From: an uncultured Cocleimonas sp.
Lineage (GTDB): Bacteria > Pseudomonadota > Gammaproteobacteria > Thiotrichales > Thiotrichaceae
Length of the DNA stretch: 36,552 nucleotides
Reading direction: 5' to 3'
Assembly: GCF_947495625.1 (NCBI RefSeq)
Contig: NZ_CANLZW010000045.1
Span: forward strand, 1-36,552
The position numbers were made by a program, and so were the translations under genes. This document shows positions 1-36,552 of the stretch, piece after piece. Under the pieces are notes generated by a model. The model made no database searches. It worked only from the letters and a program-made list of their open reading frames with translations, and was not told the origin of the DNA. Position 1 is the stretch's first letter, and every line of letters starts with the position of its first letter.

Positions 1-46
1 TTAATTGAATGATTTACATCTCCAATTATGGCACTTTGATGCCGCA

Positions 47-970
47 TTAAAGAGGAGGAGACCATCTCATCACCTTTCGGGCACTTTTTACATGGTAATC
101 AGGACAATTTCCTTCAAATAATTCCTTTTTCTCGTTTATCGTCTTCGAGATATGCTCACGGAAAGCGAGTACCCGGGCAGTATGTATTAGGTCCGCATGG
201 AATAATACCCAAAGTCCTAAATTGTGATCTGGATCAGGATCGCTATAGCGTTTTAGCAACGGATCAGCATCGCCCATAAAGCAGGGTAGAAAGGATATGC
301 CTAATCCTTCTCTGATAGCGGAAAGCGTTAATAAGGTGTCATCACTATTGAAATGATGCGTGTGTTCTTCACTGGATTGTTTGGTCCAGGTTTTATGGAA
401 GTTGCAACAATCAACGCCGATCCATTTTGGTTCTTCACTTTTTTCAGCAACACGTTCCAGATATGAACGACCACCATAAATGGCAGATGCTACGGTAACC
501 ATGCTTTTACCTATGAGCGTATCAGTGGGGGAGTTAGTAAGGCGGATTGCAATATCAGCTTCGCGTTGCGATAAACTGAGATCACTGTTGGATACCATGA
601 TATGTAAATCAATCAGTGGGTATGCTTGATTAAAGCTGGCGAACATCGGCATTAATACCGAAGATGCCATATTATTAATTGCAGCTATCCTCAATGAGCC
701 AACCATATTAGCGTCTTTACCCAGTAATGTGGAATCCACACCGAGTACTTGAGTTTCGATACCAATGGCAGTTTCCATCAAGTTCTGACCTGCCACAGTG
801 AGTTCGTAACCACTGGGTTTTCGTTCCAGTAAGCGAGCACCGAGTGTTTCCTCTAACTGTCTAATCCGTCGGGAGACGGTTGAATGCTGTACCCCTAATT
901 GTTGCGCACCACCCGATATGGAGCCTTTTCGACCCACCGCTAAAAAAATTCTTAGGTCGTCCCAGTTCAT
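47..970 (-). CDS. LysR-family transcriptional regulator
   Basis: A 307-aa DNA-binding regulator. The N-terminus carries the LysR winged-helix signature: it opens MNWDDLRIFLAVGRKGSISG and continues with a predicted recognition helix containing HSTVSRRIRQLE. The rest is the usual periplasmic-binding-protein-like effector domain. The ATG at 970 was chosen because LysR proteins typically begin a few residues before the 'DLRxFLAV' helix; ten upstream codons in frame run through palindromic DNA that looks regulatory. The gene is divergent from the methyltransferase-nitrilase operon with a 126-bp gap, the classic arrangement for a LysR protein controlling its neighbour. The last ~20 residues (basic, ending RWSPPL) look unlike a conserved domain and overlap a degenerate copy of the dispersed GGGCACTTTTT element, so the C-terminus may be extended. 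Family assignment is firm; the effector is unknown. Confidence 0.9.
   Translation of the reverse strand: MNWDDLRIFLAVGRKGSISGGAQQLGVQHSTVSRRIRQLEETLGARLLERKPSGYELTVAGQNLMETAIGIETQVLGVDSTLLGKDANMVGSLRIAAINNMASSVLMPMFASFNQAYPLIDLHIMVSNSDLSLSQREADIAIRLTNSPTDTLIGKSMVTVASAIYGGRSYLERVAEKSEEPKWIGVDCCNFHKTWTKQSSEEHTHHFNSDDTLLTLSAIREGLGISFLPCFMGDADPLLKRYSDPDPDHNLGLWVLFHADLIHTARVLAFREHISKTINEKKELFEGNCPDYHVKSARKVMRWSPPL
71..90 (+). repeat. degenerate copy of the dispersed C-run/GGGCAC/T-run element
   Basis: This stretch reads CACCTTTC followed by GGGCACTTTTTA. It resembles the right half of the copy at 15069-15096 but lacks the C run. It lies inside the 3' end of the lysR frame. Resemblance is partial and may be chance. 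Confidence 0.25.
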
Positions 971-971
971 C

Positions 972-1001
972 AACAAATTCCTTGTTGTGCATTTTTGCAC
1001 A
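972..1001. promoter_or_regulatory. two inverted repeats in the lysR/methyltransferase divergent region, candidate LysR boxes
   Basis: Two adjacent dyads are visible. One is AACAA, 5-nt spacer, TTGTT (972-986). The other is TGTGCA, TTTT, TGCACA (986-1001), a perfect 16-bp inverted repeat. They begin 2 bp upstream of the lysR start codon and end 95 bp before the methyltransferase start. LysR proteins typically bind interrupted dyads of about 15 bp (T-N11-A) between divergent genes, so autoregulation plus operon control is inferred. Confidence 0.5.
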
Positions 1002-1096
1002 TTACGTTTCGCTTTTTGGCTAATGCTTTAGTTAACGATGACATCTACCCTGTAAGTATAGCTTTAAAAGAAGCTAACAATAAAAGGAGAGAGAAT

Positions 1097-1966
1097 ATGA
1101 CTAACAATCCACAAAAATTTGATGCAAACCAATATAAGCAAACTACACGAGAACAGTGGAACAGTGCTGCAGAAGCATGGCATCGTTGGAATCCACTATT
1201 ATCAAGATGGCTCGGACCAGCAACAGAATCGATGCTGGATTTGTGCGATGTCACCTCTGGCAGTTGGGTTTTGGATGTTGCAGCAGGAGCAGGTGAGCAG
1301 TCAGTATCCGCAGCCAGAAGAGTAGGTGAGTCTGGCCATGTACTGGCTACAGATATTTCACCTGAAATTCTTAAATACGTTGATATTTCTACAAAACTGG
1401 CTGGTGTAAATCATCTCGTCGATACTTATGCAATGGATGGTGAAGAACTTCATCAGCTTGAAGTTGATCCCTTTGATGTCGTTATTTCACGAGTTGGCCT
1501 TATCTATTTTCCGGATCAGCAAAAAGCTTTAGCGGGAATGAAGCATCAACTGCGCGATGGTGGAAAGGTTGGAGCAATGGTCTATTCAACCGCCGAGACC
1601 AACCCCTTCTTTTCTATTCCAGTATCCATCATTCGTCGTCGTGCAAAACTTCCACCTCCGTTACCAGGACAACCGGGCCCTTTCAGCTTGGGCGGTGAAG
1701 GAGTTCTTGAAAAAACATTTGCTGATGCTGGTTTCAAAAATATACAAATTGAAACCATCAATGCGCCAGTTCGGGTGGCATCAGCTGCTGAATGCTTGCA
1801 GTTTGAACAGGAATCTTTCGGTGCACTTCATCAAATGTTATCAGGTTTATCCGATTCAGAGCAGGATGAAGCATGGCATGAAATTGAAGAAGCACTAGGG
1901 CAGTTTGAAAGTAACGGCCAATTTGAAGGACCCTGTGAAATGCTGGTGGCGGTTGGTACGAAATAA
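1097..1966 (+). CDS. class I SAM-dependent methyltransferase
   Basis: A 289-aa cytoplasmic methyltransferase. Motif I reads VLDVAAGAG (about residues 58-66), followed by an acidic post-motif (ATDIS) and FDVVISRVGLIYFPD as motif II/III, the pattern of UbiE/Methyltransf_11 proteins. The ATG at 1097 follows AAAGGAGAGAG and was preferred over an in-frame start at 995 that lies in the divergent regulatory region. It is the first gene of a four-gene operon, 45 bp before the nitrilase. A methyltransferase beside a nitrilase suggests modification of the nitrile or of its acid product, but the sequence shows no substrate determinant. It could equally be a detoxifying or small-molecule O/N/S-methyltransferase. 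Confidence 0.85.
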   Translation: MTNNPQKFDANQYKQTTREQWNSAAEAWHRWNPLLSRWLGPATESMLDLCDVTSGSWVLDVAAGAGEQSVSAARRVGESGHVLATDISPEILKYVDISTKLAGVNHLVDTYAMDGEELHQLEVDPFDVVISRVGLIYFPDQQKALAGMKHQLRDGGKVGAMVYSTAETNPFFSIPVSIIRRRAKLPPPLPGQPGPFSLGGEGVLEKTFADAGFKNIQIETINAPVRVASAAECLQFEQESFGALHQMLSGLSDSEQDEAWHEIEEALGQFESNGQFEGPCEMLVAVGTK

Positions 1967-2011
1967 TCTACACAACATCCTGACTATTACAAGGATCAGA
2001 AGGAGTTAGAA

Positions 2012-2950
2012 ATGAATAAAATAGCTATAGTTCAACATTCACCTGTTTTTCTGGATAAGCACAAAACGATAGAATTAGCCGTTGCTAAGGTTGAAGAATC
2101 AGCAAGTAATGGCGCGGAGCTTGTGGTATTCACTGAAGCCTTTATACCGGGTTATCCCACATGGATATGGCGACTCAGGCCAGGAGGTGACTGGAACTTG
2201 TCAGAGGAATTGCATCAACACCTATTATCGAATGCTGTAAAGATGGAATCTGATGATTTGGAGCCACTCTACGAGGCGGCTCGAAAACATCATGTCACTA
2301 TCGTCTTTGGCATTGAAGAAAGAGACAGCAAGCTAAGCCAATCAACGCTTTACAACACGGCTCTAATAATTGGTGCGGATGGTACTGTGTTGAACAGGCA
2401 TCGTAAATTAATGCCAACCAACCCAGAACGAATGGTGTGGGGTTTTGGTGATGCATCTGGTTTGAAAGTTGTTGATACGCCTGTTGGACGCATTGGCACC
2501 TTGTTATGCTGGGAAAATTTCATGCCATTGGCGAGATATGCTTTATATGCGCAAGGTGTAGAAGTCTATATCGCGCCAACTTACGATAGCGGTGATGGCT
2601 GGATAGGCACCTTGCAACATATCGCACGTGAAGGTTGTTGCTGGGTCGTGGGATGTGGAAATCTCATGAAAGGCAGCGATATTCCGGATGATTTTCCAGA
2701 AAAAGGTAGCTTATACCCAGATAGTGATGAATGGGTGAATCCTGGAGACTCGATTGTTATTGCACCTGGTGGTGAAATTGTCGCCGGTCCAATGCGCGAA
2801 GAATCCGGCATTCTGTATTGTGATATTGATCGGGAAAAAGTGGGAATAGCCAAAAGAGCACTCGATGTAACTGGGCATTATTCACGCCCCGATATCTTTA
2901 AGCTTCACGTAAATACCAAACCCCAAACACCGGTGGAATTTGAGGATTAA
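2012..2950 (+). CDS. nitrilase (nitrile aminohydrolase)
   Basis: A 312-aa enzyme of the nitrilase superfamily that hydrolyses a C-N triple bond to acid plus ammonia. The Glu-Lys-Cys triad is E42 (in FTEAFIPGYP), K132 (in HRKLMPTNPER) and C166 (in LLCWENFMPLARY), with the second structural glutamate at E139. The CWEN tetrapeptide after the nucleophile and the ERMVWGFGD segment mark true nitrilases rather than amidases or carbamoylases. Length is at the short end for nitrilases. Start: AGAAGGAGTTAG precedes the ATG. It is flanked by a methyltransferase and a GFA protein in one operon probably driven by the LysR. Substrate class (aliphatic, arylacetonitrile, beta-cyanoalanine, cyanide) cannot be decided by eye. 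Confidence 0.92.
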   Translation: MNKIAIVQHSPVFLDKHKTIELAVAKVEESASNGAELVVFTEAFIPGYPTWIWRLRPGGDWNLSEELHQHLLSNAVKMESDDLEPLYEAARKHHVTIVFGIEERDSKLSQSTLYNTALIIGADGTVLNRHRKLMPTNPERMVWGFGDASGLKVVDTPVGRIGTLLCWENFMPLARYALYAQGVEVYIAPTYDSGDGWIGTLQHIAREGCCWVVGCGNLMKGSDIPDDFPEKGSLYPDSDEWVNPGDSIVIAPGGEIVAGPMREESGILYCDIDREKVGIAKRALDVTGHYSRPDIFKLHVNTKPQTPVEFED

Positions 2951-2965
2951 TGAGGAGAAATTATC

Positions 2966-3421
2966 ATGAATAAAGTAACTAACTATAAAGGCGGCTGTTT
3001 TTGTGGCGCTGTTAAATTTACCCTAAAAGGAGATCCAGAAGCAATGGCGTATTGTCATTGCGATTCATGTCGACATTGGTCGGCGGGGCCTGTGAGTGCC
3101 TTTAGCCTATGGAAGCCTGATGCGGTTCAGATCATTCAAGGCAAGGATAATATTGCCTCGTTTGACAAAAATCTTGGTTCAAACAACGAAACTGTAGTGA
3201 GTAAGCGTAAATGGTGCAAAACCTGTGGGGGTCATATCTATACTGAGCACCCAACGATGGCGCTGATTGACGTACCGGCAGTTGTTATTGAGGATTTTTC
3301 ATTCAAGCCAGGATTTCATGTGCACTATCAGGAAACAGTTCACCCGATGACGGATGATTTACCCAAGTTTAAGGATTTGCCGAAGGAAGCTGGAGGCTCT
3401 GGAGTTGAAATAGCGGCATAA
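2966..3421 (+). CDS. GFA/CENP-V-family zinc protein
   Basis: A 151-aa protein of the glutathione-dependent formaldehyde-activating enzyme (GFA) / Mss4-like fold. Zinc ligands typical of the family are visible: C11 and C13 (GGCFCGAV), C30, C32 and C35 (YCHCDSC), C84 and C87 (WCKTCGG). The original GFA accelerates the reaction of glutathione with formaldehyde, but most family members are uncharacterised and may act on other adducts. The start follows TGAGGAGAAATT and lies 15 bp after the nitrilase stop, so the two are almost certainly co-transcribed. A role in handling an aldehyde released from a nitrile is an inference. Note that sarcosine oxidation elsewhere in the window also makes formaldehyde, but nothing links the two loci directly. 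Confidence 0.85.
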   Translation: MNKVTNYKGGCFCGAVKFTLKGDPEAMAYCHCDSCRHWSAGPVSAFSLWKPDAVQIIQGKDNIASFDKNLGSNNETVVSKRKWCKTCGGHIYTEHPTMALIDVPAVVIEDFSFKPGFHVHYQETVHPMTDDLPKFKDLPKEAGGSGVEIAA

Positions 3422-3438
3422 CCGTAGAGAATGCACGA

Positions 3439-3471
3439 TGGAAATATGCCAGTTCAACCGGCATATTTCCA
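3439..3471 (+). other. 12-bp perfect hairpin within the nitrilase operon
   Basis: TGGAAATATGCC and GGCATATTTCCA are perfect complements around a 9-nt loop. The hairpin sits between the GFA stop and the Tat-hydrolase start. No T run follows, so it is more likely an mRNA stability or processing element, or a partial terminator, than a full intrinsic terminator. Confidence 0.7.
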
Positions 3472-3496
3472 ATTAAGTAGCAAAGGAGAATAGTAA

Positions 3497-4582
3497 ATGA
3501 CGCATCTACAATTAACCAGACGCCAGTTCAATAAATGGCTGGCGGCACTAGCGTTAACTGCAGGCACCAAAGTCTATGCTGAAACAGAGCCAGCAAAAAA
3601 TGACACTGAACTTAAATTATTAGTTGCTGCGATTCAAATGGCGCCGAAGCTAGGTGACGTCCAATCAAACCTGAAACAGGCAGAACATTTGATTAGACAA
3701 GCTCAAAAGGAAGGGGCGCAATGGATTGTACTTCCGGAAATGTTTACTTCCGCCATCGCTTTTCATGAGGATATGCTCAAGGCGATTCAACCCCTTGATG
3801 GTCAGACTCTTCAACTGCTGAAAAGCCTTTCAAAAGAGGGTAATTCTGTTATCGGTGGGTCGTTTCTAGCAAGCACAGATAAGGGCGTGTTTAATACCTT
3901 TGTGCTAGTTTTTCCTAATGGAAGCGTTGTCCAACATAACAAAGACTCTCCAACCTATTGGGAGAACTGCTATTACAAAGGAGGTAACGATGATGGGGTG
4001 TTATTGACACCGATTGGCAATGTCGGCTCGGTGCTATGTTGGGAGTTGATCCGTTCGAGAACAGCGAGGCGCCTATTAAATAAGGTTAAATTGGTTGTAG
4101 GTGGTTCGTGCTGGTGGACACTTCCTGAAGATTCCGATATTGATAGCCCTCGTTGGGCAGCAAACCTGAAAATGATCCAAGATGCGCCGTCAAGGATGGC
4201 TCGCATGCTTGGTGTACCTGTAGTACATGGTTCTCATGCGGGTGAGTTTGAAGGTTTTTTTAGTCCAGAGCTACCCGATGTTCCCTATGACTCGTCCTAT
4301 CTTGGAGAAGCAATGATTGTGGATGCGCAAGGTCAAGTTTTAGCTAGCAGGTCGAAAGATCAAGGGGAAGGCGTGGTAATAGCAGAAGTCACAATATCAG
4401 AAAAAGCAGTCCCAACTGAAGCCATTCCGGAAACCTTCTGGATACCCAAAGAAATGCCAGAAGACTGGAAACAATCCTGGGAACGATGGTTTGCAAGTGG
4501 CACTGATTACTACGAGCTAGTGACAGATCCATTTTTGAAAGATGGAATCATCAATGAATACGAGCCGCCTTATCTTCGCTGA
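3497..4582 (+). CDS. Tat-exported carbon-nitrogen hydrolase (nitrilase superfamily)
   Basis: A 361-aa nitrilase-superfamily protein with a twin-arginine signal at the N-terminus: TRRQFNKWLAALALTAG, then a likely cleavage site near VYA-ET (about residue 28). The triad is E81 (LPEMFTS), K149 (HNKDSPTYWEN) and C181 (SVLCWEL). It differs from the cytoplasmic nitrilase two genes upstream: the nucleophile is followed by WEL rather than WEN, which fits an amidase-like branch. Start: CAAAGGAGAATAG precedes the ATG. Export of a folded C-N hydrolase to the periplasm beside a cytoplasmic nitrilase suggests a two-compartment pathway, for example an outer amide/nitrile step and an inner one. The lack of a cytoplasmic cofactor requirement fits periplasmic activity. 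It is the last gene of the operon; the next gene is convergent. Confidence 0.87.
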   Translation: MTHLQLTRRQFNKWLAALALTAGTKVYAETEPAKNDTELKLLVAAIQMAPKLGDVQSNLKQAEHLIRQAQKEGAQWIVLPEMFTSAIAFHEDMLKAIQPLDGQTLQLLKSLSKEGNSVIGGSFLASTDKGVFNTFVLVFPNGSVVQHNKDSPTYWENCYYKGGNDDGVLLTPIGNVGSVLCWELIRSRTARRLLNKVKLVVGGSCWWTLPEDSDIDSPRWAANLKMIQDAPSRMARMLGVPVVHGSHAGEFEGFFSPELPDVPYDSSYLGEAMIVDAQGQVLASRSKDQGEGVVIAEVTISEKAVPTEAIPETFWIPKEMPEDWKQSWERWFASGTDYYELVTDPFLKDGIINEYEPPYLR

Positions 4583-4680
4583 TGTGGTTTAAACATTTAC
4601 AGACTTAGTTACTTTTAATGACTATTTATAAACGAAACGGAGAAATTGGCATTTAACTTTAATTAATAAGTAAAAAGTAA

Positions 4681-5469
4681 TCAATAGGTCGCAATGTAGC
4701 CCATCACAGAAGATATTTTCATCCCAGTATCTTTGAGTTTTTCTAATACGGTTGTTTCCAATTCTTCAGTCGAAATCGTTGCAATAGGGCATGAGACACT
4801 AACCGCCGCAACGCATTGAGAATGTGAATTTACAATAGGAACAGCAATACACTGCAAACCCATCGAGTGTTCTTGCAAGTCCATGGCATAGCCACGCTCT
4901 TTACAGCGTATTAAGTCTTCTTCAAATTCAGTTACGTCTGTGAGCGTGTAAGGCGTGATGGGTTTTAATTTTATATTTTCCAGAATAGCATTCAATGATC
5001 CCTGTTCCAGATTCGACAACAATACTTTGCCGGATGCGGTTGAATAGAGGTCGGTTCGTTTTCCAATAAACGATGAACATTGCAACGCGCCAGGTTGGTG
5101 ATTGACATCCACTTTATCAATATATACCGCTTCGTCGTGATCTAGCACCAGCATGTGAACGGTCTGGTTTAGTTCATTGCTTAATTGCTCCAGATAGATA
5201 TGTCCTCTTTCACGCACATCCAGACGCTGCAAATAAGATTGACCAACTCTTACCAGATTAAGACCAATATCATATTTCCGTGAATCAGAATCTTGCTGCA
5301 AGTATCCGAATTCGGTCAAGGTCTTAATGTGGTGATGTAGCGATGATTTATTTAAATCTAAAGCTTCAGCGATTTCTTTGATTCTAAGTGGACGGTTTGC
5401 CATTCGAATCGTTTCAATAACACTAATTGCTTTGCCAATTGTATTCAATTTTGTATTTTTATCTTCCAT
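4681..5469 (-). CDS. IclR-family transcriptional regulator
   Basis: A 262-aa regulator. The N-terminal winged helix (about residues 8-70) contains IKEIAEALDLNKSSLHHHIK and YLQQDSDSRKYDIG, typical of IclR proteins. The C-terminal GAF-like effector domain includes YSTASGKVLLS, followed by the ERGYAMDLQEHSMGLQCIAVPI segment with its conserved EE/QE-G-C pattern. It is divergent from the TRAP operon across 328 bp. A perfect palindrome lies 5 bp upstream of its start codon, and a near-copy lies in the TRAP leader, so it probably represses itself and controls dctPQM. No convincing Shine-Dalgarno is present, because the palindrome occupies that space. The effector is presumably the TRAP substrate or a metabolite of it. 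Confidence 0.92.
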   Translation of the reverse strand: MEDKNTKLNTIGKAISVIETIRMANRPLRIKEIAEALDLNKSSLHHHIKTLTEFGYLQQDSDSRKYDIGLNLVRVGQSYLQRLDVRERGHIYLEQLSNELNQTVHMLVLDHDEAVYIDKVDVNHQPGALQCSSFIGKRTDLYSTASGKVLLSNLEQGSLNAILENIKLKPITPYTLTDVTEFEEDLIRCKERGYAMDLQEHSMGLQCIAVPIVNSHSQCVAAVSVSCPIATISTEELETTVLEKLKDTGMKISSVMGYIATY

Positions 5470-5473
5470 GGTT

Positions 5474-5490
5474 GTTTCATATTATGAAAT
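5474..5490. promoter_or_regulatory. candidate IclR operator O1
   Basis: GTTTCATATTATGAAAT: TTTCAT and ATGAAA are perfect inverted arms around ATT. It ends 5 bp before the iclR start codon, so binding would block iclR expression. It closely matches the site at 5595-5611 in length, arms and spacing. Confidence 0.65.
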
Positions 5491-5505
5491 GACGTGTGAT
5501 GTCAA

Positions 5506-5518
5506 GAAATTATATTTC
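5506..5518. promoter_or_regulatory. additional inverted half-sites between the two IclR-type operators
   Basis: GAAAT, TAT, ATTTC. It carries the same half-site words in the opposite order to the flanking operators. Its TTTCAT (5515-5520) starts 40 bp from the equivalent TTTCAT of O1, close to four helical turns. It could be an auxiliary half-site or chance in AT-rich DNA. Confidence 0.35.
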
Positions 5519-5536
5519 ATTATTAGAGTTTTTTTA

Positions 5537-5565
5537 TTGACAATTTTTCAATTCAGTTCTACTTT
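5537..5565 (+). promoter_or_regulatory. candidate sigma70 promoter for dctPQM
   Basis: A consensus -35 TTGACA lies at 5537-5542, followed after 17 bp by a weak -10 (TACTTT, 5560-5565). The inferred start near 5572 would put the second IclR-type palindrome just downstream, a repressing position. The -10 is poor, so activation or another hexamer is possible. Confidence 0.4.
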
Positions 5566-5594
5566 AACTTAAACGTTCAATACTAAGCAACGTA

Positions 5595-5611
5595 GTTTCA
5601 TAATACGAAAC
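5595..5611. promoter_or_regulatory. candidate IclR operator O2
   Basis: GTTTCATAATACGAAAC, a 17-bp palindrome with one internal mismatch. It resembles O1 at 5474-5490 and sits about 190 bp upstream of dctP, downstream of the candidate promoter. Confidence 0.6.
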
Positions 5612-5797
5612 AAATAATAAATGACATTGACCAACCACGGGTAGCGTCAAGTCAGGAGAATTTACCTATTTACTGAATATGAGTATTTATAAGAAGTAGA
5701 CGAACTGTTCGGAAACTTCGCATGCATGAAGCATTGAGTGAATAGGAAATTTAGGCGCAACTTGTTTTGAGTTGTCTTTTACTTCAAGGAGAAAGAA

Positions 5798-6781
5798 ATG
5801 AAAATGTTAAAAAAAATGGGTGTCGTGTTAACGGTGGCCCTGCTAACAAGCTTTAATGCTCAGGCAGCTGAAGAGTTAAAGTTTGCTCATGTATATGAGG
5901 TGAGTCACCCATTACACAAAGCCGCTGAAATGGCCGCTGAGAAAATAGAAAAAGCCACGGAAGGCCGCGTTAAGGTCAAGGTATTTCCGGCATCACAATT
6001 AGGTAAAGAAGTTGCAATCAACGAAGGTCTTTCTTTCGGTACTGTTGATGTTATTTATACGGGTGCGAGTTTTGCTGGTGCAGCGTATGGTCCAATTTCC
6101 ATGACTAATTTTCCATTTACATTAAGAGGATTAGAACATTGGAAAAACTATCGAGATAGTGATCTTTTTAAAGAGATTGCAGCAGGTTACGATAAAGCTA
6201 CGAATAATAAGTCGCGTGTCGTTGCACTTAATTATTACGGCGCGAGACATGTTACTTCTAACAAGCCAATTACAAAGCCTGACGACATGAAAAATTTGAA
6301 GATTAGAGTGCCTAATGCACCTGCATTTATTATTTTTCCGAAAGCGACAGGAGCAAATCCTACACCAATGGCATTTGCTGAAGTTTATCTAGCGTTGCAA
6401 CAAGGCGTGGTAGATGCACAGGAAAACCCGCTAACGACGATTAAAGCTAAGCGTTTTTATGAAGTTCAATCTAACATTAACTTAACAAGCCATATCGTAG
6501 ACTCGGTTGTGACTATTGTCTCGGAAAGAGCAATGGGCAAGTTAAGTGATGCCGATCAAAAAGTCGTTATCACTGAGTTAAAAGAAGCAGCTAAATGGAC
6601 GACTGAAGAAATTATCGCTGCGGAACAGACTTTAGTTGATTGGTTTAAGGGCAAAGGTATCACTGTAAATGACGTTGATCGTGCGCCATTTATCACCAAG
6701 GTTACTCCTTTACTTGATGATCCTAGTTTGCCATTTAGTGCTGAAGACTTGAAAAAGTTACAGGCGATTCCTGGTAATTAA
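5798..6781 (+). CDS. dctP: TRAP transporter solute-binding protein DctP
   Basis: A 327-aa periplasmic binding protein. A signal peptide (MKMLKKMGVVLTVALLTSFNAQA, cleaved near residue 23) precedes the mature start EELKFAHVYEVSHPLHKAA. The signature region LKIRVPNAP (the arginine that salt-bridges a carboxylate in most DctP proteins), followed by NPTPMAFAEVYLALQQGVVDAQENP, identifies the DctP family. A strong AAGGAGAAAG precedes the ATG. It heads the operon dctP-dctQ-dctM. The conserved arginine implies an organic-acid ligand, but the exact compound cannot be read. The downstream beta-hydroxyacid dehydrogenase makes a hydroxy acid a reasonable guess. Confidence 0.94.
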   Translation: MKMLKKMGVVLTVALLTSFNAQAAEELKFAHVYEVSHPLHKAAEMAAEKIEKATEGRVKVKVFPASQLGKEVAINEGLSFGTVDVIYTGASFAGAAYGPISMTNFPFTLRGLEHWKNYRDSDLFKEIAAGYDKATNNKSRVVALNYYGARHVTSNKPITKPDDMKNLKIRVPNAPAFIIFPKATGANPTPMAFAEVYLALQQGVVDAQENPLTTIKAKRFYEVQSNINLTSHIVDSVVTIVSERAMGKLSDADQKVVITELKEAAKWTTEEIIAAEQTLVDWFKGKGITVNDVDRAPFITKVTPLLDDPSLPFSAEDLKKLQAIPGN

Positions 6782-6788
6782 TTAAATT

Positions 6789-6948
6789 CCCCCCTTCTTT
6801 TTTATAGAGACCTTTGGCCTTTAGATAGCCCATGCAACGGTGTTTTGAATAAGCTGTTTTAAAACAAGGTCTCTAATACTAGTTCTCTAGTACCAAGACT
6901 CTAGTACCAAGACTCGAGTAAAAAGATTTTGATAAAAAGAAGGGGGGG
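6789..6948 (+). promoter_or_regulatory. dctP-dctQ spacer with pairing ends and a structured core
   Basis: The left end, CCCCCCTTCTTTTTTAT (6789-6805), is complementary to the right end, ATAAAAAGAAGGGGGGG (6932-6948), apart from one-base differences in run length. Inside, TAGAGACCTT (6805-6814) pairs perfectly with AAGGTCTCTA (6866-6875), sharing its first base with the end of the outer arm, and GTTTTAAAAC (6856-6865) is a palindrome. The right end is the only G-rich, Shine-Dalgarno-like stretch before dctQ. Closing the outer stem would bury it. This could set the lower dctQM:dctP ratio that TRAP operons need, or respond to a signal. Confidence 0.55.
6873..6928 (+). repeat. four degenerate 14-bp tandem repeats
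   Basis: Units at 6887-6900 and 6901-6914 are identical (CTAGTACCAAGACT). The flanking units 6873-6886 and 6915-6928 are diverged relatives in the same phase. They lie inside the dctP-dctQ spacer structure. Confidence 0.6.
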
Positions 6949-6967
6949 TATTAATACAACTATAATT

Positions 6968-7519
6968 ATGAATACAAAAAAAGAAAAGACGATTGAAGAA
7001 TTAGAAGCTGAGGCAGAGGTCAGTAATGATATATCCGATGTGAAATGGTTTGATATACCTGTCCTACTCATTTTCTTTGTTTTATTTGTCATTGTGGCAT
7101 TACAGTTTATTACTCGATACATCTTAAACGACAGTCTTTCCTGGACTGAAGAAATCGCCCGATACACGCTAATTATGTTAGCTTTTGTTGGTTCTGCCAG
7201 TAATGTACGAAAGCATAAACATATCTTTTTAGAATTTTTTTATCGGTATCTAAGTGCAAAAGCGGTAAAAGTAATTGTACTTATTGTTGAAGTATTAGTG
7301 GGTAGTTTTTTTGCTTATGTAGGTTGGCTATGTCTTCAACTTGCTAATGAAACTACGCAGAATATGGTATCCGTTAACCTACCCAAAAACATTGTTTATT
7401 ACATTGTTACTATAGCTTGTTTTATATCATTTATATTTGCCGTTTTTAATATTGTTAAATACCTAAAGTCTTCGGCAGAAGAGATTTATACAGAAAAATT
7501 AAATATTAAGGATCACTAA
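6968..7519 (+). CDS. dctQ: TRAP transporter small membrane subunit DctQ
   Basis: A 183-aa integral membrane protein with four predicted helices (about residues 25-50, 65-85, 100-130 and 143-165). The SWTEEIARYTLIMLAFVGSA segment between helices one and two is the DctQ hallmark. The ATG at 6968 was chosen. A TTG at 6929 would add 13 residues but is preceded by nothing resembling a ribosome-binding site. The G-rich run at 6942-6948 is 19 bases from the ATG, further than optimal, so initiation may be weak or regulated. The N-terminus is unusually charged (KKEKTIEELEAEAEV). The stop codon overlaps the dctM start (TAATG), implying translational coupling. Confidence 0.9.
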   Translation: MNTKKEKTIEELEAEAEVSNDISDVKWFDIPVLLIFFVLFVIVALQFITRYILNDSLSWTEEIARYTLIMLAFVGSASNVRKHKHIFLEFFYRYLSAKAVKVIVLIVEVLVGSFFAYVGWLCLQLANETTQNMVSVNLPKNIVYYIVTIACFISFIFAVFNIVKYLKSSAEEIYTEKLNIKDH

Positions 7520-8796
7520 TGGCTCTCACACTTTTATTTGTTACCTTAATTGTATTGCTTGTAATAGGGGCTCCAGTCGCTGTTGCACTTGGATTAGCTT
7601 CATTGGTCTATATTCTGATCGATGGATTACCAAACATTATTCTAGCGCATAATATGATTAACGGTATCGACAGCTTCCCACTTCTGGCCATTCCGTTTTT
7701 TATATTGGCTGGGCACTTAATGAACACCGCAGGCATAACCACCAAGATATTTGCCTTTGCCAGAGCAATGGTCGGATGGATGCATGGTGGTTTAGGCCAC
7801 GTTAATGTAGGTGCCAGCGTGATCTTTGCCGGCATGTCAGGCGCTGCTGTTGCTGATGCCGGTGGTTTAGGAAATATTGAAATCAAGGCGATGAGAGATG
7901 CCGATTATGATGATGAGTTTTCCGTAGGTATTACGGCTGCATCATCCATTATTGGTCCTATTATTCCGCCATCTCTGCCTTTAGTGATTTATGGTGTCAT
8001 GGCCTCGGTTTCTATCGGGGAGTTATTTGCAGCGGGTCTTATTCCAGGACTTTTGATGGCTCTGTCATTGATGATAATGATTGCCTATTACGCTAAAAAA
8101 CGAAACTATCCTAGAGATAGTCACTTCGAATTAGCCGTTCTGTCTCACACCTTTAAGAAAGCCATATTACCTTTGCTCACACCTGTGATTATTATCGGTG
8201 GTGTATCTACAGGTGTTTTTACACCGACTGAATCTGCAGTGGCTGCTGTTATGTACTCTTTATTCTTGGGGTTGGTTGTTTATAAAACACTGACTTGGCG
8301 ACATATCGTCAGAGTCTCCATGGATACTATCGAGACCACTGCCGCTATTTTGATGATTATTGCCAGTGCTGCGGTTTTTGCCTGGGTTTTGACGGCGAAT
8401 CAGGTCGCGCAACACTTGGGTGATTTTCTGTTAAACCTGTCAGACAATAAAACTGTTATTTTATTAATAATAATGGTTCTGGTTTTGCTAATCGGCATGT
8501 TCATGGAAACGATAGCTGCAATGACCATACTGGTTCCTATTCTTATCCCAATTACAACAGCAGTCGGTATAGATCCTGTGCATCTGGGTATTATTGTTGT
8601 TTTAAACTTAATGCTAGGTTTGCTTACACCTCCCGTGGGGATGGTGCTATACGTACTCTCTGATGTCTCCGGGGTCAGTTTCGAAAAATGTGTTAAATCA
8701 ACTGCACCTTTTTTAATTCCCCTTATCTTCGTTTTATTGTTAATCACATTTGTTCCGGAAATCGTTTTATACCTTCCTGAAATGTTTTACCGATAA
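7519..8796 (+). CDS. dctM: TRAP transporter large membrane subunit DctM
   Basis: A 425-aa protein with about 12 membrane segments, the sodium-coupled translocation subunit of a TRAP system. Family motifs seen are IPFFILAGHLMNTAGIT, the glycine-rich GASVIFAGMSGAAVADAGG, and IIGPIIPPSLPLVIYG. The second half repeats the pattern with GMFMETIAAMTILVPILIP and NLMLGLLTPPVGMVLYV. Length is normal for DctM. It overlaps dctQ by one base. The operon may continue into the dehydrogenase 138 bp downstream, but a tetranucleotide repeat fills much of that gap. Confidence 0.95.
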   Translation: MALTLLFVTLIVLLVIGAPVAVALGLASLVYILIDGLPNIILAHNMINGIDSFPLLAIPFFILAGHLMNTAGITTKIFAFARAMVGWMHGGLGHVNVGASVIFAGMSGAAVADAGGLGNIEIKAMRDADYDDEFSVGITAASSIIGPIIPPSLPLVIYGVMASVSIGELFAAGLIPGLLMALSLMIMIAYYAKKRNYPRDSHFELAVLSHTFKKAILPLLTPVIIIGGVSTGVFTPTESAVAAVMYSLFLGLVVYKTLTWRHIVRVSMDTIETTAAILMIIASAAVFAWVLTANQVAQHLGDFLLNLSDNKTVILLIIMVLVLLIGMFMETIAAMTILVPILIPITTAVGIDPVHLGIIVVLNLMLGLLTPPVGMVLYVLSDVSGVSFEKCVKSTAPFLIPLIFVLLLITFVPEIVLYLPEMFYR

Positions 8797-8853
8797 ACAC
8801 CAGATTAGAGCAACTTTATAAATTCACACAAAATAATCAATTATTTAACTAAT

Positions 8854-8912
<59 letters not shown>

Positions 8913-8934
8913 ATAAACAAGCAGGTCAAAAATT

Positions 8935-9825
8935 ATGACAGATACAAAACTCCCAACAATAGGCTTTATTGGACTCGGCCTCATGGGTGGCAATATGGTT
9001 GAATGCCTTCAAAAGAATGGTTTTCAATTAAACGTGATGGATCTCGATGAAAATGCCGTTGCAACCGTTCTTTCGCGTGGTAATGCGAATGCGCCAAGTT
9101 CAGCGAAGGAATTGGCTGAAGCGAGCGATATCGTCATGCTTTGTCTGACAACTTCAGATGTAGTAGAAAGCATGATATATGCGGAAGACGGAATTCTGGC
9201 AGGCATAAAAGAAGGCTCTGTAGTGATCGATTTCGGTACATCTATTCCGGCTTCTACACGCAAAATAGGCGCAGACCTTGCGGCAAAAGGGGCAGGTATG
9301 ATCGATGCACCATTAGGTCGTACTCCGGCTCACGCTAAAGATGGTTTGCTGAATATCATGGCGGCTGGTGATAAAGAAACATTCGAAAAAGTTAAGCCGG
9401 TTCTGGATGTGCAAGGCGAGAATGTATTCTATTTAGGCGCGTTAGGCACAGGTCATACCACTAAGCTAATCAATAACTTCCTTGGTATGACGACCGTTTG
9501 TGCAATGTCGCAAGCTTTTGCTGTGGCGAAACTTTCGGGTATCGATGGTCAGCAGTTGTTCGACATCATGTCGGCAGGACCTTCGAACTCTCCTTTTATG
9601 CAGTTCTGTAAAAATTATGCAGTAGATAGCGTGAGTGATTTAGGCTTCTCAATCGCAAATGCAAATAAGGATATTGGCTATTTCGTAGAAATGGTTAGCG
9701 ACCTCGGAAGCAAAACTGCCATTGCTGAAGGCACCTCTGAAAATCTAAAAGCGGCACTGGATGCCGGTCTAGGTGAAGGTAATGTCCCCGAAATCTTTGA
9801 TTACTTTCTTAAACTAGAAAAGTAA
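8935..9825 (+). CDS. NAD(P)-dependent beta-hydroxyacid dehydrogenase
   Basis: A 296-aa oxidoreductase of the 3-hydroxyisobutyrate dehydrogenase / tartronate-semialdehyde reductase family. The Rossmann motif GFIGLGLMGGNM spans residues 10-21. The catalytic block G-x3-K-x3-N is G173, K177 and N181 (GHTTKLINN). The substrate-binding loop reads DAPLGRTPAHAKDG rather than the common DAPVSGG form; from memory, sulfolactaldehyde reductase YihU has a similar GRT loop, which hints at a different acid group. The coenzyme preference is not evident. The ATG has only a weak upstream site (CAGG). Its position after an IclR-controlled TRAP system suggests it oxidises or reduces the imported hydroxy acid. 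The microsatellite upstream may modulate it. Confidence 0.88.
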   Translation: MTDTKLPTIGFIGLGLMGGNMVECLQKNGFQLNVMDLDENAVATVLSRGNANAPSSAKELAEASDIVMLCLTTSDVVESMIYAEDGILAGIKEGSVVIDFGTSIPASTRKIGADLAAKGAGMIDAPLGRTPAHAKDGLLNIMAAGDKETFEKVKPVLDVQGENVFYLGALGTGHTTKLINNFLGMTTVCAMSQAFAVAKLSGIDGQQLFDIMSAGPSNSPFMQFCKNYAVDSVSDLGFSIANANKDIGYFVEMVSDLGSKTAIAEGTSENLKAALDAGLGEGNVPEIFDYFLKLEK

Positions 9826-9872
9826 TTCAAACACAACGTAAGCAAAACACAAAGCTGAAATCACATCGTTAA

Positions 9873-9896
9873 AACCTTTTCTTTGAAGAAAAGGTT
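9873..9896 (+). promoter_or_regulatory. perfect hairpin enclosing the ribosome-binding site of the next gene
   Basis: AACCTTTTCTT (9873-9883) and AAGAAAAGGTT (9886-9896) are exact complements separated by TG. The purine-rich GAAAAGG in the 3' arm is the only Shine-Dalgarno-like sequence before the ATG at 9906. Folding would hide it. No T run follows, arguing against a terminator. Confidence 0.6.
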
Positions 9897-9905
9897 CCAC
9901 TAAAT

Positions 9906-10358
9906 ATGGGATCAAAAAATATGAAGCATGAAGAAATCGCACAACAGGCTATTGAATTAGTTAAACCATCAATAGAAGCTTTGTTCGAACGAACTAATCG
10001 AAAAGAACTTCATATCGTTATTATGGATCCTCGGTTAAAACCCTGGGAATGTGACTTTAACGATGCGATTTTATATCAGGAATCCATTCGTAATACTGAT
10101 GTTTGGGAAAATCCTTACGATGAATTTGCACGTAGCAAAGCGGAACAGGCATGGCGCGACAGTCAGCCAAACGTTGTAACGCAAGCAATGCACCCATCAT
10201 CTTTACGAAAGGGTGATTTGCCTTTTTACGGATCCTTTGTTTACGGCAATGTGGTCGTCGCGTGTAGCGGTGTAGAACAATGGTTTGATATGTTAGTCAG
10301 TGGCTGGGTTGCTCTCGCCTTTGAACAACTGGCCGTGCATCAGCATCAAACACGATGA
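9906..10358 (+). CDS. GlcG/HbpS-like (DUF336) protein, tentative
   Basis: A 150-aa soluble protein without a signal peptide. I do not recognise it with certainty. The order of elements resembles the GlcG/HbpS family: a helix followed by LHIVIMD (like the nIaVvDaxG strand), an ARSKAEQAW helix, then GDLPFYGSFVYGNVVVACSGVEQWFDMLVSGWVAL, matching the family's G-x-P...G-x-V-x-x-x-x-G-V-S-G...D...A-x-A-L end. The canonical SG is CSGVE here. Such proteins often accompany hydroxyacid or glycolate metabolism and some bind haem. It follows the dehydrogenase by 80 bp and ends the apparent operon. Start codons at 9906 and 9921 are both possible. Confidence 0.5.
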   Translation: MGSKNMKHEEIAQQAIELVKPSIEALFERTNRKELHIVIMDPRLKPWECDFNDAILYQESIRNTDVWENPYDEFARSKAEQAWRDSQPNVVTQAMHPSSLRKGDLPFYGSFVYGNVVVACSGVEQWFDMLVSGWVALAFEQLAVHQHQTR

Positions 10359-10390
10359 TAACTTTGTAAAAATACTCTTGATGAAGACAG

Positions 10391-10412
10391 GGCACTTTCA
10401 GATAAAAGTGCC
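10391..10412 (+). terminator. hairpin after the TRAP/dehydrogenase operon
   Basis: GGCACTTT and AAAGTGCC are perfect 8-bp arms around CAGATA, 32 bp after the stop at 10358. There is no following T run, so termination would be weak or Rho-assisted. Confidence 0.5.
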
Positions 10413-10432
10413 TAGCTATGCATAAATTCTAT

Positions 10433-10460
10433 TTACGTTTTTTAAAAAACAAAAACGTAA
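10433..10460. terminator. 10-bp hairpin between convergent genes
   Basis: TTACGTTTTT and AAAAACGTAA are exact complements around an 8-nt A-rich loop. The arms carry T/A runs on both strands, so it could act as a bidirectional terminator for the plus-strand operon and the minus-strand gene at 10538-10921. Confidence 0.55.
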
Positions 10461-10467
10461 TATCATT

Positions 10468-10485
10468 CAAAGTAGGGGGGGTGCC
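10468..10485 (-). repeat. dispersed element, copy 1 (half element)
   Basis: On the minus strand this reads GGCACCCCCCCTACTTTG. It has the C run and TACTTT core but no G run or T tail. It lies 53 bp downstream of the stop of the minus-strand gene 10538-10921, a 3'-end position. Confidence 0.6.
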
Positions 10486-10537
10486 AGTCTTTTTAAGCTA
10501 ATACATTGGAAACGTTGTGAATATATAGCATAGTGCC

Positions 10538-10921
10538 TTATCGATATTCATCAATCAGTTGTTTAAGTTTTTCAGGGTCGTTTTTTTTCAATTTATCCAG
10601 ATCAGCTTTTACAGTTTGCTCAAGTTTATCTTTATGTCTATCCTTGACCGCCTCTATTTCAATTGTCAGCTTTTGTAATCTTTTCAGGGCATCACCTTGT
10701 TTACCTTCAGCAATTTCAATCAATGCCTCTGATAAAATTCCAAGCTGTTTACCGTAACTGGCAACGTCAGCCACGACTTCTGATTCTATGCTACGGTCTC
10801 CCGCGAAGTTAAATTCGAATTGCGGTGAAAGCAGACTCGTAATAGGAGAAATATCCTGAGTGACATCGCCACTTAATGGTCCCTTAAACATTCCTAACCA
10901 CGGAAATAACCATGGATTCAT
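10538..10921 (-). CDS. small hypothetical protein
   Basis: A 127-aa protein I cannot assign to a family. It starts at an ATG with a good AAAGGAGTCC site. No signal peptide is visible; the first residues are Trp/Pro-rich (MNPWLFPWLGMF). The C-terminal half from about residue 60 is strongly helical and charged (EALIEIAEGKQGDALKRLQKL, then EAVKDRHKDKLEQ), suggesting a coiled coil. The strong ribosome-binding site and ordinary composition argue that it is real. It is transcribed alone, between a convergent operon and a minus-strand LysE gene. Confidence 0.6.
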   Translation of the reverse strand: MNPWLFPWLGMFKGPLSGDVTQDISPITSLLSPQFEFNFAGDRSIESEVVADVASYGKQLGILSEALIEIAEGKQGDALKRLQKLTIEIEAVKDRHKDKLEQTVKADLDKLKKNDPEKLKQLIDEYR

Positions 10922-10999
10922 ATCGGACTCCTTTCAATCGAATAATGTACGTTTGATAGAATTAGTTTTTGTTAAGTGCCTTCTAGATTATTCACTGTT

Positions 11000-11614
11000 T
11001 CAGGCTTTTGCAAAACCTATTGTAAACGCTTCATTGAACAAAAATACCGCAAACAGTAAGAGTAGACCAGTAGCAAGATAAGAAAAATTGTCTTTGAGTA
11101 AGCGCGTGCCAATTTTACCAATGGCTGCATACACCACAAACATAATGCTTAAAACCAACATCATGCTCGATGCAAATACCAAGGCATTGGTGATGGTGCT
11201 ACCTGTCAGCTGATTAACAATAGCCGCGCCCGATGGAAATAATAACCAGATTTTGGGAGACAGCAACATGATGACGGCCAGATTGACAAAACCCAGAGTG
11301 AATAAGGTATTGGACTGTTTACTCTTGTACGTTTTGTAAGCGAGGTAAGTGATGTACATGCCGCCCAGAATATAAAATAACAAACCGACCTGTGAAAAAA
11401 ACGTAGAGACAAAACCAATAAAGAAAACAGAAATAACAGCCTGAGTAGATTGAATAAAAAGGCTGGCAGGAAAGAATACCTTCAAGAAAAATGCCATGAT
11501 TTCGGACACAGAAAGCTTGCGCGTTGCCTCCATCACCGACACCCATACCGGACCTGGCGTAATAAAGAAAATCAGCCAAAACAGAATGACTTTGTAGAGA
11601 ACGTCGTAATCCAT
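11000..11614 (-). CDS. LysE/RhtB-family exporter
   Basis: A 204-aa inner-membrane protein with about six helices. The family signature FFITPGPVWVSVM lies in the first helix (about residues 16-28), followed by a polar loop and further helices (QAVISVFFIGFV, GLLFYILGGMYITYLAYKTYK, LAVIMLLSPKIWLLFPS). LysE/RhtB proteins export amino acids or derivatives such as lysine, threonine and homoserine lactone; the substrate is not predictable. Length is typical (about 200-210 aa). It is a single gene. An antisense copy of the dispersed hairpin element lies about 90 bp upstream of its start. Confidence 0.88.
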   Translation of the reverse strand: MDYDVLYKVILFWLIFFITPGPVWVSVMEATRKLSVSEIMAFFLKVFFPASLFIQSTQAVISVFFIGFVSTFFSQVGLLFYILGGMYITYLAYKTYKSKQSNTLFTLGFVNLAVIMLLSPKIWLLFPSGAAIVNQLTGSTITNALVFASSMMLVLSIMFVVYAAIGKIGTRLLKDNFSYLATGLLLLFAVFLFNEAFTIGFAKA

Positions 11615-11704
11615 ATATTTAGATGCTTAGTGAGTGTTTAAGGAAGTAGCGGTGAATGAGTATCCGTCAATTATGAAGGGCTTAATAATCTGTTTATTTT
11701 AGGA

Positions 11705-11732
11705 CACCCCCGTACTTTGGGGCACTTTTTTT
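11705..11732 (+). repeat. dispersed element, copy 2 (full hairpin plus T run)
   Basis: CACCCCC, GTACTTT, GGGG, CAC, then seven T. CCCC (11708-11711) and GGGG (11719-11722) can pair over a 7-nt loop. The T tail is on the plus strand, but both neighbouring genes are on the minus strand, so it would terminate only antisense transcripts. It lies about 90 bp upstream of the LysE-type gene. Confidence 0.75.
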
Positions 11733-11769
11733 AGATTATTTTTGTTTACTACATTGTCGTATTAAAAAA

Positions 11770-12480
11770 TCAATCTAATCCAAATACACAAACTTCACCC
11801 GTTTCCAACCATAAGGGATACTTGAACATGGCTCTGGAAAATAAGCGACTCTGCAAATGCTTGCTTAACCATAGGCGCAAATTGGCGTATTCGTCTTGTG
11901 CAAACACCGCTTTATTTACGTGTGAAAACTGTCGAATAAAAGGCAGCAGCGCGAAGTCTAATAAGCTGGGGGTTGCACCCATGAAGAATTCATTCTCAGA
12001 TAAGCGTTGTTCCAGCTTTTGCACAAAGGGTTCACATTCCAGACGGCAAGCTTCTAAATCGTCGCCGTGAAAGCGTTTAGCACGTTTGTATTTTTCCAGA
12101 CTGGGTTTGAATTCTTTGTCGTTTTCTTCGATGACCTTTAGCATTTCTGTGAGTGCTTCTGGATCATTAGAGTAGAGTAGATTTTCTGGGTCGTTGCGTT
12201 TCAGTGCCCACAACATCACATCCAGGCTTTCTTCGACGACTTGATCATTCTCTGGATCAAATCCATCGTCTTTGCTTTGTCGTTGTTTTTTGACGATGAG
12301 TACAGGTACGGTGCCTTTGGGAGAGGCGTGTAGCATATCCTCTGGCTTGTCTTTCATCGTTATCGCACGTAATTGCACCTGTTGCTCAGCTAATAACAGT
12401 GCCAGCCTTGCACGCATCGCATAAGGGCAGTTTTGTAACGAATATAGAATCGCTAATGGCAGTGGCGTGTTAGTCGACAT
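11770..12480 (-). CDS. glutathione S-transferase family protein
   Basis: A 236-aa protein. The N-terminal thioredoxin-like domain begins LAILYSLQNCPYAMRARLALLLA, whose NCPY motif resembles glutaredoxin and Omega/Beta GST active sites. VPVLIV provides the cis-proline that binds glutathione, and EESLDVMLWAL supplies the expected Glu-Ser pair. The C-terminal half is all-helical (about residues 110-225) with FMGATPSLLDFALLPFIRQF, matching the GST N-capping box region. A start 33 bp upstream at 12513 is possible, but the ATG at 12480 gives the usual N-terminus. It lies 7 bp after the U32 gene, so the two are co-transcribed. The function may be detoxification or thiol repair. Confidence 0.85.
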   Translation of the reverse strand: MSTNTPLPLAILYSLQNCPYAMRARLALLLAEQQVQLRAITMKDKPEDMLHASPKGTVPVLIVKKQRQSKDDGFDPENDQVVEESLDVMLWALKRNDPENLLYSNDPEALTEMLKVIEENDKEFKPSLEKYKRAKRFHGDDLEACRLECEPFVQKLEQRLSENEFFMGATPSLLDFALLPFIRQFSHVNKAVFAQDEYANLRLWLSKHLQSRLFSRAMFKYPLWLETGEVCVFGLD

Positions 12481-12487
12481 AAAAGCG

Positions 12488-14782
12488 TTACAAACCTTGA
12501 CTGTATTGGGCATTTGTCGAGAGCGTGACGATGTGGCTTAACTCTAGTTGCGCCTGTTCTTTGTCGTAATCATTGTCTGCATTTAACAGGTTTTCGAAGT
12601 GCGTAATCAATTCGGTTTTGTCGTGTTCCTGCTTAGAACCTGCTCCAATATTGGTGAGATCGATAAAGAACTCGTCAAATAAATCGCCCAGATCATTAAC
12701 AATTTCCGGGTTCAGGAATTGCTCGTGATTGTAAATGCTAGGGTAACCACCACGTTGTTTATCGACCGCATACTTCACACCTCTAACGCTGGTAATCGTG
12801 GTTTCTTTTTTACACTTCAGCATGCAGCCATCTTCGATGCTGGGTTTTTTGCAGCCAACGGTTTGCTGGAAGAAACACTGGCGACTGGTCATCATCAGAA
12901 TAGGGTGATAGATGCTGTAGAGCATTTTGAAGTTTTCAGGGCGTGCGATATTTTTGATTTGAATACGATTTATCTCGTTAGAAATAAAGGCGCCGGCACA
13001 ATTCAATTCTTCTTGTAGTGTTAATAGCGCATAGGAATTGGTGGTGTTCAAGAAAGGTCCGGCAATCCATTCGATACCCATTTCGTAGGCGACAAAAGCG
13101 ATGCCGGTATTGTTGCTGACAATGCGAGCAGGGCGGATACGTTCGAGTAGACGCACAGACTCATCATAATCTTTGCCGATTAAAACCGCAGGAAACCACG
13201 GAATCAATTGCGGATTACGTTCAAAGATTTCGATGTATTTGTCGTTATCTTTTTTCCAGCTTTCCGGGAGTTTGAAATACACATCAGCATTGGTGAGGTT
13301 ACACAAATGCACATCTTTTTCGTCAGCGATTAGAATCGACATGTTGTGTTTAGTCGACGTTTTAGGATGATTTTCTAAACGAGGCACTTCCACATGAGGA
13401 ACAATCTCAACTTCACCGTTTAATAAATAAGCGGCCTGATTTTTCATTAAAGTCAGTTCTTTAAACGGAATACTTAAGTCTTCGCCTAAATCGCTACAAT
13501 CAAACCCTTCAATGGTATAACCATCGCTAGCAAAGTTCTTGAAGCGCTTTTCAATAACGCTTTGAGTGATGGCTAAATCTTTGGTTGTGCGCAGTTTTGA
13601 TTCGGTCTGCAAAGTATGGACTTTGTTGGTATTAATGCCGTGTTCGCCACTATCAATAACATCACCTACGGTCATGGTTAACGTTAATGGCTCATCGAGT
13701 TGACCAGAAAAAGTCATCTGCAAGGGGAGTTTTGCAATACTCAGGTATTGGGTTTTCTCTGCCAGTTCTTCGCCAATCTGATCTTTTTTAACGAATAAGT
13801 CGTCTTTGATTTCCTGAATCTGAATCACTGTTTTGGCGCTACTATTATCAACCGCGTGTTTAATACTGTGATCACGAGGGTTGTCGATGAACATATCCTT
13901 CGTCAGGTTGCCCTGTAAAAACGAGTTGGTGAAATCGCGATTAAAGACACGGTGTAAATTCGAATCATCAGCCATTAACTTACCTGATTCAACAAAGGAG
14001 TCGATCGACTTGCGCCAGGTGTCGGTCACGGTATAAACATAGTGTGCGTTTTTGATGCGGCCTTCAATTTTCAATGAATCAACCTGTGCTTCAACCAGCT
14101 GAGGCAGATCAAAATAGGCTGAATTGTCTTTAAGATTTAGCGGAAATTTATTACCCGCTTCGGTGATTTCATATTCTTCACGACATGCCTGACTGCAGCT
14201 TCCACGATTACCCGAGTTACCGACACTCACTGAACTGGAATAACACTGACCAGAAAAAGCGATACATAAAGCGCCATGTACAAACACTTCGGTAAGTACA
14301 TTGTGTTCGTGGGCGAGGGCGGTTAATGATTTCACTTCGTCGATATTCATCTCGCGTGATAAGTTAAGGCGTGATGCGCCGATCTTGGCGAGAAACTTGA
14401 TCTGCCCTTCGTTATGCGTGGTCATCTGTGTCGAGGCGTGAATATCGAGCGTCGGAAAGTACTTCTTCACTAAATTGAATACGCCAATGTCCTGCACGAT
14501 GATGCCATCGATGCCCGAGTTGACTAATTTATTCAATAGTTTGATCAGGGTAGGGAGTTCTTGTTCCAGAATCACTACATTCATTGTCAAGAACACTTCA
14601 CAATCGTATTTGTGCGCTAAACGGATAACACCGGTTAAGTCATCAAAAGAAAGGTTAGAAGCGCGATTACGCGCATTGAATTTATTCAGACCACAGTAGA
14701 CCGCATTGGCACCGGCTATGACGGCGGCTTTAATGGCTTCAACATCGCCACCGGGTGCTAATAATTCAATTTTTCTACTCAT
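12488..14782 (-). CDS. U32-family protein, RlhA-like with C-terminal extension
   Basis: A large U32 protein (764 aa from the ATG at 14782; a GTG at 14794 would add four residues). The N-terminus IELLAPGGDVEAIKAAVIAGANAVY and the block HGALCIAFSGQCY followed by NRGSCSQACREEY match E. coli RlhA (YdcP), which hydroxylates C2501 of 23S rRNA. Four cysteines near residues 173, 180, 196 and 200 are the iron-sulfur ligands expected for that family. E. coli RlhA is about 650 aa. Here about 110 further residues follow a second cysteine group (near 636, 644, 653 and 657, spacing C-x7-C-x8-C-x3-C). The extra domain is absent from the E. coli protein as I remember it. Co-transcribed with the GST gene. Confidence 0.85.
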   Translation of the reverse strand: MSRKIELLAPGGDVEAIKAAVIAGANAVYCGLNKFNARNRASNLSFDDLTGVIRLAHKYDCEVFLTMNVVILEQELPTLIKLLNKLVNSGIDGIIVQDIGVFNLVKKYFPTLDIHASTQMTTHNEGQIKFLAKIGASRLNLSREMNIDEVKSLTALAHEHNVLTEVFVHGALCIAFSGQCYSSSVSVGNSGNRGSCSQACREEYEITEAGNKFPLNLKDNSAYFDLPQLVEAQVDSLKIEGRIKNAHYVYTVTDTWRKSIDSFVESGKLMADDSNLHRVFNRDFTNSFLQGNLTKDMFIDNPRDHSIKHAVDNSSAKTVIQIQEIKDDLFVKKDQIGEELAEKTQYLSIAKLPLQMTFSGQLDEPLTLTMTVGDVIDSGEHGINTNKVHTLQTESKLRTTKDLAITQSVIEKRFKNFASDGYTIEGFDCSDLGEDLSIPFKELTLMKNQAAYLLNGEVEIVPHVEVPRLENHPKTSTKHNMSILIADEKDVHLCNLTNADVYFKLPESWKKDNDKYIEIFERNPQLIPWFPAVLIGKDYDESVRLLERIRPARIVSNNTGIAFVAYEMGIEWIAGPFLNTTNSYALLTLQEELNCAGAFISNEINRIQIKNIARPENFKMLYSIYHPILMMTSRQCFFQQTVGCKKPSIEDGCMLKCKKETTITSVRGVKYAVDKQRGGYPSIYNHEQFLNPEIVNDLGDLFDEFFIDLTNIGAGSKQEHDKTELITHFENLLNADNDYDKEQAQLELSHIVTLSTNAQYSQGL

Positions 14783-15037
14783 GTTGCTACTCACTAACTT
14801 CTTTAACTTTTATGTTACTAATTGGGCAGGCCGATATGTTTAGTTGGATACGGACAGTGGATGGTTTATCGCGCGATTTTAACGGTAATGGAGAAGTATC
14901 GCTATGTTTCTTATGAATGCCAAATAGTACATTCGTAGCAGGGTGAATAAGTAGCCGAGTTTCACCATAAAAAACTCTAGGGATTGAAGATGAGTAGTCA
15001 AGGTACATCGACGATTCCTTACTGAATCTACGATGGA

Positions 15038-15067
15038 CTTTCTTGGCTCCTGGTGAGCCTAAGAAAG
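15038..15067 (+). other. 12-bp hairpin with one bulge
   Basis: CTTTCTTGGCTC (15038-15049) pairs with GAGCCTAAGAAAG (15055-15067) around CTGGT with one bulged T. It lies immediately before the dispersed element at 15069. Confidence 0.7.
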
Positions 15068-15068
15068 C

Positions 15069-15096
15069 CACCTCTCCACTTATGGGCACTTTTTTT
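15069..15096 (+). repeat. dispersed element, copy 3
   Basis: CACCTCTCC, ACTTAT, GGGCAC, then seven T. The C run is interrupted, so stem pairing is weaker than in other copies. Oriented plus, it sits 144 bp upstream of the AEC transporter start, where it could act as an attenuator or end a small RNA. Confidence 0.65.
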
Positions 15097-15239
15097 AAGC
15101 GCTTTTTTCTACATCTATTTAAATGGCTAAAAGACAAAACTCTGCTTTCTTCTTAGACCTAGAATATAGGATAATTCAAATTCAATAATCAGAAGTACAT
15201 TCTCCTCTCTTGTAGCCAATTAGCATTCACTTATTTGTC

Positions 15240-16151
15240 ATGATCAACGCCATTCTCCCCATATTTTTATTAATCGTGATGGGTTACACGATGCGTCATT
15301 ATCAATTAATGAGCGTAGCATTCTGGAATGACGCAGAGAAACTGGTTTACTACGTGTTATTCCCCGCGATGCTGGTGTCGAAAATGTCGGTTGCGGATCT
15401 CTCAGACACAGATGCGATCCCGCTAATTTCTGCCTTGTGCTTAGGTATGGCGATCATCGGCATGATTACCTTATTGATAAAGCCTTTGTTAAAGGTTGAA
15501 AATCCGAGTTTTAGTTCGGTGTTTCAGGGGACGACACGTTTCAATACCTTTATCTGTTTGTCACTGGCGGAAAACCTGTTTGGTAATTCGGGCTTGATCA
15601 CCGCGGTCATCATTACCGCGATTCTGATCCCCGCATTGAATTTTCTGGTGGTGATCGTATTGCATCGTTATGGCAATAGACCTGGGCCAGCCAACTTCAT
15701 GTCGGTGCTCAAGCAGATTATTAAAAACCCTTTAATTATTGGCTGTGTCGTCGGCATTGGACTGAATCTGGGTAATATCCATTTACCTTCTCCGGTGCAG
15801 ATTACCATCAGTTTAATGGGTTCTACCGCATTACCTATAGGCTTGATGGCAGTTGGTGCAGCGTTGATATTTAAAGATTTGAAATCTGTGCTACGACCGC
15901 TTTTAACAGCAAGCGTGCTGAAGTTGTTGATTTACCCCATTATCGCTTATGGCATTACTGTCGCGTTTGGTTTTGATCGTCAGACACAGATGATTATTCT
16001 TATTTTTGCTGCTTCACCCACTGCGCCAGCATCTTATATTTTAGCGAAAAACATGGGAGGTGATCATAGCTTGATGTCTCGCATTATTACGTTTCAAACG
16101 ATATTTTCCAGCTTGTCGTATTTTGTATTATTCTGGATATTGGGAATATAG
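15240..16151 (+). CDS. AEC-family transporter
   Basis: A 303-aa inner-membrane protein with about ten helices in two halves, of the auxin efflux carrier / malonate-type family. Typical features are MINAILPIFLLIVMGYTMRH at the start (helix 1 with the GY motif), FQGTTRFNTFICLSLAENLFG near residue 95, and LPIGLMAVGAAL plus FAASPTAPASYILAKNMGGD in the second half. These match the family's conserved 'R.N...', 'P..L...G' and 'P.A..s..lA...gGd' positions. Bacterial members transport organic acids such as malonate; the substrate is unknown. No clear Shine-Dalgarno precedes the ATG. Upstream lies a structured region with a terminator-like element. Confidence 0.88.
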   Translation: MINAILPIFLLIVMGYTMRHYQLMSVAFWNDAEKLVYYVLFPAMLVSKMSVADLSDTDAIPLISALCLGMAIIGMITLLIKPLLKVENPSFSSVFQGTTRFNTFICLSLAENLFGNSGLITAVIITAILIPALNFLVVIVLHRYGNRPGPANFMSVLKQIIKNPLIIGCVVGIGLNLGNIHLPSPVQITISLMGSTALPIGLMAVGAALIFKDLKSVLRPLLTASVLKLLIYPIIAYGITVAFGFDRQTQMIILIFAASPTAPASYILAKNMGGDHSLMSRIITFQTIFSSLSYFVLFWILGI

Positions 16152-16173
16152 CCGTTATTTTTTCATTAGAACT

Positions 16174-16210
16174 CTAATATGCATCCGGCAAGTTAATTAT
16201 GCCGTATTAG
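16174..16210 (+). terminator. imperfect hairpin after the AEC transporter gene
   Basis: CTAATA pairs with TATTAG and CGGCA with TGCCG, with a 6-nt bulge on the left arm. TTTGATAG follows, so it is only a weak intrinsic-terminator candidate. Confidence 0.4.
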
Positions 16211-16346
16211 TTTGATAGATCCATCTTTGATATAAATTCGAAATAAGAATCAAATGCAGATAATCGTTATTCTGATTTTGAACTTATACAAGATAGCTGA
16301 TCTAAATGATTTAACTAAATATGATAATTCGAAAGAGGATAAGTAC

Positions 16347-16946
16347 ATGCAAGTAGGTAAATTTAAGACGTTTTTTCTTTATGGTAGCTTAGCACTTTTT
16401 CTTTCTGGGGTTGGGTTTTCGGTTTATGCCAATAAACCTACCAGCGTTAGCGCAGATGCGACAATGAATGCTCAGCATCAAATGGCTCCAATTAAAAATA
16501 TAACGGCGGATTGGGTTCGCCCCAGCGATGCAGAACTTAAGAAAACCCTGACTAAAATTCAGTTCGATGTGGCACGAAGAGATGCGACAGAGCGAGCATT
16601 TTCCAATGAGTATTGGAACAATAAACAGGAAGGCATCTATGTGGATGTGGTTTCTGGCGAACCTTTGTTCAGTTCGAAAGATAAATATAAATCAGGAACT
16701 GGCTGGCCGAGTTTTACCAAGCCTTTAGTCGCTACAAATATCGTCGAAAAAGCCGATAAATCACTGTTTTATTCACGTGTTGAGGTTCGTTCAAAATTTG
16801 CTGACTCTCATTTAGGACACGTTTTTGATGATGGTCCTGGTGCAAATGGCCTACGCTATTGCATTAATTCAGCGTCGTTGCGATTCATTCCCAAAGATCA
16901 GCTTAAGCAAGCAGGGTACGATAAATTAGCGCTTGAATTTAAGTAA
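16347..16946 (+). CDS. msrB: exported peptide-methionine (R)-S-oxide reductase
   Basis: A 199-aa MsrB that reduces methionine-R-sulfoxide in proteins. An N-terminal hydrophobic segment ([20 protein letters not shown]) marks it as secreted or membrane-anchored in the periplasm. The catalytic domain (about residues 55-195) has GTGWPSF, the [26 protein letters not shown] block and the catalytic cysteine in RYCIN. The usual zinc CxxC pairs are missing: the first position reads [10 protein letters not shown]. The catalytic cysteine is the only cysteine in the protein. A resolving cysteine is therefore absent, implying direct reduction by an external thiol. The ATG at 16347 follows GAAAGAGGAT; an in-frame ATG 93 bp upstream was rejected. 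Confidence 0.93.
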
Positions 16947-16994
16947 AATACACACTGACTAGTTTGGGCAATATCGATTTGTAAGTTCAAAACC

Positions 16995-17040
16995 ACGCTC
17001 ATATTTTAAAAACTGAATATGAGCGTAGTTTCTTATTTTT
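16995..17040 (+). terminator. intrinsic terminator of msrB
   Basis: ACGCTCATATT (16995-17005) and AATATGAGCGT (17016-17026) are perfect 11-bp arms around a 10-nt loop, followed by AGTTTCTTATTTTTTTA. It lies 49 bp after the msrB stop, between convergent genes. Confidence 0.8.
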
Positions 17041-17088
17041 TTATAGAAATCAAATGCTTTTACAGCATTAATATCACTATAAGTTAAG

Positions 17089-17931
17089 TTACCAATTAAA
17101 GTATTTGCGCGGATTCATGAAGTCACCGCCGCTGTTGTTATTCCCACCAAAAGGAAAGAAGTTACCGAAACCGTTGTTTGATTTTTTGTTTCTGGGACGC
17201 GTGGCATAGAGTAATTGCTGTCTTTCAGCCGGTGGTAAATCCTGAGCATATTGCGCCTGCTCAAAAATCTCAGCGCGATTCCCTTCGTAAGAGCGTATTT
17301 GTTTGTTTCCACTGGGTCCGACAAATCGCACAATCGCGCGGTATTTATCTTTACCGATTTGTTTAATTGCCAGGCCATTGAATTCTTTTGGATCAGGTGT
17401 TTTTTGCGCACCGATTACTACGGGAATTTTCAGAATTTCCCCTTTTCGAACCACTTTAATTTTTACTTCACGACCGGGTTTGTCATCTCTGACAATTTTA
17501 ATGAACTGCGCAGGGTGGTTGAGTTTTATATCATCGTAGGCAAACATCACATCGTATGGCTTTAATTCACTTGATTTGGCAGGAGAATTTTCAGAAAAGC
17601 TTTTGATTAAAACGCCTTGTTTTACACCCTGAGGTAATTGTGCGGTCACAGCTTCAGGCACAAGATCTAGCACGATTCCCAGATAGCCAGATAATTCTCT
17701 AAGCGGTTTTTGTGGTTGTGCTTGCAGGTTTTGATTGTTTTGAACAGCTGGCATATTCATCTGCCCATAGGGATTACCGTAAGGTGCATTTGGCATTTGA
17801 GGGTACATCTGAACAGGCTGTTGAGGGAATACTCTATCAGGAGGAAAAACTGGGGATTGCGCCTGACTGACGCCAGTCGTTAGGGCAATGGCAAAAATAG
17901 GTGCAGTGATATTTTGAATCCGGATTTTCAT
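17089..17931 (-). CDS. exported PDZ-domain protein
   Basis: A 280-aa protein with a signal peptide (MKIRIQNITAPIFAIALTTGVSQAQS, cleaved near residue 25). A Pro/Gln/Asn/Met-rich linker covers residues 27-77 (repeated NPYGQM-type words). A PDZ domain follows at about residues 80-173: GYLGIVLD is the carboxylate-binding loop, then GVLIKSFSENSPAKSSELKPYDVMFAYDD and an IKVVRKGEILKIPVVIG strand. No protease domain is present, so it is not HtrA/DegP. The C-terminus is Gly/Asn/Phe-rich (NGFGNFFPFGGNNN). It is probably a periplasmic scaffold or adaptor. It is a single minus-strand gene facing msrB. Confidence 0.75.
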   Translation of the reverse strand: MKIRIQNITAPIFAIALTTGVSQAQSPVFPPDRVFPQQPVQMYPQMPNAPYGNPYGQMNMPAVQNNQNLQAQPQKPLRELSGYLGIVLDLVPEAVTAQLPQGVKQGVLIKSFSENSPAKSSELKPYDVMFAYDDIKLNHPAQFIKIVRDDKPGREVKIKVVRKGEILKIPVVIGAQKTPDPKEFNGLAIKQIGKDKYRAIVRFVGPSGNKQIRSYEGNRAEIFEQAQYAQDLPPAERQQLLYATRPRNKKSNNGFGNFFPFGGNNNSGGDFMNPRKYFNW

Positions 17932-17991
17932 GATTTACTCAACTCTCATCAATAGTTAGTAAGCTTGATTATAAATGAGATTGTCTGAAAT

Positions 17992-18018
17992 CACCCCCCC
18001 ACTTTGGGGGAGTTTTTT
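17992..18018 (+). repeat. dispersed element, copy 4 (full hairpin plus T run)
   Basis: CACCCCCCC, ACTTT, GGGGG, AG, then six T. CCCCC (17996-18000) and GGGGG (18006-18010) form a perfect 5-bp stem over a 5-nt loop. The tail is on the plus strand although both flanking genes are on the minus strand. It lies 61 bp upstream of the PDZ gene and 19 bp past the creatinase stop. Confidence 0.8.
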
Positions 18019-18037
18019 AAAACGAAGAACAATCAAG

Positions 18038-19258
18038 CTAGATAATATTGTGCTCAGGGCCATACGGGAAACCCGTAATATTATTCGCGCCATCATCAGT
18101 CAGAACCAGGATATCATGTTCGCGATAACCGCCAGCACCTGGCATACCTTCTGGCAGCATAATCATTGGCTCCATTGAAACCACCATGTCTTTTTCGAGT
18201 ACTGTTTCAACTTCTTCACGCAGCTCAAGACCTGCTTCACGACCATAGTAATGACACAACACACCAAACGAGTGACCATAACCAAAAGTACGGTATTGGA
18301 GTAAATCGTGTTCTGCATAAATCTCATTCAATGCATAAGCGATATCGCAACAGCGTGCGCCAGGTACGATCAGTTTTTTGCCTTCATCGTGTACTTTGCA
18401 GTTAACTTCCCACATGCGTAGATGTTCGTCAGAGGCTGATTCTGCAAACAATGTTCGTTCCAACGCTACGTAATAGCCTGCGACCATTGGAAAGCAATTC
18501 AAACTTAAAATATCGCCACTTTCGATCTTTTTAGAGGTAACCGGGTTATGCGCACCATCGGTATTCATGCCCGACTGGAACCATGTCCATGTATCCAGTA
18601 ATTCACCATCAGGGAATACCTTGGCGATCTCACGCACCATGGTCTGGGTCGAATGCAATGCGACTTCGTGCTCTGGCACACCTACACCAATTGCTTCGAC
18701 ACACGCTGCGCCACCAATATCTGCAATCGCGGTCATTTTGGTGATGTGTGCAATTTCTTCAGCTGATTTGATCATACGAAGTTTCATGGCACCGGCACTG
18801 ATATCGACAAACTCAGATTCCGGCATCGCTAGTTTTAGTTTTTCCAGCATCTCTAGTGGAACTTGATCAAATTCGATGCCAACACGTTGTTTTCCTTTGA
18901 TTAAAGATGCGCTGGCTTTGTAAAAATTATCGTTCTGCCAATCGGTATAAACCAGGTTTTCGCCAAAGGTTCGACGGTATGGTTGCCCGCCATCTATGTT
19001 TGCAGTGACTGTAATTTGGGTGTCGTGATTGATAACAAGCCCATATTTGCGACCAAAAGAGCAATAGAGGAAATCGCTGTAATAGTTGATATTATGAATC
19101 GATGTCATCAGGCAACTGTCGATATTCAGTGTTGACATCAGAACCCGTAGTTTGTCGACGCGTGACTGCATTTCCTGTTTACTAAATGTTGGGTTGACCG
19201 CCTCGCCATTCGGAATGTTGATGTAGCTTGGCATATTTAGTGTCGCATTTTTATTCAT
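18038..19258 (-). CDS. creatinase (creatine amidinohydrolase)
   Basis: A 406-aa enzyme with the pita-bread fold that hydrolyses creatine to sarcosine and urea. It aligns by eye along its whole length with Pseudomonas putida creatinase: HNINYYSDFLYCSFGR, ANIDGGQPYRRT, TWTWFQSGMNTDGAHNPVT, ALERTLF, QYRTFGYGHSFG and SMEPMIMLPEGMPGAGGYREHDI. Positions equivalent to the known substrate-binding and catalytic residues are present: F68 and R70, H237, E267, R340 and E363. Metal ligands of the related aminopeptidase P family are not expected in creatinase. AAGAGGTTC precedes the ATG. It lies downstream of soxBDAG on the same strand, so its product feeds sarcosine oxidase, but a structured 314-bp gap suggests separate or attenuated transcription. 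Confidence 0.95.
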   Translation of the reverse strand: MNKNATLNMPSYINIPNGEAVNPTFSKQEMQSRVDKLRVLMSTLNIDSCLMTSIHNINYYSDFLYCSFGRKYGLVINHDTQITVTANIDGGQPYRRTFGENLVYTDWQNDNFYKASASLIKGKQRVGIEFDQVPLEMLEKLKLAMPESEFVDISAGAMKLRMIKSAEEIAHITKMTAIADIGGAACVEAIGVGVPEHEVALHSTQTMVREIAKVFPDGELLDTWTWFQSGMNTDGAHNPVTSKKIESGDILSLNCFPMVAGYYVALERTLFAESASDEHLRMWEVNCKVHDEGKKLIVPGARCCDIAYALNEIYAEHDLLQYRTFGYGHSFGVLCHYYGREAGLELREEVETVLEKDMVVSMEPMIMLPEGMPGAGGYREHDILVLTDDGANNITGFPYGPEHNII

Positions 19259-19298
19259 TGGTAATGAACCTCTTTAAACGTAATCCCCGTTCTTTATG

Positions 19299-19359
19299 TG
19301 TACATCATGTGCAAAACGCTATGCAAAAAAGCGTAAAACAAAGCACAACGTAATGTACA
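19299..19359 (-). promoter_or_regulatory. nested hairpin in the creatinase leader
   Basis: Three sets of arms nest in order: TGTACAT with ATGTACA, TGTGC with GCACA, and ACGCT with AGCGT, all within 61 bp. The fold ends 40 bp upstream of the creatinase start. In RNA it would make a long stem with small internal loops. It abuts the T run of the terminator-like element at 19359-19385. Confidence 0.55.
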
Positions 19360-19385
19360 AAAAAGTGCCCATAAGTAGGGGGGTG
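19359..19385 (-). terminator. dispersed element, copy 5, in terminator position after soxG
   Basis: On the minus strand: CACCCCCC, TACTTAT, GGG, CAC, then six T. Stem CCC/GGG over a 7-10 nt loop. It lies 188 bp after the soxG stop, on the same strand, before the creatinase gene. The stem is short for an intrinsic terminator, so partial read-through into creatinase is plausible. Confidence 0.6.
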
Positions 19386-19433
19386 TCATTTGTAGCTTGA
19401 ATAAGCTGTTGTAGTAATGACTAAGTAAGTAAA

Positions 19434-19480
19434 CATCACTGTGGTTACCTTTGTATATACAAAAGCAAACCACAGTCATG
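19434..19480. promoter_or_regulatory. 47-bp near-palindrome upstream of the creatinase gene
   Basis: Outer arms of 13 bp (CATCACTGTGGTT against AACCACAGTCATG, one mismatch) enclose the perfect 14-bp palindrome TTTGTATATACAAA (19450-19463). The core fits the GT-N4-AC form seen in many GntR-family operators. It is 176 bp upstream of the creatinase start and 93 bp past soxG. It could be an operator or an RNA hairpin. Confidence 0.6.
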
Positions 19481-19572
19481 ACTTCGCTTGTTTTCCAACG
19501 TTAGCGTTGTTGTTTAAATTCTATTGTTCGTGGTTGATATTCTTGGTTGATAATTGTTGTTAAAGTTTGATT

Positions 19573-20160
19573 CTATGCGCGTGAACCAGCATCGACAATC
19601 CATTGCCAGATGTAATCACTGAAACTTCTTCTGACCACTAGTTGAAAACTATCCGCACCGGTTCGTCTCATCACAAGCTGTGATTTGGCAAATACGGTCG
19701 TGACTACTTTTCCAATGGGAAAGTAGCTGATATGTACATCGTAAGTACTGGATTTCTTTAGGATGATTTCAGCGCGTTCGCCAGATAAAGATAATACTGT
19801 TTGACCACCAGTAACATCTACAATGGCAAAATGTCCTGATATTTCTTCGCGTAATTTAGCTTCTAAGGCATGTTCAGTTTTATCCGCGGTAAGAATCAAA
19901 AACTCATCGGGGGCAATCCAGTTAATCACAAAGTGATTGTTTTCAACCGATGACAATGGCTGTGTCGGTAAGTCTAAACCTATCACTGATTTAATCGCTT
20001 TGATGGCGTCTGTATTCGTCTCTGGAATACGGACCATCAGATGACCAAGCGCCATTTCCTGCAAGCTGTAGTGAACGCTTTCAGCAGGGTGTTTCTGCGA
20101 TACATGATGCATGGATAGGCAACGTTGAATGTTTGTATCCTTGGGATTGAGTTCCATCAT
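19573..20160 (-). CDS. soxG: sarcosine oxidase gamma subunit
   Basis: A 195-aa subunit of heterotetrameric sarcosine oxidase, beginning MMELNPKD. The recognised region runs from about residue 25: YSLQEMALGHLMVRI, then NWIAPDEFLIL and FAIVDVTGGQTVLSLSGERAEIILKK, a fold related to the folate-binding (GcvT-like) domain. TDAIKAIKSVIGLDLPTQPLSS and RRTGADSFQLVVRRSFSDYIWQWI complete the family pattern. Two consecutive ATG codons lie at 20160 and 20157. The only purine-rich leader is GGGGGTGG, which belongs to the antisense dispersed element. Longer in-frame starts run through that element and are not believable. It is the last gene of the sox operon. Confidence 0.9.
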   Translation of the reverse strand: MMELNPKDTNIQRCLSMHHVSQKHPAESVHYSLQEMALGHLMVRIPETNTDAIKAIKSVIGLDLPTQPLSSVENNHFVINWIAPDEFLILTADKTEHALEAKLREEISGHFAIVDVTGGQTVLSLSGERAEIILKKSSTYDVHISYFPIGKVVTTVFAKSQLVMRRTGADSFQLVVRRSFSDYIWQWIVDAGSRA

Positions 20161-20165
20161 AAAGC

Positions 20166-20192
20166 CACCCCCGTACTTTGAGGCGTTTTTTT
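20166..20192 (+). repeat. dispersed element, copy 6, fused to the soxG leader
   Basis: CACCCCC, GTACTTT, GAGGCG, then seven T, on the plus strand. It fills almost the whole 60-bp soxA-soxG gap, ending 5 bp before the soxG ATG. On the mRNA strand its complement supplies a G-rich stretch in Shine-Dalgarno position. Confidence 0.7.
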
Positions 20193-20220
20193 GCAAAGTA
20201 GCATTTTACTGGCCCAGTTA

Positions 20221-23200
20221 TTATTTAACATTTTGACGTTCTCCCTTTGGATCATAGAAAACAGGGCTGCAAATCTCTGCCTCTATGGTTGTTCCATCCG
20301 CTTGTGGCATATATACCTTGTCGCCCATTTTATCCAAGCCGCCTTTAATCACCGCCATTGCAATACTGCGCTCTAACACCGCGCTGTAATAACTGGAAGT
20401 AACGTGTCCGACCATTGTCATCGGGATTTTTTGATTCGGGTCCAGGACAATTTGCGATCCTTCTGGAGCAACTGTTTTGGCGTCTGTGGTTTTTAATCCC
20501 ACTAACTGTTTTCTGTTTTCTTTGACCGTATCTTCACGCGCTAACGAGCGTTTACCCAAAAAGCTGAATTCTTTTGCGGGTGAAACCGCCCAGCCCATAT
20601 CCAGATCATAAGGTGTCATCGATCCATCGGTATCCTGACCCACGATGATGAAGCCTTTCTCAGCACGTAATACGTGCATGGTTTCAGTGCCGTAAGGCGT
20701 GATGTCGTATTTTGCACCATGCTCGAATAACTTTTCCCAGACTGCTAGCGCATAGTTGGCTTGCACGTTTATCTCGTAGGATTGTTCGCCAGTAAATGAG
20801 ATGCGGAAAACACGCGCTGGTACACCCGCGACTACGCCTTCACGTAAATCCATAAACTTGAAGGTATCAGGATTCAGATCGATATCGGTCAGCTCGCCTA
20901 GCAATAGTCGTGCTTTAGGGCCCGATATAGAAAGCGTTGCCCACTGATCGGTGACACTATTGAAGTAAACTTCCAGCTCAGGCCATTCGGTTTGATGCCA
21001 GATTTCCAGCCAGTTAAATACATGAGCTGCACCACCTGAAGTGGTCGTCATAATAAAGTGGTTATCTGAAATGCATGAGGTAACGCCATCATCAAATACC
21101 ATGCCGTCTTCGCCACACATCAAACCATAGCGACAACGACCGACAGGTAATTTGCTCCAGGCATTGGTATAAACCCTGTTGAGGAATTCACGTGCGTCCG
21201 GACCCTGAATATCTATTTTACCCAGTGTTGATGCATCAATAATACCCACGCCGTTTCTGGTTGCCAAACACTCGCGATTAACCGCTTCGTGCATGGATTC
21301 TTCACCTTTCGGGAAGTACCAGGGGCGTTTCCATTGGCCGACATCTTCAAACTCAGCGCCATTTTCCACATGCCATGTGTGCAGGGCAGAATAGCGTTCT
21401 ATATCGAAAAACTCGTTCACATTACGGCCAGAGATCGCACCGAAAGTCACGGGTGTGTAATTAGGACGGAAAACAGTGGTGCCGGTTTCCGGTATCGTCT
21501 TACCTAATTTTTTAGCTGCAATCGCCATGCCATTGATATTGCTTAGCTTTCCTTGATCGGTTCCGAAGCCTAAAGCGGTATAACGCTTTACATGTTCGAT
21601 GGATTCAAAACCTTCCTGAACTGCAAGTTCGATACCTGCGGCGGTTACGTCTAGCTGGAAATCAACAAACTGCTTAGGCGCACGACTGGTCGGTTTAAAG
21701 TGCGGAATATGAAAGATCGGCATGGAAGGAGCAACGTCTTCGACTTCCGCTTTTGCATAACTTGTTTTAGTCGCGTTAAAGCCGCAGGCATTAGCCGCAA
21801 ATGCTCCTGCAGACGCCGCGTCTTGTAAAATTTCTGCAAGCGGATATAATCCGTTACCCGCACCGGTTGCGATCATGTTTTTATTGAAGTTATCCGGAAC
21901 AAAGCCTTGAATATCTTCACGCCAGGTAGGGCGACCGCCTGTGTGACAGGATAAATGCACAGCTGGGTTCCAGCCGCTAGAGGTCGCAATCGTGTCGCAA
22001 TCATATTGCTTAACGCTACCGCTTAGTTTTTCACCCGTTTCATTCAGAGGCGCAACCATCGCATTACTAATGCAAGTGTTACCTTGTGCTTGAACGATAG
22101 CGCTGGAGTAGATGATTTCGATACCCGCATCCGTGGCCTTTTTAACCACTGCTTTTCCTGCCGCAGGACGGGTGTCGATGATTGCTCTGACGAGACGACC
22201 ACTGTTATGCCAATCAAATGCGGTGTTGTAAGCATTGTCATTAGACGTCATCAACAATAGTTTTTTGCCGGGTACAACGTTATAACGGTTGATATAAGTT
22301 GATACCGCAGAGGCCAGCATACAACCCGGTATATCGTTATTGCCAAATACCAAGGGGCGTTCGTGCGCGCCCGTTGCGAGAATCACTTGTTTGGCGCGGA
22401 CCCGATGCATTCTTTGACGAATTTCACCTTCGGGCGCTAAATCAAAGCTTTGATCAGTGCAGCGTTCGTGAATGGTCAGGAAGTTATGATCGTGATAACC
22501 ATTAACTGTGGCATTTATTAGTAGTGTTACATTATCTGCAGTCGCTAATTCGTCGATTGAATTATCGATCCAATCCTGCGCGGGGGCACCATCAAGTAGA
22601 TCAGTCTGACTTAGTAGATTGCCACCAAATTCATTTTGTTCATCCGCTAGTATCACGCGTGCACCTGTACGTGCAGCATTCAATGCAGCAGTTATGCCAG
22701 CGGGGCCACCACCAACGACTAATACATCGGCGTGTTGATTTATGGTTTCATAAGTATCGGGATCAACCGCTTTGGGAGAACGTCCCAAGCCCGCACCTTT
22801 ACGAATCATTTTTTCGTAAGTCATCCACAGCTTGCTGGGCGCCATAAAGGTTTTGTAGTAAAAACCCGGTGGCATAAAACGTCCGAAGAGTTTACCGACG
22901 ACACCCATCACATCGCGTTCAGTGCTAGGCCAGCCATTAGTGCTATGACATTCAAGGCCTTCGTAAATCAGTTGTTGAGTGGCGCGAATATTGGGAATCT
23001 GGGTCGCTTCTGTCTTTCCTAATTGCAAGATCGCATTGGGTTCTTCCGCACCGGCAGCAATGATTCCACGAGGTCGTCCGTACTTGAAACTTCGCCCGAC
23101 TACATCAACATCATTAGCTAATAGCGCAGAAGCGATGGTATCGCCAGAATAGCCCGTATAGGGTTTATTATTAAAGCTAAAGGTAATTGGTTTGCTTGCA

Positions 23201-23256
23201 TCGACACGGCTTTGTGCGGATGCGTTGTTTCCCTGAATTCTATTTGGCTGGCTCAT
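20221..23256 (-). CDS. soxA: sarcosine oxidase alpha subunit
   Basis: A 1011-aa subunit. The N-terminal ferredoxin-like domain carries GYSGDTIASALLANDVDVV and SFKYGRPRGI (about 36-65). A dinucleotide-binding domain follows with VLVVGGGPAGITAALNAARTG (GGGPAG at 182-187) and a later VILATGAHERP. The C-terminal ~400 residues are a GcvT-like folate-binding domain (RNGVGIIDASTLGKIDIQGPDA, YEINVQANYALAVWEKLFEHG, GQDTDGSMTPYDLDMGW). The complex oxidises sarcosine to glycine, passing the one-carbon unit to tetrahydrofolate as 5,10-methylene-THF or releasing formaldehyde. Its start overlaps the soxD stop (ATGA), so translation is coupled. Length is normal for the family (about 965-1010 aa). Confidence 0.97.
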   Translation of the reverse strand: MSQPNRIQGNNASAQSRVDASKPITFSFNNKPYTGYSGDTIASALLANDVDVVGRSFKYGRPRGIIAAGAEEPNAILQLGKTEATQIPNIRATQQLIYEGLECHSTNGWPSTERDVMGVVGKLFGRFMPPGFYYKTFMAPSKLWMTYEKMIRKGAGLGRSPKAVDPDTYETINQHADVLVVGGGPAGITAALNAARTGARVILADEQNEFGGNLLSQTDLLDGAPAQDWIDNSIDELATADNVTLLINATVNGYHDHNFLTIHERCTDQSFDLAPEGEIRQRMHRVRAKQVILATGAHERPLVFGNNDIPGCMLASAVSTYINRYNVVPGKKLLLMTSNDNAYNTAFDWHNSGRLVRAIIDTRPAAGKAVVKKATDAGIEIIYSSAIVQAQGNTCISNAMVAPLNETGEKLSGSVKQYDCDTIATSSGWNPAVHLSCHTGGRPTWREDIQGFVPDNFNKNMIATGAGNGLYPLAEILQDAASAGAFAANACGFNATKTSYAKAEVEDVAPSMPIFHIPHFKPTSRAPKQFVDFQLDVTAAGIELAVQEGFESIEHVKRYTALGFGTDQGKLSNINGMAIAAKKLGKTIPETGTTVFRPNYTPVTFGAISGRNVNEFFDIERYSALHTWHVENGAEFEDVGQWKRPWYFPKGEESMHEAVNRECLATRNGVGIIDASTLGKIDIQGPDAREFLNRVYTNAWSKLPVGRCRYGLMCGEDGMVFDDGVTSCISDNHFIMTTTSGGAAHVFNWLEIWHQTEWPELEVYFNSVTDQWATLSISGPKARLLLGELTDIDLNPDTFKFMDLREGVVAGVPARVFRISFTGEQSYEINVQANYALAVWEKLFEHGAKYDITPYGTETMHVLRAEKGFIIVGQDTDGSMTPYDLDMGWAVSPAKEFSFLGKRSLAREDTVKENRKQLVGLKTTDAKTVAPEGSQIVLDPNQKIPMTMVGHVTSSYYSAVLERSIAMAVIKGGLDKMGDKVYMPQADGTTIEAEICSPVFYDPKGERQNVK

Positions 23257-23591
23257 TTTTTCACCGCCTGTGCACTGCTGAATTGATCGTATTTATTTGG
23301 AACCGCAGGTGCAGTGGCAACGTTTGGTTGTTCACCAACTTTGTAAATTTCTTTGATTTCGTAGGTAGCGGTGTCGCGTGTCATATAAAAGAATTTTCTG
23401 CAACCCGTGGTGTGCTGCCATAACTCGTGATGATTACCGCGTGGATTTTTACGGAAGAAAACGTAATCTCCCCATGCTTCATCGCTCAATGACTCGGGAT
23501 CAGTAGGGCGCACGATATGCGCTTCACCAGAGGCATGAAATTCTTCTTCTGCGCGTTCTTCTTCGCAATATGGACAGTAGATTAGGAACAA
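23253..23591 (-). CDS. soxD: sarcosine oxidase delta subunit
   Basis: A 112-aa subunit with the zinc site expected in heterotetrameric sarcosine oxidase: C6 and C9 (YCPYCEEER), H59 and C63 (LWQHTTGCRKFF). The start is a TTG at 23591, supported by GAAGGAGA nine bases upstream and by alignment of the CPYC motif within the first ten residues, as in other delta subunits. DYVFFRKNPRGNHHELW is a further family landmark. It overlaps soxA by four bases. The C-terminal ~20 residues are Ala/Pro/Gln-rich and probably disordered. The gap to soxB upstream is 211 bp, unusually wide for this operon. Confidence 0.93.
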   Translation of the reverse strand: MFLIYCPYCEEERAEEEFHASGEAHIVRPTDPESLSDEAWGDYVFFRKNPRGNHHELWQHTTGCRKFFYMTRDTATYEIKEIYKVGEQPNVATAPAVPNKYDQFSSAQAVKK

Positions 23592-23660
23592 GTTGCAGTC
23601 TCCTTCATATTTTTGAATTCAGGTGCAGCAAGTTTATTCAAGAGTGATTGTCTGGACTGA

Positions 23661-23684
23661 ACATGGTAGCAATAGCTACCATGT
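23661..23684 (-). other. 10-bp perfect hairpin in the soxB-soxD gap
   Basis: ACATGGTAGC and GCTACCATGT are exact complements around AATA. No T run follows on the operon strand. It is likely an mRNA processing or stability element within the operon, possibly setting the subunit ratio. Confidence 0.7.
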
Positions 23685-23802
23685 GAAGGAAGGCAATTGC
23701 TATTGGGTAAAATTGATGTGATTGAATCAAAAAAATGTTTGTATTGAAATATCATAGTCAAGATCAATCGAAAGTTAGTGTTATGGAGGTGGATGCAACT
23801 CA

Positions 23803-25056
23803 TTAGTGTGCTACCCCCGCTGCGCCGTGTTCATCGATTAAAGCGCCGGTATTGAATCGATCGATTGAGAATGGTTTTGCTAATTCGTGCATTTCGCCTT
23901 TCGCCAGAGATGCTGCAAAAACATGCCCGGAACCCGGTGTGGCTTTAAAGCCGCCAGTACCCCAGCCACAGTTGAAATAGAGATTTTCAATTTCAGTTTT
24001 ACTGATTAATGGACACGCATCAGGCGTAGTATCAACAATTCCACCCCATTGTCGATTCATGCGAACACGACTGAAAATAGGGAATAGTTCTAAAATCGCA
24101 GACACAGTGTGTTCTATTGTTGGGTACGAACCACGTTGGCCGTAGCCGTTATAGCCGTCGATACCCGCACCAATCACCAAATCACCTTTATCGGACTGGC
24201 TGACATAACCGTGCACGTGGTTTGACATTACCACGGTGTCTAAAATGGGTTTTATCGGCTCAGAGACTAAGGCTTGTAAAGGGTGTGATTCAAGTGGCAG
24301 ACGTAATCCCGCCATACCTGCAAGTACGCCAGAGTTGCCAGCAACCACACAACCAACTTTGCCTGCATTGATAGTGCCGTATTGCGTTGTTTTAACGCCC
24401 GTAACCGTGCCATCTTCTATTTCGAAACCTTCTACTGCACATTGCTGAATGAGATCAACACCCAGGGCATCAGCACCGCGAGCGAAACCCCATGCCACTG
24501 CATCGTGTCTGGCGACACCTCCACGAGGTTGCCATGATGCGCCCATTACTGGATAACGGCGATTCGCGCTGCAATCCATATCAGGCACTATTTCTTTGAC
24601 CTGTTGTGCATCAAGCATTTCGCCGTCGATACCATTCAGGCGATTGGCATTCACACGTCGAGAAATATCTCGCATATCTTGCAGGGTATGACCAAGGTTC
24701 AAAACGCCGCGTTGTGAAAACATTACGTTGTAGTTTAAATCCTGTGATAAGCCTTCCCAGAGCTTCATCGCGTGTTCGTACAAAAACGCAGATTCATCCC
24801 AGAGATAATTAGAACGCACGATGGTTGTGTTTCTTGCTGTATTACCACCACCTAAATAGCCTTTTTCGATAACCGCGACATTGGTTATGCCGAATTCTTT
24901 GGCTAAATAATAAGCGGTTGCCAGACCATGTCCGCCACCACCGACGATAACCACATCGTAGGATTTTTTTGGGGTAGGGTTACGCCAGACACGTTGCCAG
25001 TTTTCGTGGTGACTCATGGCATGCTTTAACAGGCCAAAGCCCGAGTAATGCTGCAT
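23803..25056 (-). CDS. soxB: sarcosine oxidase beta subunit
   Basis: A 417-aa DAO-type flavoprotein carrying the catalytic site of sarcosine oxidase. The FAD-binding fold is [20 protein letters not shown] (residues 35-54), followed by [25 protein letters not shown], the family's flavin-contacting segment. [17 protein letters not shown] includes H184, at the place of the histidine that binds FMN covalently in Corynebacterium sarcosine oxidase beta (His173). [13 protein letters not shown] and [17 protein letters not shown] close the FAD site. The order soxB-soxD-soxA-soxG is standard. The leader contains a terminator-like copy of the dispersed element. There is no glyA immediately upstream, unlike many sox operons. 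Confidence 0.96.
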
Positions 25057-25217
25057 AATCTTTATCTCTGTGTGTTGTTGTTTAAAGCGTTTTTTAAAAT
25101 CCGCTGTTACATTACAGTGTAAATCTATTCAGACTCATCTGCCTAGCATTTTGACTTTATACAGCTTTAGCGATTACTTTACTGAGTCTAAAAGTATCGT
25201 TAGAGCGACATGGTTAG

Positions 25218-25243
25218 AAAAAACCCCTATAAGTAGGGGGGTG
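25218..25243 (-). repeat. dispersed element, copy 7, in the sox operon leader
   Basis: On the minus strand: CACCCCCC, TACTTATA, GGGG, then six T. CCCC/GGGG pair over an 8-nt loop, the best terminator form in the set. It lies 162 bp upstream of soxB on the same strand, with only a divergent gene beyond it. A terminator there would attenuate soxBDAG or end a short leader RNA. Confidence 0.7.
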
Positions 25244-25336
25244 TATATTTTTATTAATTATAGATTTACAACCAGTTCAGCATTCTATGCGTATCTAACT
25301 TTATCAAAATAATTGTTAAAAATGATCAGAGGATTT

Positions 25337-26341
25337 ATGCAATTTAAAAACAGTTTGTTTGTTGTTGTAACGGCATTCGCTTTTTTCTTTTCAACCAGTG
25401 TAATGGTCACTAGCGCCATAGCTAAACCGATCAAGAACGGATTTGATCTTGAGAATAGCATCATTCCTGTTAAAGAGATTCTAAGCGGTGGGCCACCACG
25501 TGACGGGATTCCTTCCATTGATAAACCTACTTTTTTAAACGCTGATGATGCAGATTATCTGAAAGATTCAGATCGAATTTTAGGGATTGTACTAGAACAA
25601 GAAGGACAAAAAGGAAAGGAAGAAGCACGCGCCTATCCAATCAAAATATTAAACTGGCATGAGATTGTGAATGATGAGATCTCAGGTAAAGCTGTTGCGG
25701 TAACCTATTGCCCTTTATGTGGAAGTGGCATTGTTTACGCCGCTGACTTTGAAGGTAAAGCGTATAAATTTGGTGTGTCTGGTTTGTTATATAATAGCGA
25801 CGTATTGTTATTCGATCGTCAGACAGAAACGCTGTGGTCACAGATTTTATCAAAAGGTGTGAGTGGTAAATGGGTTAATAAGAAGCTGAAGGTGATTCAA
25901 TCTGCGCATACCAGTTGGGCATCCTGGAAAGCGCAATATCCAGATACCAAAGTCCTTTCTAACGACACTGGTTTTGATCGTGATTACAATCGATCACCTT
26001 ACGGTACTTACGATAAAGATGTCAGCACCTATTTCCCCGTCGCTTTTAAAAGTAAACGCTATCACCCGAAAGAAAGAGTGCTGGGAATCACTATCAACGA
26101 TAAGCAAAAAGTATATCCATTTGCAGAGTTATCTAAATATTTTGCAGAAACCAAAGAAACTTCGCTAATAGATACCTTTGAAGGGCAGGAATTAACACTC
26201 GAATTCGATAGTGACAACAGAGATGGGTCATTCAAAAATTCAAACGGTGAAGGTGTTACCAGTACCAATACATTCTGGTTTGCCTGGTATGCGTTTCATC
26301 CTGAAGCTGAAATTTATAAGTTTAAAAAAAGCTCAAAATGA
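25337..26341 (+). CDS. exported DUF3179 protein
   Basis: A 334-aa secreted protein of the DUF3179 family. The start at 25337 (MQFKNSLFVVV) is supported by AGAGGA five bases upstream; an ATG 15 bp earlier and a TTG beyond it are weaker. The signal peptide ends near IAKPIKNGF. The family block follows: ARAYPIKILNWHEIVND, then AVTYCPLCGSGIVYA with the conserved CPLC, FGVSGLLYNSDVLLFDRQTETLWSQ and HTSWASWKAQYPDT. The biochemical role of DUF3179 is not established. The CPLC cysteines suggest a redox or metal site. It is divergent from soxB, with 280 bp between them. Confidence 0.85.
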   Translation: MQFKNSLFVVVTAFAFFFSTSVMVTSAIAKPIKNGFDLENSIIPVKEILSGGPPRDGIPSIDKPTFLNADDADYLKDSDRILGIVLEQEGQKGKEEARAYPIKILNWHEIVNDEISGKAVAVTYCPLCGSGIVYAADFEGKAYKFGVSGLLYNSDVLLFDRQTETLWSQILSKGVSGKWVNKKLKVIQSAHTSWASWKAQYPDTKVLSNDTGFDRDYNRSPYGTYDKDVSTYFPVAFKSKRYHPKERVLGITINDKQKVYPFAELSKYFAETKETSLIDTFEGQELTLEFDSDNRDGSFKNSNGEGVTSTNTFWFAWYAFHPEAEIYKFKKSSK

Positions 26342-26447
26342 TCGATTAAGAAAATTTGAACAATTTAATAAAAACGTATATATATCAATTTTTTCGATGA
26401 AAGTCTGTATTAGTATCAACTTATGTTCACTTAACAGGAGTTTAGCT

Positions 26448-26999
26448 ATGCATACCATAATGAAAGGACTGAAAAAGGATCATCATAACTTAGCAAAAGT
26501 ACTAAAAATCATGGAACTGCAATTGGAGCGTATCGCTGAAGGCGACGATGCTGCACTTGGTTTGATGTATGATTCTAGTCACTACATTCAAAGTTATCCT
26601 GATATCATTCACCATCCCAAAGAAGACAAGGTTTTTGAGGTTTTTAAGCACCGTTCAAAGGATGAAGCAGACGCTTTAAAAAAATTGACTCAACAGCATA
26701 TGGATATGCCGAATACGACTGATAAATTTAAAGAGATGCTCGATACCGCCATCAATGGTTTAGAGTTTATTAGTCGTGAAGATCTGGTCAAGAAGATTAA
26801 GGACTACATTGAGCTTGAATGGGAACATATGGATCTGGAAGAGTCTGTGATATTTCCACTGATCAATGAAACTCTTGAAGATAAAGACTGGAAATTACTT
26901 GAGGAGCTTATTGATGCTGATTCTGACCCATTATTTAGCGATAGCGTAGAAGAATCATTTCAAAATCTATATCAATCTATTAAAGATCAGGCAGCTTAG
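26448..26999 (+). CDS. hemerythrin-domain protein
   Basis: A 183-aa cytoplasmic four-helix bundle of the hemerythrin (HHE) family. Probable di-iron ligands are H12 or H13 (KKDHHNLAK), H55 and E59 (IIHHPKEDKVF), H84 (QQHMDM), and H127 and E131 (WEHMDLEESVIFP). The order H...HxxxE...H...HxxxE is the family pattern. Such proteins bind O2 or NO, or repair iron-sulfur clusters (YtfE type). AACAGGAGTTT precedes the ATG at 26448. An in-frame extension reaching back into the DUF3179 gene was rejected. It is convergent with metG. The gap before it (106 bp) holds no evident terminator. Confidence 0.88.
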   Translation: MHTIMKGLKKDHHNLAKVLKIMELQLERIAEGDDAALGLMYDSSHYIQSYPDIIHHPKEDKVFEVFKHRSKDEADALKKLTQQHMDMPNTTDKFKEMLDTAINGLEFISREDLVKKIKDYIELEWEHMDLEESVIFPLINETLEDKDWKLLEELIDADSDPLFSDSVEESFQNLYQSIKDQAA

Positions 27000-27041
27000 A
27001 TCAGGTTTTTGGTGTTAGTCATTGTATAAAATCGACTATAA

Positions 27042-27091
27042 AAATCTAAAGTACATTAATTTACATTGCTGATTTAACATACTTTAGATTT
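27042..27091. terminator. 12-bp inverted repeat between convergent hemerythrin and metG genes
   Basis: AAATCTAAAGTA and TACTTTAGATTT are perfect 12-bp arms with a 26-nt spacer. Position between convergent stops fits a bidirectional termination or mRNA-end structure, though there is no clean T run. Confidence 0.5.
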
Positions 27092-27139
27092 CCTGATTTT
27101 GAGTTCCTAATATTGAAGAGCTTGAATAGGATGTCGCTG

Positions 27140-29263
27140 TTATTTAACGCGCATTCCAGGTAAAGCTCCTTCGTCTGGATTAAGCACGAAGATGTCTTTG
27201 CCGCCGGGGCCGGCCGCTAGTACCATGCCTTCTGACATGCCGAAACGCATTTTGCGTGGTGCAAGGTTTGCAACCATAACGGTTAATTTACCTTCAAGCT
27301 CAGCAGGCTCGTAAGCAGATTTAATACCTGCAAAGACATTGCGCTGACCTTTGCTTTCACCTTCACCTAGATCGAGTGTGAGTTGAAGTAATTTATCTGC
27401 TCCTTCTACATGTTCTGCTTTTAGAATTTTAACTACACGTAGATCAATCTTTGCGAAATCATCAAATTCGATGGTTGGGCTGATTGGGTCTTGTTCATTC
27501 GTTGTGTCGCTAGCATCACTCATTTTTGTATCCGTATCTTTATCAGTGTTGTTTGTATTGGTTTTCGCCTGCAGTGTAGCCGCTTCAGCTAATAAGAGTT
27601 TATTGGCTTCCAGCATGGCATCTACTTTATCTTCTTCGATTCGCGTCATTAATGGTTTGAATTTCTTAATTTCGCTTGAAAGTAGGGGGGTGGCTATATC
27701 ATTCCAGCTCAATTCGCCAGCATTCAGAAAATCTTCAGATTTAGCCGCCAATTCAGGTAACACAGGTTTTAAGTAGGTAATGATCGCGCGGAACATATTG
27801 ATACCTAATGAACAGATATCTTGTACTTCCTGCTGGCGCGTTTCATCTTTAGCTAATACCCAGGGTTGTTTTTCATCAACGTATTGATTAGCAAGATCAG
27901 CTAAAGCCATGATTTCACGCATTGCTTTACTGTAACGGCGGTCTTCGTATGCCTGTGCGATTGAGTCGCTGGCATCAATGAATTGCTGATACAAGGCTTC
28001 ATCTGCAAGCGTAGCAGACAGTTTTTCATCAAACTTTTTGCTGATGAATCCTGCGCAGCGAGAGGCGATATTGACGACTTTTCCTACCAGATCGCTATTA
28101 ATGCGTAGCTGGAAGTCTTTCAAATTCAGGTCGATATCGTCAACCGTATTGCTTAGTTTTGCCGCGTAGTAGTAACGCAGAGGTTCAGCAGGTAGGTGAT
28201 CAAGAAATACGCGTGCCTGAATAAAGGTACCGCGTGATTTAGACATTTTCTGACCATTCACGTTTAAGAAGCCGTGGCAAAAAACGGCTGTTGGTAAACG
28301 AAAATCTGCCGACTTTAGAACTGCAGGCCAGAATAGGGTGTGGAAGTAGGCGATATCTTTACCAATGAAATGATACAGCTCGGTTTCATTGTTCTGGTTT
28401 CTTTCAGCACTCCAGTACTCATCGAAATCAATGTCGTTATCGTCACGATCACAGTAGTTTTTGAATGATGCAATATAGCCAATAGGCGCATCTAGCCACA
28501 CATAAAAGTATTTATCTTCAGTACCCGGAATTTTAAAGCCCCAGTAAGGTGCATCGCGAGAAATATCCCAATCGTTTAAGCCGTCTTCCAGCCATTCATT
28601 CATTTTGTTGGCGATTTCTTTTTGTACACTGCCGCTATTTACCCATTCTTTAAGAAAATCAGCATAGTCGTTGATTTTAAAGAAATAATGTTCACTGTCT
28701 TTTTCGATTGGAGTTGCGCCAGTGACGACAGAATATGGGTTAACCACTTCTGTGGTTGAATAGGTTGCGCCACAACTCTCGCAGTTATCACCGTATTGAT
28801 CGGGTGTGCCACATTTTGGGCATTCGCCTTTGATGAAGCGGTCCGGTAAAAACATATTCGCTTCGGGGTCGTAAGCCTGTTTGATGGTTTTGGTCGCGAT
28901 ATTACCTTTAGCTTTTGCGGCTAAATAAATGGTTTCTGAGAAGTACTTATTTTCTTCAGAATGGGTGGTGTGAAAGTTGTCGTATGAAATCAGGAAATCG
29001 TTGAAATCACGCTCATGTTCCTGCTTCATCTTGTCGATGAGTTCTTGTGGTTCAATGCCTTCCTGTTGAGCGCGCAACATGATCGGTGTGCCGTGTGCAT
29101 CATCAGCCCATGCGAAGATGCAGCTATTGCCTCGAAGACGTTGGAAACGTGCCCAGATATCCGTCTGGATATACTCCACCATATGGCCTAAATGGATCGG
29201 TCCATTGGCATAAGGAAGAGCAGAGGTAATCAGTATTTTGCGTGGTTTTTCAACGGGATTCAT
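27140..29263 (-). CDS. metG: methionyl-tRNA synthetase
   Basis: A 707-aa class I synthetase that charges tRNA-Met. The HIGH-type motif is HLGH (residues 24-27, in [15 protein letters not shown]) and KMSKS lies at 339-343. The zinc knuckle has C148, C151, C161 and C164, giving the four-cysteine MetG1 type. The C-terminal ~105 residues (from [15 protein letters not shown]) are the EMAP/Arc1p-like tRNA-binding and dimerisation domain. A Thr/Asp/Asn-rich linker ([18 protein letters not shown]) joins it to the anticodon-binding domain. The gene carries a CACCCCCCTACTTTC word at 27678-27693 encoding the ATPLLSS segment. No odd residues in the active-site motifs. Essential housekeeping gene. Confidence 0.97.
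27678..27693 (-). repeat. dispersed element, copy 8, inside metG (half element)
   Basis: Minus strand reads CCACCCCCCTACTTTC, the C run plus core, with no G run or T tail. It encodes part of ATPLLSS. It may be a chance match constrained by the Pro-Leu-Leu codons. Confidence 0.35.
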
Positions 29264-29414
29264 AAGGCTAAGTTTTCAGGACTAATTGTAAGGAGTAAAG
29301 ACCGTGTAAATTAACAGACTGGCGTATTAATCGCTAGTAAGGATTGCGTATCATTACTGATCATTTGGTATTTCTTTTTCAGTAGTTTATCGTTCTTTGA
29401 CCTCGTATTTTCAC

Positions 29415-29420
29415 TATAAT
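29415..29420 (+). promoter_or_regulatory. consensus -10 box (TATAAT)
   Basis: A perfect TATAAT lies 26 bp before the ATG at 29447. The TTGACC at 29397 is only 12 bp away, too close to be its -35, so the -35 is weak. It probably drives the Rieske-like gene with a short leader. Confidence 0.5.
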
Positions 29421-29446
29421 GTTTCAATTTTTGATTTGTGTATTCT

Positions 29447-29983
29447 ATGGAAAGTCGTCGTTTATTATTTCGCGTTATTTTGAAATCCTTATTTTTTGTT
29501 GGATTTCTTGTATTGATAGCAGTTTTCTTCAATACCCTATTTACTACTCAAGACGAAAATAAACAGATAGATGCAAAAGACAATCAAATAGCGACTGTTG
29601 CTATCGATATTAGCGATATGCGAAAAGGCGAAATAAGAAAGGTGCGTTGGGGCGTAAAAGAAGCCGCGGTACTTTATCGGCAGTTTTCTAAGAAAGTTGA
29701 TTTAAATAAGAACAAAGGGAATAAATCATCTAAAAATACATTGCATGATTCATTGTCAACAGAGACTCGATCAATCAAACCAGATTATTTCGTCTTTATA
29801 AATCATGGAGATTCGCGGAATTGCCCTTTGTATTATGCCAAAGGCGAATTTAACGATACCTGTTCCAAAAATATTTTTGATGAGAATGGCTTACCCGTTT
29901 TTGCTGCTCGGGTCAGTTATCAATTAAAGATACCGCCTCATTATTTCGAGGGTAATTCAATTAAAATTGGCGCCTGGGAATGA
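29447..29983 (+). CDS. membrane-anchored protein with a degenerate Rieske-like domain
   Basis: A 178-aa protein with one N-terminal membrane helix (LLFRVILKSLFFVGFLVLIAV) and an outer domain. Two segments recall the Rieske protein PetA: DISDMRKGEIRKVRWGVKEAAVLYR (like 'vdvskiepGqlirvxWrgkPVxIxRR') and the tail DTCSKNIFDENGLPVFAARVSYQLKIPPHYFEGNSIKIG (like the 'CHGSxyDxxGRv...aPxnLxvPpxxFxxdxxIxIG' end). The first cluster box is reduced to NCPLY and the second to DTCSK, with no histidine in either, so a [2Fe-2S] cluster is unlikely. An alternative GTG start lies 9 bp upstream. The function is unknown. Convergent with nothing; a hairpin element follows its stop. Confidence 0.5.
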   Translation: MESRRLLFRVILKSLFFVGFLVLIAVFFNTLFTTQDENKQIDAKDNQIATVAIDISDMRKGEIRKVRWGVKEAAVLYRQFSKKVDLNKNKGNKSSKNTLHDSLSTETRSIKPDYFVFINHGDSRNCPLYYAKGEFNDTCSKNIFDENGLPVFAARVSYQLKIPPHYFEGNSIKIGAWE

Positions 29984-30011
29984 TTGATACCGGAATTCTT
30001 AATTATTCAAG

Positions 30012-30036
30012 CACCCCCCTACTTACAGAGGGTTTT
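30012..30036 (+). terminator. dispersed element, copy 9, in terminator position
   Basis: CACCCCCC, TACTTACAGA, GGG, then TTTTATTG. CCC/GGG pair over a 10-11 nt loop. It lies 29 bp after the stop of the plus-strand Rieske-like gene and before the TetR gene, where a terminator is expected. Confidence 0.6.
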
Positions 30037-30069
30037 ATTGCTTTTATTAATGACTAAGCCTTAAGTTTG

Positions 30070-30085
30070 CATACCAACCGGTATG
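30070..30085. promoter_or_regulatory. candidate TetR operator
   Basis: CATACCAACCGGTATG: CATACC and GGTATG are perfect arms around AACC. It ends one base before the ATG at 30087. The ACCGGT-centred form is typical of TetR-family autoregulatory sites. Confidence 0.7.
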
Positions 30086-30086
30086 T

Positions 30087-30809
30087 ATGTATTGTTCTGT
30101 TTCAATGAAGTCCCTTTCTAAAACTATTGAGCCTACCCAAAGTTGGTGGAAATTATGGTCAAGTTTATGTCCATGTTCTGCTGATTCTAAACGTACTGAT
30201 TCTGTCAATAAAAGCGCTGCCACTCGTGAAAAAATTCTGCTCGCAGCCTTCGATGAAATGTACCATTGCGGTTTTCAGGCAGCTAGCCTAAATAATATTC
30301 TTAAAAACACCGGCACCACCAAGGGCGCTCTTTACCATCATTTCAAAAATAAGATGGATCTTGGCTATGCTGTGGTTGATGAATTTATCTTTCAGTCAAT
30401 CAAAGAGAACTGGATCGAGCCGTTGAACCAAACCGATGATCCGATTAAAACGATTCAGGATATTTTAATCAATACCTCTCAGATTATGACCGACGCAGAT
30501 ATTCGTTTAGGTTGCCCTATGAATAATCTCGCACAAGAAATGTCCCCGATAGACGAAGGGTTTAGAGAGCGTATTTCAAAAGTATACTCGGAGTGGCAAG
30601 AAGCCATCGAAGCTGCCTGTGAAAGAGGAAAACTGGCGGGTAACTTCAAAAATAGTGTGGATTCAAAGCAAGCCTCAGTATTGTTTGTTGCCTCTCTGGA
30701 AGGCTGTTTAGGGTATGCAAAAAGTTTACAAAGTAAAGATGCCTTGCTGAGTTGTGGTCAGGGTCTTATAGATCAGCTAGAATCGCTGCGGCCACGGAAA
30801 AAAACTTAG
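30087..30809 (+). CDS. TetR-family transcriptional regulator
   Basis: A 240-aa repressor. The TetR helix-turn-helix spans about residues 46-92: TREKILLAAFDEMYHCGFQAASLNNIL, then TGTTKGALYHHFKNK, the recognition and capping region. The C-terminal ligand domain is generic but contains LGCPMNNLAQEMSP, seen in some TetR proteins linked to efflux. The first ~43 residues precede the usual start of the fold and are Trp/Cys/Ser-rich (WWKLWSSLCPC). No later plausible start exists in frame except ATG 30105, and neither has a clear Shine-Dalgarno, so true initiation is uncertain. A palindrome abuts the start. It lies 10 bp before the RND gene, so it probably represses the exporter operon and itself. Confidence 0.87.
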   Translation: MYCSVSMKSLSKTIEPTQSWWKLWSSLCPCSADSKRTDSVNKSAATREKILLAAFDEMYHCGFQAASLNNILKNTGTTKGALYHHFKNKMDLGYAVVDEFIFQSIKENWIEPLNQTDDPIKTIQDILINTSQIMTDADIRLGCPMNNLAQEMSPIDEGFRERISKVYSEWQEAIEAACERGKLAGNFKNSVDSKQASVLFVASLEGCLGYAKSLQSKDALLSCGQGLIDQLESLRPRKKT

Positions 30810-30819
30810 GAAAAAGAGC

Positions 30820-33186
30820 ATGATAAAGAAGTATGCTGAGAGTGTTATTAAATTACGTTGGGTATTGCTGATAGCGTCAGTTGTACTCATGTTAATAGCT
30901 GCTTCTGGTGCGAAAAATTTATTTTTTAATAACGATTACCACATTTTCTTTTCTGAAGATGATCCGCGCTTAAAAGCTTTTGAAGATTTACAAAACACCT
31001 ATACCAAAAATGACAATGTCATTCTTGTGCTGGCACCCAAAGATGGGGTTGTGTTCAAAACTGACACCCTTGCGGCCATTGAAGATGTTACTGAAAGAGC
31101 CTGGCAAACGCCTTATTCGATTCGTGTTGATTCACTTTCAAACTATCAGCACAGTGAATCTGTCGAAGATGATATGTCAGTGGCTAATTTATACGAAGAA
31201 GCCAGTGAGCTGAGCGCAGATGATCTAGCCCGTATTAAAGATATCGCACTCAATGAGCCGCTATTACGGCATCGTTTGATTTCTGAAAAAGCCCATGTCA
31301 GTTCGATCAATATCACCATGGAATTTCCCAAAGAAATTCAGGATGAAAATGGCGTTACTAAAGCTGCTGATCCAACAAAGCAGGTTTCGGAAGTTGTTAC
31401 TGAAGTTCGTAAGCTTAAATCTTATATCGAGAAAACCTATCCGGAAATAACGGTCTATTTATCCGGTATTGTAATGTTGAATAATGCCTTTGGTGAGGCG
31501 ACCATCTACGATATGTCACACCTATTGCCTATGGCATTGTTGCTGATTCTGATTACCGTATATTTATTGCTGAGAAGTATCTCGGGCACCATAACGACTC
31601 TACTGGTAATTGTGTTTTCTGTTGTCACCGCCTTTGGTTTGGCAGGGTGGTTAGGTATCCAGTTGTCGTCTCCTGTGATGTCTGCGCCGGTGATTATATT
31701 GACCTTGGCTGTAGCGGATTGTGTGCATATTCTCTCTACCTGGTTGTCTGAAATACGTCATGGTAAAGACAAGAAATTAGCGATGGTGGAAAGCCTTAGG
31801 GTTAACTTTATGCCGGTGTTTTTGACATCGCTTACCACTGCTATCGGTTTCCTATCATTAAATACCAGTGATGCGCCTCCATTTCGTGATTTAGGTAATG
31901 TGGCTGCAATGGGCGTTCTTGCAGCTTTCATCTTTTCTATTTTCTTCTTGCCTGCCATCGCTACACTTTTACCTGTTAAAGAACAAAAGAAAGAAACCCA
32001 TACTTTAAAAGTCATGTCTTCATTTGCGGAGTGGGTGATTGCTAAGCAAAAGGCGCTACTTATAGGGATGAGTTCAATTGCAGTCTTGTTGATTGTTTTG
32101 ATTCCTATTAATGAATTAAACGATGTTTTTGTTGAGTACTTTGATGATCGTATTGAATTTCGTCGCGATACAGATTTCATCAGTCAGAATTTAACTGGTA
32201 TTTATAATATTGAATATTCGATAAATACCGAGAATACGGGTGATATTGCCGACCCTGATGTTTTGGCTAATATTAAAAAGTTTACCGATTGGCTAAATAC
32301 TCAGCCTGAAGTCATTCATGTCAATACGGTGACGGATACATTTACCCGCCTGAATAAAAACATGCATGGCGATGACAAGAGTTTCTACCGACTTCCTGAA
32401 TCACGAGAGATGGCGGCGCAGTATCTATTGCTTTACGAAATGTCCTTGCCGTTCGGACTGGATTTGAATAATCAGATTGATATCGACAAAAAAAGTACAC
32501 GCATCACGGTGACTTTGAAGACAATATCGACGCAACAAGTGCTTGATATAGAAACCCGCGTAGATCAGTGGATGGATGAAAATATTCCTAAACTGAAAGC
32601 GATTGGGGCTAGTCCGACAATTATGTTTGCCCATATTGGTATGAAAAATATTATCAGTATGATCAGTGGAACAACCATTGCTTTGGTTCTGATTTCGTTG
32701 ATATTAGTATTTGCTTTGAAATCGTGGCGATATGGCTTATTAAGTCTCATTCCGAATCTGGTTCCAGCGGGTATGGCGTTTGGTATCTGGGCAATTATCA
32801 ATGGTGAAATTGGTTTGGCGCTGTCGGTGGTAACCGCGATGACTTTGGGAATAGTCGTCGACGATACTATTCACTTCTTATCGAAGTATTTACGTGCCAG
32901 ACGAGAAAAGGGGCTGGGTGCTGAGGATGCTGTACGTTATGCATTTTCTACGGTAGGTGTGGCTCTTTGGGTAACCTCTGTCGCATTGGTGGCTGGCTTT
33001 CTGGTGTTGGCGACATCGTCCTTTAAATTGAATTCAGGCATGGGGCTGTTAACCGCCATTGTCATTGCGATAGCTTTGATTGTTGATTTCTTGTTATTAC
33101 CGCCATTGCTGATAAAGCTGGATGCCTGGTTGAATAAAGACAGTAAAGTAACAGAAACTGTTCTGGCTGAGATAAAAACTAAATAG
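30820..33186 (+). CDS. RND/MMPL-superfamily exporter
   Basis: A 788-aa inner-membrane protein with the two-fold RND layout. Helix 1 (LRWVLLIASVVLMLIAASG) precedes a large periplasmic loop opening NDYHIFFSEDDPRLKAFEDLQN. Five or six helices follow (about 230-385: MALLLILITVYLLLRSISGTI, MSAPVIILTLAVADCVHILSTW, SLTTAIGFLSL). The second half repeats this, with LSVVTAMTLGIVVDDTIHFLSKYLRARREKG as the helix-4-like segment with paired acidic residues that likely carry protons. It is the SSD/MMPL type rather than the HAE-type AcrB; no membrane-fusion protein is adjacent. AAAAAGAG precedes the ATG. With the LolA-like and outer-membrane proteins, it probably moves a hydrophobic compound or lipid across the envelope. 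Confidence 0.9.
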   Translation: MIKKYAESVIKLRWVLLIASVVLMLIAASGAKNLFFNNDYHIFFSEDDPRLKAFEDLQNTYTKNDNVILVLAPKDGVVFKTDTLAAIEDVTERAWQTPYSIRVDSLSNYQHSESVEDDMSVANLYEEASELSADDLARIKDIALNEPLLRHRLISEKAHVSSINITMEFPKEIQDENGVTKAADPTKQVSEVVTEVRKLKSYIEKTYPEITVYLSGIVMLNNAFGEATIYDMSHLLPMALLLILITVYLLLRSISGTITTLLVIVFSVVTAFGLAGWLGIQLSSPVMSAPVIILTLAVADCVHILSTWLSEIRHGKDKKLAMVESLRVNFMPVFLTSLTTAIGFLSLNTSDAPPFRDLGNVAAMGVLAAFIFSIFFLPAIATLLPVKEQKKETHTLKVMSSFAEWVIAKQKALLIGMSSIAVLLIVLIPINELNDVFVEYFDDRIEFRRDTDFISQNLTGIYNIEYSINTENTGDIADPDVLANIKKFTDWLNTQPEVIHVNTVTDTFTRLNKNMHGDDKSFYRLPESREMAAQYLLLYEMSLPFGLDLNNQIDIDKKSTRITVTLKTISTQQVLDIETRVDQWMDENIPKLKAIGASPTIMFAHIGMKNIISMISGTTIALVLISLILVFALKSWRYGLLSLIPNLVPAGMAFGIWAIINGEIGLALSVVTAMTLGIVVDDTIHFLSKYLRARREKGLGAEDAVRYAFSTVGVALWVTSVALVAGFLVLATSSFKLNSGMGLLTAIVIAIALIVDFLLLPPLLIKLDAWLNKDSKVTETVLAEIKTK

Positions 33187-33246
33187 ACCGACTATCACCG
33201 AGATTGAACTGCAAAGTGTTAGTTGTGTCTTATTTACATAGTCGGT
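33187..33246 (+). other. 9-bp inverted repeat after the RND gene
   Basis: ACCGACTAT (33187-33195), starting right after the RND stop codon, is complementary to ATAGTCGGT (33238-33246) with a 42-nt spacer. Together with the next hairpin it makes this gap highly structured. Confidence 0.5.
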
Positions 33247-33253
33247 TAAATTT

Positions 33254-33286
33254 TAGATTCAAATTCAAAGCTACAATTTGAATCTA
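33254..33286 (+). other. 12-bp perfect hairpin between RND and LolA-like genes
   Basis: TAGATTCAAATT and AATTTGAATCTA are exact complements around a 9-nt loop. No T run follows, so it is probably an mRNA stability or processing element that could raise LolA-like expression relative to the exporter. Confidence 0.7.
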
Positions 33287-33337
33287 GATATGAATGAAAA
33301 TACGAATAAATAAATATTGAGAATAATTGGAGAAATA

Positions 33338-34117
33338 ATGAAAATCAAACTGCTACTAGCGACAGTGTTAACTGTTTCATCATTGGGTTTATATGCTGAA
33401 ACGCCGGCAGAAAAAGGTTTGAAGATTGCTCAAGCTGCGGATGTCAGTGATCAGGGATTTTCAGATTTCACTGCAAATATGGTGATGACATTGAAGAATC
33501 GCGCAGGCAAAACCAGTCGCCGTATTATTCGTATTAAAACGCTTGAGGGTAAGGGTGATGGCGATAAGTCTTTGTCGTTATTCGATGAGCCAGCTGATGT
33601 AAAAGGTACGGCGATGCTAACCTTTTCTCATGGTTTAAAGCCCGATGACCAATGGCTTTATCTGCCTGCTTTGAAACGCGTGAAGCGAATCAATTCGCGT
33701 AATAAATCTGGCCCGTTTATGGGCAGTGAATTTGCATTTGAGGATTTAGGCTCGCAGGAAGTTGAGAAATACACCTATAAATATCTAAAAGAAGAGGCTT
33801 GCGGAAGTGGCTGGAAGTGTCATGTTGTGGAGCGCACCCCAGCTTATAAATATTCTGGTTACACGAAACAGGTTGCCTGGATTGATACCAAAGAATATCG
33901 CCCTGTAAAAGTGATGTATTACGATCGTAAAAACTCTTTGTTAAAGACCCTAAACGCAACCGGTTTCAAGCAATATGCGGGTAAGCACTGGCGTCCTGCA
34001 ACCATGGCTATGCAAAATCACCAAACGGGTAAAAGCACTATTTTACAATGGACTAATTACAAGTTCAAAACCGGTTTAAACAATCGTGACTTTAATAAAA
34101 AGTCTTTAGCGAGATAG
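33338..34117 (+). CDS. LolA-like outer-membrane lipoprotein-sorting protein
   Basis: A 259-aa periplasmic protein with a signal peptide (MKIKLLLATVLTVSSLGLYA, cleaved near residue 20). The mature part matches the LolA-like family that accompanies RND exporters: GFSDFTANMVMTLKNRAGKTSRR, IKTLEGKGDGDKSLSLFDEPADVKGTAML, DDQWLYLPALKRVKRINSRNKSGPFMGSEFAFEDL and YRPVKVMYYDRKNSLLKTL. TTGGAGAAATA precedes the ATG at 33338; a TTG 21 bp earlier was rejected. The fold is an incomplete beta-barrel with a hydrophobic cavity, suited to carrying a lipid-like substrate from the RND pump toward the outer membrane. It has two cysteines (EEACGSGWKCHV) that may form a disulfide. Confidence 0.85.
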   Translation: MKIKLLLATVLTVSSLGLYAETPAEKGLKIAQAADVSDQGFSDFTANMVMTLKNRAGKTSRRIIRIKTLEGKGDGDKSLSLFDEPADVKGTAMLTFSHGLKPDDQWLYLPALKRVKRINSRNKSGPFMGSEFAFEDLGSQEVEKYTYKYLKEEACGSGWKCHVVERTPAYKYSGYTKQVAWIDTKEYRPVKVMYYDRKNSLLKTLNATGFKQYAGKHWRPATMAMQNHQTGKSTILQWTNYKFKTGLNNRDFNKKSLAR

Positions 34118-34160
34118 CTAAATATATAACATCTTTTACTCTATAAAGAATTTTTAAGTA

Positions 34161-34535
34161 ATGGCAGTTTCAGCAGAGTACCTCGCTTATATTCAGGATT
34201 TACTCTGCGACTTGCCCGATATAAGTGTCAAAACTTTTTTTGGGGGTAAGTCTTTAAGGTCATCTTATCTCGTTAGTGAAAATGGTGAGTATCTAGAGCA
34301 GTTAGAAGATGTTCAGTTTGGAATGATCATTAACGATGTTTTATATTTTGTGGTTGATGATGTAAGTCGACCTAACTATGAAAAGCTCGGTATGACGCCT
34401 TTTCAATATGAAAAGAAAACCGGGATAGTCAAGGTAAGAAAATATTACACGGCACCAGAAGAATGTTTTGAAGATCAGGAAGTGATGCTCAAATGGGCAA
34501 AAGAAGCCTTACAGTCTGCCTATCGTGTGAAGTAA
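34161..34535 (+). CDS. TfoX N-terminal-domain protein
   Basis: A 124-aa cytoplasmic protein matching the N-terminal domain of TfoX/Sxy: YLAYIQDLLCDLPDISVKTFFGGKSLRSS (as in 'dlLaplg.v.vRrmFGg.glyl'), VQFGMIINDVLYFVVDDVSRPNYEKLGMTPFQY (as in 'fal.v..glylKvdd.nr..fea.G..pF.y') and VKVRKYYTAPEECFEDQEVMLKWAKEAL. The C-terminal TfoX domain is absent, so it is a stand-alone N-domain protein, not the competence regulator itself. A role in the envelope cluster is not obvious; it may simply be carried along. Spacing is 43 bp after the LolA-like gene. No strong ribosome-binding site is seen. Confidence 0.85.
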   Translation: MAVSAEYLAYIQDLLCDLPDISVKTFFGGKSLRSSYLVSENGEYLEQLEDVQFGMIINDVLYFVVDDVSRPNYEKLGMTPFQYEKKTGIVKVRKYYTAPEECFEDQEVMLKWAKEALQSAYRVK

Positions 34536-34619
34536 GAACTGCATTAGAATATTACTCATTCAATATCGAATAAAAGATAAATTCAATAGCCATTAATAGA
34601 AAAGCACGGAAGCTTTTAG

Positions 34620-35075
34620 ATGTTACAACTTAAAATCCCACCTCCAGTATATGCTATTAGTATTGCCATCATTATGTGGCTACTGAGCAAATACATTCCT
34701 ATTGTCGAGCTTATTCAAAGTCCTTGGAACAAAATCGGTCTGGGTATTATTATTATCGCGGCGTGTTTTGATGTTTGGTCTCTGTTTTTGTTTTTGAAAA
34801 AACACACGACACCCAATCCCATGAAACCAGAAAATACGACGGGTATTGTTACCAAAGGTTTGTATCAATACAGTCGAAATCCGATGTACTTAGGGTTACT
34901 CATTATATTATTTGGTTTTGGTATATGGTTGGGTAGTCTGTCTCCATTTTTAATGTTGCCGATGTTTTATTGGCTAATAACAGAAATGCAGATAAAACCA
35001 GAAGAGCGCATGCTGGAACAAAAATTTGGCAAAGAATATTTAGATTTTAAAAACAGGGTTAGACGATGGCTTTAA
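34620..35075 (+). CDS. ICMT-like membrane methyltransferase
   Basis: A 151-aa integral membrane protein with about four helices. The signature is GLYQYSRNPMYLGLLIILFGFGIWLG followed near the C-terminus by EERMLEQKFGKEYLDFKNRVRRW, the isoprenylcysteine carboxyl methyltransferase / phospholipid methyltransferase pattern (the 'RNPxYLG...EExxLxxxFGxxYxxYxxxVxRW' block). Bacterial members methylate lipids, isoprenoids or thiols, mostly without known substrates. Its last ten bases overlap the outer-membrane protein gene, so the two are translated together. This suggests that it modifies the envelope compound handled by the RND/LolA-like pair or a component of the outer membrane. Confidence 0.88.
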   Translation: MLQLKIPPPVYAISIAIIMWLLSKYIPIVELIQSPWNKIGLGIIIIAACFDVWSLFLFLKKHTTPNPMKPENTTGIVTKGLYQYSRNPMYLGLLIILFGFGIWLGSLSPFLMLPMFYWLITEMQIKPEERMLEQKFGKEYLDFKNRVRRWL

Positions 35076-36298
35076 ATAATCATAAACAGTTAAAACAGCT
35101 AAAAAAACACATTAAAACAAGTCTGGCGGTTTCGATAACGAGCCTGATTTTGTTTTCTAGTGTTACTGCAGCTGAGTTATCCGGCAATGTTTCTTTAGAA
35201 GGGCGTTTGTTTACGACAGATCCTGCTTACCCAAAACAGGCTAAAAGTGGGGGGGTGTCATTAAGCTTTCTTCCTGAGTTCAAACACAAGTGGGATGGTG
35301 ATGATCAGCAATTTACCTTTACTCCTTTTTACCGCTGGGATGAAAAGGATGATGAAAGAACCCATGGAGATATTCGCCAGCTAGATTACCTAGTGAGTAA
35401 AGGCGATTGGGAATATCAAATTGGTATCAGCAAAAAATTCTGGGGAGTTACCGAGTCTCAGCATCTGGTTGATATTATTAACCAGACTGACGGTGTTGAA
35501 GACCTCGATGGTGAAGATAAATTAGGCCAGCCGATGTTTCGGGTGAGTCGTCTCATGGACAATGGTTCGGTAGATTTCTTTGTGTTGCCGTATTTTCGAG
35601 AAAGAACCTTTGCGGGTCAGAATGGGCGTTTTCGTACTCCTTTAATTGTCGATGCAGATGCCGCTACCTATGAGTCATCATCAGAAGAAAAGCATATTGA
35701 TTACGCGTTACGCTGGTCAGAATCCTTTGATGAGCTTGATCTTGGGGTGCATGTTTTTAAAGGAACCTCGCGTGATCCTGATTTAACGCTTGGCTTAAAA
35801 AATGGCGATCCAGTATTAGTGCCTTATTATCCGCAAATTACCCAGTTTGGTTTAGATTTGCAGCATACCGCTGAAGATATCATCTGGAAGTTGGAAGCAA
35901 TTCATCGCAAACGCAAAGGCGATGATTATTCTGCTGCAGTTGGAGGTTTTGAATACACGCTGCCTGCTTTGACAGAATCAGGTACAGAGCTTGGTTTATT
36001 AGCTGAATACCACAGAGACTCACGTGGTGAAGTCGCTAATGCACCTTTTCAAAATGACTTGTTTTTTGGCGCGCGTTTGGCATTGAACGATGAAGATAGT
36101 AGTGAGCTACTGGCGGGTGTATTCGTGGATTTAGACAACTCGACTAAAAGTTTACGACTGGAAGCGAGTCGCAGAATTGGAAACGGAATGAAGTTGAATA
36201 TAGAAGGGCAGGTATTTACGGATGTAGATAAAGAAGACCCTTTATATACCTTTAGCAAAGATGATTATATTCAAGTTGAATTACAAAAATTCTTTTAA
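35066..36298 (+). CDS. outer-membrane beta-barrel protein
   Basis: A 410-aa protein with a signal peptide ending at about residue 36 (LAVSITSLILFSSVTAAEL). The mature part is made of alternating beta-strands with acidic and aromatic residues, such as FTFTPFYRWDEKDDERTHGDIRQLDYLV, YQIGISKKFWGVTESQHLVDIINQ and DYALRWSESFDELDLGVHVF, and ends in a terminal aromatic (VELQKFF), the C-terminal phenylalanine required by the BAM machinery. The GISKKFWGVTESQHLVDIINQTD segment resembles the DUF1302-like/porin families that accompany RND-LolA-like clusters. It is probably the outer-membrane partner of the exporter. A run of seven G (35249-35255) lies early in the reading frame, shortly after the signal peptide. 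Confidence 0.8.
   Translation: MALNNHKQLKQLKKHIKTSLAVSITSLILFSSVTAAELSGNVSLEGRLFTTDPAYPKQAKSGGVSLSFLPEFKHKWDGDDQQFTFTPFYRWDEKDDERTHGDIRQLDYLVSKGDWEYQIGISKKFWGVTESQHLVDIINQTDGVEDLDGEDKLGQPMFRVSRLMDNGSVDFFVLPYFRERTFAGQNGRFRTPLIVDADAATYESSSEEKHIDYALRWSESFDELDLGVHVFKGTSRDPDLTLGLKNGDPVLVPYYPQITQFGLDLQHTAEDIIWKLEAIHRKRKGDDYSAAVGGFEYTLPALTESGTELGLLAEYHRDSRGEVANAPFQNDLFFGARLALNDEDSSELLAGVFVDLDNSTKSLRLEASRRIGNGMKLNIEGQVFTDVDKEDPLYTFSKDDYIQVELQKFF
35243..35260 (-). repeat. dispersed element, copy 10, inside the outer-membrane protein gene (half element)
   Basis: Minus strand reads TGACACCCCCCCACTTTT. It encodes KSGGVS on the plus strand. The seven-G homopolymer (35249-35255) is unusual in a coding region and prone to slippage. 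No G run or T tail. Confidence 0.45.
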
Positions 36299-36476
36299 AG
36301 TATTGGCAGATAAGCAGAGCGTTTTAGCGTTGCGATCTTAAAGAGATGCAATAAAATAGAAGCAAAAAACAAAGCATAAATAAACACGTAAAAAGAATAC
36401 ATAAAAAAACCGCCTTAAAGATACTCTGTTCGCCGTCAAGTAAATAATCCCATTTCGAATAGAAAAAACTAATGGA

Positions 36477-36552
36477 TCACGATGCTACTAAATCATAAAA
36501 CCGTGTACCATCAAAAGGCTTGTTCTCTTTCAACATGCCATGCATAGCAAGC
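36477..36552 (-). CDS. 3' end of a gene running off the window
   Basis: An open frame enters from the right edge on the minus strand and ends at TGA (36477-36479). Its last residues read MLKENKPFDGTRFYDLVAS, an ordinary protein-like tail. It is faintly reminiscent of the C-termini of some transposases, which I cannot verify from 24 residues. The 178 bp between it and the outer-membrane protein gene show no clear gene or terminator. Confidence 0.3.
   Translation of the reverse strand, partial: LAMHGMLKENKPFDGTRFYDLVAS

Follow-up and report, generated by a model that had tools for sequence, protein, structure and literature searches.

The dctPQM operon encodes a TRAP transporter that serves nutrient uptake in a marine bacterium. 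In an uncultured Cocleimonas sp., the last two genes of this operon are tightly joined, with dctM overlapping the dctQ stop codon and zero spacer between them, and the first two are set 186 nt apart. What does the gap between dctP and dctQ do? The question was pursued in a window of 36,552 nt, which is the whole stretch of DNA analyzed here (NZ_CANLZW010000045.1, GCF_947495625.1) and one contig of a 4.6-Mb genome.

The operon and its surroundings

All three genes of the operon lie on the forward strand. dctP (5798-6781, stop codon 6779-6781) encodes a TRAP solute-binding protein (SBP) of 327 amino acids (PF03480, E = 5.6e-68; TIGR00787 above its cut-off), and its start has an anti-Shine-Dalgarno (anti-SD) match of -8.5 kcal/mol. 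The small permease of 183 amino acids is encoded by dctQ (6968-7519; PF04290, E = 5.7e-25), whose N-terminus is in line with its homologs in an alignment and whose ATG has no Shine-Dalgarno (SD) sequence at 4-16 nt by an SD scan. The large permease is encoded by dctM (7519-8796; PF06808, E = 5.6e-131). Upstream of the operon, and divergent from dctP, is the gene of an IclR-type regulator (4681-5469, reverse strand). The DctP of the window is 99% identical to that of Cocleimonas flava DSM 24830.

Several other features of the neighborhood were observed. The gap between the regulator gene and dctP (5470-5797) contains the palindromes TTTCATATTATGAAA and GTTTCATAATACGAAAC, which are present in C. 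flava too and look like operators of the IclR-type regulator. A possible small hairpin, GCAACTTGTTTTGAGTTGT (about 5755-5776), was seen by eye immediately 5' of the dctP SD site; it has a counterpart in C. flava, with base changes. Beyond the operon, a (TAAC) tract of 17.8 copies (8846-8916) lies between dctM and a 3-hydroxyisobutyrate-dehydrogenase-like gene (8935). At the matching place C. flava has about 2-3 copies. Given its size and its position upstream of a start codon, the tetranucleotide tract of the window may serve phase variation.

A long-range clamp encloses the spacer

The two ends of the dctP-dctQ spacer are complementary, as an earlier note on this DNA had claimed, and the helix they form is 15 bp rather than 17 bp long, with 14 Watson-Crick pairs and one G-U pair. 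C6-TTC-T5 (6789-6802) and A5-GAA-G6 (6934-6947) supply the 14 Watson-Crick pairs and U6788-G6948 adds one more; U6803 opposes U6933, so the outer helix ends there. The 5' arm (U-C6-UUC-U5, 6788-6802) and the 3' arm (A5-GAA-G7, 6934-6948), both on the forward strand like all features of the spacer, were recovered by folding and by an inverted-repeat scan. A 2x2 internal loop separates this helix from a 5-bp A-U extension in the minimum free energy (MFE) structure, in which 6781-6785 pairs with 6951-6955, and the clamp thus starts at the final base of the dctP stop codon. The clamp of 15+5 bp encloses the entire gap with 131 nt between its arms. The sequence 3' of its stem is TATTAATACA, which is not a U-tract.

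The interior features that the earlier note listed are present. These comprise a perfect inner stem of 10 bp (6805-6814 with 6866-6875), the 10-bp palindrome GTTTTAAAAC (6856-6865) and, in the clamp loop, four tandem units of 14 nt (6871-6926), two of which are imperfect. Units 1-4 match unit 2 at 9, 14, 14 and 11 of 14 positions, and Tandem Repeats Finder reports 2.6 copies at the 14-nt array. A small hairpin in the MFE structure, UACUAG-UUCU-CUAGUA (6877-6892), spans two of the units. A second palindrome, GTATTAATAC, lies at 6948-6957. Inside the 3' arm, an AAG7 tract (6940-6948) matches the anti-SD sequence and ends 19 nt upstream of the dctQ AUG; the AU-rich dctQ leader that follows (6949-6967) is about 0.6 unpaired.

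The clamp is a real and unusual RNA structure. The stretch 6780-6960 folds with an MFE of -56.7 kcal/mol (z = -5.45), and none of 200 shuffles was equally stable; the bare spacer gave z-scores of -5.3 and -4.3 in two runs. The longest perfect Watson-Crick stem in the spacer has 14 pairs, against a mean of 7.3 and a maximum of 12 in 300 shuffles. Across the 36.5 kb of the window, the clamp arms are the longest perfect inverted repeat with arms at most 250 nt apart. A search of the window against Rfam gave no match at the gathering score.

Conservation in Cocleimonas flava

The corresponding spacer of C. flava (L011) is 125 nt long, has both arms around a loop of 71 nt and folds with a z-score of -5.06. 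The two species have 18 of the 20 clamp pairs in common, one C-G pair has become U-A by a double change and one U-G pair is lost; all five pairs of the A-U extension are identical. Identity is 23/25 on the 5' side of the spacer and 29/33, with one gap, on the 3' side, compared with 44/69 and 60 gap positions in the interior. The inner 10-bp stem is absent from the C. flava spacer, which has no 14-nt tandem array either. From 6950 onward, 16 of 18 bases of the dctQ leader are identical.

How strongly are the arms conserved? Fourfold sites are identical between the two species at 102/145 positions in dctP, 36/60 in dctQ and 172/214 in dctM, and the intergenic region between the regulator gene and dctP at 290/326. 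The arms exceed the spacer interior and the fourfold sites of dctP and dctQ, and not all flanking DNA: their conservation is not above that of the regulator-dctP intergenic region and little above that of the dctM fourfold sites.

The exact arm pattern occurs only at dctPQM of the window genome and of C. flava among 63 genomes of the order; the remaining 61 gave no match to it. Searches for DctP gave matches in two of 12 genomes of the genus (E ≤ 1e-80), four of 63 of the order (E ≤ 1e-60) and two of 370 of the class (E ≤ 1e-100). Among the related loci, compact hairpins take the place of the clamp in L088 and in the 56-nt gap of L101, and the gaps of L089 and L090 measure 21 and 19 nt, which limits covariation to two species. 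Covariation in relatives was the check that the earlier note had proposed for the fold; pairing is indeed kept in C. flava with a compensatory change, and since the clamp is found in two species the covariation rests on one pair. It is genuine but thin.

Gaps between TRAP P and Q genes are regularly structured in the loci sampled

A survey of 64 DctP loci from the window genome, C. flava, three genomes of a related genus and more distant homologs placed the clamp among its counterparts. The loci comprised 19 of 77 homolog loci (L018, L028, L029 and the distant L033-L087 were left out); the window with L088-L090 and L101; nine of ten matches in the window genome, the tenth being the window's own dctP; 26 of the 30 loci listed for 60 matches (the other four, L112, L115, L118 and L119, were dropped as duplicates); and five of six C. 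flava stretches, as L134 duplicates L128. A DctQ-like gene lies downstream of dctP at 49 of these loci. The custom profile found no dctQ at the other 15, which include the proteobacterial L021, L023-L026, L031 and L032 (three with strong hairpins) and L117, which is near a contig end and was read at the wrong position. The Burkholderiales loci L021, L024 and L025 have terminator-like hairpins with T-runs just 3' of dctP. SD strength counted in the scoring by which dctQ starts were chosen; only those of the window and L011 were set by hand, at the conserved ATG.

Folding covered the 39 of the 49 P-Q gaps that span 50 nt or more, the other ten being shorter. The median z-score of the folded spacers is -3.5, and 32 of them fall below -2. 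By comparison, stretches of equal length fall below -2 in two of 37 cases when taken after dctQ (the window at -3.1, and L110) and in none of 39 when taken inside dctP; the after-dctQ control of the window is structured too, with z = -3.1 in one run and -1.9 in another. Paired Wilcoxon tests of the P-Q spacers gave p = 2.9e-11 against the after-dctQ and 3.6e-12 against the inside-dctP controls, for loci that are non-independent, several being orthologs or from one genome. TRAP P-Q gaps are regularly structured in this sample, which is a firmer claim than that for the single clamp. The earlier suggestion that the spacer greatly exceeds an ordinary operon gap in structure is borne out against generic controls and fails against other TRAP P-Q gaps, given the 32 structured spacers of 39.

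The form of the clamp, by comparison, is unusual, with long-range arms over 131 nt (71 in C. flava) and no U-tract. The longest stem is of nine pairs or more, with a loop no larger than 10 nt, in 30 of the 39 spacers. Loops above 30 nt occur in five spacers, all from Cocleimonas: the window (131), L011 (71), L094 (65), and L097 and L132 (54 each). A T-rich tail, with seven or eight T in ten bases around the stem end, is present in eight of the 39, which in this resemble leaky terminators.

L097, which belongs to a second TRAP operon of the window genome, is 95% identical to its ortholog in C. flava, L132. Both have a 16-bp long-range stem with a loop of 54 nt, which by eye encloses a short repeat-like stretch. 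In the related genus, three units containing TTGATT lie 3' of a 14-bp hairpin in the P-Q spacer of L088 (2467-2588). By eye they are 14 nt apart, which equals the spacing of the units in the window and may be chance.

Judged by titles and the beginnings of abstracts, none of the papers found mentions a stem-loop in a TRAP P-Q gap. A 1997 study of the C4-dicarboxylate TRAP operon of Rhodobacter capsulatus reportedly describes a dctP-dctQ stem-loop, which would share the gene junction in the founding TRAP operon. The available portions of two other papers have no bearing on P-Q spacers (PMC2964678; PMC12344293).

A proposed boundary element behind dctP

The preferred reading, given about even odds (a probability of roughly 0.5), is that the spacer acts as an RNA boundary element behind dctP that raises DctP over DctQM. 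The operon would be transcribed as a single polycistronic dctPQM mRNA, in which the spacer ends would zip into the 15+5 bp clamp directly 3' of the dctP stop codon. Following a putative endonucleolytic cut downstream of the clamp, the clamp and the inner hairpins would block 3'-5' exonucleases. The dctP segment would then outlast dctQM, leaving DctP in excess, and the SD-less start of dctQ may add to the imbalance between DctP and DctQM. The interior would be loosely constrained filler whose length varies, partly by repeat slippage, with the outer arms retained.

Structures behind a binding-protein gene are described in two studies as keeping the binding protein in excess (PMC9045158; PMC5927463). 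One means is to shield the mRNA upstream of the structure against 3'-5' exonucleases, with malE-malF as a precedent (PMC5927463), and the other is partial termination (PMC9045158). The clamp resembles the malE-malF element in being a stable RNA structure directly 3' of the binding-protein gene and ahead of the membrane-subunit genes, without a U-tract (PMC5927463). Both features are found in the window, where pairing runs from the dctP stop codon and the tail TATTAATACA follows the structure. It differs in belonging to a TRAP rather than an ABC transporter and in its long-range 15+5 bp pairing over 131 nt, and stabilization here is putative. A stem over a 131-nt loop should also form more slowly than a local hairpin, which counts against the reading.

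The internal terminators after SBP genes share with the clamp their position and a presumed purpose, more binding protein than translocator (PMC9045158). Unlike them, the clamp has no U-tract and has a very large loop, which makes termination unlikely and decay protection the better fit. Another comparison is the puf operon of R. capsulatus, in which an intercistronic hairpin is tied to segmental mRNA stability and subunit ratios (PMC6238624). The clamp is likewise intercistronic, but it lies in another operon and its function is putative. The clamp is best seen as a long-armed variant of an SBP/permease boundary element. The proposal of the earlier note that the spacer sets TRAP subunit ratios gains support by comparison, namely from the frequency of structured P-Q gaps and from the published precedents. 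Such an element would not be obligatory, since ten of the 49 gaps are below 50 nt, and the function shared among P-Q gaps could be attenuation instead of decay control, given the eight spacers with T-rich tails.

Alternative explanations

Could the clamp control translation of dctQ? The G-tract of the 3' arm is, as the earlier note had it, the only G-rich site before dctQ: no other strong anti-SD match occurs in this spacer or in that of C. flava, and it reaches -10.9 kcal/mol per 8-mer in the window, where the next match outside the arm scores -3.3. The whole 3' arm scores -12.7 kcal/mol in the window and -10.8 in C. flava. That the fold hides a ribosome site holds to the extent that the G-tract is buried, with an unpaired probability of 0.02 (0.01 in C. 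flava). Distance and the open AUG speak against it. The last G lies 19 nt from the dctQ AUG in the window and 20 nt in C. flava, beyond the usual SD spacing range, and with the clamp closed the AUG region is 0.75-0.81 unpaired in the window and 0.69 in C. flava. The case for a mechanism that hides a ribosome site is weak.

A more elaborate version is that a ribosome terminating on dctP frees the G-tract, which the 3' arm otherwise buries, and so couples dctQ translation to that of dctP. The clamp begins at the dctP stop codon in both species, the G-tract is the sole strong anti-SD match of both spacers, and the window and C. flava hold the two dctQ starts of 49 without an SD at 4-16 nt, a contrast biased by the selection of the other 47 starts, for which SD strength counted toward the score. 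Ribosome footprints of the sizes generally known were modeled at the dctP stop codon. Blocking to 6791 raised the unpaired probability of the G-tract from 0.02 to 0.20, blocking to 6794 raised it to 0.59 and blocking the whole 5' arm gave 0.35; in C. flava the G-tract opened to 0.07 only, and blocking the entire 5' arm brought it to 0.29. In addition to the distance of the G-tract and the accessible dctQ start, the G-C pairs of any clamp necessarily place Gs on one side, and of 28 other ORFs of the window that were checked, 10 have SD-less first starts, one of them, the regulator gene (4681-5469), lacking an SD at all listed starts. Coupling is an unlikely explanation. Bolder still is the idea of a ribosome-sensing switch that closes on the dctP stop codon and holds the only G-tract of the SD-less dctQ, so that dctQM would be translated in step with ribosomes leaving dctP. 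This is a long shot; if true, the 186-nt gap could be resized by slippage of the repeat array without breaking the switch.

An internal transcription attenuator, a leaky intrinsic terminator after dctP like those in ABC importer operons, would produce the same excess of DctP by different means. Hairpins with T-rich tails do occur in other TRAP P-Q spacers (e.g., L105, L111, L114, L123 and L126), and among the internal terminators that follow SBP genes in Clostridia some have no distinct U-tract (PMC9045158). In the window, by contrast, TATTAATACA is not a U-tract, and a GC-rich hairpin with a U-tract is therefore not what the spacer holds. Loops of 71-131 nt are also unlike those of terminators, and a pattern scan confined to loops of 3-8 nt found no intrinsic terminator in the spacer. 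Attenuation at this site is distinctly unlikely.

Another possibility is RNase III processing at the clamp, which would separate dctP from dctQM in the operon mRNA. The duplex that RNase III requires is close in size to 15+5 bp, and such a duplex exists in both species. The 2x2 loop breaks it up, however, and most other sampled spacers have shorter, compact stems, which makes processing of this kind quite improbable.

The spacer, which is large and structured, might give rise to a small regulatory RNA, as SBP-permease operons do with SroC (gltIJKL) and MalH (malEFG) (PMC9438474). Against this, its 3' end lacks a terminator U-tail, the interior, where a seed site would be expected, is poorly conserved and Rfam has no match, and a small RNA is very improbable here. 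That the spacer is a now functionless relic of a small mobile inverted-repeat element is barely credible: terminal inverted repeats do flank a variable interior, but the genome has no second significant copy (best other E = 0.2), the clamp pattern is confined to dctPQM in two of 63 genomes, and both species have it at the identical location with a compensatory change. A miniature inverted-repeat transposable element (MITE) or dispersed repeat was rejected on copy number, with one significant copy in the genome.

Implications for TRAP transporter operons

RNA elements that follow the SBP gene have been identified as the source of binding-protein excess in ABC importers. The survey suggests that the TRAP operons sampled often bear such an element at the equivalent place (32 of 39 spacers that span 50 nt or more). 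The clamp of Cocleimonas would be an extreme form of it, with very long-range pairing, and its two short arms, which can be altered, make it a simple test case.
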